A DNA stretch of 64,000 bases, from assembly GCA_021741205.1 (NCBI GenBank), contig JAIOYI010000005.1, forward strand, positions 1 through 64,000, given 5' to 3'. Both the position numbers and the translations under genes were made by a program. The stretch is from Emcibacter sp. (GTDB lineage: Bacteria; Pseudomonadota; Alphaproteobacteria; Sphingomonadales; Emcibacteraceae). Shown one piece after another: positions 1 to 64,000 of the stretch (the first letter of the stretch is position 1; the number at the start of each line of letters is the position of its first letter). The notes below the pieces were generated by a model. It saw only the letters and a list, made by a program, of their open reading frames with translations, did not search any database and had not been told where the DNA came from.

Positions 1-135
1 GTTATGCCTGGCGACAATGTGACGGTTAATGTTGAGTTGATCTGTCCGATTGCGATGGATGAAGGACTTCGTTTTGCGATCCGTGAAGGTGGCCGTACTG
101 TGGGCGCCGGCGTCGTTGCAAGCATTATTGAATAA
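1..135 (+). CDS. tuf: Elongation factor Tu, C-terminal fragment
   Basis: The open frame from base 1 ends at TAA 133-135 and gives the last 44 residues of EF-Tu, including the hallmark ending [23 protein letters not shown]-Tu is the GTPase that delivers aminoacyl-tRNA to the ribosome. The gene is cut by the window edge, so the GTPase domain is not visible. It lies 41 nt upstream of rpsJ, the usual tuf-S10 order of proteobacteria. Confidence 0.95.
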
Positions 136-176
136 TAGATTTAGGAGCGCAGGTTGATAAGGCTTGCGTAAAAATT

Positions 177-494
177 ATGTTGGAATCACAAAATATTCGC
201 ATTCGCCTAAAAGCTTTTGATCACCGTATTCTAGATCAGGCTGCAAGTGAAATTGCAAATACAGCTAAAAGGACAGGCGCAAGCATACGCGGCCCTATCC
301 CTATGCCAACACAGATTGAAAAATTCACTGTTTTGCGGTCACCGCATGTGAATAAGAAATCTCGTGAACAGTTCGAAATACGTACATTTAAACGTCTTTT
401 GGATATTGTCGAGCCAACACCGCAAACTGTGGACGCGCTGATGAAGCTCGACCTTGCAGCTGGTGTTGATGTTGAAATTAAATTGCAGGGTTAA
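177..494 (+). CDS. rpsJ: 30S ribosomal protein S10
   Basis: 105 residues, normal length for S10. The N-terminal [16 protein letters not shown] block and the internal RGPIPMPT motif are diagnostic. S10 sits in the 30S head and also partners NusB in antitermination. The ATG at 177 has no strong Shine-Dalgarno directly before it; an AGGAG lies further upstream near 143. First gene of the S10 operon, 4 nt ahead of rplC. Confidence 0.97.
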
Positions 495-498
495 TAAA

Positions 499-1236
499 AT
501 GCGTGCAGGACTTATTGCTAAAAAAATGGGCATGTCACGTGTTTTTGCGGAAGGCGGAATTCATATTCCCGTTACCGTACTGCATGTTGATAATTGTCAG
601 GTTGTTACCCATAAGACAACCGAGAAAGATGGCTACAATGCGCTTCAGTTGGGCGTGGGTAAAGCCAAGGTAAGCAGAACATCGCAACCAATGCGCGGTC
701 ATTTTGCTAAGGCCAATGTTGAACCAAAGGCGAAAATTGCTGAATTCCGTATTTCAGATGATGCTTTTATTGATGTTGGAGCAGAATTAACGGTCGAGCA
801 TTTTGTTGCAGGTCAGATAGTAGACGTAACCGGTACCTCTAAGGGTAAAGGTTTTGCGGGTGCGATGAAACGTCATAACTTTGGTGGTCTTCGGGCATCA
901 CATGGTGTGTCTGTTTCTCATCGGTCGCATGGTTCTGTCGGACAATGTCAGGATCCAGGTCGTGTGTTCAAAGGTAAGAAAATGGCGGGTCACTATGGTG
1001 ACGAACGTAAAACTATTCTTAACCTTGAAGTTGTCGCAACAGACATGGACGAAGGTTTGATCCTTATTAAAGGTGCAATCCCTGGTTCAAAAAATGGTTG
1101 GGTTCTGATTAATGATGCTGCAAAAAAGGCGGCGCATGCGGATAGACCTTATCCGGGTGCTGTTCGGGTAGCGGCGAGCCAAGAAGCGGCCCCCGTAGAA
1201 GCATCAGCAGAAACTGCTGAAGAGAGTAAGGAATAA
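499..1236 (+). CDS. rplC: 50S ribosomal protein L3
   Basis: 245 residues beginning [16 protein letters not shown] at the ATG at 499. An in-frame ATG 45 nt further upstream lies inside rpsJ and is rejected. The central [17 protein letters not shown] and [19 protein letters not shown] segments are typical of L3, one of the first proteins to assemble on 23S rRNA. The acidic Ala/Glu tail ([12 protein letters not shown]) is an extension common in alphaproteobacteria. Confidence 0.97.
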
Positions 1237-1239
1237 GCG

Positions 1240-1860
1240 ATGAAAGCCGAAGTAATTACACTTGATGCCAAGCGTGCCGGCGATGTTGATCTGGATGATG
1301 CCATCTATGCATTGCCAGAGCGTGCAGACATTCTTCAGCGTGTTGTGGTATGGCAGCTAGCAAAACGCCGTGCAGGAACGCATAAGGTTCAGACACGGGG
1401 CGAAACAAGCGGTTCAACAAAACGTATTGGTAAGCAAAAGGGCGGCGGTTCAGCGCGTCATGGTTCTGGTAAGGCGGGTCAATTCCGCAGTGGTGGCCGT
1501 GCATTTGGACCTGTTGTTCGTTCTCATGCGATTGATTTACCAAAGAAAATTAGAAGCCTTGGTCTGAAAACAGCCTTGTCTTCGAAATTAGCTAACGGCA
1601 ATCTTATTGTTCTTGAGAATATGGATCTTAAAGATGCCAAGACAAAAGATCTGAAAGCCAAATTGGTTAAATTGGGTCTAAAGAGTGCACTTTTTATTGA
1701 TGGTGCAGAAATTAATAAAAACTTTTTACTTGCTGCTAACAACATTCCTTATGTTGATGTGTTGCCAACGCAGGGCGCAAATGTTTATGACATTTTACGT
1801 GCTGAGAAATTGGTTCTAACGAAAGCGGCAGTCGTAAGTTTGATGGAGAGGCTAAAATGA
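1240..1860 (+). CDS. rplD: 50S ribosomal protein L4
   Basis: 206 residues, the usual L4 length. The basic exit-tunnel loop is visible around residues 45-95 ([31 protein letters not shown]). L4 lines the peptide exit tunnel and in enterobacteria represses the S10 operon; nothing here shows that such control operates. Starts 4 nt after rplC and its stop overlaps the rplW start. Confidence 0.97.
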
Positions 1861-2150
1861 CGGATATCAAACATTATGATACCATCCTTGGCCCTGTGAT
1901 CACGGAAAAAACAACGATGTTGTCTGAGTATAACCAGATCGTCTTTCGGGTACCTTTGGCGGCGACTAAGCCACAAATTAAGGCGGCTGTTGAGGGACTG
2001 TTTGATGTTAAGGTTCAGGATGTCAATACAATCCGTGTCAAAGGAAAAACAAAGCGTTTCAAAGGTGTTAAAGGCCGCAGGAACGATTATAAAAAAGCAA
2101 TGGTTAGACTGGCTGAAGGTCAATCCATTGATGTGACGACGGGAGTATAG
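1857..2150 (+). CDS. rplW: 50S ribosomal protein L23
   Basis: 97 residues, beginning in an ATGA overlap with the rplD stop, which suggests translational coupling. The motif [11 protein letters not shown] and the conserved [15 protein letters not shown] segment identify L23, which sits at the tunnel exit and docks trigger factor and SRP. Confidence 0.96.
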
Positions 2151-2154
2151 GACT

Positions 2155-2991
2155 ATGGCGTTAAAAACATATAATCCAACATCCCCAGGTCAGCGTGGAT
2201 TGGTGCAGGTTGATCGGTCTGACCTTTGGAGCGGAAAACCTGTTAAGGCCTTAACAGAGGGTTTAACAAAATCAGGTGGTCGTAATAATAATGGACGCAT
2301 CACGGCTCGTCGTCGTGGGGGTGGTCATAAACGCACTTACCGTATTGTTGACTTTAAACGGCAAAAATGGGACATGGAAGCAACGGTTCTTCATTTGGAA
2401 TATGATCCGAATAGAACATCTTTTATTGCTTTGATTGAATATACCGATGGTGAGCAATCTTATATTCTTGCCCCACAAAGACTAAGCGTTGGTGACAAAG
2501 TTATTGCTGGCGAAAAGGTTGATGTGAAACCCGGTAATGCAATGCCGCTTTATAGTGTTCCCGTTGGTTCTATCGTCCATAACGTAGAAATGAAACCAAA
2601 GAAGGGTGGTCAAATTGCCCGTTCCGCAGGTGGTTATGTGCAGGTAACAGGACGTGACCGTTCACAAATTCTTATTCGTTTGGCTTCTGGAGAGCAACGC
2701 TATGTTCCTTCGAGCTGTATGGCAACAATTGGTGCTGTATCAAATCCAGATCATAAGAATATTAAACTGGCAAAAGCTGGCCGTAATCGCTGGCTCGGAA
2801 AGCGCCCGTCGGTTCGTGGTGTTGCCATGAACCCGATTGACCATCCACATGGTGGTGGTGAAGGGCGTACTTCTGGTGGTCGTCATCCTGTGACACCTTG
2901 GGGCAAACCTACCAAAGGTAAGCGTACACGCAGTAATAAGTCGACAGATCGTTTTATTGTACGATCACGTCACGAACGTAAGAAGGGCTAG
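2155..2991 (+). CDS. rplB: 50S ribosomal protein L2
   Basis: 278 residues. Motifs seen include [19 protein letters not shown] near residue 40, [19 protein letters not shown] near residue 220 and a basic C-terminal end [10 protein letters not shown]2 is a core 50S protein near the peptidyl-transferase centre. The conserved histidine of the HPHGGGEG motif is present. Second-largest ribosomal protein gene of the cluster, 4 nt after rplW. Confidence 0.97.
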
Positions 2992-2997
2992 AGACAA

Positions 2998-3276
2998 ATG
3001 GCACGTTCAGTATGGAAGGGTCCGTTCGTCGATCTTCATTTGCTTAAGAAATCAGAAGCAATGACAGATTCCGGCAAAAATACACCGATTAAGACTTGGT
3101 CTCGTCGGTCAACAATTTTACCACAGTTCGTCGGACAAACATTTAATGTTCATAATGGCCATAAATTTATTCCTGTTTATGTAACAGAGGATATGGTTGG
3201 TCATAAGCTTGGTGAATTCGCACCGACCCGTACCTATTATGGTCACGGCGCAGACAAAAAAGCGAAGAAGAGGTAG
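2998..3276 (+). CDS. rpsS: 30S ribosomal protein S19
   Basis: 92 residues with the family signature: N-terminal [11 protein letters not shown] and the [20 protein letters not shown] block. S19 lies in the 30S head and contacts the A-site finger of 23S rRNA. Located in the standard L2-S19-L22 order. Confidence 0.97.
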
Positions 3277-3281
3277 AAACC

Positions 3282-3662
3282 GTGGGTCAGAAAAAAACAC
3301 CCCGCCGCGTAGCAGACAATGAAGCAATTGCAACATGCAAAATGGTTCGTATCAGCCCTGACAAGTTAAATCTTGTCGCTGGTCTAATTCGTGGCAAGAA
3401 AGTTGAACGCGCCCTTGCGGATCTTACTTTCTCTAAACGCCGTATCGCCGGTGATGTAAAAAGTGTACTTCAATCTGCTATTGCCAATGCGGAAAACAAT
3501 CATGGTCTTGATGTAGATCGTCTTGTGGTTGCAGAGGCAAGCGTAGGCAAGTCACTTGTCATGAAACGTTTTCGCCCACGTGCCCGTGGACGGACAGGCA
3601 AAATTTTGAAACCATTCAGTCAGATACGGATTAAGGTTCGTGAAGTCGAGGAGCTAGCATAA
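3282..3662 (+). CDS. rplV: 50S ribosomal protein L22
   Basis: 126 residues from a GTG start ([12 protein letters not shown]). The conserved beta-hairpin region appears as [15 protein letters not shown] near residue 100. L22 lines the exit tunnel; changes in this hairpin cause macrolide resistance in other bacteria, but none is evident here. Its stop overlaps the rpsC start by one base. Confidence 0.96.
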
Positions 3663-4411
3663 TGGGTCAAAAAGTTAATCCAATCGGTCTTCGTCTTGGC
3701 ATCAATCGTACTTGGGATAGTCGTTGGTATGCTGGTGGTACTGAATATTCAAAGCTACTTCATGAAGATCTTAAAATTCGTGAGTATCTGATGGAAAAAC
3801 TCAAACCAGCAGCCGTAAGTCGTGTTGTTATTGAGCGTCCCGCTAAAAAGGCTCGTGTGACTATATATTCCGCACGTCCTGGTGTTATTATCGGCAAAAA
3901 AGGTGCGGATATTGAAGAATTGCGCAAAGCTATTGCTTCTATGACTGTTGCGCTTGATGTGAGCTTGAATATTGTTGAAACACGTAAGCCCGAGATTGAT
4001 GCTCAGCTTGTTGCGGATAATGTGGCTCAACAGTTGGAGCGTCGTGTTGCCTTCCGTCGTGCCATGAAACGTGTTATGCAAAGCGCAATGCGCCTTGGGG
4101 CACTTGGTATCAGGATCAACACAGCAGGTCGTCTGGGTGGTGCAGAAATCGCTCGTACCGAATGGTACCGTGAAGGTCGTGTGCCGCTTCATACGCTTCG
4201 TTCTGATATTGATTATGCCGAAAGTAAAGCCAAGACACCTTATGGTATCATTGGTGTAAAGGTATGGATATTCAAGGGCGAGATCATGGAACATGATCCA
4301 ATGGCACGTGATAACCGTATCAATGAACAGCAGAAGAGTTCCGGTGGTAATGCGGGTAGGGATGGTGCTAGACCTTCTCGTCCTGCAAAAGCTCCACGGA
4401 ATGCGAGGTAA
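3662..4411 (+). CDS. rpsC: 30S ribosomal protein S3
   Basis: 249 residues, beginning [20 protein letters not shown]. The KH domain is visible ([16 protein letters not shown] near residue 75), followed by the C-terminal S3 fold ([22 protein letters not shown]). The last 30 residues are a Gly/Pro/Arg-rich tail ([22 protein letters not shown]) of low complexity. S3 shapes the mRNA entry channel. Confidence 0.97.
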
Positions 4412-4416
4412 AAATT

Positions 4417-4833
4417 ATGCTTCAACCGAAGAAAACAAGATTTCGCAAAGCGCATAAAGGCCGCATTAAAGGGGCTGCAAAGGGAGGGACTTCTCTCACT
4501 TTTGGTTCCTGTGGTCTAAAGGCGTTAGAACCAGAAAGAATTACAGCGCGCCAGATTGAAGCGGCTCGTCGTGCCATGACACGTCATATTAAACGTCAAG
4601 GTAAGGTGTGGATCAGAATTTTTCCTGATGTCCCCGTTTCAAAGAAACCAAACGAAGTCCGTATGGGTAAAGGTAAGGGATCTATTGAATATTGGTCATG
4701 CCGCGTAAAACCTGGCCGTATTATGTTCGAGATGGATGGTGTGCCGCTTGATATTGCACGAGAAGCTTTTGAGCGTGCATCTGCAAAATTACCAATCGCA
4801 ACGCGTTTTGTTACGCGTCTTGGCGAAGTATAG
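4417..4833 (+). CDS. rplP: 50S ribosomal protein L16
   Basis: 138 residues, starting [16 protein letters not shown]. Conserved [19 protein letters not shown] and the loop with RMGKGKG that reaches toward the tRNA-binding site are present. The conserved arginine targeted by the YcfD-type hydroxylase in E. coli lies in this region, but no hydroxylase gene is visible in the window. Confidence 0.97.
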
Positions 4834-4844
4834 GAGTGTTTGAG

Positions 4845-5048
4845 ATGAAAGCATCAGAACTTAACAATAAGACGGTTGATGAGCTAAATTCCATGCTTCT
4901 TGATTTGAAGAAAGAACAGTTCAATCTGCGGTTTCAAAGGGCAACTGCCCAGCTAGAGAATACCGCACGTGTGCGGTTGGTCCGTCGGGATATTGCCCGC
5001 GTCCGCACAATACTAAATTTATCAGAAAAGGGTGCTAAAAATGCCTAA
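4845..5048 (+). CDS. rpmC: 50S ribosomal protein L29
   Basis: 67 residues from ATG 4845. The AGGAG at 4832-4836 is 8 nt away, so a GTG at 4836 that overlaps this ribosome-binding site is rejected. [18 protein letters not shown] is the typical L29 helical hairpin. The end overlaps the start of rpsQ by 8 nt. Confidence 0.93.
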
Positions 5049-5274
5049 ACGTATTCTGCAAGGTGAGGTCGTAAGCGATAAAAATGACAAAACTGTTGTC
5101 GTTCTTGTGGAGCGACGCATCAAACATCCATTGCTTCAGAAAGTTGTGCGTCGTACGAAGAAATATCATGCACATGATGAAAACAATGAAAGTAAAGTGG
5201 GCGATACTGTTCGTATCGAAGAATGTCGTCCTATTTCCAAGAATAAAAGTTGGAAAGTCGTCGGAAACGCTTAA
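5041..5274 (+). CDS. rpsQ: 30S ribosomal protein S17
   Basis: 77 residues beginning [21 protein letters not shown], the conserved OB-fold start of S17, and containing [15 protein letters not shown] near the C-terminus. Binds 16S rRNA early in 30S assembly. Overlaps the end of rpmC by 8 nt. A 44-nt AT-rich gap separates it from rplN. Confidence 0.95.
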
Positions 5275-5318
5275 GTTAGGCGTTTTTAAATGTAATGTAA
5301 TAAAGTTGGAATAAGCCA

Positions 5319-5687
5319 ATGATTCAAATGCAAACCAATCTTGACGTAGCCGATAACTCAGGCGCTCGCCGAGTTCAGTGTATCAAGGTACTCGGTGGCT
5401 CTCATCGTAGAGTAGCCAGCGTCGGCGATATCATTGTCGTGAGTATAAAGGAAGCAATTCCACGCGGCAAAGTGAAAAAAGGTCAGGTGCATCGTGCTGT
5501 TATCGTGCGCACAAAAAAAGATATTCAACGTTCTGATGGAACGGCCATTCGATTTGATGGGAACGCTGCCGTTCTGATCAATAAACAGAATGAGCCCATT
5601 GGTACGCGTATCTTTGGTCCTGTGGTACGTGAACTCCGTGCAGCTAATCACATGAAAATTATCTCTCTTGCACCGGAGGTGCTGTAA
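5319..5687 (+). CDS. rplN: 50S ribosomal protein L14
   Basis: 122 residues, starting [20 protein letters not shown], which is nearly invariant among bacterial L14 proteins. [13 protein letters not shown] near the end is also conserved. L14 binds 23S rRNA at the subunit interface and is the target of the silencing factor RsfS. One base of overlap with rplX. Confidence 0.97.
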
Positions 5688-6007
5688 TGGCTAGCGCAAA
5701 ATTTAAAATTAAAAAGGGCGATGAAGTCATCGTTCTAACCGGCAAGGACAAAGGCAAAAAAGGCGAGATCACAAAGATGATTCCGTCAGAAGAACGTGCC
5801 ATTGTTCAAGGTATCAATTTGGTGAAACGTCATACGCGTCAAACCCAGACTGAAGAAGGCGGTATTAAAACCAAAGAGGCGTCAATTCATATTTCAAATC
5901 TGGCTCTTATTGATCCAAAATCTGGTAAGGCAACCAAAGCAGGTTATAAAATTGATGAAAAAGGCAATAAAGCTCGTGTTTCAAGAGCATCAGGGGAGGT
6001 AATCTAA
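5687..6007 (+). CDS. rplX: 50S ribosomal protein L24
   Basis: 106 residues with a KOW motif near the N-terminus ([19 protein letters not shown]) and the GINLVKRHT block. An assembly-initiator protein that binds the 5' end of 23S rRNA. Start and stop overlap both neighbours by one base. Confidence 0.96.
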
Positions 6008-6558
6008 TGGCTGCTTATCGTCCTCGTTTGCGGGAAGTTTACGAAAGTGAAGTTCGTGCCAATTTGCAAAAAGAATTTAATTTTACCAATGTGATGGAGA
6101 TTCCTCGCCTTGATAAAATAGTCATTAATATGGGTGTCGGCGAAGCCGTTGGCGACAGCAAGAAAATCAAAAAAGCTGTTGAAGAAATGACTAAGATTTC
6201 TGGTCAGAAACCCGTTATGGCTATGGCAAAAAAATCCGTTGCGACCTTCAAATTACGTGAAGGAATGGCAATTGGATGTAAGGTTACACTTCGGGGTAAT
6301 CGGATGTATGAATTTTTGGATCGGCTGATTCAAATTGCGTTGCCTCGTGTTCGCGATTTTCGCGGCGTAAAGCCAACCAGTTTTGATGGTCGGGGTAATT
6401 ATGCCCTTGGTCTGAAAGAACAATTGGTGTTTCCTGAGATTGCCTACGATGATGTAGATGATACGCGGGGAATGGATATTATCATTTGTACGACAGCGAA
6501 AACAGACGATGAAGCAAGATCGCTTCTGACTGGTTTTCAGATGCCGTTCCATAAATAA
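6007..6558 (+). CDS. rplE: 50S ribosomal protein L5
   Basis: 183 residues. Diagnostic parts: [36 protein letters not shown] and [18 protein letters not shown]5 binds 5S rRNA in the central protuberance. Full length, with the usual place before S14. Confidence 0.97.
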
Positions 6559-6576
6559 TAGACAGGGAAATTTGAT

Positions 6577-6882
6577 ATGGCTAAAACAAGTTCTATAGAA
6601 AAGAACATGAAACGCGAGCGTATGGTGGTAAAATTTGCTGCAAAACGGGTCGCATTGAAAAAGGCCGCGGTTAATCCAGAACTGTCTTTTGAAGAACAGT
6701 ATATGGCGCGTCTGAAACTGGCGAAATTACCTAGAAACGGTGCGGCAACACGTTTGCGCAATCGTTGTCAGGTAACGGGTCGCCCTCGTGGTTATTATCG
6801 TAAATTTAAAATGTCTCGTATTTCATTCCGTGATTTGGCCTCAACAGGCTATCTTCCCGGTGTTGTGAAATCGAGCTGGTAA
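6577..6882 (+). CDS. rpsN: 30S ribosomal protein S14, zinc-independent form
   Basis: 101 residues. It ends with the conserved [24 protein letters not shown] block. The CxxC pairs of the short zinc-binding S14 type are absent, so this is the long zinc-independent form. The window also encodes Zur and ZnuBC; some bacteria swap S14 paralogues under zinc limitation, but no second copy is seen here. Confidence 0.96.
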
Positions 6883-6895
6883 GGAGGACAGACAG

Positions 6896-7294
6896 ATGTC
6901 GATGAGTGATCCTCTAGCAGATATGCTTACACGAATCCGTAATGGTCAACGTGTTAATAAACAAACTGTTAGTTCGCCTGCGTCTAATATGCGTCAAAGA
7001 GTTCTTGATGTATTGGAACGTGAAGGCTATATCCGTGGTTATAACCGCTTGCAAGATGATAGCGGTAAGCCACAGATCAATATTGAGCTGAAATATCATG
7101 AAGGAAGTCCGGTTATTCGCGAAATTAAACGCGTATCAAAGCCTGGTCTTCGGGTTTATTCTTCCGTTGCAGATTTGCCACGGATTAGAAATGGCCTTGG
7201 TATTTCTATTGTTTCAACCCCGAAAGGTGTTCTTTCCGATTCTGAGGCTCGTGCTCAGAATGTTGGTGGCGAGATCATCTGCACAGTATTCTAA
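6896..7294 (+). CDS. rpsH: 30S ribosomal protein S8
   Basis: 132 residues, beginning [19 protein letters not shown] strong AAGGAGGA at 6881-6888 precedes the ATG at 6896. The C-terminal [23 protein letters not shown] is the S8 signature. S8 binds helix 21 of 16S rRNA and in E. coli represses the spc operon. Confidence 0.97.
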
Positions 7295-7305
7295 GGATAG
7301 TATCT

Positions 7306-7839
7306 ATGTCTAGAATTGGCAAAAAACCAGTTGCTGTGCCGAAAGGTGTAGAAGCAAATTTAAATGGTAAGGACCTTGTGGTTAAGGGTTCCAAGGGTGA
7401 ATTATCGATGACTTTTGTCGATGATGTTGATGTGAAACTAGAAGATGGCAAAATTACAGTTTTACCTGTTGGTGAAACAAAAAGGGCCCGTTCTATGTGG
7501 GGCATGCAACGTACACTCGCCGATAATTTAATTGAAGGTGTGTCCAATGGTTTTTCCAAGACACTTCAATTGGTTGGTGTTGGGTATCGTGCATCGATAC
7601 AGGGTAATAATGTTCAACTTCAGCTTGGCTATAGTCATGATGTTATTTATCCAATCCCTGAGGGCATCGACATAAAATGCCCAGACCAGACAACGATCAT
7701 TATTTCTGGTATTAATAAACAGAAAGTCGGTCAGGTTGCAGCGGAAATCCGTGAGTGGCGTAAACCAGAGCCTTACAAAGGCAAAGGTGTTAAATATGCT
7801 GGTGAATATATCTTCCGTAAAGAAGGTAAGAAGAAATAA
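7306..7839 (+). CDS. rplF: 50S ribosomal protein L6
   Basis: 177 residues with the paired L6 repeats. The signature [24 protein letters not shown] closes the protein. L6 lies near the sarcin-ricin loop where GTPase factors bind. Standard spc-operon position between S8 and L18. Confidence 0.97.
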
Positions 7840-7851
7840 TAGGTGGTCGTT

Positions 7852-8214
7852 ATGCTTAGTGGTAAAAAGTTATTCAATCGTCGCCGTCAACGGGTACGTA
7901 CGCATATCCGTAAGGTGGCAATCGGGCGTCTGCGTCTTTCTGTTCATCGCACAAACCAGCATATTTATGCACAGGTTATTGATGATACAAAAGGTGTGAC
8001 GGTCGCAGAAGCTTCCACATTGGATGTTGAATTGCGCAAGGGTCTAAAAATAGGCAGTAACGTGAATGCAGCCGTGGAAGTTGGAAAATTAATTGCAGAC
8101 CGTGCCAAGAGTGCCGGTGTTGATACAGTGGTATTTGATCGGGGTGGATTTATTTTCCACGGTCGTGTCAAAGCATTGGCAGACGCCGCCCGCGAAGCTG
8201 GACTGAATTTCTAA
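7852..8214 (+). CDS. rplR: 50S ribosomal protein L18
   Basis: 120 residues from ATG 7852 ([20 protein letters not shown]). A GTG at 7843 is also in frame, but it falls inside the AGGTGG that best serves as the ribosome-binding site for 7852. The end [16 protein letters not shown] is diagnostic. L18 binds 5S rRNA together with L5. Confidence 0.95.
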
Positions 8215-8236
8215 AGGTTTATGAAGGGAATATTAT

Positions 8237-8794
8237 ATGGCACGGTATGAAAAAGATAACCGTCAGCCGGAAAGTGAACTGATCGAGAAATTGGTTCATA
8301 TCAATCGCGTAGCCAAAGTGGTTAAAGGCGGTCGTCGTTTCGGATTTGCAGCCCTTGTAGTGGTTGGTGACGGTAAAGGTAAGGTTGGCTTTGGTAAAGG
8401 TAAGGCACGTGAAGTCCCCGAAGCCATCACAAAGGCAACAGAAGAAGCAAAGAAGAAAATGGTTCGTGTTGCTCTGCGTGAGGGTAGAACATTGCATCAT
8501 GACATCGAAGGTCGCCATGGCGCAGGTAGAGTTGTTATTCGCTCTGCAAAAACGGGTACTGGAATTATTGCCGGTGGTCCAATGCGTGCTGTTTTTGAAG
8601 CATTGGGCGTTCAGGATGTTGTGACAAAATCAGTGGGATCTTCCAACCCATATAACATGATTTATGGCACTTTTGATGCTTTAAAGAAACAATCATCTCC
8701 TCGGACGATTGCGGCTAAGCGGAATAAAAAAGTGAGTGATATTGTCGGCCGCCGTGGTGGACGTGAAGATGTTGTTCAGGAAACTACGGAGTAA
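8237..8794 (+). CDS. rpsE: 30S ribosomal protein S5
   Basis: 185 residues. The N-terminal KH-like domain contains [16 protein letters not shown]-type residues (here [17 protein letters not shown]), and the C-terminal domain includes [19 protein letters not shown]5 lines the mRNA entry channel with S3 and S4 and influences decoding fidelity. Confidence 0.97.
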
Positions 8795-8798
8795 TCTC

Positions 8799-8987
8799 AT
8801 GGTCAACAAGAAAACATTAAAGGTAACGCAGACCGGTAGCCCGATCCGCCGTCCGCAAGATCAGGAAGCAACGCTTATTGGTCTTGGTCTAAATAAAATG
8901 CACCGCACTAGAGAGCTGGAAGATACACCAGCTGTTCGTGGCATGATCCGCAAGGTTCGCCACATGGTGAAGGTTGAAGAAGTTTAA
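8799..8987 (+). CDS. rpmD: 50S ribosomal protein L30
   Basis: 62 residues from ATG 8799, four nt after the rpsE stop. [25 protein letters not shown] and [11 protein letters not shown] identify L30. A longer in-frame start inside rpsE is rejected because it would overlap 59 bases. Followed by a hairpin at 8993-9015. Confidence 0.95.
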
Positions 8988-8992
8988 TCCCA

Positions 8993-9015
8993 CCCTATAT
9001 CGTTAAAATATAGGG
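8993..9015 (+). other. Hairpin between rpmD and rplO
   Basis: CCCTATAT (8993-9000), a 7-nt loop, then its exact inverse ATATAGGG (9008-9015). No T-run follows, so it is not a typical intrinsic terminator. It lies in the only clear gap between L30 and L15 and could be an RNA processing or attenuation element; this is inference. Confidence 0.5.
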
Positions 9016-9038
9016 AATAGGTTGTAAGGTTAAGAACC

Positions 9039-9524
9039 ATGAAACTTAATGAAATTGCCAATAATCCAGGCGCAACAAAAGTCCGCAAACGTATTGGTCG
9101 TGGTATCGGTTCAGGTACAGGCAAGACTGGCGGACGTGGTGTCAAAGGTCAGAAATCCCGTTCAGGCGTTGCTATCAAAGGCTTTGAAGGCGGACAGATG
9201 CCAATTTATCAGCGTTTGCCTAAACGTGGCTTTAATAATATTTCGCGGAAAATTTTTGTTCCAGTTAATCTTGGACGGTTGCAAGAAGCAATTGATGCCA
9301 AGAAAATTGATGCCACAAAAACCATTACTATTGACGTATTGAAAGATTCGGGCTTAGTTAATGGCGTCAAGGACGGTGTGCGTCTCTTAGCGAACGGCGT
9401 ATTAAAATCAAAAGTAATGATTGAAGTTTCCGGTGCCTCTGCTACGGCTATTGCGGCTGTGGAAAAGGCGGGCGGAAATGTCACGATCCTGATTAAGGCT
9501 GATGCATCCGATGCATCCGAATAA
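9039..9524 (+). CDS. rplO: 50S ribosomal protein L15
   Basis: 161 residues with the Gly-rich N-terminal arm ([22 protein letters not shown]) and the [17 protein letters not shown] block. L15 is a late-assembly 50S protein. It directly precedes secY, as in most bacteria. Confidence 0.97.
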
Positions 9525-9553
9525 TAGAATAATAGCAGCAGGGATATAACTAG

Positions 9554-10897
9554 ATGGCGTCAGCAGCTGAACAATTAGCAGCGAATATGAATTTAGGAGC
9601 CTTTTCAAAGGCAACTGAATTGAAAAAACGCATTTGGTTTACCTTGTTTGCTCTTATTGCTTATCGTTTGGGGACTTATGTCCCTCTGCCTGGTATTAAT
9701 CCTGTTGAACTTGCCCGTATGTTTGAACAAAATCAAAAGGGTATTTTGGGGATGCTCGATTTGTTTAATGGTGGAGCCATTCAGCGGATGAGCGTTTTTG
9801 CGCTAGGTATTATGCCTTATATCTCGGCCTCTATCATTATGCAATTGATGACCTCTATTTCTCCTGCTATGGGTGCATTGAAAAAAGAGGGTGAGGCGGG
9901 CCGTCAAAAAATTAATCAATATACGCGTTATGGTACGGTTGTCCTGACAATTGTACAGGGCTATGCCATTGCTACAAGCATGCAGTCTAGCGGTATCGCC
10001 CTTGATGGTGGCGGTTTGTTCTTTATTGCAACAACTGTTATTACGCTGCTTGGCGGAACATTGTTGTTGATGTGGATGGGGGAACAGATTACGGCACGGG
10101 GTGTGGGTAACGGTATTTCCCTAATAATCTTTTCTGGTATTGTTGCTGAGCTACCAACGGCTATTGTCAGCACATTAGAACTAAGCTCTAAAGGTCAATT
10201 AGGAGGCCCATTCGTCATTGTTGGCCTGATTATTATGGTTATTGCCGTGATTGCTTTTATTGTTTTTATTGAACGTGCACAACGCCGTTTGTTGATCCAA
10301 TATCCAAAGCGTCAAACCGCAACGGGTGCCGCTAAGGGTGAACAGTCTCATATGCCTATGAAGCTGAATACGGCAGGGGTTATTCCCCCTATTTTTGCGT
10401 CATCCCTACTGTTGATGCCTATGACGGTTGCGGGTTTTGCTGCCGATGGTGGCCCAGAATGGATGACAACCGTTACGACCTTACTTGGCCCAGGGCAGCC
10501 CCTTTATATGGCATTCTATGCTGCGGGTATTATATTTTTCTGCTTTTTTTATACGGCTATTCAGTTTAATCCCGAAGAAACGGCTGATAATCTGAAAAAA
10601 TATGGTGGTTTCATTCCGGGTATTCGTCCAGGCAAGAGTACAGCTAATTATCTTGACTTTGTCTTGACAAGATTAACGGTTGTTGGCGCACTTTACTTAA
10701 CACTCGTTTGTTTGCTTCCAGAAGTTCTTCGGTCAAAATACAGCATTCCTTTTTACTTTGGTGGTACATCCTTGTTGATTGTCGTGAGTGTTACGATGGA
10801 TACTGTAGGACAAATTCATAGCCATTTGATGGCCCATCAGTATGAAGGACTTTTGAAAAAATCCAAAATCAGAGGCAAGGGGAAAAGACGCAAATGA
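9554..10897 (+). CDS. secY: Preprotein translocase channel subunit SecY
   Basis: 447 residues with about ten hydrophobic segments, the expected SecY length and topology. Seen motifs: LGTYVPLPGI near TM1, MPYISASIIMQL (TM2), the cytoplasmic loop RRLLIQYPKR, and the C-terminal region with IPGIRPGKSTANYL. SecY forms the inner-membrane protein-conducting channel. Its stop overlaps the adk start (ATGA), so the two are probably translationally coupled. Confidence 0.97.
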   Translation: MASAAEQLAANMNLGAFSKATELKKRIWFTLFALIAYRLGTYVPLPGINPVELARMFEQNQKGILGMLDLFNGGAIQRMSVFALGIMPYISASIIMQLMTSISPAMGALKKEGEAGRQKINQYTRYGTVVLTIVQGYAIATSMQSSGIALDGGGLFFIATTVITLLGGTLLLMWMGEQITARGVGNGISLIIFSGIVAELPTAIVSTLELSSKGQLGGPFVIVGLIIMVIAVIAFIVFIERAQRRLLIQYPKRQTATGAAKGEQSHMPMKLNTAGVIPPIFASSLLLMPMTVAGFAADGGPEWMTTVTTLLGPGQPLYMAFYAAGIIFFCFFYTAIQFNPEETADNLKKYGGFIPGIRPGKSTANYLDFVLTRLTVVGALYLTLVCLLPEVLRSKYSIPFYFGGTSLLIVVSVTMDTVGQIHSHLMAHQYEGLLKKSKIRGKGKRRK

Positions 10898-11544
10898 TCG
10901 TTATACTACTTGGTCCTCCTGGTGCGGGAAAAGGTACCCAAGCCACACGCATTATGGAAAAGAATGGTCTTGTTCAGCTGTCAACTGGTGACATGCTTAG
11001 AGCGGCTGTGGCGGCCAAGACGGCGGTTGGAATAAAAGCCAAAGAATTTATGGATTCTGGCAAACTTGTCACCGATGAAATTGTGATCGGTATCATTGCA
11101 GACAGAATAGAAGAAGATGATTGTCGCCAAGGTTTTCTGCTGGATGGTTTTCCACGTACTTTGGCTCAGGCAGAGGCTTTGGACAAACTTTTAACAAATA
11201 AGAACCTGAAGGTCGATGCTGTTATCGAAATGAAGGTAAATGACGAATCTCTTGTTGACCGAATTACGGGGCGCTATACTTGCGCTCATTGTAATATGGG
11301 TTATCATGATACTAACCTCAAACCACAAAAGGCTGGCGTGTGTGACAGTTGTGGTTCTACGAATTTCAATCGTCGGTCAGATGACAACCGTAAAACCGTT
11401 GTTGCTCGACTGGCAACTTATCACGCACAAACGGCTCCTTTGCTGCCTTTTTATAAGGAAAAAGGGGTTTTGAGAACTATTGATGGAATGGCTAATATTG
11501 ATGATGTTACCATTCAAATAAATAACGTATTAAGTAAGCTCTAG
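10894..11544 (+). CDS. adk: Adenylate kinase
   Basis: 216 residues, long-type enzyme interconverting ATP + AMP and 2 ADP. P-loop GPPGAGKGTQA at residues 7-17; AMP-site DGFPRT near residue 86. The LID contains four cysteines (YTCAHC ... VCDSCGS), so it probably holds a structural zinc as in many Gram-positive and some proteobacterial enzymes. Overlaps secY by 4 nt. A 146-nt gap with a promoter follows. Confidence 0.97.
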   Translation: MIVILLGPPGAGKGTQATRIMEKNGLVQLSTGDMLRAAVAAKTAVGIKAKEFMDSGKLVTDEIVIGIIADRIEEDDCRQGFLLDGFPRTLAQAEALDKLLTNKNLKVDAVIEMKVNDESLVDRITGRYTCAHCNMGYHDTNLKPQKAGVCDSCGSTNFNRRSDDNRKTVVARLATYHAQTAPLLPFYKEKGVLRTIDGMANIDDVTIQINNVLSKL

Positions 11545-11584
11545 AAATTTTAGAAAAAAACTTATTAAAGTTTTATCTCTATGG

Positions 11585-11612
11585 TTGACTGGAGACTTTT
11601 AATACATATAAT
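11585..11612 (+). promoter_or_regulatory. Sigma-70-type promoter for rpsM-rpsK-rpoA-rplQ
   Basis: TTGACT (11585-11590) and a perfect TATAAT (11607-11612) are separated by 16 nt, in the 146-nt gap between adk and rpsM. Two more TTGACT copies occur at 11629 and 11642. This suggests the alpha operon has its own promoter besides read-through from spc. Confidence 0.65.
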
Positions 11613-11690
11613 CGCGCAACTTCAAGGGTTGACTTCACTTGTTGACTGGGATGTTTGCTGTTTAATGATTTTAGATCGGGAGAAACGATC

Positions 11691-12059
11691 GTGGCACGTA
11701 TAGCTGGCGTGAATATACCCACCGGGAAACGGGTGGAGATTGCATTGACTTATATCCATGGGATTGGTCCTGCAATATCAAAAGGAATTTGTGAGAAGGT
11801 TGGTATTAAGCCTGAAATTCGGGTTAATCAACTAAGTGATGCAGAGGTTCTTAGGATTCGTGAGACAATCGACAGTGATTGTGTTGTGGAGGGGGATCTT
11901 CGCCGGGATACGGCTATTAATATAAAGCGCCTTATGGATCTTGGTTCATATCGTGGATTACGGCACCGCAAGAAACTTCCTGTACGGGGGCAGCGCACAA
12001 GTACAAATGCGCGGACTCGTAAAGGTAAGGCTGTTGCTATTGCTGGCAAGAAGAAATAA
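11691..12059 (+). CDS. rpsM: 30S ribosomal protein S13
   Basis: 122 residues from GTG 11691 ([21 protein letters not shown]), with GGGAG 8 nt upstream at 11678-11682. An in-frame ATG at 11655 would add a non-conserved leader and is rejected. [15 protein letters not shown] and the basic tail identify S13, which bridges to the 50S subunit and contacts P-site tRNA. Confidence 0.95.
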
Positions 12060-12071
12060 GGTACCCTAGAA

Positions 12072-12458
12072 ATGGCTGAAGAAAAAAAAATAAAACGTAA
12101 AGAGCGTAAGAATATCACCAATGGCGTATGTCATGTGAATTCTACTTTCAACAATACCATTATCACCATTGCAGATGCTCAGGGAAATGCTATTTCTTGG
12201 TCAACGGCTGGTGTTATGGGCTTTAAAGGATCTCGTAAATCCACACCATATGCAGCACAGATGGCTGCTGAGGATGCAGGTAAAAAGGCCCAAGAGCATG
12301 GTATGAAAACGCTTGAGGTAGAAGTGAAGGGGCCGGGTTCAGGACGTGAATCAGCTCTTCGTGCATTGCAGGCAATTGGATTTACGATTACAACAATTCG
12401 TGACGTAACACCTATTCCCCACAATGGATGCCGTGCGCCAAAACGTCGTAGGGTATAA
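12072..12458 (+). CDS. rpsK: 30S ribosomal protein S11
   Basis: 128 residues; the conserved [15 protein letters not shown] start and the end [18 protein letters not shown] are diagnostic. S11 forms part of the 30S platform. A 99-nt gap with a hairpin separates it from rpoA. Confidence 0.97.
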
Positions 12459-12469
12459 TATATTGAATT

Positions 12470-12499
12470 ATTCCTGTTGTTGCTAAGAGCAGCAGGAAT
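12470..12499 (+). other. Hairpin between rpsK and rpoA
   Basis: A 12-bp stem (12470-12481 with 12488-12499) of ATTCCTG and its inverse, extended by five more pairs of which two are G-U, closed by a 6-nt loop. No T-run follows. It could tune the ratio of rpoA to ribosomal-protein mRNA by processing or pausing; inferred only. Confidence 0.45.
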
Positions 12500-12557
12500 T
12501 TATAGAATTTTCTATTAATACAGATAATTTGACCAGAAAGTTACGAGGATTTGAACC

Positions 12558-13574
12558 GTGATCCAGAAGAATTGGCAGGAATTAATAAAACCATCTACTC
12601 TTGACATCAAGCAGGTTGGTGAAGAGCGTCGGAAGGTTACAATCGTAGCAGAGCCACTTGAACGTGGTTATGGCATGACTTTGGGCAATTCTTTGCGCCG
12701 TGTGTTATTGTCATCCCTTCAGGGTGCTGCTGTAACTTCTATTCATATTGATAATGTGCTACACGAATTTTCATCTATTCCCGGCGTTCGGGAAGATGTG
12801 ACGGATGTTGTGCTGAACATCAAGAAGATAGCTGTTGAAATGGAAGGTGCAGACAAAAAGCGCCTAACGCTTCGGGCAACAGGTCCTGGTGAAGTGACCG
12901 CTGGTCAGATTAGTGAAGTAGCCGATGTTACAATTCACAATCCTGATCTTGTCATTTGTACCTTGGATGATGGGGCAGAGCTTCGTATGGAACTGACGGT
13001 TGAAACAGGCAAGGGCTATGTTGCCGCCGTTAATAATCGCCCAGAAGATGCGCCGATTGGTCTTATCCCAGTGGACAGTCTGTTTAGTCCAGTGACAAAG
13101 GTTAGTTACCGGGTTGAAAATACCCGTGAAGGCCAGATATTGGATTATGATAAATTGATCATGACCATTGAAACAGATGGTACAGTAACACCTGAAGATG
13201 CCTTAGCCTATTCTGCGCGTATTTTGCAGGATCAACTTCAGACATTTATCAATTTTGCTGAACCAGAAGATGTTACGGCTGAAAAAGAATCAGATGGCCC
13301 TGACTTCAATCGTAATCTGCTGCGTCGTGTTGACGAACTGGAATTGTCTGTGCGTTCTGCAAATTGTCTGAAAAATGACAATATTGTTTATATTGGTGAC
13401 CTTGTTCGTAAGTCAGAAGCAGAAATGCTTCGTACACCGAATTTTGGCCGTAAATCATTGAATGAGATCAAAGAAGTACTTTCCACAATGGGACTGCGTC
13501 TTGGTATGGATAACCCCGGTTGGCCACCAGAAAATATTGACGAGCTTGTCAAGAAAATGGAACAGGAATTCTAA
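12558..13574 (+). CDS. rpoA: DNA-directed RNA polymerase alpha subunit
   Basis: 338 residues from a GTG start. The N-terminal assembly domain shows [18 protein letters not shown]; a linker follows near residue 235, and the C-terminal DNA-binding domain contains [38 protein letters not shown]. The C-terminal domain contacts UP elements and activators. Full length and ordinary. Confidence 0.97.
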
Positions 13575-13634
13575 TTTTAGATTTTAATTGGGTAGGGTCT
13601 TAGATAAAAGATACCACCTTTAGGAGTAAGAGAT

Positions 13635-14063
13635 ATGCGCCATCGTAGAGCTGGGCGTAAGCTGAATAAAACAAGTTCACATCGTAAAGCGATGTTTGCT
13701 AATATGGCGAGTGCCCTCATAAAGCACGAGCAGATTGTAACAACTTTGCCTAAGGCAAAAGAATTACGTCCTATTGTGGAGCGTTTGATTACATTGGGTA
13801 AAAGAGGTTCTCTTCATGCCCGTCGTCAGGCCGCCTCAAAATTGCCAGAGACAGATAGAGAAATTGTTCAAAAATTATTTGATGTATTGGCAGAACGGTA
13901 TAAGGAACGTAACGGCGGTTATGCTCGGATACTTAAGGCTGGTTTCCGTCATGGTGATGCGGCACCTGTTGCTGTTATTGAGCTTGTTGATCGTGATGTT
14001 GAAGCCAAAGGCAAAGACAGCGGCCCTGTACAGGAATTTGTTGAAGACACTGAAGCAGCATAA
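13635..14063 (+). CDS. rplQ: 50S ribosomal protein L17
   Basis: 142 residues. [20 protein letters not shown] and [22 protein letters not shown] identify L17. Last gene of the ribosomal cluster; a strong terminator follows 28 nt downstream. Confidence 0.97.
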
Positions 14064-14091
14064 CATGTTGTATGAAATAAGACATTAATGA

Positions 14092-14117
14092 AGCAGCCCA
14101 AGCGGGCTGCTTTTTTA
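14092..14117 (+). terminator. Intrinsic terminator ending the ribosomal operon
   Basis: Perfect 8-bp stem AGCAGCCC / GGGCTGCT (14092-14099 and 14104-14111) with a 4-nt loop and a T-run directly after. Confidence 0.9.
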
Positions 14118-14139
14118 TTGTTTGTTCAGCGTTTTTAAC

Positions 14140-14167
14140 TTGCGATAGAAATAGCAGTTTATATAAT
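14140..14167 (+). promoter_or_regulatory. Sigma-70-type promoter for the aldolase gene
   Basis: TTGCGA (14140-14145), a 16-nt spacer and TATAAT (14162-14167), about 44 nt before the ATG at 14211. Confidence 0.55.
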
Positions 14168-14210
14168 CATCTAAATTATTTTCTAAATTATAACCTCAAG
14201 GATTAATCTT

Positions 14211-15278
14211 ATGGCACTTAAACCTGGCGTCGTGAGCGGCGAAGACTATCAGGAACTCGTTCAAGCTTGTAAGAAGGGTGGCTATGCACTTGCTGCGGTG
14301 AATTGCGTTGGAACAAACAGCGTTAATGCAGCTATGGAAGCTGCGGCGAATAATAACAGTGATATTATTATCCAGTTTTCTAATGGTGGTGCGGAATTCT
14401 TTGCTGGTCAGGGATTGAAAGATAGTTTTCAGGCCAAGGTTTTGGGAGCTGTGTCTGCCGCTCAACATGTTCATCTTCTTGCCGAGCATTATGGCATTTG
14501 TGTGGTGCTGCATACGGATCATGCTAATAGAAAATTGGTGCCGTGGGTCGATGCCTTAATTGATCATTCCGAGGTATATTATAAGGCTCATGGGCGACCT
14601 TTATATACCTCTCATATGCTGGATTTATCCGAAGAGGATATTGATAAGAATCTCAATGAATGTGTACGGGTTTTGAAACGTATGGCACCTCTTGGTATGA
14701 GCTTGGAGATTGAGCTTGGTATTACGGGTGGTGAAGAAGATGGGGTCGGTCATGAGGTTGATGAACATGCCGACAATTCTCATCTTTACACCCAGCCAGA
14801 GGATGTGCTGAAGGCTTATGAGATGTTATCGTCTCTTGGACATTTCTCTGTTGCGGCGTCTTTTGGTAATGTTCACGGTGTTTATAAACCCGGTAACGTA
14901 CAACTAAGACCCGAGATATTACGCAACAGCCAGTCGCTCGTGACAAAAACCCACAATACGCCCCATAATCCCTTGAACCTAGTTTTTCATGGGGGGTCTG
15001 GCTCTGAAAAAGAAAAAATTGCAGAGGCACTGACTTATGGTGTGTTTAAAATGAATATTGATACGGACACACAATTTGCTTTTTCAGAGTCTGTAGGTCA
15101 ATATGTGGAAGCTAATATGAAGGCGTTCCAGTATCAAATTGATCCTGTTGATGGGACACCTTACAAGAAACAATATGATCCTCGTAAATGGCTTCGTGCT
15201 GCAGAAAAAGGATTTGTTGCGCGCCTTGATGAGGCTATCTTGGATCTTGGTTCAAAGGGTAAAACACTGGCTAAATAA
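14211..15278 (+). CDS. fba: Class II fructose-bisphosphate aldolase
   Basis: 355 residues, close in length and sequence to the E. coli FbaA type. It reversibly splits fructose 1,6-bisphosphate into glyceraldehyde 3-phosphate and dihydroxyacetone phosphate in the cytosol. Visible: LAAVNCVGTNSVNAAMEAA, zinc-ligand region VVLHTDHANRK with the catalytic Asp, EIELGITGGEEDGV, NVHGVYKPGNV and the phosphate-binding LVFHGGSGSE. Monocistronic, with its own promoter. The final codons and stop form the first copy of a 12-bp tandem repeat that runs into the convergent kinase gene. Confidence 0.96.
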   Translation: MALKPGVVSGEDYQELVQACKKGGYALAAVNCVGTNSVNAAMEAAANNNSDIIIQFSNGGAEFFAGQGLKDSFQAKVLGAVSAAQHVHLLAEHYGICVVLHTDHANRKLVPWVDALIDHSEVYYKAHGRPLYTSHMLDLSEEDIDKNLNECVRVLKRMAPLGMSLEIELGITGGEEDGVGHEVDEHADNSHLYTQPEDVLKAYEMLSSLGHFSVAASFGNVHGVYKPGNVQLRPEILRNSQSLVTKTHNTPHNPLNLVFHGGSGSEKEKIAEALTYGVFKMNIDTDTQFAFSESVGQYVEANMKAFQYQIDPVDGTPYKKQYDPRKWLRAAEKGFVARLDEAILDLGSKGKTLAK

Positions 15279-15312
15279 TTGGCTAAATAATTGGCTAAAT
15301 AATTGGCTAAAT
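15269..15312. repeat. Tandem 12-bp repeat at a convergent gene end
   Basis: Three exact copies of GGCTAAATAATT (15269-15304) plus a partial fourth (15305-15312). The fba stop TAA (15276-15278) lies in copy 1, and the stop of the minus-strand kinase (15307-15309) lies in copy 4. Each unit carries an in-frame stop for fba. Confidence 0.95.
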
Positions 15313-16524
15313 CTGTCCCTTGATCTTGAGAATAGAGGCAGGGAAATATAGACTGACAGTCGTTCCTTGCCCTAGTTCGCTTTCGATCTTTAGATTGCCG
15401 TTATGCATTTCCATGAATATTTTTGTCAAATGAAGTCCAAGTCCCACACCTTCATGGGCAATGAGAGAATCCGCGCGAGATTGGCCAAAGGGTTCTAAAA
15501 CCCGTTCAAGGTCTTCTTCAGGAATGCCAGAACCTGTATCTTTGACTTTTATCATAAGGCCGCCATTTTTCTTTGTGGCGGATATGGAAATTTCTCCCTT
15601 TGACGTGTACTTAATGCTGTTGGTCAACAGATTTATAAAGATTTGTTTTAATCGCTTTTCATCCGCCATGATTTCGGAAATTTCAGGATCAATGGTTATG
15701 GTAATATCGATGTCCGCGGACTCTGCACGTCCTTGAACCATGCGAACGCACCCGTCTATAATATGACTAAGGCTGAGAGGGGTAGGGTGAAATTCCATAT
15801 CACCCGTCTCAATCCGGGCAATATCTAATATGTCATTGATAATATTCAATAGATGATTTCCCGCATTATTAATATCTCGCGCATATTCTACATATTGTTC
15901 ACTACCAAGTTCACCGAATAACTGAGTTTCCATTACTTGCGAAAAGCCAATGATACCATTAAGAGGGGTGCGTAGTTCATGGCTCATATTGGCGAGAAAT
16001 GCGCTTTTTGCATGATTTGCATTCTCGGCGGCATTTTTTGCAATAATAAGATCACGGATTCTTTCCTGAATTTTTTGTTCCAAAATTTCATTTTGATGAA
16101 GCATATATTTATGGGACATCTGAACATCGAGCAAATTCCGCACTCGGGACAGTAACTCACCCGCATCAAAGGGTTTTGTTACATAGTCACGGGCGCCACT
16201 GTCTAGGGCGCGCTGGCGATAGGTTTGTGTATGTTGGGCTGTGAGCATGAGAATAGGTGGTAAGTTGTGGTCTGTAGCCTCATTCAGTTGATCCATAACG
16301 CCGTAGCCATCCAGTACGGGCATATTGATGTCAAGCAGGATAAGATCAAAGTTATGCTCTTGATGAAGTGGTAATACCTGTGTGGGATCCTGCGTGGAGA
16401 TTACGTTTTTATAGCCCATATTGGAGAGAATTTTATGTAACAACCTAAGATTGGCAGCTTCATCGTCCACGATCAATATGGGAGATTCTTTAGGGTTCAT
16501 ATTTATTGCATTGCTATGTTTCAT
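15307..16524 (-). CDS. Receiver-histidine kinase (REC-HisKA-HATPase), soluble
   Basis: 405 residues from the ATG at 16524. An ATG at 16536 is also possible, but 16524 aligns with the start of the paralogue upstream. Domain order: receiver (about 10-130, phosphoacceptor D65), coiled linker (135-175), HisKA with H182 in [17 protein letters not shown], then HATPase_c with [18 protein letters not shown] and [10 protein letters not shown]. There is no membrane segment, so it is probably a cytosolic relay kinase whose activity is gated by phosphorylation of its own receiver. Last gene of the five-gene sensory operon. Its first ~156 residues are nearly identical to those of the HD-GYP protein next to it. 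Signal and target are unknown. Confidence 0.9.
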
Positions 16525-16630
16525 GACCTTGCTCATTATATTCTACTGGCAGACTAAATTCCACCCAAAAGACACTGCCATTTCTTTATTGGTTTTCACT
16601 ATAGAAATTATACCATTTGTTTTCTGCATG
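16525..16630 (-). pseudogene. Decayed C-terminus of a histidine kinase
   Basis: The gap between the two receiver genes translates, with one frameshift near 16579, to NGIISIVKTNKEM then [16 protein letters not shown]. This matches the tail of the kinase at 17719-19614 (NGKIGVKSTPNQ, GSIFWIELNLSTEKKE). The spacing from this tail to the receiver start is 79 nt here and 80 nt at the intact locus, so the segment is a relic of a tandem duplication. Confidence 0.8.
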
Positions 16631-16633
16631 GGG

Positions 16634-17713
16634 TTAACTTCCTGGCTCGGCATAGGTATCTTTTATGTCGATAATTTCTGGTAAATTTTGTAAAAAAAAA
16701 TCAATTAATTTAGGATTAAAATGCTGTCCACTTTCGCTTTTTATTAAAGCTAAGGCTTTGTCCAGAGGCCATGCTTTCTTATAGGGTCTTGTTGAGACAA
16801 GGGCATCAAACACATCGGCGAGAGCGCATATTTGTCCAACTAGGGGGATATCATCGCCCTGAAGACCATTAGGATAACCTTTTCCGTTCCATTTTTCATG
16901 ATGAGTCAAGGCAATCTCACGGGCCATAATCATTAAGTCGGAATCGTCACCTTCTAGAATATCGGCACCGATTTTGGCATGACTTTGCATAATGGCCCAT
17001 TCATGGGGTTCTAATTTCCCTGGTTTAAGCAAAATGTGATCGGGAATTCCGATCTTGCCCAAATCATGCATAGGGGCTGCATTAAGAATAAGGTCACATT
17101 GTCTCATATCCATGCCAGATGCCTTGGCAAGAACCATCGAAATCTTACTCATACGTATAATATGAAAGCCTGTGTCTTCGTCTCGATATTCCGCCGCCCG
17201 TCCAAGGCAACGCACAATATGTAAACGGGTATCGGAAATAATCTGGATTCTTTCCTGAATTTTTTGTTCCAAAATTTCATTTTGATGAAGCATATATTTA
17301 TGGGACATCTGAACATCGAGCAAATTCCGCACTCGGGACAACAGCTCGCCCGCATCAAAGGGTTTTGTTACATAGTCACGGGCGCCACTATCGAGGGCGC
17401 GCTGGCGAAAGGTTTGTGTATGTTGGGCTGTAAGCACAAGAATAGGTGGTAATTTATGATTTGTTGCCTCGTTCAGTTGATCCATAACGCCGTAGCCATC
17501 CAGTACGGGCATATTGATGTCAAGTAGGATAAGATCAAAGTTATATTCTTGATGAAGTGGTAATACCTGTGTGGGATCCTGCGTGGAGATTACATTTTTA
17601 TAACCCATATTGGAGAGCATTTTTTGCAACAACCTAACATTGGTAGCCTCATCATCCACGATCAATATGGGGGATTCTTTAGGGTTCATATTTATTGTAT
17701 TGTTATTTATCAT
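16634..17713 (-). CDS. Receiver-HD-GYP cyclic-di-GMP phosphodiesterase
   Basis: 359 residues, RpfG-like. Receiver at about 10-130 with D65; coiled linker; HD-GYP domain 165-350. The metal and signature residues are intact: H216-D217 in MHDLGKIGIPD, H271-H272, and GYP at 279-281 in HHEKWNGKGYP. The family hydrolyses cyclic di-GMP, so phosphorylation of the receiver should alter the pool of this second messenger. Located 5 nt downstream of the membrane kinase gene, which makes that kinase the likely phosphodonor. Nearby flagellar genes make motility a plausible output, but that is inference. Confidence 0.93.
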   Translation of the reverse strand: MINNNTINMNPKESPILIVDDEATNVRLLQKMLSNMGYKNVISTQDPTQVLPLHQEYNFDLILLDINMPVLDGYGVMDQLNEATNHKLPPILVLTAQHTQTFRQRALDSGARDYVTKPFDAGELLSRVRNLLDVQMSHKYMLHQNEILEQKIQERIQIISDTRLHIVRCLGRAAEYRDEDTGFHIIRMSKISMVLAKASGMDMRQCDLILNAAPMHDLGKIGIPDHILLKPGKLEPHEWAIMQSHAKIGADILEGDDSDLMIMAREIALTHHEKWNGKGYPNGLQGDDIPLVGQICALADVFDALVSTRPYKKAWPLDKALALIKSESGQHFNPKLIDFFLQNLPEIIDIKDTYAEPGS

Positions 17714-17718
17714 TTATC

Positions 17719-19614
17719 TTATTCTTTTTTTTCTGTTGATAGATTGAGTTCTATCCAAAAGATACTGCCTTGATTAGGGGTGCTTTTGACCCCGATTTTG
17801 CCGTTCATCAATTCTGTTAAATGTTTGGTAATGACAAGTCCGATGCCTGTCCCTTCAACATTATTCTTAATATCAATACGTTCAAAGGGTTGAAATAGTT
17901 TGGCTATTTCCTGTTGTGTTAATCCCTTGCCAGTATCTTCTATACTGATGCGTAATCTCTCATTATCTATTATCTCAGCGTCTATGGATATCATTCCTTG
18001 ATCACGATTATATTTCACTGCATTAGATAAAAGATTAAGCATAACCTGTTTTAGACGGGTATAGTCTGCATATACGGTATATCCCTTGTGACTGAGGTTA
18101 TCTATGATTTTGATGTTTTTTGTTTTTGCTGCCTCTTTGATCATGGGGATTGATTGCACCATAATATCATCAAGGAAAACCTGTTCCACTGAAACTGTTA
18201 ATTTCCCTGTCTCAATTTTGGCAAGATCAAGAACATCGTTAATTAGAGACAGAAGATGATATCCTGCATCAAGGATTTCTTTGATATTGGCCTGTTGTAT
18301 TTCACTAAAATCATCCTCATCAAGGGTCAATATTTGTGCAAAGCCAAGAATGGCATTTAAGGGGGTACGTAATTCATGGCTCATATGGGACAGAAATTCT
18401 GATTTTGCCTCATTGGCGCGTTTGGCCTCATGGGCTTTTTTAATCAAATCCTTATGGGTTTCAGAAAGTTCTGTTGCCATTTGATTAAAGGTTCTGGCTA
18501 AATCTCCTACTTCATCATTGCTTTCAACTTTAACCCTTTGCTGGAAATCTCCCTTCGCAATTTTTCTTGAGGCAAGCGTGAGATATCGAATGGGTTTAAC
18601 GATGGTTTGGCCAACGATATAGGCAATAAAGATGACAGATAGAAAAATTAAGATGAGAACAAAAAAACTTAGGTCTTTCATATATTCTATTGAGGTAAAG
18701 GCTTCTTTTACATCCTTTTTAACGACTATTCCCCAACGAAATGCGGGAAGATATCGCCAAGCGGCAATAACATCTTCACCTCGGTAGTCTTTAGTGATGC
18801 TATATCCTGTTTCGCCGTTAAGGGCATGTTGTATGGGAAGTGCCAAGGGTGAGTTATGGGGGTGTTCAAAGAAAACATCTGGGTTATTTACAAATTTTTC
18901 TGGCCAAATAAAAGAAACTTCATTGTTAATTTCCTGTGCCACGATAACTTCGCCTGTCACACCAATGCCGAAAGTATCGGCGACCACGTTAAGGGTCTTT
19001 TCAATATCAATTTGCAAGGCCACAATACCCAATAATTTTCCAGACTTTATGATGGGCATTGAAAGAAAGGCTGCTATTGTTCCGGAGGGTTTGTAGTACT
19101 CAAAAGCCGAAATACCTGTTTCAAATGTGGCCAAATTATCATGGACGATTTCCGCAAGGGGAGTGTCGCTATAGGGGCCATGGAATAAATTTGTCCCAAA
19201 ATCAGATTCACGCTTGACCGTAAAAATAATATCGCCCTTTGGGTTGATGATAAAGACATCATAATAACCGAGAGCCATAAAATTGATGGCTTGTTGTTGG
19301 ATCGTTTGAATCGATAAATTATAGGCTTCTGGATTTTCAGATAATGTGGAAAATTTATTTTCAAGGTCAGAAATGAGGTCTTCTGTTATGCTATTTTTTG
19401 TGAATAGCATAATATCTCCCATTAGTTTGTCGGTATAATTGGTAATCTGCTCAATTTTTTTATCAGATATTCTGGTAAGGTAGCCAAGTTCCGTTTTTTG
19501 AAATTCTATTTTAAATTCAGATAAAAATATTTGAGATATGAGCAAAATCGGTAATAGTGAAATCAGCACCAACCACAGAAATATTTTCAAGGAAATACTA
19601 TTGAGGAGCTTCAT
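17719..19614 (-). CDS. Membrane sensor histidine kinase with CACHE-like domain
   Basis: 631 residues. TM1 at about 9-31, periplasmic double-CACHE-like sensor 35-310 (IINPKGDIIFTVKRESDFGTN; MPIIKSGKLLGIVALQIDIEKTL), TM2 315-337, HAMP 338-391, HisKA with H413 in [17 protein letters not shown], HATPase_c to the end. No receiver is fused. The start overlaps the substrate-binding-protein gene by 17 nt, so the two are probably made together. The binding protein may deliver its ligand to this periplasmic domain, or the sensor may bind a separate ligand. The C-terminal codons are the intact source of the relic at 16525-16630. Confidence 0.92.
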   Translation of the reverse strand: MKLLNSISLKIFLWLVLISLLPILLISQIFLSEFKIEFQKTELGYLTRISDKKIEQITNYTDKLMGDIMLFTKNSITEDLISDLENKFSTLSENPEAYNLSIQTIQQQAINFMALGYYDVFIINPKGDIIFTVKRESDFGTNLFHGPYSDTPLAEIVHDNLATFETGISAFEYYKPSGTIAAFLSMPIIKSGKLLGIVALQIDIEKTLNVVADTFGIGVTGEVIVAQEINNEVSFIWPEKFVNNPDVFFEHPHNSPLALPIQHALNGETGYSITKDYRGEDVIAAWRYLPAFRWGIVVKKDVKEAFTSIEYMKDLSFFVLILIFLSVIFIAYIVGQTIVKPIRYLTLASRKIAKGDFQQRVKVESNDEVGDLARTFNQMATELSETHKDLIKKAHEAKRANEAKSEFLSHMSHELRTPLNAILGFAQILTLDEDDFSEIQQANIKEILDAGYHLLSLINDVLDLAKIETGKLTVSVEQVFLDDIMVQSIPMIKEAAKTKNIKIIDNLSHKGYTVYADYTRLKQVMLNLLSNAVKYNRDQGMISIDAEIIDNERLRISIEDTGKGLTQQEIAKLFQPFERIDIKNNVEGTGIGLVITKHLTELMNGKIGVKSTPNQGSIFWIELNLSTEKKE

Positions 19615-20854
19615 CTTGCCCTCCCCTTGAAATATTTTTTAGGATGACATCCCATTCTTTTTTATTACGGTAAGTTGGAAAGGGAACTGGTTTAACTCTA
19701 TATTTTGTTTCCCATATAATATCAAAAAGCCCCTCCTTATTAGCACGGCCAACATAGCTTTTCTTATTGAGATGATGATTATTTTTATCTATAGAAACCA
19801 TGCCTTGTGGAGCCATTATGCTTTGTTCGTTAAGGCTTCTGTATACTAAACTGGGGTCAGTGGTTTTAATACTCTCCGTTGCCTGCGCCCAAAGATTAAG
19901 CCCAATATAGCTCGCCTCCATCGGATCACCAACAATTTGATTTGAGCCAAACCGTTTGCGAATACGGTTGATAAAATCACGATTAACCTGATTATCAATG
20001 GATTGAAAATAATTCCAGACGGCATAGTGGGTGTTATGTTGCGCTTCGGGAATTTTACTGAGTTCGGTTTCCGAGATGCTGAAAGACATCATGGGGATAT
20101 CATCTAAACCCGCCAGATGTTTTTCTAGAAAAAAGGCCTTGTTACTGTCTCCATTGATGGTATTTAGGATGATATCGGGGCGTAATTCTTTAATTTCGGA
20201 CATTATGACATCAAAACCATCCGAGCCAAGAGGCAGATAGCGTTCAGCAACAATTTTGGCATTTTTTATTTTTGCGATGTCTCGAATAATAAAATTTGCA
20301 GTACGGGGGAAAATATAATCTGACCCCACAAGATAAATACGGGGGCCAAGGTTGTCTATGGCCCAGATCGTTCCTGGAATAATTTGTTGATTGGGGACGG
20401 CGCCTGTGTAGACGATATTGTTTGAATGTTCTAACCCTTCATACTGGACAGGATAAAAGGACAAATGATTGTATTTTTCAACAATAGGCTTTACGGCCTT
20501 GCGGCAGGATGATGTCCAACAGCCAAAAATAACATCTACTTTTTCATCGCGGATCATTTTTTCTGCTTCAAGAGCGGCCACTATGTTATCGGACTTGCTG
20601 TCATGAATAACCGCTTCGAGTTTTCGCCCGAGAACACCGCCTTTTTCATTAATTTCGTCTATGCCCATCAGCAAAATATCAACAAGCGGCTTTTCGCTTT
20701 TGGCCATGGTTCCGCTAAGGGAGTGTAGTATTCCTATACGAATGGGTTTACCCTTAGACCAATTTTTATTTTGCGTAAACAAAACCATAGCGGATATGAG
20801 GAGCAATAAAACAATGCTTATCAGAATACGGCTATATCTTGTTTTAATATTCAT
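19598..20854 (-). CDS. UrtA/AmiC-type periplasmic substrate-binding protein
   Basis: 418 residues. One hydrophobic segment at 10-27 without an obvious signal-peptidase site, so it may stay anchored. The mature part is a type I periplasmic-binding fold: IRIGILHSLSGTMAKSEK, IFGCWTSSCRKAVKPI, SFYPVQYEGLEHSNNIVYTG, GAVPNQQIIPG. These match the urea/short-chain-amide group (UrtA, AmiC, FmdD). No ABC permease or ATPase genes accompany it; instead kinase genes lie one base upstream and 17 nt overlapping downstream. A sensory rather than transport role is therefore likely. Ligand unknown; urea or an amide is the family-based guess. Confidence 0.88.
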   Translation of the reverse strand: MNIKTRYSRILISIVLLLLISAMVLFTQNKNWSKGKPIRIGILHSLSGTMAKSEKPLVDILLMGIDEINEKGGVLGRKLEAVIHDSKSDNIVAALEAEKMIRDEKVDVIFGCWTSSCRKAVKPIVEKYNHLSFYPVQYEGLEHSNNIVYTGAVPNQQIIPGTIWAIDNLGPRIYLVGSDYIFPRTANFIIRDIAKIKNAKIVAERYLPLGSDGFDVIMSEIKELRPDIILNTINGDSNKAFFLEKHLAGLDDIPMMSFSISETELSKIPEAQHNTHYAVWNYFQSIDNQVNRDFINRIRKRFGSNQIVGDPMEASYIGLNLWAQATESIKTTDPSLVYRSLNEQSIMAPQGMVSIDKNNHHLNKKSYVGRANKEGLFDIIWETKYRVKPVPFPTYRNKKEWDVILKNISRGGQDEAPQ

Positions 20855-20855
20855 A

Positions 20856-23800
20856 TTACTCGCTTCTCTGTAGTGCCGTTTTAATCGCCCTCAGGAGGTT
20901 GTTAATATCGATGGGTTTTGTAACATAATCATTAAAACCAGCGGCAAGTCCTTTTTCAATATCTTTGGGCATGGCGTTGGCACTTACGGCAATGACCGGT
21001 GTATTCTTTATATCTTCTCGGCTGCGCAAATGTTTCAGCACCTCATAGCCATCCATTCCAGGTAAATTAATATCCAATAATATAAGATCAGGTTTATGTT
21101 CCTTAGCGAGCTCCAAGCCCAAAAGTGGCTCATGAGCGCTCCACATATGCATATTTTTCTTTCGGGTCAGAAGTTGGGTCACCAAACGCAGGTTAGCGGG
21201 GTTATCCTCAATATATAATATTGTGTGGGCATCTTCTGATGTTGATTTTATTCTAGTTGTTTGGTGTGTTTTCTTAATGGGTTTATTTTCTTGAGAAGGA
21301 AGTAAAGTGTCGCAGATTATTTCAATCCAGAAAGTGCTGCCTTTGTCTTCGTGGCTTTCTACACCAATGCACCCACCCATAAGTTCAATTAAATTTTTGG
21401 TGATAACAAGCCCGATGCCTGTGCCTTCTATGCCTGTGTTTTCGGCACCGAGGCGACTGAAGGGCATAAAGAGTTGTTTTTGCTTTTCCAAACTGATGCC
21501 ATGACCAGTATCTGTTATGCTGATGCGCATAATGTTATTTTCTCTATCGTCAAAGCCAACAATGAGTTCACCATTATCACGGTTGTATTTTACCGCATTG
21601 CTTAACAGATTAATCAGAATCTGTTTCAATCTGGTACGATCTGCTTTAACGGCAATCTGTTTCTGGGATAATTCACTTAAAGTCAGGGGGATATTATTCT
21701 GGTTAAGGGTGATCTTAATATCACGATTTTGGGCTAAAGGTGTGATGAGCTGTAAACAATCATTGATAATATCGGTGAGCCCAACCGTTTCAATAGAAAG
21801 ATCAACGCGCCCGGATTCAATCTTGGCGAGATCTAGAATTTCATTAATCAAATCCAGAAGATGGTGGCCGGCTCTGATAATTTCATTGACATTTTCTTTC
21901 TGAGATTCGTTGAGGGGTGGGTCTTCCTCCATTTTGAGAAGCTGTCCGAACCCCATGATGGCATTCATAGGGGTGCGCAGTTCATGGGACATGCTTGATA
22001 AGAATTGTGATTTAGCACGATTGGCATTTTCCGCCTCTTCACGGGCATCGATCAGTGCCAACTCATTGTTTTTGCTTTTTGTAATATTGCTGTGGATTCC
22101 GATCATACGTGTGGGATTATTGTTATTATCGCAGCTTACTACGGTACCGCGGCATAATATCCATTTATAGTTGCCGTCTTTACAGCGCAGTCTGAGTTCA
22201 ATGGAATATTCATCTTTAATACCAGCCAAATAATCATCCAAAGCTTTCTTTACGTATGGCATATCGTCTGGATGAACGCCTGCTGTCCAGCTATCGATAT
22301 GTTGGGGAATTTCATTTTCTTTATAGCCGAGCATTTTCAGGTAATGGGCGGACATTTTCATCTCACCTGTTTTCAAATCCCAGTCCCATACACCGTCGCC
22401 TGCTCCATCCACGGCAAAAGCAAAGCGTTCCTCTGTTTCTTGTAATTTTCGTTCTGTTTCCAGTAATTTCGTCACATCCTGAAGTGTTCCTCTATGCAAG
22501 ATGGCATTGTCTTGATCATCAAATTCTACCCGCGCAATATCATGGATATAACGCACTGTTCCATCTGGCCGTAAAATGCGGTATGTGATATCCTTTTGTG
22601 TGCTACGCTCATACCAGCAACCTTTGCCATATACAGAATTATAGTCATCAGGATGGATGATTTTTTTTAAGAATGCTCTGTCTGGGATATTATTCTTTGG
22701 ATTAAGTCCTAAAATATGGAATATTTCTTTAGACCAAGTGCTTTCACCTGTGATTAAATTTCTTTGCCAATTTCCGATATGGGCCAGGGCCTGCGCCTCA
22801 CGCAATTGTTTTTCGCGCTCAATAAGGGCGATCTCCGTCTGTTTTCGGGCATCAATGTCTTGAACGACACCCAGCATATTAATGGCTTTTCCATTTTTGT
22901 CTCGAACCACATCGCCATTCTCCTGTACCCAGTGGATGGTTCCATCAGGCCATAGAACACGATGTTCTATTTTATATTGTGCGCCGGTCTCTATGCAATG
23001 GTTCACGCTATCAATCAACAATTGTCGATCATCGGGAAATACAGAGTTCAAGAAATTTTCATAAGTTGTTGAGGTGTTTTTTTTATCTAGACCAAATAGG
23101 GGCCAGATCTTATCGGACCAAAATAACTCGCCTGTTAATATATTCCAATCCCAGGTTCCAATATTAGCGAAATCCTGACTGTGTTTTAACCGTTTTTCGC
23201 TTCTTCTTAATTCTGTGATGTCGGTACGGGCAGAAACATATTTATAGGGTTTGCCGTTATCATTCAAAAAAGGAACAATGGTGGATTCGACCCAATATTC
23301 ACCACCATCCTTTTTTTTGTTGCAAACTATGCCATGCCATATTTTTCCACTGGAGATGGTGTTCCACATGTCATCATAAAATTCCTTGGAATGATGATCA
23401 GATTTAAGCAGACGGTGATTTTTACCGATGAGTTCTTCACGGGAATAGCCACTTATTTCGCAAAATTTATCGTTGACCGAGGTTATTTTACCCATCACAT
23501 TGGCGGTGCTGATGATATTATGCTGGTCTGCGGTCGCAATATAAAATCTGTTTTCTCTCACGGCATTGAGTAAATTATTATTTAGTCGATTGACCCAACG
23601 GGATCTTTTTGCTTTTGCAGTTATGGTTTTGATCAGTAAATTTACATCAACAGGCTTTGTTAAAAAATCATCACCGCCGAGTTCAATGGCTTCTATTTGA
23701 CGGTCAACATTTGATTCTGACGATAAGAATATAATGGGTAGCATGGCCCATTTGTCTTCTTGTCTTACAATTTGGGCGAGTTCGGGACCCGTGCATTCTG

Positions 23801-24383
23801 GCATATGATAATCGCACAGTATTATATCAGGTTTGAATGTCTCTATAATATCCAAGGCTTCAAGCGGATTGTTTAGGGTTTGTGTCTCCATACCAGCTTC
23901 ACGCAGCATAGAGGAATAATATTTAAGTGAAATTTTATCGTCATCAATCATTAAAATACGAAAGGGGTGTATGGAGGTTTTTTTTGTTAAACCATCTATT
24001 GTTCTGGTTAGTTTTGAAAGAGATAGGGGTTTATGTAAAAAACGTTTAGCCCCCGCCCTTGTGGCCGATAATCTTGTCTGAACGTCATTATGATCTGACA
24101 TAAAAATAATAGGAGGACAGTTTACGGCATTTTGCTTTAATTTAATAATGCTTTTTGCGCTGGCGGTATTGTCCCCATCAAAATCGGAATTGATGAGTAC
24201 AACGCTTGGCATTGCCTTTTTACAGCCATTTTCAAAATCATTTAAGGTCGTAAAAAGCTGGACGTTATAGCCCGATGATTTGAGTGGTGTAATTAAATTA
24301 TCCCTAGAGGTGCTGTCTTGGTCTGCAATATAAATAAGGATATCTTTATTCGTCTCCTTATATTTTGGTGAAGCAATACTCAT
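20856..24383 (-). CDS. Large multi-PAS hybrid histidine kinase
   Basis: 1175 residues, no membrane segment. Order: REC1 (14-130), REC2 (142-258, D191), PAS 275-395, then three PAS domains of the PAS_3 kind (about 405-515, 530-642, 652-768), HisKA with H800 in [17 protein letters not shown], HATPase_c, and REC3 (about 1052-1172, D1104). REC1 is degenerate: N65 stands where the phosphoacceptor Asp should be and the acidic pair is incomplete, so it is probably not phosphorylated. First gene of the sensory operon; a TTAA-N7-TTAA box lies 62 nt upstream. It likely integrates cytosolic signals with the periplasmic branch encoded downstream. Confidence 0.93.
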   Translation of the reverse strand: MSIASPKYKETNKDILIYIADQDSTSRDNLITPLKSSGYNVQLFTTLNDFENGCKKAMPSVVLINSDFDGDNTASAKSIIKLKQNAVNCPPIIFMSDHNDVQTRLSATRAGAKRFLHKPLSLSKLTRTIDGLTKKTSIHPFRILMIDDDKISLKYYSSMLREAGMETQTLNNPLEALDIIETFKPDIILCDYHMPECTGPELAQIVRQEDKWAMLPIIFLSSESNVDRQIEAIELGGDDFLTKPVDVNLLIKTITAKAKRSRWVNRLNNNLLNAVRENRFYIATADQHNIISTANVMGKITSVNDKFCEISGYSREELIGKNHRLLKSDHHSKEFYDDMWNTISSGKIWHGIVCNKKKDGGEYWVESTIVPFLNDNGKPYKYVSARTDITELRRSEKRLKHSQDFANIGTWDWNILTGELFWSDKIWPLFGLDKKNTSTTYENFLNSVFPDDRQLLIDSVNHCIETGAQYKIEHRVLWPDGTIHWVQENGDVVRDKNGKAINMLGVVQDIDARKQTEIALIEREKQLREAQALAHIGNWQRNLITGESTWSKEIFHILGLNPKNNIPDRAFLKKIIHPDDYNSVYGKGCWYERSTQKDITYRILRPDGTVRYIHDIARVEFDDQDNAILHRGTLQDVTKLLETERKLQETEERFAFAVDGAGDGVWDWDLKTGEMKMSAHYLKMLGYKENEIPQHIDSWTAGVHPDDMPYVKKALDDYLAGIKDEYSIELRLRCKDGNYKWILCRGTVVSCDNNNNPTRMIGIHSNITKSKNNELALIDAREEAENANRAKSQFLSSMSHELRTPMNAIMGFGQLLKMEEDPPLNESQKENVNEIIRAGHHLLDLINEILDLAKIESGRVDLSIETVGLTDIINDCLQLITPLAQNRDIKITLNQNNIPLTLSELSQKQIAVKADRTRLKQILINLLSNAVKYNRDNGELIVGFDDRENNIMRISITDTGHGISLEKQKQLFMPFSRLGAENTGIEGTGIGLVITKNLIELMGGCIGVESHEDKGSTFWIEIICDTLLPSQENKPIKKTHQTTRIKSTSEDAHTILYIEDNPANLRLVTQLLTRKKNMHMWSAHEPLLGLELAKEHKPDLILLDINLPGMDGYEVLKHLRSREDIKNTPVIAVSANAMPKDIEKGLAAGFNDYVTKPIDINNLLRAIKTALQRSE

Positions 24384-24444
24384 GATATGAATTTACCTAT
24401 TTCTAAACTTTATAATTATTCTAATATATATTATTAAAATAGAT

Positions 24445-24459
24445 TTAATAAAACTTTAA
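24445..24459. promoter_or_regulatory. Candidate CtrA box upstream of the sensory operon
   Basis: TTAA (24445-24448), 7 nt, TTAA (24456-24459) in the 110-nt gap between fliP and the hybrid kinase. This equals the core CtrA consensus. The gap is very AT-rich, so a chance match is possible. Confidence 0.4.
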
Positions 24460-24493
24460 TCTTTGGCAAGGTTTTTATATCAGTTTGGGGTCA

Positions 24494-25255
24494 CTACTGG
24501 AAGCTTTGAATAAGACTTCCAGCCACAAGATTCCAACCGTCCACAAGGACAAAAAAGATCAATTTAAAGGGTAGTGAAATCATAACAGGCGGCAGCATCA
24601 TCATGCCCATAGACATCAAGACCGATGCCACAACAAGATCAATGATGATGAAGGGTATAAAAAGCAAAAAGCCGATTTCAAAGGCTCTGCGAAGCTCGCT
24701 TATGATAAAGGCAGGGACAAGAACCTGAAAGGGTGTAGCAGCCTTATCTTCAGGGGGAGGAAGTTTGGATAAATCGAGAAATAACAATAGGTCCTTTTCC
24801 CGAACATGTTTCATCATAAAGGCATGAAAGGGTTTGGTTGTGTTATCAAAGGCGACCTCTTCGGTAATTTTTTCGGCGATGAGTGGCTCTATACCATTAT
24901 CATAGGCCTCTTTCATGGTGGGGGCCATGATGAAGAATGTCATAAATAATGCAAGACTGATAAGAACCACATTGGGCGGTGTTTGTTGGGTACCCATAGC
25001 ACTTCGAAGTAAAGAAAAGACGATAACAATGCGGGTAAAAGAGGTCACAACGATGATAATTGCAGGAGCAAGGCTTAACACTGTCATCAGTACCAATAGC
25101 TGTACAATTCGGCCTGAAAGGGTGCCTTCTTCCCCCATATTCAGAGATAATTCTTGTCCAAAGACAGTTTGGCTTCCCAAAATAAACAGAAAACTGCAAA
25201 GAGACAATCCCAACAAACTCAAGGTGAATTTATGTTTTTTTAAGAATGTTATCAT
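24494..25255 (-). CDS. fliP: Flagellar type III export protein FliP
   Basis: 253 residues with an N-terminal signal peptide (hydrophobic 12-33) and four further membrane segments. Conserved: VLSLAPAIIIVVTSFTRIVIVFSLLR, AMGTQQTPPNVVLISLALFMTFFIM and GMMMLPPVMISLPFKLIFFVLVDGWN. FliP forms the export-gate pore with FliQ and FliR, whose genes lie in the divergent operon. Its start overlaps the fliO stop (ATGA). Confidence 0.96.
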   Translation of the reverse strand: MITFLKKHKFTLSLLGLSLCSFLFILGSQTVFGQELSLNMGEEGTLSGRIVQLLVLMTVLSLAPAIIIVVTSFTRIVIVFSLLRSAMGTQQTPPNVVLISLALFMTFFIMAPTMKEAYDNGIEPLIAEKITEEVAFDNTTKPFHAFMMKHVREKDLLLFLDLSKLPPPEDKAATPFQVLVPAFIISELRRAFEIGFLLFIPFIIIDLVVASVLMSMGMMMLPPVMISLPFKLIFFVLVDGWNLVAGSLIQSFQ

Positions 25256-25554
25256 GAATTTTCAATTCTATTTATCTTAGGGGCTGACTTTATATTTTGT
25301 TCAATGACAACATCATTTTCGGCACCAGATAATATTAAATGTTCAACATCATCACGGCGGATTAAAATAAGTTTCCGTCTGGCATCCACTGTTAATATCT
25401 CAACGATATCTAATCTTTTATGCCTTGTTTTTGTAGAATTGACCGTAACACGTGCCATAAGGCCAAATCTTTTGGCACCGTAAGCAAAAAGCAGGATAAG
25501 CGCTAGAACAAAAAGCAGCGCCAGAATGAATTGAAAATATGATCCTACTTCCAT
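25252..25554 (-). CDS. fliO: FliO-like flagellar biosynthesis protein
   Basis: 100 residues: one N-terminal membrane helix (8-27), a basic stretch, then a small cytosolic domain with LDIVEILTVDARRKLILIRRDDVEHLIL, the pattern of FliO. FliO acts as a scaffold for FliP complex assembly. Weakly conserved family, so the call also rests on its place directly before fliP. Confidence 0.85.
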   Translation of the reverse strand: MEVGSYFQFILALLFVLALILLFAYGAKRFGLMARVTVNSTKTRHKRLDIVEILTVDARRKLILIRRDDVEHLILSGAENDVVIEQNIKSAPKINRIENS

Positions 25555-25874
25555 GGTTGATTTTCCTGCTTAGGGACTGTTTTTTTATAACTTTCTTCGC
25601 TCAGACGAATATTTTCATTATAGAGATAACTCAATATTTCAGATACAGGGCGTAAGGCCTCAAGGGGAATGTAGCTATCCACATCAAAGGCTGATAATAT
25701 TTCCACAAGATCTTCGTCTGTTCTGACTTTAATATCATTATCAAAGGCAATTTTAAGAATTTTTTCAGCATTTTTGCCTCTGCCGCTTGCGGTTATTTTT
25801 GGGATATCGGTCTTTGACCCATCCTGTTTCAGGGCGACAGCTTTTAATCTTGTATCTTTGTTATCTATTGCCAT
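25545..25874 (-). CDS. FhlB: free-standing FlhB C-terminal-domain protein
   Basis: 109 residues from ATG 25874 (MAIDNKDTRLKAVALKQD). A GTG at 25925 would add 17 residues without a visible ribosome-binding site. The rest follows the cytosolic domain of FlhB after its cleavage site: KAVALKQD, ITASGRGKNAEKILKIAFDNDIKV, DSYIPLEALRPVSEILSYLY. The NPTH autocleavage motif and all membrane segments are missing. Such proteins can stand in for the FlhB C-terminal fragment in substrate switching. A complete flhB lies at 28484, so this is an accessory copy. Overlaps fliO by 10 nt. Confidence 0.8.
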   Translation of the reverse strand: MAIDNKDTRLKAVALKQDGSKTDIPKITASGRGKNAEKILKIAFDNDIKVRTDEDLVEILSAFDVDSYIPLEALRPVSEILSYLYNENIRLSEESYKKTVPKQENQPWK

Positions 25875-26004
25875 TGCCGTACTAGGTTTCCTCTTCGTCG
25901 ATGAATTATGTCTGATAATAACCACAGCTTACAGATTTTGTCAGCTTAAAATGTGTTCTAGCAATATATATTTTATAAGCAATATTTTATATTATCCCAT
26001 TATA

Positions 26005-26019
26005 TTAACAAAATGTTAA
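26005..26019. promoter_or_regulatory. CtrA box between divergent flagellar operons
   Basis: TTAA (26005-26008), N7, TTAA (26016-26019) in the 278-nt gap between fhlB and flgB. CtrA is the alphaproteobacterial master regulator that controls early flagellar operons in Caulobacter and relatives. Its upstream kinase cckA is 3.7 kb away. No sigma-54 pattern was seen in this gap. Confidence 0.6.
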
Positions 26020-26152
26020 TTTTCCTGTTCCACAATGGGCGAATTATGGTGTATGGTTAACTTTACTAGATTATTATAAGAATACATATAACCCTTTTTG
26101 TAATGGTATTTATGATTGTGTGAGTAAGATACCATCTTATTAGGATAAAAAA

Positions 26153-26572
26153 ATGGACCTGAAATCTATATCACTTTTCAGTTCCTTAAGCCAGAAAATG
26201 GACTGGCTAACGGAACGGCAAAAGGTCCTGGCACAAAATATTGCCAATGCCAACACACCGGGATACGTCCCAAAGGATCTGAAGAAAATCAGCTTCAAGG
26301 CACATTTGGACCAAAGTAATTCAGCAGGTGGCGTGCGAATGCTTGCGACCGAGGGCGGACATATGTCTGGTGCGACTGATGGTGTTGCTAGCAATTATGA
26401 AATTAAGGTGCAGGATGCCGACTATAGTATGAGCGCACCAGATGGCAATGGCGTTAATCTTGAAGATGAATTGATCAAAGTCTCTGAAACACAGATGGAT
26501 TTTGCGACAGCGGTAAATTTATATCGCAAACATGTTTCGATGATCAAAATATCTTTAGGCAGAAACGGTTAA
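26153..26572 (+). CDS. flgB: Flagellar basal-body rod protein FlgB
   Basis: 139 residues. The N-terminal rod motif QNIANANTPGYVPKDLK (residues 30-46) and the C-terminal helix ETQMDFATAVNLYRKHVSMIKISLGR are typical of FlgB, a proximal-rod component exported by the type III apparatus. First gene of a six-gene flagellar operon. Confidence 0.95.
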   Translation: MDLKSISLFSSLSQKMDWLTERQKVLAQNIANANTPGYVPKDLKKISFKAHLDQSNSAGGVRMLATEGGHMSGATDGVASNYEIKVQDADYSMSAPDGNGVNLEDELIKVSETQMDFATAVNLYRKHVSMIKISLGRNG

Positions 26573-26603
26573 AATTATTTCGAAGAAAGGAGGCGTTATC
26601 TTC

Positions 26604-27011
26604 ATGGATTTATCAAAAGCAATGATGATTTCAGCCGCAGGTATGAAGGCGCAAACCACTCGTATGAGGGTTATTGCAGAAAATCTTGCCAATGCAAGTT
26701 CGACGGCCATGAAGCCTGATTCGGATCCTTATCGCCGAAGATTGGTCACTTTCACTAATGCCGTTGATGAAGAACTTGGTATTACGCGTGTTAAGGTGAA
26801 TAAAGTGACCTACGACCAGTCCGACTTCGGGTTGCGTTTTGAGCCGGGTCACCCCGCAGCAGATGAGAATGGTTATATTAAAACACCAAATGTTAATGGT
26901 CTTATTGAGGCCATGGATATGAAGCAATCAGAGCGATCATACGAGGCGAATTTAAATTCGATAGAGGCGTCAAAAAATATGATGATGCGTACGCTTGATC
27001 TATTGAGATAA
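26604..27011 (+). CDS. flgC: Flagellar basal-body rod protein FlgC
   Basis: 135 residues. Rod motif MRVIAENLANASSTAMKPDSDPYRRR and the conserved FEPGHPAADENGYIKTPNVN identify FlgC. The C-terminal helix RSYEANLNSIEASKNMMMRTLDL mediates packing in the rod. 31 nt after flgB. Confidence 0.96.
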   Translation: MDLSKAMMISAAGMKAQTTRMRVIAENLANASSTAMKPDSDPYRRRLVTFTNAVDEELGITRVKVNKVTYDQSDFGLRFEPGHPAADENGYIKTPNVNGLIEAMDMKQSERSYEANLNSIEASKNMMMRTLDLLR

Positions 27012-27059
27012 TGATGGACGTTATTTGATGATGCCAGTTTATATGAATGGAACAAGATA

Positions 27060-27401
27060 ATGAATATAAAGGCCATGGATGCTATGAATGCATATACGAA
27101 TGCCTTAAAAAATCAAGGTGGTGGTATTGGCGTTGATAAAATCGGCAGTATTTCAGAGATGGGGGCTGCTCATGGGGATGGTGTGGGAACATTTTCTGAT
27201 GTTCTAAAGGCCGCCATATCAGAGACTTCGGGCGCTGTGGGGGCGAGTTCAAATGTAGGCATTGGGGCACTGAATGGCAATGCGGATCTTGTGGATGTGG
27301 TAACGGCTGTGCAGAATGCCGAAATCGTTCTTGAAACGGTGACAGCTGTGCGGGACAAGGTCATTGCGGCCTATCAGGACATTATTAAAATGCCAATTTA
27401 A
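27060..27401 (+). CDS. fliE: Flagellar hook-basal body protein FliE
   Basis: 113 residues. The C-terminal region NGNADLVDVVTAVQNAEIVLETVTAVRDKVIAAYQDIIKMPI is the FliE signature. FliE joins the MS ring to the rod and is the first rod protein exported. N-terminal half is Gly-rich and variable as usual. Confidence 0.95.
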   Translation: MNIKAMDAMNAYTNALKNQGGGIGVDKIGSISEMGAAHGDGVGTFSDVLKAAISETSGAVGASSNVGIGALNGNADLVDVVTAVQNAEIVLETVTAVRDKVIAAYQDIIKMPI

Positions 27402-27455
27402 TTTTGGACTTAAAGTCACCAGTTCCGAGATTTATCACCATAAGAAAGAACAGTC

Positions 27456-27722
27456 ATGAATGGGGCAGACGTATTAGACATCGCACGGGACAGTATATGG
27501 GTTCTCATTAAGGTATCCAGTCCCGTTATGCTTGTTGCCTTGTTTGTTGGTCTGATTATCGCTTTATTTCAAGCCCTAACACAAATTCAGGAAATGACCC
27601 TGACATTTGTGCCTAAGATCATTGCCATCTTTATCTCTTTGTTCATATTCTTTCCCTATATGGGAGAAACTTTGGGGGATTTTATGGCGGTTATAGCAGA
27701 ACGGATTGTAAATCTTGGCTGA
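27456..27722 (+). CDS. fliQ: Flagellar export protein FliQ
   Basis: 88 residues with two membrane helices. Motifs: LIKVSSPVMLVALFVGLIIALFQALTQIQEMTLTFVPK. FliQ is part of the FliPQR export gate in the inner membrane. Its end overlaps the TTG start of fliR by 8 nt. Confidence 0.95.
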   Translation: MNGADVLDIARDSIWVLIKVSSPVMLVALFVGLIIALFQALTQIQEMTLTFVPKIIAIFISLFIFFPYMGETLGDFMAVIAERIVNLG

Positions 27723-28476
27723 CCTTGTCCCAGCAGAGGTATTTGCTTTTTTCCTTGTGTTTTCACGTTTGGGGGCGATGGTCATGCTTCTTCCCGCCCT
27801 TGGTGAAACGGCTATTCCGCAACGTATCCGACTTATGTTGGCACTCTCGATATCTTTCTTGATGTATTTGGTGGTCGGAAGTGGTCTGCCAGCTATGCCG
27901 CCGTCCCCCTATATGCTTGCTTTGCTTATAATTTTTGAAATATTTGTTGGTCTGTTAATTGGCGTTTCCATTCGGCTTTTAATGAGTGCATTACATACCG
28001 CTGGAACCATTATAGCTATGCAGACAGGGCTTGCTATGGCGCAGGCCTTTGACCCTACTCAAGGTGCGCAAAGTGCTTTGATGTCTACCTTTATGACCCT
28101 TATGGCGGTGGTTTTGATATTTGTCACCAATATGCATCATATTATGATTTCTGCTATGTATGACAGCTATATTCTGTTTCCTGTGGGAAAGGGTGTTATG
28201 GTAAATGATTTTGCTGAAATTGTGGTTAATACGGTGGCCAAATCTTTTTTGATTGGGGTTCAGATCGCGTCACCATTCATCGTTTATGGGCTGGTTTTTA
28301 ATATTGGTCTTGGTATTCTTGCCCGCCTTATGCCACAGCTTCAGGTGTTTTTTGTGGCTATGCCGTTAAATATTACGGTGGGTTTTTTGATTCTTGGTGT
28401 TGTTCTTGCTGCGGGCATGGCGTGGTTTTTGCAAAATATGGAAATGGGCTTAAGCGCATTTTTGGTACAGGGATAA
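27715..28476 (+). CDS. fliR: Flagellar export protein FliR
   Basis: 253 residues, start codon TTG at 27715 overlapping fliQ. Six hydrophobic segments; PAEVFAFFLVFSRLGAMVMLLPALGE at the N-terminus, QTGLAMAQAFDPTQGAQ in the middle and LARLMPQLQVFFVAMPLNI near the end match FliR. Completes the FliPQR gate. Confidence 0.95.
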   Translation: MADLVPAEVFAFFLVFSRLGAMVMLLPALGETAIPQRIRLMLALSISFLMYLVVGSGLPAMPPSPYMLALLIIFEIFVGLLIGVSIRLLMSALHTAGTIIAMQTGLAMAQAFDPTQGAQSALMSTFMTLMAVVLIFVTNMHHIMISAMYDSYILFPVGKGVMVNDFAEIVVNTVAKSFLIGVQIASPFIVYGLVFNIGLGILARLMPQLQVFFVAMPLNITVGFLILGVVLAAGMAWFLQNMEMGLSAFLVQG

Positions 28477-28483
28477 ATGTTGG

Positions 28484-29587
28484 ATGGCTGACGATCAAGA
28501 CGACTCCCAAAAGACAGAAGACCCCACGTCGAAAAAATTACAAGAGGCGCAGGAAAAGGGTGAAGTGGCCAAAAGCCAAGAGGTGCGCCATTGGTTTATT
28601 CTTTTTTCTGTTACCGTCATTATCTTAATTAGTGCAAAATCAAGTATGGCGGGTATCCGAGACGTTCTAAGGGATGTTTTGGTGACGTCCTCTAGCGTTA
28701 GCATGAACGCGGGCGGGCTATTAAATTATGGGACAGTGATTTTAAATAGGGTTTTTGGTTATATGATATTGCCGATCATTATCTTGATGATTGGCGCTCT
28801 TCTTGGGGCCACTATTCAGAATAGACCCATGTTTACGACAGAAAAAATCAAACCAAAATTAAATAAAATTTCTCCACTGGCGGGGCTGAAAAGATTATTC
28901 TCCATGCAGAATTTCTTTGAAATATCAAAATCAATTTTAAAAATTATAATTGTCGGTTGGGTTGTTTTTCTTATTGTATGGCCGGAACGGGGCCAATTAG
29001 AACAGATGACGTCCCGCGACTTAGCAGATATTTCCAATGTTATTTTTATTATAGTGCTAAAAATCTTAATTGGGGTTGTTTCTGTGATGGCTGTTATTGC
29101 GGGACTCGATTTTCTTTTCCAGAAAATTCAATTTCAAAAAAAAATGCGTATGACGAAACAGGAAGTGAAAGATGAATGGAAACAAACAGATGGTGATCCT
29201 CAAATAAAAGCTCGGCTGCGGCAAATTCGTATGGAGAGGGCACGCAATAGAATGATGGCAGCCGTACCAGAGGCGGACGTGGTTGTTACAAACCCGACAC
29301 ATTTTGCGGTTGCTTTGAAATATAAGCAAGCCGAAATGGAAGTGCCCGTAGTGGTAGCTAAGGGAGCAGATTTTATGGCGCTCAAAATTCGTGAAATAGC
29401 AGAGGAAAATAATATACCTATTTTGGAAAATCCGCCGCTTGCTAGGTCGTTATTTGCGACCGTTGAGGTTGAAGATGAGATTCAGGAAAGTCACTATAAG
29501 GCTGTTGCCGAAGTTATAGGCTATATTATGCGCCTAAAAAAAGGAGAGACGGTCCTTTATAAACCCTCTAAGGATAATTTGAATTAA
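28484..29587 (+). CDS. flhB: Flagellar export switch protein FlhB
   Basis: 367 residues. Four membrane helices between about 35 and 210, then the cytosolic domain with the autocleavage motif NPTH in VVVTNPTHFAVALKYKQ near residue 270, followed by VPVVVAKGADFMALKIREIA. Autocleavage changes export specificity from rod/hook to filament proteins. The C-terminal fragment resembles the separate fhlB gene at 25545. Confidence 0.96.
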   Translation: MADDQDDSQKTEDPTSKKLQEAQEKGEVAKSQEVRHWFILFSVTVIILISAKSSMAGIRDVLRDVLVTSSSVSMNAGGLLNYGTVILNRVFGYMILPIIILMIGALLGATIQNRPMFTTEKIKPKLNKISPLAGLKRLFSMQNFFEISKSILKIIIVGWVVFLIVWPERGQLEQMTSRDLADISNVIFIIVLKILIGVVSVMAVIAGLDFLFQKIQFQKKMRMTKQEVKDEWKQTDGDPQIKARLRQIRMERARNRMMAAVPEADVVVTNPTHFAVALKYKQAEMEVPVVVAKGADFMALKIREIAEENNIPILENPPLARSLFATVEVEDEIQESHYKAVAEVIGYIMRLKKGETVLYKPSKDNLN

Positions 29588-29693
29588 GTCGTGATCAAGC
29601 ATTTGACTGATGTCGCTTTTTAACGATAGTATGATGGTGCGGTTACTTTTTAAAATATAAAAAGAAGAAATTTATAACTATGAGTTTGCAATC

Positions 29694-32177
29694 ATGAATT
29701 CCACCACAAAATCGATTGATTACCCTTATCTGATTACGATTGGTGGTATTGGTCTGCTTGCTGCGCTTGCGGGTGTTATTGTGGGTTTCGCCTTGGGAAA
29801 ATTTATGTTGGGTTATCTTCTGGCTGTGGGGTGTCTTGTGTCGGTCGCATTTATTATTGGCCGAATACTCTATAAGGAAAATAATTTATCCGCAGGAGAT
29901 CAAAAGTCCCTTTCTATAACCAAACTGATCCAGCCTCAGGTTATCACAACGCTTGATGGTACTTTGGTTTATTGTAATATGCCTTATCGTTATTTTATGA
30001 AAGATAGCTTGGCAAGAGAAGTCATGTCTCCCTTGGATGTTATGGAAAAGGAACATGCCGCAGCGGTTAAGGAGGTTTTATTTGCCCTCGATAAAGGGCG
30101 TGAGAAAACAAATATTGTTCAACTTATTTCAGGAAAAAATGAGAAAATATACATTGAAGTGACGTTGAGCAGGAAAATAGGGCAAGACGATTATATCAAT
30201 TGGATATTAGCAAAATCATCGCCTGAAGTTCCTATGGAAATTAATCAAAAGCGCGAGAATGGTTTCAAATTAGAACAGCTAGGAATGATTCTGGATCGCT
30301 GTGATAGTGGTTTGGTTGCGCTGTCGGGTGAGGGACAAATTATTTACGCCAATGATATTTTTCTTCATTGGCTGACGGGACAATCAACAAATGATTTACA
30401 TCTTCCCGCAGCGTTGACGGATTTTTGTCCTGTTCCCCCCGAAAATATAAGTGGTCAATTTTTGTTGAAAACAATGTCGGGCGATGATGTTTTATTAGAA
30501 TTTGTTCCGCTTGAGAAGGCTCAGGAGAATTTGGATAATATGTTTTTGTCTACAGGAGATAAAAATTCTTCGAATTTATTGTCTCATAAGATCATTGTTT
30601 ATCAGGTATTTTCTTGCCAGTCAGAAGCTATGATTGGTGAAGAGGGCGCGGACACGGTAAATATTGATCGGTTCTTCCGAGAATCGCCTATTGGTATTGC
30701 TATCGTCACAAAACAAGGCGAGGTTTTGGAAAGAAATAATGTTTTTCAGGAGTATATGCAGGAACTTGATATCAAGAATATGCGAAATATAAGACATATT
30801 GTTGATCCTGATGAGTATGAAGAATTTTACGTCAGTATGAATAAAACATTGGACACGGGCGAGGCAAGCTCACTGTCGAGCGTTGGTTTTAAGGGCAAAG
30901 GGGGAAAGCATGGCCATATCTATATCACAAGGCTGAATAAATTTTCTGGCCATGAGAAGGCCGCTATTTTATACTTGATTGATATGACAGAGCAGAAAAA
31001 TTTGGAATTACAGTTTGCTCAGTCTCAGAAAATGCAGGCCGTAGGGCAGCTTGCGGGTGGTATTGCTCATGATTTCAATAATTTATTGACGGCTATCATC
31101 GGATTTAGCGATTTGCTTCTTGTGCGACATGGACCAGGGGATCAGTCATTTTCCGATATTATACAAATCAAACAGAATGCAAACCGAGCCGCCAATTTGG
31201 TCAGGCAACTTCTCGCCTTCTCTCGACAGCAAACACTACGGCCTAAGGTGCTCGTTATTACCGATATTCTGGCCGAACTATCAAATCTGTTGGGTCGCTT
31301 GATCGGAGATAATATTGCACTTGAGATCACTCATGGCCGTAATTTGGAACATGTTAAGGTGGATCAGGGGCAAATAGAACAGGTGATTATTAATTTATGT
31401 GTTAATGCTCGGGATGCCATGGATAATATGGGAAAAATATCTATTCGAACCCGCAATATAACCTTTGAAGAATCCAAAAAACTGAACAATATTTATCAGG
31501 TTATGCCACCTAATGAATATGTTTTGCTTGAGGTGGAAGATACTGGCTGTGGTATTGCCAAGGAACATATGGATAAGATATTTGAACCATTTTTTAGTAC
31601 GAAAGAAGTGGGCAAAGGAACAGGCCTCGGCCTGTCCACGGTTTATGGAATTGTTAAACAAACAGATGGTTTTGTCTTTTGCTCTAGTGAGGTGGATAAA
31701 GGAACGACCTTTAGTATTTATATTCCAGCTTATAAGGTTGCCCCTAAAGAAAATACTACAATCATTGAACAGGAGGTTGAGGAAGAAGCGGTAACGAGGG
31801 ATCTCACAGGACGCGAAACAATATTATTGGTCGAGGATGAGGATCCTGTAAGGATGTTTGCTTCTCGTGCCCTTAGAAATAAAGGATATAATGTCTATGA
31901 GGCCAATAGCGGTGAGGCGGCTCTCGCTCTCTTTAAAGAAAATGAGGCTGAACTTGATCTGCTGATCAGTGATGTTGTTATGCCTATCATGGATGGACCA
32001 TCTTTGGTTCGAAAGATTAGAGAAACGAACAAAAAATTGAAAGTTATTTTTATTTCAGGCTATGCAGAGGATGCTTTTGATAAATCGTCGGGTGATGAGG
32101 ACTTTCATTTCCTCCCTAAGCCCTTTAGTTTGAAACAATTAGCGGAACAGGTAAAAGAGGTCCTAGAAAGCAATTGA
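29694..32177 (+). CDS. cckA: Cell-cycle hybrid histidine kinase CckA
   Basis: 827 residues. Two N-terminal membrane helices (about 12-34 and 38-58), PAS-like regions (75-180, 195-300, 325-435), HisKA with H459 in GQLAGGIAHDFNNLLTAIIGF, HATPase_c with GCGIAKEHMDKIFEPFFSTK and GTGLGLSTVYGIVKQ, and a receiver with D760 in LLISDVVMPIMDG. This is the CckA architecture. In Caulobacter it phosphorylates CtrA and CpdR via ChpT, controlling division and flagellar genes. Placement after flhB is common in alphaproteobacteria. Confidence 0.95.
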   Translation: MNSTTKSIDYPYLITIGGIGLLAALAGVIVGFALGKFMLGYLLAVGCLVSVAFIIGRILYKENNLSAGDQKSLSITKLIQPQVITTLDGTLVYCNMPYRYFMKDSLAREVMSPLDVMEKEHAAAVKEVLFALDKGREKTNIVQLISGKNEKIYIEVTLSRKIGQDDYINWILAKSSPEVPMEINQKRENGFKLEQLGMILDRCDSGLVALSGEGQIIYANDIFLHWLTGQSTNDLHLPAALTDFCPVPPENISGQFLLKTMSGDDVLLEFVPLEKAQENLDNMFLSTGDKNSSNLLSHKIIVYQVFSCQSEAMIGEEGADTVNIDRFFRESPIGIAIVTKQGEVLERNNVFQEYMQELDIKNMRNIRHIVDPDEYEEFYVSMNKTLDTGEASSLSSVGFKGKGGKHGHIYITRLNKFSGHEKAAILYLIDMTEQKNLELQFAQSQKMQAVGQLAGGIAHDFNNLLTAIIGFSDLLLVRHGPGDQSFSDIIQIKQNANRAANLVRQLLAFSRQQTLRPKVLVITDILAELSNLLGRLIGDNIALEITHGRNLEHVKVDQGQIEQVIINLCVNARDAMDNMGKISIRTRNITFEESKKLNNIYQVMPPNEYVLLEVEDTGCGIAKEHMDKIFEPFFSTKEVGKGTGLGLSTVYGIVKQTDGFVFCSSEVDKGTTFSIYIPAYKVAPKENTTIIEQEVEEEAVTRDLTGRETILLVEDEDPVRMFASRALRNKGYNVYEANSGEAALALFKENEAELDLLISDVVMPIMDGPSLVRKIRETNKKLKVIFISGYAEDAFDKSSGDEDFHFLPKPFSLKQLAEQVKEVLESN

Positions 32178-32295
32178 ACAATATTTAAGAATCAGGATAA
32201 ATGCGTGTAATTATTTTTCTGATATTGTCTAAAACTTTATAGGAACAAATAAGGGTCATAATCTAATAAATCTTTATATTTCAATTGATTAAAAA

Positions 32296-32315
32296 TGTTC
32301 TTGCTAAAAAGAACA
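32296..32315. promoter_or_regulatory. Inverted repeat / SOS-box candidate before recA
   Basis: TGTTCTT and its exact inverse AAGAACA (7-bp arms, 6-nt spacer) 64 nt before the recA ATG. The right arm also begins GAAC-N7-GTAC (32311-32325), one base off the alphaproteobacterial LexA site GAAC-N7-GAAC. Either may bind LexA. Confidence 0.5.
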
Positions 32316-32378
32316 AAATGTGTACATTGAATGGTATTGCAACATTTAACACACTATGAGATATAGAGGAGATAGACT

Positions 32379-33461
32379 ATGGCATCAGCACAAATAAAAC
32401 TCGTAGGACAGGGAAATATGGATAAACAAAAGGCATTAGATGCCGCCTTAAGTCAAATCGAAAGAGCCTTTGGCAAGGGGTCTATTATGAAGCTCGGTAA
32501 GGGAACCGCCATGGAGGTAGAGGCTGTTTCCACGGGTTCTTTGGGGCTTGATATTGCGCTTGGAATTGGGGGATTGCCTAAAGGCCGAGTGGTTGAAATT
32601 TATGGGCCAGAAAGTTCTGGTAAGACGACCCTTGCACTTCATGTGGCCTCCGAAATACAAAAAGAGGGTGGTGTGGCAGCCTTTATTGATGCTGAACATG
32701 CTCTTGATCCCGTATATGCCAATGCACTGGGTGTTGATATTGATGAACTTTTGATTTCACAGCCCGATACGGGGGAGCAGGCGCTTGAGATTGTTGATAC
32801 ATTGGTGCGTTCCGGAGCGGTGGATGTGATTGTGGTTGATAGTGTGGCGGCCTTGACCCCAAGGGCAGAACTAGAAGGCGAGATGGGAGACAGTCATGTG
32901 GGACTACAGGCACGGCTAATGTCTCAGGCTTTGCGCAAACTGACCGCCTCAATTTCAAAATCAAAATGTATGGTTATTTTCATCAATCAAATTCGGATGA
33001 AAATTGGCGTAATGTATGGTAGCCCAGAAACAACAGCTGGTGGTAATGCATTGAAATTTTATGCCTCGGTACGTCTGGATATTCGTCGTATTGGTGCGAT
33101 CAAGGAAAAGGAAGATATTGTTGGTAACCAGACCCGTGTTAAGGTGGTCAAGAATAAAGTTGCCTCACCCTTTAAGGTTATTGAATTTGATATCATGTAT
33201 GGTCAAGGCATTTCAAAGAATGGTGAATTGGTTGACCTTGGCGTTAAAGCGGGTGTCGTTGAAAAATCTGGTTCTTGGTATTCCTATAACAGTCAACGTA
33301 TTGGGCAGGGCCGTGAAAATGCAAAGCGTTTTCTGAGTGATAACCCTGAGTTGGCGGCAAAGCTTGAACTTCAAATTCGTCAAAATGAGGGTGTTCTTGA
33401 TTCTGTGATGCTTAAAGAAGGTATGAGCATAGCAGATGATGAGACACTGGTTGATATTTAA
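32379..33461 (+). CDS. recA: Recombinase RecA
   Basis: 360 residues from ATG 32379 with AGGAG 7 nt upstream. Walker [10 protein letters not shown], the [14 protein letters not shown] segment, Walker B-region [18 protein letters not shown] and the DNA-binding loop [22 protein letters not shown] are intact. RecA forms filaments on single-stranded DNA for recombination and triggers LexA self-cleavage. Own terminator downstream. Confidence 0.98.
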
Positions 33462-33484
33462 TATTCTAAACACATTCTATTCTT

Positions 33485-33515
33485 GGGTGTCTTTTCATGA
33501 GGACACCCTTTTTTT
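33485..33515 (+). terminator. Intrinsic terminator of recA
   Basis: GGGTGTC (33485-33491), 10-nt loop, GACACCC (33502-33508), then seven T residues. Confidence 0.88.
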
Positions 33516-33621
33516 ATGTAAGTTATATTGTTTTTGTAATAGATATTCTGGACAGAAACCTGTGCAATCGCTAAAACTCTTTAGTATATGAAGTTAGATA
33601 ATACTGGAAAGGGTATTTTAA

Positions 33622-36276
33622 ATGAAAGGCACAAACGAAATCCGAAAGATTTTTTTGGATTATTTTGCGGAACAAGGTCATGAAATTGTGACCAGCGGTC
33701 CATTGGTGCCACAAAATGACCCTACATTAATGTTTACCAATGCGGGCATGGTTCCCTTTAAAAATGTTTTTACAGCTGTTGAAACAAGACCTTATGTACG
33801 GGCAGCCTCCAGTCAAAAATGTGTACGAGCTGGCGGAAAACATAATGATCTGGATAATGTGGGTTATACAGCCCGCCATCACACTTTTTTTGAAATGTTG
33901 GGAAATTTTTCTTTTGGGGATTATTTTAAGGAAAAGGCTATTTATCATGCATGGACATTGCTCACGTCGATTTATGGACTTGATCCTGATCGCTTATTGG
34001 TCACGGTATATCATGACGATGATGAGGCCTTTGATCTTTGGCGGAAAATATCAAATTTACCAAAAGACCGCATCATAAGAATTTCTACGTCTGATAATTT
34101 TTGGTCAATGGGTGATACGGGACCTTGTGGCCCTTGTTCAGAAATTTTTTATGATCATGGGTCTTATATTGCGGGTGGGCCTCCTGGGAGTGCGGATCAG
34201 GATGGAGACAGATTTGTTGAAATCTGGAATCTGGTTTTTATGCAATATGATCAAAAAACCGATGGTTCGCGCACCTCTCTTCCTAAGCCCTGTATTGATA
34301 CAGGAATGGGATTAGAACGTATAGCTGCCGTCCTTCAGGGCACCCATGATAATTACGAAATTGACCTTTTTAGAAATTTGATTGCGGCATCAGCCAAATT
34401 TAGTGGTGTGGAAGCCTATGGTACAAAAAATATTTCTCATCGGGTGATAGCGGATCATTTGCGGTCATCTTGCTTTTTGATTGCGGATGGTGTGCTGCCT
34501 TCTAATGAGGGTAGGGGCTATGTTTTGCGACGGATTATGCGCCGTGGTATGCGTCACGCTCATTTGCTGGGCTGCACGGAACCTTTGATGTATCGTCTTG
34601 TCCCCACCTTAATTCAGGAAATGGGGCAGGCTTTTCCTGAACTTCACAGAGCAGAAGCTCTTATTAGCGAAACACTGAAACTTGAAGAATTACGCTTCAA
34701 AAAAACGCTAGAGCGGGGTCTTAAGCTCTTGGATGATGAGATAGTCAATTTACCAAAGAATGGTGTTCTTGCTGGCGATGTGGCCTTTCGTCTCTATGAT
34801 ACTTATGGTTTTCCGCTTGATTTGACGCAAGATGTCCTGAGAACTTACCAAATGTCTGTTGATGTGGCAGGTTTTGCCCATTCTATGGAAAAGCAGAAAA
34901 ATGAAGCCCGGGCTGCTTGGAAAGGATCAGGTAGCGAGGCCACAGAGAATATTTGGTTTGAGGCACAAGACCAATATGGCGCAACAGAATTCTTAGGCTA
35001 TAGCACAACCGATACACAGGGAAAAATTCTGCAAATTGTTAAAGATGGAAAAACTATAGAAGTCGCGCACGCCGGAGATGATGTTGCTATTTTGACCAAT
35101 CAAACCCCATTTTACGGCGAGTCCGGTGGCCAGATGGGTGATGTTGGAACAATTAGCCATAAGTCTGGTGCCATGGCTGAAATTACCGATACGTTAAAGA
35201 AACTGGGTAAATTGCATGTTCATCAGGCAAAGATTACTAAAGGAAGTTTTTCCCTGTCCGATATTGTAGATATGAAGGTTAATGATCTGGTGCGGAACCG
35301 GTTACGGGCAAACCATTCTGCGACCCATATTTTACATGCCGTTCTAAGGCGATATCTTGGTGATCATGTCACCCAAAAGGGATCAATGGTTTCATCAGAC
35401 CGTTTGCGCTTTGATTTTAGCCATAATAAGGCCCTAACCATTTTAGAACGAACCCTCATTGAAGGAAAAGTCAATCAAATAATTCGTCAGAATAGCTCGA
35501 TTACAACCAAATTGATGAGTGCGGATGAGGCGATGGAATCTGGAGCCATGGCTTTATTTGGTGAAAAATACGGCGATGAGGTACGGGTTGTCTCTATGGG
35601 GCTGGATGATAAAACAAATACCAATTATTCGGTGGAGCTTTGTGGAGGTACGCATGCTTTGCGAACAGGTGATATTGGTTTTTTTCATATCATCGCAGAA
35701 ACTGCTGTTGCTGCTGGTGTTCGCCGTATTGAGGCCATAACGGGTGAGGCTGCTATTGATTACAATAATCAGCAGGAATCTTTTTTGAATGATGCGGCAT
35801 CACTTTTAAAAACAACCCCAGCTCAGTTGTTTGAACGCTTGACGTCACTGATGGAGGAACGTAAATCGGCTGAAAAAGAAATTACAGATTTACGTCGGAA
35901 AATTGCCATGGGGACGAGCCATGCCGAGGGAGGCTCTGACATAAAAAATATCGGTAATATTAAATTTATTGGACAGATATTAAATGGTGTGCAAGCCCGT
36001 GATCTGCCTAGTATCGCTGATGAGGCCAAACAGAAAATAGGCAGCGGTGTTGTTGCTCTCATTGCGGTGAATGATGGAAAGGCTGGCATATTAATCGCCG
36101 TGACCTCTGATTTGGCAGGCAGAATTAATGCGGTTGATCTTGTTCGAGTGGCGGCTACGGCTGTGGGCGGCAAGGGCGGCGGGGGCAGACCCGATATGGC
36201 GCAAGCCGGCGGCCCAGATGGCAGCAAGGCTGAAGAGGCCGTTGATGCCATAGAAAATGCGTTAGGACAATTATAA
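33622..36276 (+). CDS. alaS: Alanyl-tRNA synthetase
   Basis: 884 residues. The class II core starts [23 protein letters not shown] with motif [13 protein letters not shown]; the editing domain shows [14 protein letters not shown] and [16 protein letters not shown] (zinc residues H, H, C, H), and the C-terminal DHHA1 region ends [16 protein letters not shown]. Charges tRNA-Ala and clears Ser/Gly mischarging. It directly follows recA, as is common. 15 nt ahead of the channel gene. Confidence 0.97.
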
Positions 36277-36291
36277 CGGATACATAGGAAT

Positions 36292-37473
36292 GTGATAGAG
36301 AGAAAAACAACAAAACGACGCAAATTATTTGAAATCATCGAAATGGGTCTGAGCGATAGCCGTGCAGCAGGCCTGTTTGACTGGTTTATGATCATTTTAA
36401 TTATTTTAAATGTGGTCTCAGTGGCGCTGGAAACGGTGCCTTCTATTTTTTCGCAATATGGCACACAGCTTTTTATCTTTGAATTTTTTTCTCTGTTCAT
36501 ATTTTGTTTGGAATATATTTTTCGTGTTTGGGTTTCGGTTGAGTATCGCGCGGACCCTGACGGGCCGGGAAAATTAAGTTTTAGACTTCGGTTTATGACG
36601 TCCCCCCTTATGCTGATTGATTTTCTTGCCATCGCACCAACACTGATCTTCATATTTGGAATTGATTTCCGGCTGCTCAGAATTTTTCGGCTTTTGCGGC
36701 TTTTTAAATTGATGCGCTACTCCCCAGGTCTCGCCTCTTTGGGCAGTGTTTTATATGATGAAAGGCGCGCACTTATTGCCACATTAATTATCATATTAGG
36801 GTTAGCCTCATTTGCGGCAACGATTATGTATAATTTGGAACGCCATGTGCAGCCAGATAGCTTTGGCACTATCCCCGATGCTCTATGGTGGGCGCTAGCG
36901 ACCTTAACGACGGTTGGTTACGGCGATATTGTACCGATCACTTGGGCGGGACGATTATTTGGTGGGGTTGTTATGATTTTCGGCGTTTGTATGTATGCTC
37001 TGCCCGTTGGGATCATCGCCTCTGGATTTGCCAGTGAAATACATCAACGGGATTTTGTGGTTCGCTGGGGACTAGTGGGAAATGTTCCCTTGTTCAAGGG
37101 GTTGGACGCCCATCTTATTCAAACCATTTCCAAACATTTGCGTTCAAGTGTTGTAGAAAAAAAGCATCTTGTGGCACAGAAGGGGCAACTGGCTGATAAA
37201 ATGTATCTCATTGTGTCGGGAAAAGTTTTGCGAAAACATGGACGCGGAACAACAACACTGGAAACTGGTGGCTTTTTTGGGGCAAAATCATTGATGGAAA
37301 AGGTGGATTACAAATCCAATTATGTGACCGAGACAAAATGTCATTTTTTTATTCTGGATGCTCAGGTTTTTCATCATTTGTTGGAAGAAAATCCCGCTTT
37401 AAAAGCTCGTATAGATAGCGCATATAAGACAACCACATATAGTGATTTTGGTCAAACTCCATCCATTACATAA
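36292..37473 (+). CDS. Voltage-gated-type potassium channel with cyclic-nucleotide-binding-like domain
   Basis: 393 residues from a GTG start. Six membrane segments: S1 about 27-48, S2 57-80, S3 105-123, S4 127-142 with regularly spaced Arg (RLLRIFRLLRLFKLMR), S5 158-181, pore with filter TVGYGD at 207-212, S6 220-246. The C-terminal part (264-365) folds like a cyclic-nucleotide-binding domain, but the phosphate cassette is altered: FGA replaces the usual FGE and KSN replaces the usual RxA. It may be ligand-independent or bind another molecule. Resembles MlotiK1-type channels. Lies 15 nt after alaS, so probably co-transcribed. Confidence 0.88.
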   Translation: MIERKTTKRRKLFEIIEMGLSDSRAAGLFDWFMIILIILNVVSVALETVPSIFSQYGTQLFIFEFFSLFIFCLEYIFRVWVSVEYRADPDGPGKLSFRLRFMTSPLMLIDFLAIAPTLIFIFGIDFRLLRIFRLLRLFKLMRYSPGLASLGSVLYDERRALIATLIIILGLASFAATIMYNLERHVQPDSFGTIPDALWWALATLTTVGYGDIVPITWAGRLFGGVVMIFGVCMYALPVGIIASGFASEIHQRDFVVRWGLVGNVPLFKGLDAHLIQTISKHLRSSVVEKKHLVAQKGQLADKMYLIVSGKVLRKHGRGTTTLETGGFFGAKSLMEKVDYKSNYVTETKCHFFILDAQVFHHLLEENPALKARIDSAYKTTTYSDFGQTPSIT

Positions 37474-37509
37474 AAAACCACGTCTCTTATGACAAAGACG
37501 TGGTTTTTT
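37472..37509. terminator. Bidirectional terminator between channel gene and icd
   Basis: Perfect 14-bp stem: A6-CCACGTCT (37472-37485) and AGACGTGG-T6 (37496-37509), 10-nt loop. The A-run and T-run serve both converging genes. Confidence 0.9.
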
Positions 37510-37535
37510 GCTCATATAACTTTATGATTTATAAT

Positions 37536-38750
37536 TTATGCCATGGCCTTTTTAAGATTTTCATCAATTTTATCGAAGAATTTCTTTGAGGTAAGCCAAG
37601 GCTGATCAGGGCCAACCAAAAGAGCCAAATCCTTGGTCATATGACCGTTTTCAACGGTTTCAACACAGACACGTTCAAGGGTTTCCGCAAATTTTTTCAA
37701 AGCATCATTATTGTCAAGTTTAGCACGATGTAAAAGGCCACCTGTCCAAGCAAAAATAGAGGCGATGGGGTTGGTGGATGTTTCTTTGCCAGCCTGATGC
37801 ATGCGGTAATGGCGGGTTACAGTTCCGTGGGCTGCTTCGGCCTCTACGATGGTTCCATCGGGTGTCATAAGCGCAGATGTCATAAGACCAAGAGAGCCAA
37901 AGCCTTGAGCCACTGTATCGGACTGCACGTCACCATCATAATTTTTACAGGCCCAGACGAATTTACCACTCCATTTCATAGCACAGGCCACCATGTCATC
38001 AATCAGACGATGTTCATAGGTGATGCCCGCCGTTGCAAATTTGGCCGCAAATTCATTCTGATAGACTTCTTCGAATAAATCTTTGAATCGACCATCGTAG
38101 GCCTTTAAAATAGTGTTTTTCGTGCTGAGATATACAGGCCAACCACGGTTCAAACCATAATTCATACAGGCACGGGCAAAATCACGGATGCTGTCATCCA
38201 GATTATACATCGCCATGGCAACACCAGAACTTGGGAATTGGAATACCTCATGTTCTATGGTTTCACCGCCGTCTTCTGGTTCAAATTTTATGGTGAGTTT
38301 CCCAGCCCCTGGAACTCGGAAATCCGTTGCACGATATTGATCTCCAAAAGCGTGACGGCCAATGACAATGGGATCTGTCCAGCCGGGAACAAGACGTGGG
38401 ACATTGGAACAAATAATTGGTTCACGAAAAACTGTGCCGCCAAGAATATTACGGATGGTACCATTAGGGGAACGCCACATTTTTTTGAGATTAAATTCTT
38501 TGACCCGTTCTTCATCGGGGGTGATGGTGGCGCATTTTACGCCGACGCCATATTTTATAATGGCATTTGCCGCATCAATGGTAATCTGGTCATCTGTTTC
38601 ATCCCGTTTTTCAATACCAAGATCATAATATTTTAGATCGATATCCAGATAGGGGTGGATCAATTTTTCTTTGATCCATGCCCAAATAATACGGGTCATT
38701 TCATCGCCGTCTAATTCGACAACAGGGTTTTTGACTTTAATTTTATTCAT
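37536..38750 (-). CDS. icd: NADP-dependent isocitrate dehydrogenase
   Basis: 404 residues, the homodimeric eukaryotic-like type common in alphaproteobacteria. Converts isocitrate to 2-oxoglutarate and CO2 while making NADPH. Visible: [51 protein letters not shown] (substrate site), [28 protein letters not shown] (metal-binding Asp) and [10 protein letters not shown]. 2-Oxoglutarate links it to GlnB/GlnA nitrogen sensing elsewhere in the window. Monocistronic. Confidence 0.97.
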
Positions 38751-38862
38751 GAATTAAACCTTCCGCAGATGGGGTACATATAGAGTTGTACCTATTATTG
38801 TTGTTTCTAGCGCAAACTATCACTGCTGATGAGATAAGTGAAGTGCAGAAAGTTTTTTTTTC

Positions 38863-39447
38863 CTAAATTAGGGTGTTTTTTGTTTTTTTATCGAATTTGG
38901 GTAAGGATTTTAGCAAGGGAACGACCTCCTCGACGCTATTGACCACATAAAATAGATTAAAGACTTCAAAGGTTGTGAATTCTTCTTTGATAAAGTTATC
39001 AATCAAGGTGAATAAGGGCTGCCAGTAATTGTCGACATTGACAATGATGATGGGTTTATTGTGAAGCTGTAATTGTTTCCACGTAATCACCTCAATGATT
39101 TCGTCCAAGGTTCCAATACTGCCGGGCAGAGCAACAAAGGCATCGGAAAGATCAAACATCATTCGTTTGCGCTCATGCATGTTATTGACCACAAAAAAAT
39201 TGGTGGCTTCCTTCCAGCCAACCTCTGCCTCGTTAAGATGTTTGGGAATAATGCCTGTAACCTCGCCGCCATTTTCCATAACGGTGTTGGCAAGGACGCC
39301 CATTAGCCCCACATTTCCGCCCCCATAAACCAGATTAATATTATGTTTGGCCAGATCGCAGCCGAAATTTTGGGCCATTTTTTTAAAATGATTATTTCTG
39401 CCCGAACGGGAACCACAATATACGCAAAGTGATCTGATATCGGCCAT
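38863..39447 (-). CDS. LOG-family nucleotide phosphoribohydrolase
   Basis: 194 residues. Rossmann-like LOG fold: SLCVYCGSRSGRNN at the start, NLVYGGGNVGLMG, and the catalytic region PGSIGTLDEIIEVITWKQL. The usual PGGxGTxxE motif has Ser instead of the second Gly; the Glu is kept. Family members split nucleoside monophosphates to ribose 5-phosphate and a base; plant and some bacterial versions activate cytokinins. Substrate here is unknown. Confidence 0.9.
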   Translation of the reverse strand: MADIRSLCVYCGSRSGRNNHFKKMAQNFGCDLAKHNINLVYGGGNVGLMGVLANTVMENGGEVTGIIPKHLNEAEVGWKEATNFFVVNNMHERKRMMFDLSDAFVALPGSIGTLDEIIEVITWKQLQLHNKPIIIVNVDNYWQPLFTLIDNFIKEEFTTFEVFNLFYVVNSVEEVVPLLKSLPKFDKKTKNTLI

Positions 39448-39591
39448 CTGATAAATCCAATCCTCTATAGTAAATAAATTTTGGATAGTCTTAGTTTTGA
39501 CAATTTTCTATCTTATTCAGAGGATGAATTCTATAATAATTATGATATGGAAAATATTATAATTTGATTGAAGTCTAAAATCATACTGACA

Positions 39592-39617
39592 TTCTATATA
39601 CTTTACCGTATATAGAA
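39592..39617. repeat. Inverted repeat before the LysM gene
   Basis: TTCTATATAC (39592-39601), 6 nt, GTATATAGAA (39608-39617): exact 10-bp arms in the 204-nt gap between the divergent LOG and LysM genes. No T-run. Could be an operator for either gene. Confidence 0.5.
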
Positions 39618-39651
39618 GATGCGCTTTCTTTAAAATTGATTTGGTAAGTAG

Positions 39652-40740
39652 TTGACAGAGCAACATTTAAACGCCCCAAAAAAAGGGGTGAAACAAAGTT
39701 CGGATTGGACCATGAAAGCCAGTATCACAGCATTGCTTGTAATGGCTGTTGCGGCTGTTTCATGGATATTGTTTTTTGCCGAAGATGGCCCAAAAGATAT
39801 TTTCCAATCAGATGTTGCCCTTAAAAGAACCGCAGAAAACATCCAGAAAATACCGGATAATACCCAAAAAACACAAGATAAAGCACAAGCCGCAACCATA
39901 TTGCCAAGCTTTGATATTGTTCGGATAAGCCGCAATGGCACAGGCGTCATCGCAGGACGTGCTGAACCCAATAGCGATATTTATATTTATGCCAAAGATA
40001 AACTCATCGGTTCTGCTGTGGCAGACCGTAATGGTGAATGGGTGCTGCTTTATGATGAACCCTTACCTGTAGGCCCCACGGAATTGAGTTTAAAATCCTC
40101 TATGCCCGGAAAGTTCGAGGTTTTTTCGAGTGATATTGTTATTGTTGCGGTTCCAAATCCCGATGAAAATCGTTTTATTGAGGATGAAACCAACGGGGTA
40201 ATTGCGCTTTTAAGTTCACGGACAGGCATAGGCCCAACTCGGGTATTGCAGAAACCACGTCTGGTTAATTTTGCGGAATTAACCAAGGGGTTATCGCTTG
40301 ATTCCTTGGATTATGATGACAATTCGAATACTATTATTTCTGGCACGGCCTCCAAAAATGTCCGTGTGAGAATCTATTTGGATAATGGATTTAGCGGCGA
40401 GGTTATAGCCTCGGACGAGGGTATATGGTCGCATTCCTTTATCATGGCACATGATACAGAGGAGCATTCCATTCGTCTCGATCAGCTTCTCGATGGGGAT
40501 GATGTACAGGTTCGTATAGAGCAACCCTTTACCCGTGGTGTAGCTCTTGATCCTTCGAAGGCCAAAGGAGAAGTTATCGTCAGACCTGGTAATAGTCTGT
40601 GGCACATTGCGCGAAAACTTTATGGATCTGGATTTCACTATACATTGATTTTTGGCGCTAATAAGGACCTCATTAGAAATCCGGATCTTATTTATCCTGG
40701 TCAAAAATTTACCTTACCGACAGCGGCTCCTATAGAATAA
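39652..40740 (+). CDS. LysM-domain membrane-anchored protein
   Basis: 362 residues from a TTG start at 39652; an ATG at 39712 would start just before the membrane helix. One N-terminal helix (about 22-42), a Lys/Gln-rich linker, two Ig-like repeats (about 85-165 and 220-290) and a C-terminal LysM (308-357: VRPGNSLWHIARKLYGSG ... NPDLIYPGQKFTLP). LysM binds peptidoglycan, so the protein likely spans from inner membrane to cell wall. Similar proteins are common in alphaproteobacteria with no fixed function. 22 nt before the exporter gene. Confidence 0.82.
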   Translation: MTEQHLNAPKKGVKQSSDWTMKASITALLVMAVAAVSWILFFAEDGPKDIFQSDVALKRTAENIQKIPDNTQKTQDKAQAATILPSFDIVRISRNGTGVIAGRAEPNSDIYIYAKDKLIGSAVADRNGEWVLLYDEPLPVGPTELSLKSSMPGKFEVFSSDIVIVAVPNPDENRFIEDETNGVIALLSSRTGIGPTRVLQKPRLVNFAELTKGLSLDSLDYDDNSNTIISGTASKNVRVRIYLDNGFSGEVIASDEGIWSHSFIMAHDTEEHSIRLDQLLDGDDVQVRIEQPFTRGVALDPSKAKGEVIVRPGNSLWHIARKLYGSGFHYTLIFGANKDLIRNPDLIYPGQKFTLPTAAPIE

Positions 40741-40762
40741 TTATTAAACACAGGGAGAGAGC

Positions 40763-42655
40763 GTGGCTCATCATAGTCGTTCACATCACCAATCTGACTT
40801 TGATCATAAAAATGAAGACAAAGAAAATCATTGGCTAACCATAAAGACACTGTTTCCCTTTATCTGGATAAAGGGCCGTAGTGACCTCAAATTTAGGGTT
40901 GTTTTTGCTGTTATTTTTCTTGTAATGGCGAAGCTCATTGGTATTTATGTTCCCTTTTTATTCAAGGATGCTGTTGATGCTTTGACGACTGGGGTTAAGG
41001 CAGACTTAAATGCTGTCCTGCTCGTTCTGCCACTAGCCACCATATTGGGCTATGGACTGGCTCGGATACTCAGTTTATTTTTTGGCGAAATGCGGGATGC
41101 GGTATTCTCAAAAGTTGGACAAAATGCGATCAGAAATATCGCCCTTAATACTTTCCAGCATCTCCATAATCTGTCGCTTGCTTTTCACATGGAACGCAAA
41201 ACTGGAGGGCTAAGCCGTGTCATTGAACGGGGAACACGGGGCATCGACTTTCTGCTGCGCTTTATGTTGTTTAATATTTTACCGACATTGTTAGAGATTA
41301 TCCTGATTACATTCATTTTTTGGTCAAAATTTGGTTTTTATTACGCTCTTGTTACATTTGGCTGTTTGGCGAGTTATATTATATTTACTATATATGTAAC
41401 GGACTGGCGGTTGAAATTTCGTCGGGAAATGAACAAGCAGGATACCGATGCCAATAGTAAAGCAGTTGATAGTCTGTTGAATTTTGAAACGGTCAAATAT
41501 TTTACCAACGAAGACCATGAAGCCTCTCGTTATGATAGGGCCTTGGCCAAATTTGAAATGGCCTCGGTCAAGAGCCAAACCTCTCTTGCGGCACTTAATG
41601 TAGGTCAAAGTGTGATTATATCATTTGGACTTGTGATTGTTTTGCTCATGGCGGGACAAGGGGTGGTTGAGGGACGCTTTACAATTGGTGAGTTTGTTTT
41701 GGTCAATTCCCTGCTGATACAAATTTATATGCCGCTAAATTTTCTGGGGATGGTTTACAGGGAGATAAAACAATCCCTTGTTGATATGGAAAAAATGTTT
41801 GGCATGATGCATAAGGAATCCGACATTACGGATGTTGCGGATGCTGTTCCATTGATGATTAAGGGAGGGGCAGTAGAATTCAAAAACGTTTCCTTTCATT
41901 ACGCTAAAAACAGGCCAATATTGAAAAATTTATCTTTTAGCGTTCCCGCGGGGGTAACTATGGCCATTGTTGGGGCGAGTGGTGCTGGAAAATCGACGAT
42001 TTCCCGTATTCTGTTTCGTTTTTACGATATCTCATCTGGTCAAATATTAATTGATGGGCAGGACATCAGCAAGGTTAGCCAAAAAAGTCTTCGACAGAAA
42101 ATTGGTGTCGTTCCGCAAGATACCGTACTTTTTAACGATAGTATCAAATATAATATCCGATATGGCAGGCCCGATGCGACGGATGAAGAAGTTCAGAATG
42201 CTGCAAAACATGCTCAAATTCATGATTTCATCATGTCATTACCAGATCAATATGACAGTGAGGTTGGGGAGAGGGGATTAAAATTGTCGGGTGGTGAAAA
42301 GCAGCGGGTCGCTATTGCGCGAACTATTCTTAAAAACCCTGCTATACTGCTGCTTGATGAGGCAACCTCTGCACTGGACAGCCATACTGAAATGGGTATT
42401 CAAAAGGCACTTGAGAAAATATCGGAAAATAGAACCACGATTGTTATCGCTCACCGTTTATCAACGATCGTAAAGGCGCATGAAATTATTGTGCTGGATC
42501 GGGGCGAAATCGTAGAGCGGGGAAATCATGATAGTCTTTTGAAGGCGAAAGGTGCCTATTTTGATATGTGGCAAAAACAAAAACAGGCTACAAAAGCCAT
42601 GCAGAAATTGGCGGAACTAGAAGAATATAATATGGAATCTAATAAAAAGATTTGA
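40763..42655 (+). CDS. Atm1-type ABC exporter (permease-ATPase fusion)
   Basis: 630 residues from GTG 40763, preceded by AGGGAGAG. His-rich N-terminus (HHSRSHHQ), six membrane helices up to about 330, then the nucleotide-binding domain: Walker A GASGAGKST, signature LSGGEKQR, Walker B ILLLDEATSALD and switch IVIAHRLSTI. The KYFTNEDHEASRYDRAL segment is typical of Atm1/ABCB7 relatives, which export glutathione-linked sulfur or metal species. Exact cargo is inferred from the family only. Confidence 0.92.
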   Translation: MAHHSRSHHQSDFDHKNEDKENHWLTIKTLFPFIWIKGRSDLKFRVVFAVIFLVMAKLIGIYVPFLFKDAVDALTTGVKADLNAVLLVLPLATILGYGLARILSLFFGEMRDAVFSKVGQNAIRNIALNTFQHLHNLSLAFHMERKTGGLSRVIERGTRGIDFLLRFMLFNILPTLLEIILITFIFWSKFGFYYALVTFGCLASYIIFTIYVTDWRLKFRREMNKQDTDANSKAVDSLLNFETVKYFTNEDHEASRYDRALAKFEMASVKSQTSLAALNVGQSVIISFGLVIVLLMAGQGVVEGRFTIGEFVLVNSLLIQIYMPLNFLGMVYREIKQSLVDMEKMFGMMHKESDITDVADAVPLMIKGGAVEFKNVSFHYAKNRPILKNLSFSVPAGVTMAIVGASGAGKSTISRILFRFYDISSGQILIDGQDISKVSQKSLRQKIGVVPQDTVLFNDSIKYNIRYGRPDATDEEVQNAAKHAQIHDFIMSLPDQYDSEVGERGLKLSGGEKQRVAIARTILKNPAILLLDEATSALDSHTEMGIQKALEKISENRTTIVIAHRLSTIVKAHEIIVLDRGEIVERGNHDSLLKAKGAYFDMWQKQKQATKAMQKLAELEEYNMESNKKI

Positions 42656-42686
42656 TGCGCAGTCCAGTCTGCATTACAAAGATAAT

Positions 42687-43406
42687 ATGAACAATACATT
42701 GGATAAGATCATGGATAATTTACCACCGATATTGAATTATTTTCACAAAGAAGGCCATAAATTCATTTTGGGATTTGCCGCTATTACGGTGCTTTTTTAT
42801 TTACTGGGCCTTGATCTTCTTGGGGTTTTGGGGTTGGTATTAACGGTTTGGTGCGCCTATTTCTTTCGTGATCCAGAACGTGTTACCCCAATAAAGGATG
42901 GTCTTGTGGTCAGTCCTGCGGACGGCGTGATCCAGTCTGTATGTGAGGCCGTGCCGCCACAGGAATTGGAAATGGGTGATGGGATTCGAACTCGGGTGAG
43001 TATTTTTATGAATGTGTTTGATGTTCATGTGAACCGTATTCCTATTGATGGAACCCTGATAAAGCAGATATATACACCAGGAAAATTTCTTAACGCATCG
43101 CTCGAAAAGGCCAGTGTGGATAATGAAAGGCATGCGTTGCTGTTAAAAAGTAAGTCGGGGCGGGACTATGCCTTTGTTCAAATAGCAGGCTTAGTCGCCA
43201 GACGTATTCTATGCTGGGCAGAGGATAATACAGACTATAAGGCGGGGGCACGTTTTGGTCTGATCCGTTTTGGTAGCCGGGTGGATGTCTATCTTCCTGA
43301 GGGCGTGCATTCCATGGTTTGTGTCGGGCAACGTGCCGTCGCAGGCGAAACGATCATAGCCAATGAAAAAACCAAAGAAAATAATCGTGAAGGCGAGGTT
43401 AGGTAA
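42687..43406 (+). CDS. psd: Phosphatidylserine decarboxylase, short form
   Basis: 239 residues. The proenzyme cleaves itself at Gly196-Ser197 in IRFGSRVDVYLP, and the Ser becomes the pyruvoyl group. Also seen: YFFRDPERV, VVSPADGVI and FMNVFDVHVNRIP. Makes phosphatidylethanolamine from phosphatidylserine at the inner membrane. Directly upstream of pssA, which supplies its substrate. Confidence 0.95.
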   Translation: MNNTLDKIMDNLPPILNYFHKEGHKFILGFAAITVLFYLLGLDLLGVLGLVLTVWCAYFFRDPERVTPIKDGLVVSPADGVIQSVCEAVPPQELEMGDGIRTRVSIFMNVFDVHVNRIPIDGTLIKQIYTPGKFLNASLEKASVDNERHALLLKSKSGRDYAFVQIAGLVARRILCWAEDNTDYKAGARFGLIRFGSRVDVYLPEGVHSMVCVGQRAVAGETIIANEKTKENNREGEVR

Positions 43407-43441
43407 GATCAGAATTCAATTATCAAAGAGAATTGAGCCCG

Positions 43442-44215
43442 ATGCCAGGCATGAATAAAAGACATATTTTCCCGATCCGAAGTTTGGTGCCAAATGCCAT
43501 AACGGTGCTTGCTATATGTGCTGGGATGTCTGCTATCCGATTTGCCATTCTCGGGCGTTGGGAAGGTGCCGTCCTTGCGGTTCTCATTGCTGGTGTTCTT
43601 GATGGATTAGATGGTCGTATGGCAAGACTTTTAAAGGGTTCCTCAAAATTTGGAGCTGAACTTGACTCCTTATCCGATATCGTAAGTTTTGGTGTTGCAC
43701 CAGCCGTAATTCTCTATAGCTGGGCGTTGCGGGATGTAAAGGGAATTGGATGGTTAATTGCTCTAATTTTTACGACCGCAATGGCTTTGCGCTTGGCGCG
43801 GTTTAATACGATGAGTCAAAGTGAAAATATAAATAAAAAGGAAAATCAGGATTATTTTACAGGCATCCCAGCCCCTGCCTCTGCGGCCTTGGCGTTATGG
43901 CCTATGATTTTATATTTCCTGACTGATATTGATTTTTTCAAGAATCCTGTATTTTGTGTGATTTATGTTGGTCTTATTGCCGCTATGACGGTGAGCAATA
44001 TCCCCACATTTTCCTTTAAAAGATTAAGCATTAAACGGGAATATGTTTTATTTTATTTGCTCGGCATTGCCGTACTTGCAACGCTTTTGGTGACCCACGT
44101 CTGGGCAACAATGTCTGTGATTGGATTGTTTTATATTATAACCATTCCCATGGCCGTCGTGTATCATAAGCGGAAATTTAAAAAACCCGACCCCGAATCT
44201 GGTTCAAAAAAATAA
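43442..44215 (+). CDS. pssA: CDP-diacylglycerol-serine O-phosphatidyltransferase
   Basis: 257 residues from ATG 43442; a TTG 9 nt upstream is possible. CDP-alcohol phosphotransferase motif DGLDGRMARLLKGSSKFGAELDSLSD (pattern DG-x2-AR-x8-G-x3-D-x3-D) is intact, with about seven membrane helices. Makes phosphatidylserine; with psd it forms the phosphatidylethanolamine branch. Confidence 0.94.
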   Translation: MPGMNKRHIFPIRSLVPNAITVLAICAGMSAIRFAILGRWEGAVLAVLIAGVLDGLDGRMARLLKGSSKFGAELDSLSDIVSFGVAPAVILYSWALRDVKGIGWLIALIFTTAMALRLARFNTMSQSENINKKENQDYFTGIPAPASAALALWPMILYFLTDIDFFKNPVFCVIYVGLIAAMTVSNIPTFSFKRLSIKREYVLFYLLGIAVLATLLVTHVWATMSVIGLFYIITIPMAVVYHKRKFKKPDPESGSKK

Positions 44216-44244
44216 CATTCTGATAAGATTGCCTTGCGTTTGTG

Positions 44245-44270
44245 GCGTTTGAAACATACGTTTTAAACGC
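44245..44270. promoter_or_regulatory. Palindromic operator before the TetR gene
   Basis: A 26-bp imperfect palindrome, GCGTTT-N-AAAC-N4-GTTT-N-AAACGC, with only two mismatched pairs, 30 nt before the regulator start. Typical position and size for TetR autoregulation. Confidence 0.6.
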
Positions 44271-44300
44271 TAAGTTTAGTTCTTCATAAGTGAGTAAATA

Positions 44301-44948
44301 ATGAGACCAATAAAACCAATAAAACCAGTAAAACTAGATGCCAAAGAACGCATTCTTGACGTTGCCGAAGAATTATTCGCTAATGCTAGTTTTGCAAGTG
44401 TTTCGGTGCGCGCCGTAACAGCACAGGCGGACGTTAATCTATCAGCCGTGAATTACTATTTCGGATCAAAACAGGGGTTGTTTCATGCGGTCTATGTTCG
44501 TCGTGCAACCTTGATGAATCATGAACGGTTGCATTTATTGCATATGGCCTCAGAAATGGCTAAGGCGTCGGGAGAAGATGTCTCCCTTCGAGATTTAATC
44601 AATGCTATTTTAACACCACCCATTTTTTGGCTATATGATGAAAAACAGGGCTATTCTGTCTATATTCGATTTCTTGCAAGATCCTATCTTGAAGATGCGA
44701 ATAATCTGAAGGATGTTTTGAGTCAAGAGGTTGATGTATTTGATCGCTTTGTGCCATATTTTAAAAAAATAAAACCGAATTTAACGAAAGAGGATATTTA
44801 TTGGCGTATCCATTTCGTCATGGGTGTTATGCATCATACCATTAATCATTTGCACAGAATTGGGTTATTGTCTCATAATGTCTGTAATGGTGGAGATCGG
44901 GAAGAGGCTCGTGATCGGATGGTGGATTTTTGTTGTAATGGGTTTTAG
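44301..44948 (+). CDS. TetR-family transcriptional regulator
   Basis: 215 residues. N-terminal helix-turn-helix at about 14-60: KERILDVAEELFANASFASVSVRAVTAQADVNLSAVNYYFGSKQGLF. The C-terminal ligand domain is not recognised. The first codons come from a short repeat (IKPIKPVK). A palindrome 30 nt upstream suggests autoregulation. Neighbours are pssA upstream and an uncharacterised convergent gene, so the effector and targets are unclear. Confidence 0.9.
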   Translation: MRPIKPIKPVKLDAKERILDVAEELFANASFASVSVRAVTAQADVNLSAVNYYFGSKQGLFHAVYVRRATLMNHERLHLLHMASEMAKASGEDVSLRDLINAILTPPIFWLYDEKQGYSVYIRFLARSYLEDANNLKDVLSQEVDVFDRFVPYFKKIKPNLTKEDIYWRIHFVMGVMHHTINHLHRIGLLSHNVCNGGDREEARDRMVDFCCNGF

Positions 44949-44952
44949 GGTT

Positions 44953-45489
44953 TTATCCAAACAGATCGTCAATGGTGCTCTGATCTAAATCTTTACCATC
45001 GAGCTTTTCTGTATCATCGTCAAAATAGTGATCAATGCTATCCTGATCTGTCATGTGTTTCTTACCATTGATGATGAGATTACATTTATCAATGAGAAGT
45101 ATTATTTGAAAACTATAGTCGTTAATAATATCTTGCAGCTCATGCGTTTTATCTTTTGCGATCTTATCCTCTAATTGGGATATCGTATTTAAGATAAGAT
45201 CATTCATCTGATTAATTGTATTTTCAAATGGGATTTTAAATTTATCAGGAGAATGGTCATAAGCTTCTATGGCTAATTCCTTGGCTGAAAATACGCTGTC
45301 TCTAAAATGTTCTTGATAGGTTTTAGGATGCCACAGTCTTATATCCTCAATAAATTCTGGCATGGTTGGCAGCATATCAATAAGCATATGCACCTCATTG
45401 AAGTGGTTCATATAGTCCGTAGCAAGCAGGGTTTGAGAATTAATATTCTCACCCATGACTTTTCTTTGATAACAGGTAAAATTTTCCAA
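44953..45489 (-). CDS. Uncharacterised helical protein with FliM/CheZ-like tail motifs
   Basis: 178 residues, mostly predicted helix, no membrane segment and no enzyme motif recognised. The acidic C-terminus holds two similar short motifs, DQDSIDHYFDDD and DQSTIDDLFG (last residue). The Q-x-x-I-D-x-L-F pattern resembles the CheY-binding peptides of FliM (SQxEIDALL) and the tail of CheZ. A role in binding a receiver domain is therefore possible but unproven. Its stop lies 4 nt from the stop of the convergent TetR gene. Unknown function. Confidence 0.7.
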   Translation of the reverse strand: MENFTCYQRKVMGENINSQTLLATDYMNHFNEVHMLIDMLPTMPEFIEDIRLWHPKTYQEHFRDSVFSAKELAIEAYDHSPDKFKIPFENTINQMNDLILNTISQLEDKIAKDKTHELQDIINDYSFQIILLIDKCNLIINGKKHMTDQDSIDHYFDDDTEKLDGKDLDQSTIDDLFG

Positions 45490-45590
45490 TGTGCCTTTTT
45501 CTGCTGTCTGTAAATATTAAAATTATCGTATTATGCCACAGGATTATTAGAGAAGAATTAATAGAAATTCTCTTTTTCAACGCTTATAAT

Positions 45591-45614
45591 AAAAAAACCA
45601 GCCCGGAGGCTGGT
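45591..45614 (-). terminator. Intrinsic terminator of glnBA
   Basis: On the minus strand: ACCAGCC, 4-nt loop, GGCTGGT followed by T residues (positions 45614 down to 45591). About 34 nt after the glnA stop. Confidence 0.88.
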
Positions 45615-45647
45615 TTGTAATAGTTTTTTACGCTTTGAATATGCCTA

Positions 45648-47057
45648 TTATACAGAATAATATAATTGAAACTCTGCTGGGTGAGGAAGAACACGAACGA
45701 TATCGATTTCCTCCGTCTTAAGACGAATATAAGCATCAATCTGATCGTCTGAGAACACGTCACCTTTTTTCAAGAATTCGCGATCCTTATCTAAACAATC
45801 CAAGGCCTCATCCAAAGATGCGGCAACTGTTGGAATATCTTTGAGTTCTTCTGGCGGCAGCGCATAAAGATCTTTATCCATAGCATCACCTGGGTGAATT
45901 TTATTTTCGATCCCGTCAAGGCCAGCCATAAGCATAGCAGAAAAGGCTAGATATGGGTTTGAGGTTGGGTCTGGAAAGCGAACCTCAACACGTTTACCTT
46001 TTGGACTTGTGCTATAAGGAATGCGACATGAAGCAGAACGGTTGCGGGCTGAATAGGCCAAAAGAACTGGAGCCTCAAATCCTGGCACAAGACGTTTATA
46101 GCTGTTGGTGGAGGCATTGGTAAAGGCGTTCAATGCCTTGGCATGCTTAATAATTCCGCCAATATAATAAAGGGCTGTATCGGATAAATCCGCATAACCG
46201 CTTCCTGCGAATAATGGAACGCCTTCTTTCCATATTGACATATGAGTATGCATACCAGAACCGTTATCTTGTGCAATGGGTTTGGGCATGAATGTGGCGG
46301 TTTTGCCATGTTCAAAGGCAACCTGATGGGTCACATATTTATTAATTTGTATGCGGTCAGCAGATTGAACGAGCGTGCCGAACATCATGCCAAGTTCATG
46401 TTGTGACGGGGCTACTTCATGGTGATGTTTGTCCATGGGCAGGCCAAGTTCTTTCATGATGGCGACCATTTCGCCGCGAATATTGGAGCATGTATCCATA
46501 GGGGCAACAGGGAAGTAACCACCCTTAATGGAGGGGCGGTGAGCCTGATTACCATATTCTTGTTGACGGTTTGAGTTATAGGGCCCCTCAACATCATCGA
46601 GTGAATAGGACGCTCCGTTATAACCCACATTATATTTAACATCATCAAACATAAAAAATTCAAGCTCAGGACCAAAATAAGCCGTATCACCAATTCCAGT
46701 ATATTTCAGATATTCTTCTGCGCGTATTGCGGTTGAGCGTGGATCACGGATATAGCCTTCGCCCGTAGTCGGCTCAAGAATCGAACAGAATAAAACCATT
46801 GTCGGCTGGTCCATGAAGGGGTCCATAGAGACATGGGTGGCATCTGGCATCAAAATCATGTCTGATTCGTTGATAGCCTTCCAACCTGAAATAGAGGATC
46901 CATCAAACATGATGCCTTCTTCGAGCATATCTTCATCAACAACGCTTGCATCCATCGTGAGGTGCTGCCATTTACCTTTTGGGTCTGTAAAGCGAAGGTC
47001 GACAAAAGCAATATCTTTTTCCTTAATCATTTCAAGGACGGTTTTAATATCTGACAT
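45648..47057 (-). CDS. glnA: Glutamine synthetase, type I
   Basis: 469 residues. Makes glutamine from glutamate, ammonia and ATP; twelve-subunit enzyme in the cytosol. Motifs: [49 protein letters not shown] (N-G-S-G-M-H), and the adenylylation site DLYALPPEE with Tyr398. The site indicates GlnE-type control by adenylylation. Follows glnB by 42 nt in one operon. Confidence 0.97.
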
Positions 47058-47099
47058 AATTATAATTTCCTGACTAGTTTGATAATAAACGGGTTTATT

Positions 47100-47441
<342 letters not shown>

Positions 47442-47502
47442 TTATTGGCCTTGGTATCTAAATCTAAATGCAAAAACATTTATTTATATTGACCAATTAT
47501 CT

Positions 47503-47522
47503 ATAGCATATTTCATGCCAAT
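47503..47522 (-). promoter_or_regulatory. Sigma-54 promoter of glnBA
   Basis: On the minus strand TTGGCATGAAATATGCTA: GG at 47519-47518 and GC at 47507-47506 with exactly 10 nt between, matching the -24/-12 rule. The start site would be near 47494, giving a leader of about 56 nt. NtrC-type control is the known pattern for glnBA in this class. Confidence 0.75.
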
Positions 47523-47610
47523 TCCTGGGAATTGGAAAGCGTCCGTAAATCATGGAGAAAATACCTTATATATAAGGGCAATAATAATAATATGCCTAAT
47601 AAATAGGCAT
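47518..47610. repeat. Three inverted repeats upstream of the glnB promoter
   Basis: Within the 325-nt non-coding stretch 47439-47763: CCAATTCC-TG-GGAATTGG (47518-47535, overlapping the -24 element), the palindrome CCTTATATATAAGG (47564-47577), and ATGCCTA-N5-TAGGCAT (47592-47610). They lie where activator sites would be expected. None equals the classical NtrC site. Nothing else was seen in the stretch. Confidence 0.6.
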
Positions 47611-47763
47611 TTGGTGATTAAAAACAAGGCGAATACTATTATGGGTTTAATTTGATGGGAATATGAATGATTATCATCATAAGTAAAAGGATATATAAAA
47701 AAGGTAAATTCTTCTCTTGACGCTATGGCAAACTGGACGTACAAGAACGTCACTTATACCTGT

Positions 47764-47841
47764 GGCGGGTGTAGCTCAGTTGGTTAGAGCACCAGATTGT
47801 GATTCTGGGTGTCGCCGGTTCGATCCCGGTCACTCGCCCCA
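47764..47841 (+). tRNA. tRNA-His (GTG)
   Basis: Complete cloverleaf: acceptor GCGGGTG/CACTCGC, an encoded extra G at -1 (47764) facing C73, anticodon GTG at 47799-47801, T-loop TTCGATC, and encoded CCA at 47839-47841. The G at -1 is the identity element for HisRS. Confidence 0.97.
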
Positions 47842-47879
47842 CTTCCCTAAATGAACGAGCACAAGAGTTAAACCTTTCG

Positions 47880-48281
47880 TTACTCTGTACTTTGATTTTT
47901 TAAAGTGCTTTCGATATGCTGTAAAAGTTTGATAGAGGCCTCTCCTTCTCCTTTTAATTTATTGTTCAAGACCGTATCAAGACTGCCGAGAAAAAGCCTA
48001 TTGATGTTATTATTAACTTGTGTTTTTTGCTGTATTTCAAGATGTCTTTTAAACCAACCTGAAATTTCGGTGATAAGGGGCCAGCCAAATGTGCCAGCCT
48101 GGCTGTGAATACGGTGGCACAGATGAATGGCATCTATAATGCAACCAGATTCTATGTGTTGTTTTAAGGAATGAATGTCCTGTTTCAAAACATTCTCATA
48201 ACCCACACTCGCCTTATCAATGATGCTTTGTGCTCGAACAAGCATTTCTTTTTGTTTTAAGATAAATTCATTTTTGGACAT
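47880..48281 (-). CDS. Hpt phosphotransfer protein
   Basis: 133 residues, all helical. The motif LCHRIHSQAGTFGW resembles the Hpt signature (HxLKGSAGxxG), with H56 as the probable phosphorylated residue. Its ATG follows the response-regulator stop with no gap, so the two are coupled. Likely shuttles phosphate between the kinase and regulator encoded upstream, or on to a protein outside the window. Confidence 0.8.
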   Translation of the reverse strand: MSKNEFILKQKEMLVRAQSIIDKASVGYENVLKQDIHSLKQHIESGCIIDAIHLCHRIHSQAGTFGWPLITEISGWFKRHLEIQQKTQVNNNINRLFLGSLDTVLNNKLKGEGEASIKLLQHIESTLKNQSTE

Positions 48282-48824
48282 TTAAGGGGTTTCCTCGTCT
48301 ACATCATTCACCTTATTACTCGGTTCAAAAACAGGAGAATTGGTCTGACGTTTTTCATTATCTTTAGCGATCATTTTTATTCGGCGTCTTCTGTCGGGTC
48401 CAAAATAATGGTCTGTTATGACAAAATTTCTTGGATTGAATAAGGCATTATGTAGTTTTTCCATGATCTGGTCAGGGGAAATAGGTTTTGCTAAGATTTC
48501 GGTGACGCCAGCATCCCTTGCTTTAACAATGGACTGAAAACCCGTAAAGGCGGTGCAGAGAATAATGGGGATATATTGTATTTTATCATCTTGTGAATGG
48601 CGAATATACTGAGCCAGTGTTAAACCATTTTCCTCGCTCAACATATTATCAACAAAGACGCAGTGATATTTATAATTATTTAATTTGATGATCGCTTCTT
48701 CATTGGTTGTTACAAGCGTGACATGAGGCACGTCGAAAGCCTCTAGAATAGCTCGGATTATTTTTGCGATATAAATATCATTATCAACGATTAAGATATT
48801 TTTATTGTTAAATTTTTTTTTAAT
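48282..48824 (-). CDS. Response regulator (receiver) with apparent ATT start codon
   Basis: 180 residues if translation starts at ATT 48824-48822. No ATG, GTG or TTG lies upstream of 48731 in this frame, yet the frame encodes a complete receiver N-terminus (KNILIVDNDIYIAKIIRAIL) in that extra part. AAAGGAAG is placed 6 nt before the ATT. Starting at GTG 48731 would delete the first strand and the acidic pocket (D14, D16). Phosphoacceptor D59 in HCVFVDNML; switch Thr and Lys (CTAF, AKPIS) are present. After residue 150 follows a basic, then acidic tail of unknown role. No output domain. Lies between a NIT-type kinase and an Hpt gene. Confidence 0.78.
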   Translation of the reverse strand: MKKKFNNKNILIVDNDIYIAKIIRAILEAFDVPHVTLVTTNEEAIIKLNNYKYHCVFVDNMLSEENGLTLAQYIRHSQDDKIQYIPIILCTAFTGFQSIVKARDAGVTEILAKPISPDQIMEKLHNALFNPRNFVITDHYFGPDRRRRIKMIAKDNEKRQTNSPVFEPSNKVNDVDEETP

Positions 48825-48854
48825 TTATGGCTTCCTTTAGTCTTGGGCTGAAAC

Positions 48855-50804
48855 TTAACCATTAATATTAATATCCATACTCACACGTTCGACGGGGAAA
48901 TAAAGGGTTACTGTTGTGCCAGAACCTAAAGTACTTTCGATTTCAATTTTTCCGCCATGTTGTTCCACCAGTGAATTGGCAATGGGCAGGCCAAGGCCGA
49001 TACCATCATGGGTTCTGGCGTAACCTGTTTCCTTTTGGTTAAATATCTTAAATGATTCCTTTATCTCCTTTTCGTTCATGCCGATACCTGTATCCTTAAA
49101 CGAGATAATTAAGCCGCTATGAACGGAAAATGATGTATCAAGTGTAATTTTTCCTTTTTTCGGCGTGAATTTAAAGGCATTAGACAGCAAATGCATGAAA
49201 ACCTGTTCTATTTTTTTCTTATCGGCTCTGAACCATAGGTCTGCTTCAGGAAAACGATTGATCAGAGATATTTCTTTTGCATCATATTTTTTCGTTGTGT
49301 ACGCTATACTATGTTCAAGTATTTTGCGTAATGAAAATGTTTTTTCTTTTAAGGAAAAAACCTTGGTCTCAATCTGTGACATATTGAGAATTTCATTCAC
49401 TAGATCCAAAAGATGACGGCCAGAATCCTGAATATAATCAATATATTCAATATTTTCTTCGACTTTTTTTTCTTTGTTTAAGGCTAAAACTTCTGAAAAT
49501 CCTATTATAGCATTTAGAGGAGTTCTAAGTTCATGGCTCATATTGGCGATAAAATTACCTTTCGCAACATCTGCGGCTTCTGCATTTTTTCGGGCTTTGC
49601 GCAAACTTTCTTTTTGCCGGTAAAGGGTGATCAACATTTGGTTAAAATTTTTGCTGAGGTAGCCAATTTCATTGGGTTCATTCATATAAGGAATATTATC
49701 GATCATTGCTGATATTTTTTTATTTTCATGACTTAATTCGCGCATGATGGTTTCAATATCACGCAAGGGCCGTGATATGCTGAGTGCAATTTTGAGGGAG
49801 ACCATAACTGAAAAAAGAAGCAAAAAGAGTGATATTACAGAGACAATTATGATCTGATTTTTCTTTTCAGTATTATTATCTTGGGTTTGTTTGATAATGT
49901 CCGCAATCAATAATTTTTCTATATCGTTCATTATGTTGATTTTGGTGGATAATAAATTATACCATTCTACACCTGATATGGCATTTTTGAGCTCATTGAG
50001 TTTGCTTGCGGTAATGAATTGTTTTATTTCCTTAATTCTTATATTTTCTGAGCTATTTTGCATATCTTGTATTGCTTGACTATGGTTTGTGGAACTGGTC
50101 CCCATAAAAAGATCTCGGAATGTGTTGACCTTTGCAATTTGCAATAAAAAAATGTGATGTTGGATTTCACTAAAATTTTGATCAAAACCGCCTGATCCCA
50201 AAGCACGTTCAATACCAGTATTTTCTTTCCACAGTAAAAAATATTTATAGGATATGAGTGACCTACTTATTTGTGGCGTAGTGGCCCACCAATTTAAGTC
50301 ATCGATAATATTGATATAGCGGTCTATAATCCCTGAATAGGTTTGAAGGGCAGTCATTGCATCGGTTTGGGATATTGTTACTGCGAGGCGTATTTGATTT
50401 AATATTTCAATCTGTTCGGCGGCAATATTTTGGGTGGTGAAATGATTAATATTTTTAAAATCTGAATTGATATAGAGGTGATCTTTAATTTTTACTAAGG
50501 CGGCGATATTTTGATCTGTTTCTAATATTTTTTCTTTTAAAATTTTATCAAAGCATGCTTTATTTTCGGACAGTAAATATCCTGTAACAGCGCCTCTTTC
50601 CGCCTGAAGGGTATGAATGCTATGGCTTAAGATTGGTAAATAGCTAATATTTTCTTTAAGGATAGCGTTTTGCCTATATTCATTATAGCCTTTATAAATA
50701 TAACTTCCCCCTATAAGAAGGGTTCCCACCAAAAAAATGGTGATAAGTAAAAATAGCCTGTTCTTTATGGTAAGTGATTTCAACATATTGACATGGTAAC
50801 TCAT
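48855..50804 (-). CDS. Membrane histidine kinase with NIT-like (nitrate/nitrite) sensor
   Basis: 649 residues. TM1 about 16-37, periplasmic helical sensor 40-315, TM2 317-341, HAMP 342-396, HisKA with H424 in [17 protein letters not shown], HATPase_c to the end. The sensor carries the NIT-domain marks LQAERGAVTGYLLSE (67-81) and WKENTGIERALGSGGFDQ (192-209). NIT domains respond to nitrate or nitrite in characterised proteins. Followed by a receiver and an Hpt gene in one operon. The glnBA operon nearby makes a nitrogen-related signal attractive, but this is inference. Confidence 0.88.
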   Translation of the reverse strand: MSYHVNMLKSLTIKNRLFLLITIFLVGTLLIGGSYIYKGYNEYRQNAILKENISYLPILSHSIHTLQAERGAVTGYLLSENKACFDKILKEKILETDQNIAALVKIKDHLYINSDFKNINHFTTQNIAAEQIEILNQIRLAVTISQTDAMTALQTYSGIIDRYINIIDDLNWWATTPQISRSLISYKYFLLWKENTGIERALGSGGFDQNFSEIQHHIFLLQIAKVNTFRDLFMGTSSTNHSQAIQDMQNSSENIRIKEIKQFITASKLNELKNAISGVEWYNLLSTKINIMNDIEKLLIADIIKQTQDNNTEKKNQIIIVSVISLFLLLFSVMVSLKIALSISRPLRDIETIMRELSHENKKISAMIDNIPYMNEPNEIGYLSKNFNQMLITLYRQKESLRKARKNAEAADVAKGNFIANMSHELRTPLNAIIGFSEVLALNKEKKVEENIEYIDYIQDSGRHLLDLVNEILNMSQIETKVFSLKEKTFSLRKILEHSIAYTTKKYDAKEISLINRFPEADLWFRADKKKIEQVFMHLLSNAFKFTPKKGKITLDTSFSVHSGLIISFKDTGIGMNEKEIKESFKIFNQKETGYARTHDGIGLGLPIANSLVEQHGGKIEIESTLGSGTTVTLYFPVERVSMDINING

Positions 50805-50875
50805 CTAATCGCACGGTATTTTAAAAAATTTAGGGTAATATTTAGGAGATATAGTATTATTTCTTTAAATATTCT

Positions 50876-51307
50876 TTAAATTTTAAGCTTCGAATATAAT
50901 GTATCTGCTGCAATTTCGACATCTTTAATGATTTTAATGCCGTCTTTTGTGACTTCATTAAAAAAGCAATTACGCCGACCTGTGTGACAGGCCACACCCA
51001 TTTGATCCACTATCAGAAGGATTGTGTCCTTATCACAATCATAACGGAAGTGAACAAGCCGTTGTATTTGACCAGATGTTTCCCCCTTGCGCCAGAGCGC
51101 TTTTCTTGACCTTGACCAATAACAAACATGACCTGTGGTCAGAGTTTCCTGAATAGAATCTGCATTCATCCAAGCCATCATTAAAATCTCGCCTGTGTTT
51201 TCCTGTTGGGCAATAGCAGGAATAAGACCCTGATCTGAAAATTTCAGCGTATCTAAGACAACTTTGATGTTTTTCTCAGCAATAGGGGTGAAGGACTTGT
51301 TTTTCAT
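50876..51307 (-). CDS. hisI: Phosphoribosyl-AMP cyclohydrolase
   Basis: 143 residues from ATG 51307, with GAGAAG upstream; longer frames to 51403 add a non-conserved leader. The zinc-binding and catalytic parts are seen: ILMMAWMNADSIQETL, YWSRSRKALWRKGETSG, DCDKDTILLIVDQMGVACHTGRRNCFF. Third step of histidine synthesis (PR-AMP ring opening). The HisE pyrophosphohydrolase domain is not fused. Divergent from zur. Confidence 0.95.
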   Translation of the reverse strand: MKNKSFTPIAEKNIKVVLDTLKFSDQGLIPAIAQQENTGEILMMAWMNADSIQETLTTGHVCYWSRSRKALWRKGETSGQIQRLVHFRYDCDKDTILLIVDQMGVACHTGRRNCFFNEVTKDGIKIIKDVEIAADTLYSKLKI

Positions 51308-51368
51308 GGGCTTCTCACGTATCGGAGCTTGTAAATTTGTTAAATTCAGGCCAATATCATGACCAGAG

Positions 51369-51386
51369 GATAAGTTATAACATATC
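51369..51386. promoter_or_regulatory. Candidate Zur box
   Basis: GATAAGTTATAACATATC: an 18-bp palindrome with one mismatched pair around GTTATAAC, located 19 nt before the zur ATG and between zur and hisI. Similar GTTATAAC-centred sites bind Zur in alphaproteobacteria. Confidence 0.65.
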
Positions 51387-51405
51387 ACGAAAAAGAAAAA
51401 CAAGA

Positions 51406-51876
51406 ATGTCTAACCATAATCATGATAAATGTATTGAAGCGGCCTTAATCGAGGCCACGAATATATGTGTAGCACGCAATACACGCTTTACACCGCTCAG
51501 AAAAAAAGTTCTTGAACTGGTGTGGAGCGGGCATAATCCCGTTACGGCATATGAACTACTTGATATGTTGAGTGATGCAGGTCGAAAAAGGGTTGCCCCC
51601 CCGACAATTTATCGGGCGCTTGATTTTCTCATTGAGGAAGGATTTGTTCATCGTTTGGAATCCTTAAATGCTTTTATCGGCTGCCCTGATCCTGCGCATA
51701 AACATCATGGCCATTTTTTGATTTGCCGAAAATGTCGAACGGTGACAGAAGTCAAGGATGATGCCTTACAGAAAAACATAACAAGAGCAGCCAATGATTT
51801 AGGCTATAGTTGCGAAAATAATATGCTTGAAATCATGGGGTTATGCCATAATTGTAAGAAACATAGTAATTCATGA
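51406..51876 (+). CDS. zur: Zinc uptake regulator Zur (Fur family)
   Basis: 156 residues from ATG 51406. Winged helix with FTPLRKKVLELVWSGHNPVTAYELLDML and APPTIYRALDFLIEEGFVHRLES; metal sites in HKHHGHFLICRKC and the C-terminal CHNCKKH. Under zinc sufficiency it represses uptake genes. Placed directly before znuC-znuB, which supports Zur over Fur. Confidence 0.93.
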   Translation: MSNHNHDKCIEAALIEATNICVARNTRFTPLRKKVLELVWSGHNPVTAYELLDMLSDAGRKRVAPPTIYRALDFLIEEGFVHRLESLNAFIGCPDPAHKHHGHFLICRKCRTVTEVKDDALQKNITRAANDLGYSCENNMLEIMGLCHNCKKHSNS

Positions 51877-51930
51877 TTATTCTATACGATATTACTCTGT
51901 ACGAGATTATTTTGTGCGAGGTCAATTTAT

Positions 51931-52704
51931 ATGACAGATGATGTCTTACCACTACTTGATCTTGAGGCTATTTCCTTGTCGTTTTCGGGACGGGTTATTC
52001 TCGAAAATATCAGTTTTTCTGTCAGACGAGGTGAAATTGTGACCCTTATCGGTCCCAATGGCGCAGGAAAAAGCACGATTATGAAAATAGCCCTTGGGCT
52101 TATTGAGCCAGACCTGGGCCATGTACGTCGTGCTGCTGGAATATCTATTGGATATATGCCGCAAAAAGTCACGATAGAGGACATTTTGCCGCTTAACGTG
52201 TTTGATTTTCTTATGCTCAGAATTGGAACAACAGCAGAAAAAGTTAATGAGGTTATGGAACTTGTTCGTATTTCCCATGTATCAAAAACACCCGTTCAAA
52301 GAATTTCAGGCGGCGAAATGCAGCGGGTTCTTATGGGGCGCGCTCTGCTTGGAGATCCTGATTTGATCGTATTGGACGAGCCAGTACAGGGTGTGGATTT
52401 CAATGGCCAGGAAGAACTTTATCATCTTATTGATTATATCAGGCATGAAAAAAACTGTGGCGTTTTAATGATTTCCCATGATTTGCATCTGGTGATGGCG
52501 GGAACAGATAAGGTGATTTGCCTTAATCGTCATATTTGTTGCAGTGGCGCACCCGAAAACATCAAGGATCATCCAGAATATCATGCTCTGCTTGGGCAAA
52601 AGATAGAGGGTATAACCCTATATACCCATCACCATGACCATCATCATGACAGCCATGGATATGTCGTCGACGGCGATCACAAGAAAGACTGCAAGCATGA
52701 TTGA
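51931..52704 (+). CDS. znuC: Zinc ABC transporter ATP-binding protein ZnuC
   Basis: 257 residues. Walker A GPNGAGKST, Q-loop MPQKVT, signature ISGGEMQR, Walker B LIVLDEPVQGVD and switch His in MISHDLH. The tail is rich in His/Asp (THHHDHHHDSHGY), which could bind zinc. Partner of ZnuB; the binding protein ZnuA is not in the window. Confidence 0.95.
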   Translation: MTDDVLPLLDLEAISLSFSGRVILENISFSVRRGEIVTLIGPNGAGKSTIMKIALGLIEPDLGHVRRAAGISIGYMPQKVTIEDILPLNVFDFLMLRIGTTAEKVNEVMELVRISHVSKTPVQRISGGEMQRVLMGRALLGDPDLIVLDEPVQGVDFNGQEELYHLIDYIRHEKNCGVLMISHDLHLVMAGTDKVICLNRHICCSGAPENIKDHPEYHALLGQKIEGITLYTHHHDHHHDSHGYVVDGDHKKDCKHD

Positions 52705-53491
52705 TGACTTTATCCTAAAAGCAATGGGGGCTGGAATTCTTGTGGCCATAGCTGCGGGACCATTGGGTTGCTTTATGATATGGCGTAGAATGGCGTATTT
52801 TGGTGACACGATCTCTCATTCTGCCTTGATGGGGGTGGGGCTAGGTCTTGCCTTGGGAACCGCAAACCCTTGGGTCATTGTGATGACATGTGTGTTTATA
52901 TCGGCCATATTACTTTTGCTTGAAAGGGGACGCAAATTTTCCACAGATACCCTACTTGGCATATTGGCTCATAGCGCACTTTCTTTTGGGTTAATCATTA
53001 TTGCCCTACAGGAATCATTGCGTCAGGATATGATGTTCTTTCTGATCGGGGATATATTGACCATCACAACGGATGACACCTTGGGCATTGCTTTTATGAC
53101 CATCACAGCCCTAGCGGGGCTGGCATATATTTGGAAATCCTTGCTTTGTATCACGGTACACGAAGACTTAGCCCAAGTCGAAGGGGTTAATATTTTAAGG
53201 ACGAAGATCATCTATATGATACTCATCGCCCTTCTCGTGGCTTTCTCCATGAAGGTTATCGGAGCATTACTGATTACATCTCTTATGATTATCCCCGCCG
53301 CCGCCGCCCGCAATATTTCCACATCTCCCTTTCAGATGGCGATTTATTCAATGTTGCTTGGCAGCATCTCGGTTGTCATGGGAATTCTGATGTCCGCTCA
53401 TTTGGATATTCCAGCGGGGCCTGCTGTTGTGCTGTCTGCACTGATATTATTTCTCGTTGGCTGGGCTTTGCCTAACCGAATTAGGGTTTAA
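52697..53491 (+). CDS. znuB: Zinc ABC transporter permease ZnuB
   Basis: 264 residues from ATG 52697, overlapping the znuC stop by 8 nt; a longer start inside znuC is rejected. About eight membrane helices; GPLGCFMIWRRMAYFGDTISHSALMGVGLG is the ZnuB start and LLITSLMIIPAAAARNIS the conserved late motif. Its stop overlaps the stop of the convergent metC by 4 nt (TTAA). Confidence 0.95.
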   Translation: MIDDFILKAMGAGILVAIAAGPLGCFMIWRRMAYFGDTISHSALMGVGLGLALGTANPWVIVMTCVFISAILLLLERGRKFSTDTLLGILAHSALSFGLIIIALQESLRQDMMFFLIGDILTITTDDTLGIAFMTITALAGLAYIWKSLLCITVHEDLAQVEGVNILRTKIIYMILIALLVAFSMKVIGALLITSLMIIPAAAARNISTSPFQMAIYSMLLGSISVVMGILMSAHLDIPAGPAVVLSALILFLVGWALPNRIRV

Positions 53492-54660
53492 AGATTGTCG
53501 TTAAATCTTTGGAAAGCGCGGTCAAGATCAGCGATGAGGTCTTCGGGGTCTTCAAGTCCCACATGCAGCCTGATAAGAGGGCCTTTATAATTCCATTCTG
53601 TTGTGGTACGGTAATTTTTAATGCCGTAATAGGTGAGAATAAGGCTTTCATACCCACCCCAGCTAAAGCCCATCTTGAAATGGCTCATGCCTTCCATCAT
53701 GGCGGTGGTGGCGGTCTCATGACCCTCTTTTAAAACAAAGGAGAATAACCCGTTTGATCCGGTGAAGTCCCGCTTCCATATTTCATGACCGGGGCAAGTT
53801 TTTAAAGCGGGGTGGCGGACGTGATCGACTTCGGGTCTTGTCTCTAACCACTGGGCAATTTTTAAAGCATTTTTTTCATGCTGTTTCAGGCGCACTTTAA
53901 GGGTGCGAATACCCCGCAGAGCAAGATAGGCATCATCTGGTGCCATGGCGTAGCCCATTTGATAAGACATATCACACAGTTCATTATAATATTCTTTGCG
54001 GGTTGAGACGCTGCCCATCATGGCATCCGAATGACCAACAATATATTTGGTACCCGCATGAATGGAAAAATCAACCCCATGATCAAAGGGTTTAAAATGC
54101 AGTGGCGTGCCCCAAGTGTTATCCATCATCACAAGCACACCCCGTTCATGGGCTGACACGGCAATGGCGGGGATATCCTGAATTTCCATGGTAACGGAAC
54201 AGGGGGATTCAACAAAAATAATGCGGGTATTTTCCTGAATAAGATTTTTAATATTAGCTCCAATTAGGGGGTCGTAAAATGTGACCTGAACACCCATTTT
54301 TTTTAGTATTTTATGGGCGAAACTTCTGGTGGGCTCATAAACGCCGTCCGCTATTAAAATATGATCGCCCGTTTTGACAAAGGATAATATGGCACCACTG
54401 ATTGCGGCAAGTCCAGAAGGGTATAAAAAGCATCCGTCCGCCCCTTCGAGGGCACACATAGCGTCTGATAAGGCATAGGTGGTGGGGTTACCTCGTCTGC
54501 CATAGGACAATGTACCCTTATGGCGGTTTGCGGTTGCATTTTTCATGTCCCGCACTGTGTCAAAGGTCAAGGTAGAGGCATGATAAACAGGCGTATTTAT
54601 AGCACCGTGCGTATAGCGTTTATCCCGTCCTATGCTCGCAATTTTTGTGTCTTCTTTCAT
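53488..54660 (-). CDS. metC: Cystathionine beta-lyase
   Basis: 390 residues, PLP-dependent Cys/Met metabolism family. The lysine that binds PLP is in FSIHAGTKYIVGHSD; also SYGRRGNPTTYALSDAM and YPSGLAAISGA. Splits cystathionine to homocysteine, pyruvate and ammonia. Last gene of the sulfur operon, 4 nt after sseA. Related cystathionine gamma-lyases cannot be fully excluded. Confidence 0.9.
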   Translation of the reverse strand: MKEDTKIASIGRDKRYTHGAINTPVYHASTLTFDTVRDMKNATANRHKGTLSYGRRGNPTTYALSDAMCALEGADGCFLYPSGLAAISGAILSFVKTGDHILIADGVYEPTRSFAHKILKKMGVQVTFYDPLIGANIKNLIQENTRIIFVESPCSVTMEIQDIPAIAVSAHERGVLVMMDNTWGTPLHFKPFDHGVDFSIHAGTKYIVGHSDAMMGSVSTRKEYYNELCDMSYQMGYAMAPDDAYLALRGIRTLKVRLKQHEKNALKIAQWLETRPEVDHVRHPALKTCPGHEIWKRDFTGSNGLFSFVLKEGHETATTAMMEGMSHFKMGFSWGGYESLILTYYGIKNYRTTTEWNYKGPLIRLHVGLEDPEDLIADLDRAFQRFNDNL

Positions 54661-54664
54661 GGAA

Positions 54665-55513
54665 TTATGTGCTCACAGGGGTATCGGGATGGCTGCCCCA
54701 TTCCGTCCAAGAACCATCATAAAGGGCATTTTCCCGATGGCCGATAAGATGAAGCCCGAGCAAAAGAACCGCCGCTGTAATTCCCGACCCGCAGCTGGTC
54801 ACAATGGGTTTTTTAAGATCAACACCAGCCTGCTCAAAAATATGGCGAATTTCTTCAGGTGATTTAAAGGTGCCGTTATTTTCATTCAAAAGGTCTTTGA
54901 AAAAGACATTGCAGCTTCCAGGGATTGCACCACTTTTAAGATCCGCACGGGGTTCAGGCTCAAGACCTAAAAAACGCCCAGACGGTCGGGCATCAATGAC
55001 TTGCTCTCGGCCTGTTGCAAGATTTTCCAGCATATGATCAATATCACGTATCCGCATTGTGTTATAGCGGGCGGTAAAATGGCGCATGCGGGGAATGGGA
55101 GGAATATCTTCGATGGGTCTGCGTTCTGTTTTCCATTTATGAAAGCCGCCGTCCAATATGGCAACATCCCATAGGCCAAAAGCTTTGAGCATGAACCAAA
55201 CACGGGCTGCACTTCTGACGTCACTATTGTCATAAACAATAACCCGATTGCCATCCCCGATGCCAAGTTTTCGCATTCGGCTCGACATTTTTTCAGCACT
55301 GGGCATCATATGGGGCAGAGGGTTATCCAAATCGCATATCTCATCGATATCAAAAAATACCGCCCCCGGAATATGAGATTCTTTATACTCATGATAGGCA
55401 TGGCGTTCTTGTGAGGGCATATGCCAACTGGCATCGACAATTCTGATATCAGGCGCCAAAAGATGTTCATTCAACCATTCAGTAGAGACGAGAGCGGGGG
55501 TATTATCAGACAT
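54665..55513 (-). CDS. sseA: 3-mercaptopyruvate sulfurtransferase
   Basis: 282 residues with two rhodanese domains. The catalytic loop in the second domain is CGSGITA (in VTSCGSGITAAVLLLGLHL), typical of mercaptopyruvate enzymes rather than thiosulfate ones. The first domain shows VDASWHMPSQERHAYHEY. Transfers sulfur from mercaptopyruvate to thiol acceptors. Between cysteine synthase and cystathionine beta-lyase genes. Confidence 0.93.
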   Translation of the reverse strand: MSDNTPALVSTEWLNEHLLAPDIRIVDASWHMPSQERHAYHEYKESHIPGAVFFDIDEICDLDNPLPHMMPSAEKMSSRMRKLGIGDGNRVIVYDNSDVRSAARVWFMLKAFGLWDVAILDGGFHKWKTERRPIEDIPPIPRMRHFTARYNTMRIRDIDHMLENLATGREQVIDARPSGRFLGLEPEPRADLKSGAIPGSCNVFFKDLLNENNGTFKSPEEIRHIFEQAGVDLKKPIVTSCGSGITAAVLLLGLHLIGHRENALYDGSWTEWGSHPDTPVST

Positions 55514-55555
55514 AGGCGTTCCTTAAAATAATAATATGGAATGATATTGAGTATA

Positions 55556-56557
55556 TTACAACCAATCAGGATAGGGTAGCCCCTGTTTCTTTAAAAATTC
55601 TGGATTGTATAATTTGCTCATATAGCGGGTGCCATAATCGCAAAGAAGTGTGACAATGGTATGACCAGGCCCCATGTCATGGGCAAGACGGATGGCGGCG
55701 GCCACATTAATGCCCGATGATCCACCAAGACATAGCCCCTCATGTTTCAATAAATCATATATCACGGTTAAGGCTTCGTCGTCTGGTATCTGATAAGCAT
55801 CATCAATAATGACGTTTTTCAGATTTTCCGTAATACGGCCTTGCCCGATCCCCTCGGTGATGGACGAGCCTTCGGACTTTAATGTGCCATATTTATAATA
55901 ATGATAAAGAGCTGCCCCCATAGGATCGGCAAGGACAATTTTTATATCTTTGTTGTGTTTCTTTAGGGCCATTGACACGCCGCCTAAGGTGCCACCGCTT
56001 CCGACCGCACAGGTAAAGGCATCAATCTTACCGTCTGTTTGTCGCCATATTTCGGGACCTGTGGTTTCAAGATGGGCACGGCGATTGGCGATATTATCAA
56101 ATTGATTTGCCCAGATGGCACCATTTGGTTCGGATGCGGCAATCTCGTCTGCAAGTCGGCCAGAGTAGCGCACATAATTATCGGGATTACTGTAAGGTTT
56201 TGCAGGAACAAGGCGCAGATCACAACCGCAAAGTCTTAACATGTCCTTTTTTTCCTGTGACTGGGTTTCGGGCATAACGATGATGGTTCTGTAGCCCAAG
56301 GCATTGGCCACAAGCCCAAGGCCAATACCTGTATTGCCTGCTGTACCCTCAACAATAACACCGCCCGGTTTAAGCAGGCCTTTTTCTTCTGCGTCACGAA
56401 TAATATAAAGGGCGGCACGATCCTTTACCGAACCGCCAGGGTTTAAAAATTCTGCTTTTCCTAAGATGGTGCAACCTGTGTCCTGTGAAGCTTTTTCAAG
56501 CTTAATCAGGGGCGTGTTACCGATGGCCCCCACAAAACCATTTTTAATATCCATCAA
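55556..56557 (-). CDS. cysK: Cysteine synthase A-type PLP enzyme
   Basis: 333 residues. PLP lysine in NPGGSVKDRAALYII, TAGNTGIGLGLVANALGYR (substrate loop), and the phosphate loop GSGGTLGG. Makes cysteine from O-acetylserine and sulfide. The sequence is of the longer alphaproteobacterial type, and use of another acceptor (as in cystathionine beta-synthase) cannot be excluded. Second gene of the operon. Confidence 0.88.
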   Translation of the reverse strand: MMDIKNGFVGAIGNTPLIKLEKASQDTGCTILGKAEFLNPGGSVKDRAALYIIRDAEEKGLLKPGGVIVEGTAGNTGIGLGLVANALGYRTIIVMPETQSQEKKDMLRLCGCDLRLVPAKPYSNPDNYVRYSGRLADEIAASEPNGAIWANQFDNIANRRAHLETTGPEIWRQTDGKIDAFTCAVGSGGTLGGVSMALKKHNKDIKIVLADPMGAALYHYYKYGTLKSEGSSITEGIGQGRITENLKNVIIDDAYQIPDDEALTVIYDLLKHEGLCLGGSSGINVAAAIRLAHDMGPGHTIVTLLCDYGTRYMSKLYNPEFLKKQGLPYPDWL

Positions 56558-56612
56558 TAATCCCTGAGCCTCATATTATTCATTTTCAGGTTTAAATATA
56601 GTCAGAGTGAAC

Positions 56613-56921
56613 TCAGGAAGCAAGTTTGGTGCTTAACTTTTGGAACAAAATTTCTTCACGAACCTCATAAACAGAAACATGGGAAGATAATTTATGAAAA
56701 ATAATTTCTTGTTCTTTTGGGCTTAATCCCGTGACGTGAATATCAATATCCATGCTATTGTCCTGAAATATAGATTTTGTATATTTTCTGACCTTCACTT
56801 TATGGGGCGTAATATTACGTAGGGCAAAAAGTTCAAGCACACGCGGCAAGGCGCCGGGGTGGTCATCGGTTGTGATAAAATAATGAACGGTTGTGGCTGA
56901 TAATGCTGTTGGCGTGGACAT
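56613..56921 (-). CDS. Small ACT-domain protein
   Basis: 102 residues from ATG 56921, with GAGGAG upstream; an in-frame start at 56957 is less likely. A single ACT-like fold: VHYFITTDDHPGALPRVLELFALRNITPHKVKVRKY. ACT domains bind amino acids to regulate enzymes. As the first gene of the cysteine/methionine operon it may sense an amino acid of that pathway, possibly acting on the enzymes encoded next to it. Confidence 0.8.
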   Translation of the reverse strand: MSTPTALSATTVHYFITTDDHPGALPRVLELFALRNITPHKVKVRKYTKSIFQDNSMDIDIHVTGLSPKEQEIIFHKLSSHVSVYEVREEILFQKLSTKLAS

Positions 56922-57084
56922 GTCACGCGCTCCTCTTTTACAAATGTGATGTATCAAAATTGGGAATTGTCATAAGACAATATTCATCCGACCCTATCCT
57001 AGGATCGGGGTGGTAATTCGATACATTCGCTTTCGTAATGAGGTAATATGTTTCATAATTTTGATGTTTACGCCCAAAGAATTA

Positions 57085-57104
57085 AAAAGTCAATAATGAC
57101 TTTT
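57085..57104. repeat. Hairpin before queF
   Basis: AAAAGTCA, 4-nt loop, TGACTTTT in the 239-nt gap between the divergent ACT gene and queF. It could be a weak terminator or an operator. No preQ1 riboswitch pattern was found in the gap. Confidence 0.4.
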
Positions 57105-57160
57105 GATTAAAAATGATATAGTTGAGGGTATTACATCTTAAAAGCGATAACAGGAATAAC

Positions 57161-57625
57161 ATGACCAAAGATATTTATAAAAATCTTTCACAGCTCGGTA
57201 AAGACATTAAAGCTCCTCAAAATCCAGAAGAGGCTGTGCTTGATATGGTGCCAAACCCACGGCTAAATTCCGATTATTTCGTGCGCTTTACCTGCCCTGA
57301 ATTTACCTCGCTCTGTCCCGTGACGGGTCAACCAGACTTCGCCCATATGGTGATTGATTATATTCCAGATGAATATTTGGTGGAAAGCAAATCCTTGAAG
57401 CTTTTTATGCAGTCTTTTCGTAATCATGCCGCCTTTCATGAGGATTGTACGGTGGGGATCGGTGAAAGGCTTGTCAAGGAATTATCGCCCAAATGGTTGC
57501 GCATTGGCGGCTATTGGTACCCCCGTGGTGGTATTCCTATTGATGTGTTTTTTCAAAGCGGCAAAGCACCAGAACATGTCTGGATACCAGATCAAGGCGT
57601 GCCAACCTACCGTGGTAGGGGATAA
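57161..57625 (+). CDS. queF: NADPH-dependent 7-cyano-7-deazaguanine reductase
   Basis: 154 residues from ATG 57161 with CAGGAA upstream; the longer frame from 57122 is rejected. Short unimodular QueF: catalytic Cys52 in [13 protein letters not shown], the QueF motif [15 protein letters not shown]. Reduces preQ0 to preQ1 for queuosine in tRNA. queE and queC lie 1-2 kb downstream on the other strand. Confidence 0.96.
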
Positions 57626-57660
57626 AGGCCTTTTGTGATCATTTTCGTTTTTCTTTTTCT

Positions 57661-57682
57661 GTCATTCCTGCGCAGGAATGAC
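57661..57682. repeat. Perfect 22-bp palindrome
   Basis: GTCATTCCTGC directly followed by its exact inverse GCAGGAATGAC, 36 nt after queF. This family of palindromes occurs as a dispersed repeat in many proteobacterial genomes. It may also end queF transcription. Confidence 0.85.
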
Positions 57683-57734
57683 TAAGAGGGGGCAGGAATT
57701 GTGGGTATAAATATCAAAGTTTAATTGCTAAAAA

Positions 57735-57773
57735 CTGTAAAGAATCCTGAAAAAGAGTCAGGAATCTTTACAG
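57735..57773. repeat. Long inverted repeat upstream of the PEP-CTERM gene
   Basis: Two 16-nt arms (57735-57750, 57758-57773; CTGTAAAGA-TCCTGA type) with one mismatch, separated by 7 nt. It ends 65 nt before the -24 element of a sigma-54 promoter, the usual zone for an enhancer-binding protein. Confidence 0.7.
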
Positions 57774-57835
57774 ATTCATAAGGGCCTTAATAGGGGGTAT
57801 TCGGAAAATATATTTATATTCAATGGGTTAACTTA

Positions 57836-57853
57836 TTGGCATGGATATTGCTT
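57836..57853 (+). promoter_or_regulatory. Sigma-54 promoter of the PEP-CTERM gene
   Basis: TTGGCATGGATATTGCTT: GG (57838-57839), 10 nt, GC (57850-57851); one base off TGGCAC-N5-TTGCT. Transcription would start near 57863, 36 nt before the ATG. Confidence 0.75.
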
Positions 57854-57898
57854 ATTTATTTGTATTAATATTGATAATTTAAGAGGGAATTAGAGAAA

Positions 57899-58435
57899 AT
57901 GCGTATTAAAAATATTATTATATCACTCGGTCTTTTGCCACTTGTTTTGGCATTCGCACCAACGGCTAATGCAGTTGCACTTTTGGGTCAAGAACCTGCA
58001 GCATCAAAGATTTTTGATGCGGGCAATGGTTTGGAATGGGTTTATGCGGCGCCTTGTGCTGGTGAATCACCTAGCTGCGGTGTGGTGCAATTACACCATG
58101 ATTTCCGTTTTGCAACAGACAATGAATGGATTGACAGTTTTACGGATCTTGCAGGTTTGATTGCGGCCTTTGATTTGACAAATTATGATTCAGCGATTTG
58201 TGCGGCACCAGAATTCAGCACAGCCCATAATCATTGTGATCCAAATGATGCAATCAGTGGTTGGGTATGGCATGCGCCCGTTGGTATTGCATTGGATGCA
58301 TCGTACGCAGAAGATTCTTGGGCAGAAACATTCTTGGTACGGGGTCGCGTAAATGATGCACCAGAACCTGCTGGTCTTGGTCTTTTGGGTCTTGGTCTTT
58401 TGGGTCTTGGTCTTGCACGGAAACGTCGTGGCTAA
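57899..58435 (+). CDS. PEP-CTERM sorting-signal surface protein
   Basis: 178 residues. Signal peptide (about 1-26, cleaved near TANA-VA). The mature part (27-150) is not recognised; it has two cysteine pairs (CAGESPSC; CAAPEFSTAHNHC) and a HHDFRFATDNEW segment. The C-terminus is a PEP-CTERM signal: PEPAGLG, a hydrophobic LGLLG repeat and the basic end RKRRG. Such signals are processed by exosortase and lead to export, often with exopolysaccharide. Exosortase is not in the window. Sits alone with its own sigma-54 promoter and terminator. Confidence 0.88.
   Translation: MRIKNIIISLGLLPLVLAFAPTANAVALLGQEPAASKIFDAGNGLEWVYAAPCAGESPSCGVVQLHHDFRFATDNEWIDSFTDLAGLIAAFDLTNYDSAICAAPEFSTAHNHCDPNDAISGWVWHAPVGIALDASYAEDSWAETFLVRGRVNDAPEPAGLGLLGLGLLGLGLARKRRG
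58376..58414 (+). repeat. 15-bp tandem repeat in the PEP-CTERM helix
   Basis: Two exact copies of CTTGGTCTTTTGGGT plus 9 bases of a third, in frame, encoding repeated LGLLG. A slippage in this region would change the length of the membrane helix by five residues per unit. Confidence 0.9.
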
Positions 58436-58456
58436 TATTATACTATAATGATTTAT

Positions 58457-58493
58457 AAAAGCTGGCCTCTTGATTGAAGGGGTCAGCTTTTTT
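58457..58493 (+). terminator. Intrinsic terminator of the PEP-CTERM gene
   Basis: AAAAGCTGGCC (58457-58467) pairs with GGTCAGCTTTT (58481-58491, one G-U), then T residues. Confidence 0.85.
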
Positions 58494-58506
58494 ATTGGGG
58501 AAATTA

Positions 58507-59145
58507 TCAATCAATACCTAAAATTTTGTGGGTCTGAAGACTTAATTGCCACTTCGGATGGTGCAGGCAATAATCCACCACGACTTTGGTATGGTCATGT
58601 CCCGTTTCATCCATGGGCTGCAGGTAAAAATATTTGAAATTAAGCTGATGCACATCTTCTGGTTTTATCTTATCCTGCGGATAGACCAGTTTTAATTCAT
58701 CACCTGTGAGTTGCACCAATTTATCCAAATTTTTCGGGCTGACGCATATCCAGTCAATGTCGGGCGGGCAGGGAAGGCTGCCGTTGCTTTCCACGGCAAT
58801 CTCAAAGCCTTGCTCGTGCAGGGCCGCAATAAGAGTGCTATCAAGTTGCATCAAGGGTTCGCCTCCAGTGCAGATTACATAAGGTGTGCCGCTCTGATCT
58901 GCTTTTTCCTGCCAAAGATTTTTTATGCGCAGGGCAAGGGAAGAAGCGCTTTTAAATTTGCCGCCATTTTGGCCGTTCGTCCCCACAAAATCCGTATCAC
59001 AGAAATTACAGTCAGCATTATTCCGATCTTTTTCTAAACCAGACCAGAAATTGCAGCCCGCAAAGCGACAAAAGACCGCCGCACGACCCGTGTGCCGGCC
59101 TTCGCCTTGCAAGCTATAAAATATTTCCTTAACGCTATAGGTCAT
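58507..59145 (-). CDS. queE: 7-carboxy-7-deazaguanine synthase
   Basis: 212 residues, radical-SAM enzyme. The iron-sulfur cluster cysteines lie in CRFAGCNFW ... [10 protein letters not shown], the atypical QueE spacing; [12 protein letters not shown] is the SAM-binding GGEP. Contracts the ring of carboxytetrahydropterin to CDG in preQ0 synthesis. Its start overlaps the queC stop by 4 nt. Confidence 0.95.
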
Positions 59146-59834
59146 GCGTAAGTCACGGGGTCATGCTGCCCCGCTTCCCGAAAACCTTTGAGCCGAAGAT
59201 AACAGGCGTCGCACTCTCCGCATGCTGCTCCGTCTGGTAAGGGATCATAACAGCTTGTGGTAAGACTGTAATCAACGCCAAGGGCAAGACCCGTCTTAAT
59301 GATATCCGCCTTGGTCATATCAATAAGAGGTGTGTGGATGGTTAGTTTATGATGATCCTCTGTTCCGCTTTTTGTGGCAAGATTGGCCATGACCTCATAG
59401 GCTTTGATATAGTCTGGTCTGCAATCGGGATAACCACTGTAATCCAAGGCATTAACCCCAATGAAAATATCGTAGGCTCCCTGCGTTTCGGCATAAGCCA
59501 AGGCAAAGGACAAAAAGATAGTATTGCGGGCTGGAACGTATGTTACGGGAATGTCAAGGGATAGTTCGTTCTCATGACGGCCTTTTGGAACGTCAATATC
59601 AGCTGTCAACGCCGATCCGCCAAAAACCCGCAAATCAATTTTTGCGGTCACATGATTTTTTAGGCCCATTTTTTTAGCCACTTGTGCTGCGGCCAAAAGC
59701 TCGCCCGTATGCCGCTGCCCATAATCAAAGCTTAATCCCACAACGTCAAAACCCTCGGCCTTGGCAATGGCAACGCAGGTGGTGGAATCAAGCCCACCGC
59801 TCAGCAGGACAACCGCCTTTTTATTTTTGATCAT
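59142..59834 (-). CDS. queC: 7-cyano-7-deazaguanine synthase
   Basis: 230 residues. The PP-loop [13 protein letters not shown] near the start binds ATP; the C-terminus holds zinc cysteines ([21 protein letters not shown]). Converts CDG to preQ0 with ammonia and ATP. Co-transcribed with queE; QueF then makes preQ1. Confidence 0.96.
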
Positions 59835-59936
59835 GACTTAAATCTTCTTTTATGTTTGTATTTATGCTTCACATAACGCAAAAATTGTTTTAACACCAGA
59901 TTCTATTGTGGAATATCACATTTTTAGGAGACATTA

Positions 59937-60515
59937 ATGCCTTTGTCAAAGCCTGCTACCAGAAAACAACTGCATACCCGTTCCATTGTCTGTGATGGAT
60001 ATGAACGGGATGACGGTTTGTGGGATATTGAGGCCCGTATGGAAGATATTAAGTATTACCCTTTTGAAAATGATTATAGGGGAAAAATAGAGCCTGGTAC
60101 ATCTGTGCATGAGATGTATATCCGTCTCACCCTTAATGATGATTTGGTGGTGCAAGATATAGAAGCACAGATTGATTACTATCCCTTTGCCACGTGCCCT
60201 CATATTGCAGACAGCTACCGTAAGCTTATTGGGGTGAAGATGAGTACTGGATTTCGCCGAGCCGTTGCCGAAAGATTGGGCGGTAAGTTAGGATGCACCC
60301 ATTTGTCGGAAATGTTGCCCGTTATGGCGACAGTGGCTATTCAAACCATTATGCCGCGTCTGATGAGAAGAAAAGAAGAAGTCGAACAAAACGTACAAGG
60401 TAAGAAAAAGAAAATTCTTTTACCAATGATTAACAGTTGCCATAGCTGGGCATCCGATGGGCCTAATGTTAAAAAATTTGCGCCAGATCAATATACAGGT
60501 GGTGAGGAGGACTAG
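59937..60515 (+). CDS. DUF2889 protein
   Basis: 192 residues. Matches the DUF2889 pattern: CDGYERDDGLWDIEARMEDIKYYPF, VHEMYIRLTLNDDLVVQDIEAQIDYYPFATCP and LGGKLGCTHLSEMLPVMATVAIQT. The conserved Cys and His may bind a metal. Function unknown; a role in aromatic-compound metabolism has been suggested from gene neighbourhoods elsewhere, but nothing here supports it. Stop codon overlaps that of the convergent DUF4169 gene (CTAG). Confidence 0.85.
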   Translation: MPLSKPATRKQLHTRSIVCDGYERDDGLWDIEARMEDIKYYPFENDYRGKIEPGTSVHEMYIRLTLNDDLVVQDIEAQIDYYPFATCPHIADSYRKLIGVKMSTGFRRAVAERLGGKLGCTHLSEMLPVMATVAIQTIMPRLMRRKEEVEQNVQGKKKKILLPMINSCHSWASDGPNVKKFAPDQYTGGEED

Positions 60516-60703
60516 TTTTTATTATCTTTATCAACCATTTCATGATCATCGAGATGGGCTTTATGTGTTTTATTTTCCTGTTTCATAACGACTTTTATTG
60601 TTCTTTTTAAGCCAAATTTTACCCTGTTTTCTTGGGCAATTTTGTCTTTTTTTGCCTTGGTAATTTTTTTGCTGGCTTGTTTAAAATTAATGATACTACT
60701 CAT
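60512..60703 (-). CDS. DUF4169 small basic protein
   Basis: 63 residues from ATG 60703 with AAGGATAA upstream. Pattern SSIINFKQASKKITKAKKDKIAQENRVKFGLKR matches DUF4169, ending with a HLDDHEM segment. The family is small, Lys/Arg-rich and common in alphaproteobacteria; function unknown. Shares its stop with the convergent DUF2889 gene over 4 nt. Confidence 0.75.
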   Translation of the reverse strand: MSSIINFKQASKKITKAKKDKIAQENRVKFGLKRTIKVVMKQENKTHKAHLDDHEMVDKDNKN

Positions 60704-60799
60704 GATACTATTTATCCTTCTTATTTTTTTCAACCATAGCATGTATTTTTCCTTTTTGCATTATATTTATTAATTTACGGCAAAATAAAAATCTGATAA

Positions 60800-60814
60800 G
60801 AACAAAAAGGAAAC
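60800..60814. promoter_or_regulatory. Possible LexA box before uvrB
   Basis: GAAC (60800-60803), N7, AAAC (60811-60814): one mismatch to the alphaproteobacterial GAAC-N7-GAAC. The right half lies 17 nt before the uvrB ATG. uvrB is commonly SOS-controlled. Confidence 0.4.
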
Positions 60815-60831
60815 TTTTATGGGAATTTTTA

Positions 60832-62955
60832 ATGAAACACCAGAAAACTGAAGGGGGTATAGCCTTCAGATTACAAGCGGAGTTTACCCCGTCCGGTGAT
60901 CAACCACAAGCCATAGAACAGCTATTGGCGGGGATTAATGACGGTCTTTCAGATCAGGTACTGCTCGGCGTGACGGGATCAGGTAAAACTTACACCATGG
61001 CACAGGTTATCGAAAGAACCCAAAGGCCTGCGATTATTATGGCGCATAACAAAACCCTCGCGGCTCAACTTTATGGGGAAATGAAGGCCTTTTTTCCTGA
61101 TAACGCGGTGGAGTATTTTGTATCTTATTATGATTATTATCAACCCGAAGCCTATGTGGCGAGATCAGATACCTATATCGAAAAAGATGCGAGCATCAAT
61201 GAACAAATTGATCGCATGCGCCATGCGGCAACACGGGCATTGTTCGAGCGGGATGATGTGATTATTGTGGCGAGTGTATCGTGCATATATGGTATGGGAT
61301 CACCTGAGACCTATCTTGAAATGACCATTCCTTTTGAGGTCGGCATGATCATTGATCAACGTGATCTTTTACGTCGCATGGTGGAACTGCATTATAAGCG
61401 CAACGATAATTTTTTCCAACGGGGATGTTTTCGGGTTAGGGGGGATGTGATTGAAATTTTTCCGGCAAGTTACGAGGATTGTGCTGTAAGGCTTGATTTT
61501 TTTGGGGATGAGTTAGAATCAATCGTGATGTTTGATCCGCTTACGGGAGAAAAAATTCATGATGTAACGCATACTAAGCTTTATGCCAATAGCCATTATG
61601 TGACGCCGGGTCCCACCTTGCAGCAGGCCCAGAAAACCATAAGGGCAGAGCTCAATAATCGTCTGAAAGAGCTGAATGACCAAGGCAAGATATTAGAGGC
61701 TGCAAGACTTGAACAGCGCACAAATCTTGATCTTGAAATGATGGCGGCAACGGGGAGCTGTTCTGGCATTGAAAATTATTCCCGTCATTTAACAGGACGG
61801 GCGCCGGGGACTAATCCGCCAACCCTATTTGAATATTTGCCCGAAAATATGTTGTTGTTTGTGGATGAAAGCCATGCGAGCGTACCTCAAATCGGCGGTA
61901 TGAGCCGGGGCGATTTTGCGAGAAAGAGTACGCTTTCCGATTTTGGATTTCGCTTGCCGTCCTGTGTGGACAATCGGCCATTAAAATTTGAAGAATGGAA
62001 TCGGTTGCGGCCACAGACTGTTTATGTTTCGGCAACGCCGAGTTCTTGGGAATTGGAACAAACGGGGGGTGCGTTTATTGAGCAGGTCATTCGTCCCACA
62101 GGTCTTATTGATCCACCGTGCGAGATTAAACCCGTTAGCAATCAGATTGATGATCTGCTTCATGAGGCAAAAGATACCATTGAAAAGGGTTACCGTATTT
62201 TGGTGACCACATTGACCAAGCGTATGGCCGAGGATTTGACCGAATATCTTCATGAACATGGCCTAAAGGTGCGCTATATGCATTCGGATATTGAAACCTT
62301 GGAACGTATTGAAATTATCCGTGATCTACGCCTTGGGAGCTTTGATATTTTGGTGGGAATCAATTTGCTCAGGGAAGGACTAGATATTCCAGAATGCGGG
62401 CTTGTGGCCATATTGGATGCCGATAAAGAGGGTTTCTTGCGTTCTGAGACATCCCTCATCCAAACCATAGGGCGGGCGGCGCGTAATGTGGAGGGTAAGG
62501 TTATTCTTTATGCGGATAAAATCACCCGAAGCATGAAGGCCGCTCTTGATGAAACCGATCGTCGAAGAGAAAAACAAGTGACCTATAATCTGGCGCACGG
62601 GATCACCCCTGAAAGCATTAAAAAAACGATTGGCGATATTATTCAGAGTGTGGCAGAGGGCGATCATGTGCTTATCCCCCTTGATGTTAAGGGCAATCAC
62701 ATGGTTGGTCATAATCTAAGGACTTATATTGTTGATCTCGAAAAACAGATGTTAGAGGCAGCAGGCAATCTTGAATTTGAAATTGCGGCAAATCTTCGGG
62801 ATGAGATTAAGCGACTTGAAGATTATGAGCTCGGCATGACGTCAAGCCATCAAGCAGAGCATAAAAGAGGGTTTGATGGTCGATCAACCGCCGGCAGACC
62901 TGGAACCAGACAATATCGCCGCAAAAGCAATAAACCCACTTCTAAAAGTTTTTAA
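60832..62955 (+). CDS. uvrB: Excinuclease ABC subunit B
   Basis: 707 residues. Walker [11 protein letters not shown], the beta-hairpin [32 protein letters not shown] (DEAH-like box), helicase motif [20 protein letters not shown] and the C-terminal UvrC-binding helix ending at KRLEDYE. UvrB verifies DNA damage with UvrA and positions UvrC. The ATG at 60832 lacks a close ribosome-binding site; the AGGAAA lies nearer an ATG at 60819 that opens only a 10-codon frame overlapping this start. A possible SOS box is just upstream. Confidence 0.96.
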
Positions 62956-63044
62956 ATTAAGTTTTTAAATTTTCACATTGATTTAAAAACCATCACGCTT
63001 TATAGCTTCCGTCAATGTCTTGTTGTTATGGGACAGTTTTATCA

Positions 63045-63121
<77 letters not shown>

Positions 63122-63124
63122 AAT

Positions 63125-63161
63125 AAAGGCCACCTAATTCAATGTGTTGGGTGGCCTTTTA
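63125..63161 (+). terminator. Intrinsic terminator of tRNA-Pro
   Basis: AAAGGCCACC (63125-63134) and GGTGGCCTTT (63150-63159), 15-nt loop, T-rich end. Confidence 0.85.
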
Positions 63162-63185
63162 TTCTCTAGTATATAAAATTTTATT

Positions 63186-63548
63186 TTAGCGTCCCAAAAC
63201 AGGATCACGGAGACTTTCTACGGCGCCCAAAATCTGACCGATAAAATCCCCCGGAACATGCAGCTCTTCCAAGGTTTCTTTCAGCAATTGCCCGACCGTA
63301 TTAAAGTGATTATCATCAAGACCGCGCTCAATAAGGTGGGCATGAGAATTTCGCATATAAACATCGGAATGTTCGGCAACACCAGACATGAGTAGGGTAA
63401 GGAATTTTTTCATCTTGCCCCTTTGCCTAGTGACATCGGTATCCACAAAAAATGGATCAAGTGAATTGGTTTGTGTTACTTTATTATAAAAAATATCTAC
63501 AGCTGCATTAACGGCGGGTTCACCGCCAATATCAGAATATAATGTCAT
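63186..63548 (-). CDS. Group I truncated hemoglobin
   Basis: 120 residues. LYSDIGGEPAVNAAVDIFYNKV is the N-terminal signature; FFVDTDVTRQRGKMKKFLTLL and SHAHLIERGLDDNHFNTV follow, with H69 the probable proximal heme ligand. Proteins of this family bind O2 or NO; a role in NO detoxification is possible. Single gene, ending 25 nt from the tRNA-Pro terminator. Confidence 0.92.
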   Translation of the reverse strand: MTLYSDIGGEPAVNAAVDIFYNKVTQTNSLDPFFVDTDVTRQRGKMKKFLTLLMSGVAEHSDVYMRNSHAHLIERGLDDNHFNTVGQLLKETLEELHVPGDFIGQILGAVESLRDPVLGR

Positions 63549-63724
63549 TATTTTGTTAGCCTTCCATCATTATTAATATGAAAATAAAATAATATGAAAT
63601 TGCTAATAAAAAGTTAAAAAGTATATAAAATAACTCGCATTAGTTGTATTTTGTTTTTCATAACTGTTGGCATAAATTGTAGAGAAAGGATAATGAAATT
63701 ATGGCGGATATATTTTTGATCCAT

Positions 63725-63761
63725 AAAAAAAGCCACGCTGCACTTTAATATGCAGCGAGGC
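63725..63761 (-). terminator. Intrinsic terminator of the cold-shock gene
   Basis: On the minus strand GCCTCGCTGCA, 8-nt loop, TGCAGCGTGGC (one A-A mismatch) and a T7 run. A second inverted repeat CATCTCTT/AAAGAGATG lies at 63772-63795. The 267 nt between the hemoglobin gene and the cold-shock gene (63549-63815) otherwise show no gene. Confidence 0.85.
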
Positions 63762-63815
63762 ATTATTATAGACATCTCTTATTAATAAAGAGATGAAAAG
63801 CAGATAATATAGCTG

Positions 63816-64000
63816 TTAGCCAATAAGTTGAATACTAGCAGCGGCTTCTTTGCCTCTGTTTTCAGCGACTTCGTATCTAATTTTTTGTCCGTCATCTAAT
63901 TGACGAATACCAGATTTTTCAAGCTCTGTGATATGTACGAATACATCTTTTCCGCCATCATCGGGAGCGATAAATCCATATCCTTTATTTGTGTTAAACC
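63816..64000 (-). CDS. Cold-shock domain protein, C-terminal part
   Basis: 60 residues before the stop, cut by the window end. FNTNKGYGFIAPDDGGKDVFVHITELEKSG contains the RNP1 (KGYGFI) and RNP2 (VFVHI) motifs of CspA-type single-stranded nucleic-acid-binding proteins. N-terminal start is outside the window. Confidence 0.93.
   Translation of the reverse strand, partial: FNTNKGYGFIAPDDGGKDVFVHITELEKSGIRQLDDGQKIRYEVAENRGKEAAASIQLIG

Follow-up and report, generated by a model that had tools for sequence, protein, structure and literature searches.

In an Emcibacter genome (G000), the frame that encodes a receiver-only response regulator opens on ATT, and the question is whether translation genuinely begins at this near-cognate codon or at a usual start codon farther into the gene. 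The locus lies in the window, that is, the whole stretch of 64,000 nucleotides analysed here (contig JAIOYI010000005.1, positions 1 to 64,000). The start region contains the following features, in window coordinates.

48285 to 48824, minus strand: coding sequence of the receiver-only response regulator, 180 codons read from ATT, with its TAA stop at 48284-48282
48822 to 48824, minus strand: ATT start codon, the sole near-cognate start between the upstream TAA and strand 1 of the receiver
48825 to 48827, minus strand: in-frame TAA immediately 5' of ATT, which rules out any start farther upstream
48831 to 48838, minus strand: Shine-Dalgarno-like AAAGGAAG, 6 nt from ATT, duplex with the anti-Shine-Dalgarno sequence of -4.9 kcal/mol
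48813 to 48821, minus strand: run of nine A (Lys-Lys-Lys) directly 3' of the start codon; the orthologues do not conserve it
48729 to 48731, minus strand: GTG, the first canonical in-frame codon (codon 32) and the rival start, with AGAGG upstream

The start region and the receiver domain

The original prediction, which proposed initiation at ATT, described the start region accurately. The frame of the full receiver follows a stop codon and has ATT as its sole initiator, TAA 48827-48825 directly preceding ATT 48824; on the minus strand the order is TAA, then ATT, AAA AAA AAA TTT AAC AAT AAA AAT ATC. Both AAAGGAAG, 6 nt before ATT, and the nine-A run directly after it are present where they had been placed (48838-48831 and 48821-48813, respectively). 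Between TAA 48827-48825 and GTG 48731 no in-frame ATG, GTG or TTG occurs, and the Shine-Dalgarno duplex of the ATT start is above the median for ATG genes in the same genome.

The regulator frame gives a complete receiver domain only when it is read from ATT 48824. The product of this reading covers positions 1-110 of the 111 in the Pfam Response_reg profile (PF00072) at 70.8 bits, and for the product read from GTG 48731 the match shrinks to profile positions 24-110 (52.9 bits). The best PDB sequence matches mostly start at query residues 6-10. In the AlphaFold2 model of the ATT-started product, strand 1 is formed by residues 9-13, and five strand/helix pairs make up the full alternating fold; strand 1 and helix 1 are predicted with confidence, block pLDDT being 88-90 across residues 11-60. 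Residues D14, D59, T91 and K113 of the receiver are invariant in the orthologue alignment. It had been stated that a start at GTG 48731 would remove strand 1 and the acidic pocket; strand 1 and the pocket residue D14 are indeed lost, but the second position of the acidic pair is asparagine here (N15, in VDND), and aspartate in the other ATT/ATC orthologues, such that the description of the pocket needs amending.

Conservation of the start codon

Searches of related whole genomes yielded ten orthologues in the genus, including that of the present genome, and more in the family. Among the ten, the codon aligned with the start is ATT in five (G000, G008, G004, G011 and G015) and ATC in two (G005 and G007), and the remaining three carry a canonical codon (ATG in G001 and G013, GTG in G010); G010 and G013 are the congeners with the most complete genomes. 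None of the seven ATT/ATC genes has an in-frame ATG, GTG or TTG between the preceding stop and the ATT or ATC. The original prediction would have been undermined by relatives bearing ATG at this place and a sequence error here; instead, seven genomes share ATT or ATC with no upstream alternative. An ATG misread as ATT in sequencing or assembly would require a single changed base, and the genomes are drafts, but ATT or ATC at the same codon in the genomes of seven separate species leaves this explanation with a negligible likelihood. Judged from the aligned genes, the start codon is neither a sequencing error nor the quirk of a single strain.

The first downstream canonical codon in the seven ATT/ATC genes falls at codons 13, 23, 23, 29, 32, 48 and 48, a scatter that leaves these orthologues with no alternative start in common. 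Orthologues outside the genus offer ATG, or occasionally TTG or GTG, at the start, and the near-cognate start is thus a trait of this genus. The species that contribute the ATT/ATC genes are separated by ∼52-60% protein identity, and their silent sites are largely saturated. A tree of the regulator and the Hpt-like protein encoded downstream of it (see below) was too weakly resolved for counting origins, and no single clean origin was seen.

Selection on the N-terminal codons and the ribosome-binding site

The N-terminal region was compared among the seven ATT/ATC genes over codons 2-22, a stretch that contains no canonical codon in all but one of the seven (in G011, codon 13 is GTG). Differences at codon positions 1, 2 and 3 amounted to 0.21, 0.23 and 0.49, much like the values of 0.27, 0.18 and 0.56 for codons 23-120, and the 60 nt upstream of the start (0.68, 0.68 and 0.61) displayed no coding-like periodicity. 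Between G008 and G011, codons 2-22 differ by nine synonymous and no non-synonymous changes. The third-position excess, together with the exclusively synonymous changes in this pair, indicates that the N-terminus is translated and matters. Shine-Dalgarno-like sites, located about 6-9 nt upstream, precede all seven ATT/ATC starts, with duplex energies of -4.3 to -7.1 kcal/mol as compared with a median of -4.0 kcal/mol for the ATG genes of the present genome.

These data bear directly on GTG 48731 as the start, in which case the receiver would be truncated, lacking strand 1, helix 1 and the acidic pair, and the upstream codons would be a relic or a product of chance. This GTG has AGAGG 8 nt upstream (duplex -5.8 kcal/mol), and a gene caller restricted to ATG, GTG and TTG would choose it. 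The strong amino-acid constraint on the N-terminal codons argues against it, however, as does the absence of the GTG from most relatives, in which it is not conserved as a start; their first canonical codons lie at 13, 23, 29 and 48 and offer no shared alternative to ATT. Initiation at GTG 48731 is therefore considered very unlikely.

Genomic neighbourhood

The regulator is flanked on its own strand by two genes, as follows.

48855 to 50804, minus strand: histidine kinase of the NIT-HAMP-HisKA-HATPase_c type, 30 nt upstream of the regulator
47880 to 48281, minus strand: Hpt-like partner, whose ATG abuts the regulator stop (TAAATG)

The pair of regulator and Hpt-like gene is present in ten related loci, that is, in every locus examined, and in most of them the ATG of the Hpt-like gene adjoins the regulator stop (as TAAATG or TGAATG), an arrangement that suggests translational coupling of the two. 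The Pfam Hpt match of the downstream gene is weak (16.1 bits here versus a cut-off of 24.6); one orthologue (L037) passes the cut-off with 25.5 bits, and the others fall below it or have no match. Just past the Hpt-like gene, but encoded on the other strand, is a gene for tRNA-His (window 47765-47841, plus strand); this tRNA gene was the only hit when Rfam was scanned for a leader element.

None of the ten related loci contains an orthologue of the kinase at the corresponding place, and the NIT-domain kinase upstream of the regulator may be a recent insertion. In G008, G011, G005, G007 and G001 the gene 5' of the regulator is divergent and the regulator heads its own unit, which indicates that the start is independent of any upstream cistron and of frameshifting from one. 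The frame could otherwise be entered by slippage on the nine-A run, which the original prediction had regarded as possible, or by a frameshift from the kinase gene, and the nine A residues right after ATT and the kinase stop only 30 nt upstream lend this idea some appeal. The A-run, however, is missing from the other six ATT/ATC orthologues and is unneeded for reaching the frame; no ATG occurs between the kinase stop and the A-run; and at least five relatives have no same-strand gene just upstream of the regulator. Entry by slippage or frameshift is accordingly rated as highly improbable, and the slippage proposal was set aside.

Other unusual starts in the genome

Coding-like sequence upstream of the first ATG, GTG or TTG was scored for each of the 2063 genes of the genome (2.57 Mb, 42% G+C). 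The N-terminal extension of the regulator ranks third of the 2063, below infC and the prfB frameshift; these top two entries represent two established types of recoding, which the scan thus detected, with the regulator ranked beside them. The genes with unusual starts or recoding, in addition to the regulator, are listed below (contig coordinates of G000).

C9:56575-57111, plus strand (and loci L050 to L059): infC, ATA start
C6:261674-262744, minus strand: prfB, with the programmed +1 frameshift site typical of this gene (AGGAGGCATCTTTGAC)
C2:49004-50023, minus strand: thiL, apparent CTG start preceded by TAGGAGC; ATG or TTG in congeners
C6:259913-261226, plus strand: M23-type peptidase, ATA ATT after AAAGGAAAAGA, with no usual start before the conserved N-terminus

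The infC gene lacks a usual start throughout the genus, the present genome included, and opens on ATA after AGGAGGAA / AGGAGGAAGTTAA. On sequence grounds, thiL and the M23-type peptidase gene appear to be further cases of near-cognate starts. Several congeners carry ATA ATT or ACA ATT at the peptidase start, but in most relatives a TTG or GTG is close by as well, which weakens the case for a second conserved ATT start and leaves it only suggestive. In total, about four of the 2063 genes have apparent near-cognate starts, a frequency of the same order as in Listeria, where six fixed non-canonical starts were reported in 2265 conserved genes (PMC13068326).

Proposed explanation and comparison with known systems

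The AUU/AUC start itself is well shown by the reading frame, the conservation of the codon, the ribosome-binding site, the selection on the N-terminus and the ATA-started gene for IF3. The regulator thereby joins an already known class of AUU/AUC-started genes. AUU, AUA and AUC starts are known to initiate poorly, since the complexes formed on them are destabilised by IF3, as in the autocontrol of infC and in pcnB of E. coli (cited in PMC5559785 and PMC5601948). Authentic initiation of this infC/pcnB class, at a codon that is probably selected and that would yield a scarce, probably IF3-dependent regulator, is judged to be very likely the correct explanation. The Shine-Dalgarno site about 6-9 nt upstream would direct the ribosome to AUU (AUC in two species), and the mismatched start codon would lower initiation through the proof-reading of IF3, such that the regulator would be made in small amounts; the Hpt-like protein would probably be limited alongside it through translational coupling. 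We infer the low yield, the IF3 sensitivity, the coupling and the purpose, which would be to limit a signalling component and maintain its ratio, from these patterns and from the precedents below. The original prediction had likewise expected low or IF3-sensitive expression, a sound expectation in view of infC, pcnB, sigR and the cases from S. aureus and Listeria.

The three orthologues of ten with ATG or GTG count against this explanation, in that AUU cannot be indispensable. They also favour an alternative in which the AUU start is genuine but has arisen by tolerated drift, the machinery of the lineage accepting near-cognate codons and little product being needed. The near-cognate starts that seem to occur elsewhere in the genome (CTG in thiL, ATA/ATT in the M23-type peptidase gene) point the same way. 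In contrast, ATT or ATC has been kept in seven species despite the ∼52-60% identity and the largely saturated silent sites, and only about four such genes are found among 2063. Drift of this kind is possible rather than probable, and continues to be a reasonable rival inasmuch as the tree cannot tell how often the codon changed.

An extension of the selected-codon explanation, in which the receiver and Hpt module is tied to the state of initiation because AUU/AUC-dependent synthesis follows the level of IF3, is more tentative and is thought rather doubtful; if it held, the set-point of the module would change with growth or with the state of the ribosome.

The closest precedents differ in informative ways. 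The infC gene likewise combines a near-cognate AUN start (ATA in this genus) with a good Shine-Dalgarno site and conservation among relatives, but encodes another product and is autoregulated by its own protein, whereas IF3 control of the regulator would act in trans. In E. coli pcnB, an AUU start is described as keeping the protein scarce (Binns and Masters 2002, as cited in PMC5601948 and PMC13009471); this protein is an enzyme rather than a signalling regulator, and the effect was experimentally tested. The GTC start of Streptomyces sigR was shown experimentally to be repressed by IF3, and a usual codon in its place unbalances the sigma/anti-sigma pair (PMC5472188). Like the present gene, sigR is a regulator that heads a coupled pair and has a genus-wide non-canonical start (GTC in 32 of 34 cases, GTT in two; PMC5472188); it differs in codon class, in the nature of the pair and in the experimental basis of its IF3 control. 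In S. aureus, the starts of ccpN (AUA) and cvfC1 (AUU) give about 10% of the AUG yield (PMC13009471). These, too, are conserved non-canonical starts on regulators or possible regulators (PMC13009471), but have long, extended Shine-Dalgarno sites as opposed to the moderate one here. For Listeria rsbW, yield decreases in the order ATG>ATA>ATT (PMC13068326).

No response regulator with an AUU start was found in the open-access literature searched. Apart from infC, few bacterial genes are known in which a near-cognate start is retained from species to species. Such genes are truncated when a gene caller accepts no starts but ATG, GTG and TTG, and in the present case strand 1 of the receiver would be removed. 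The seven natural ATT/ATC alleles and the three with ATG or GTG provide material for asking whether the codon sets the protein ratio.

Further features of the regulator

No output domain was recognised in the regulator, which shares this feature, the receiver fold and, except for the asparagine at the second acidic position, the active-site residues with receiver-only regulators of the CheY/DivK type. It differs from them in the adjacent Hpt-like gene and in a tail with an invariant GPDRRRR motif. The asparagine at residue 15 may alter the phosphorylation chemistry. The codon for this residue occupies window 48782-48780 (minus strand), and another genus of the family has mostly Ser or Asn there (VDSN, VDNN). 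The GPDRRRR motif lies past the receiver, at window 48401-48381 (minus strand), and is unchanged in all of the genus orthologues.
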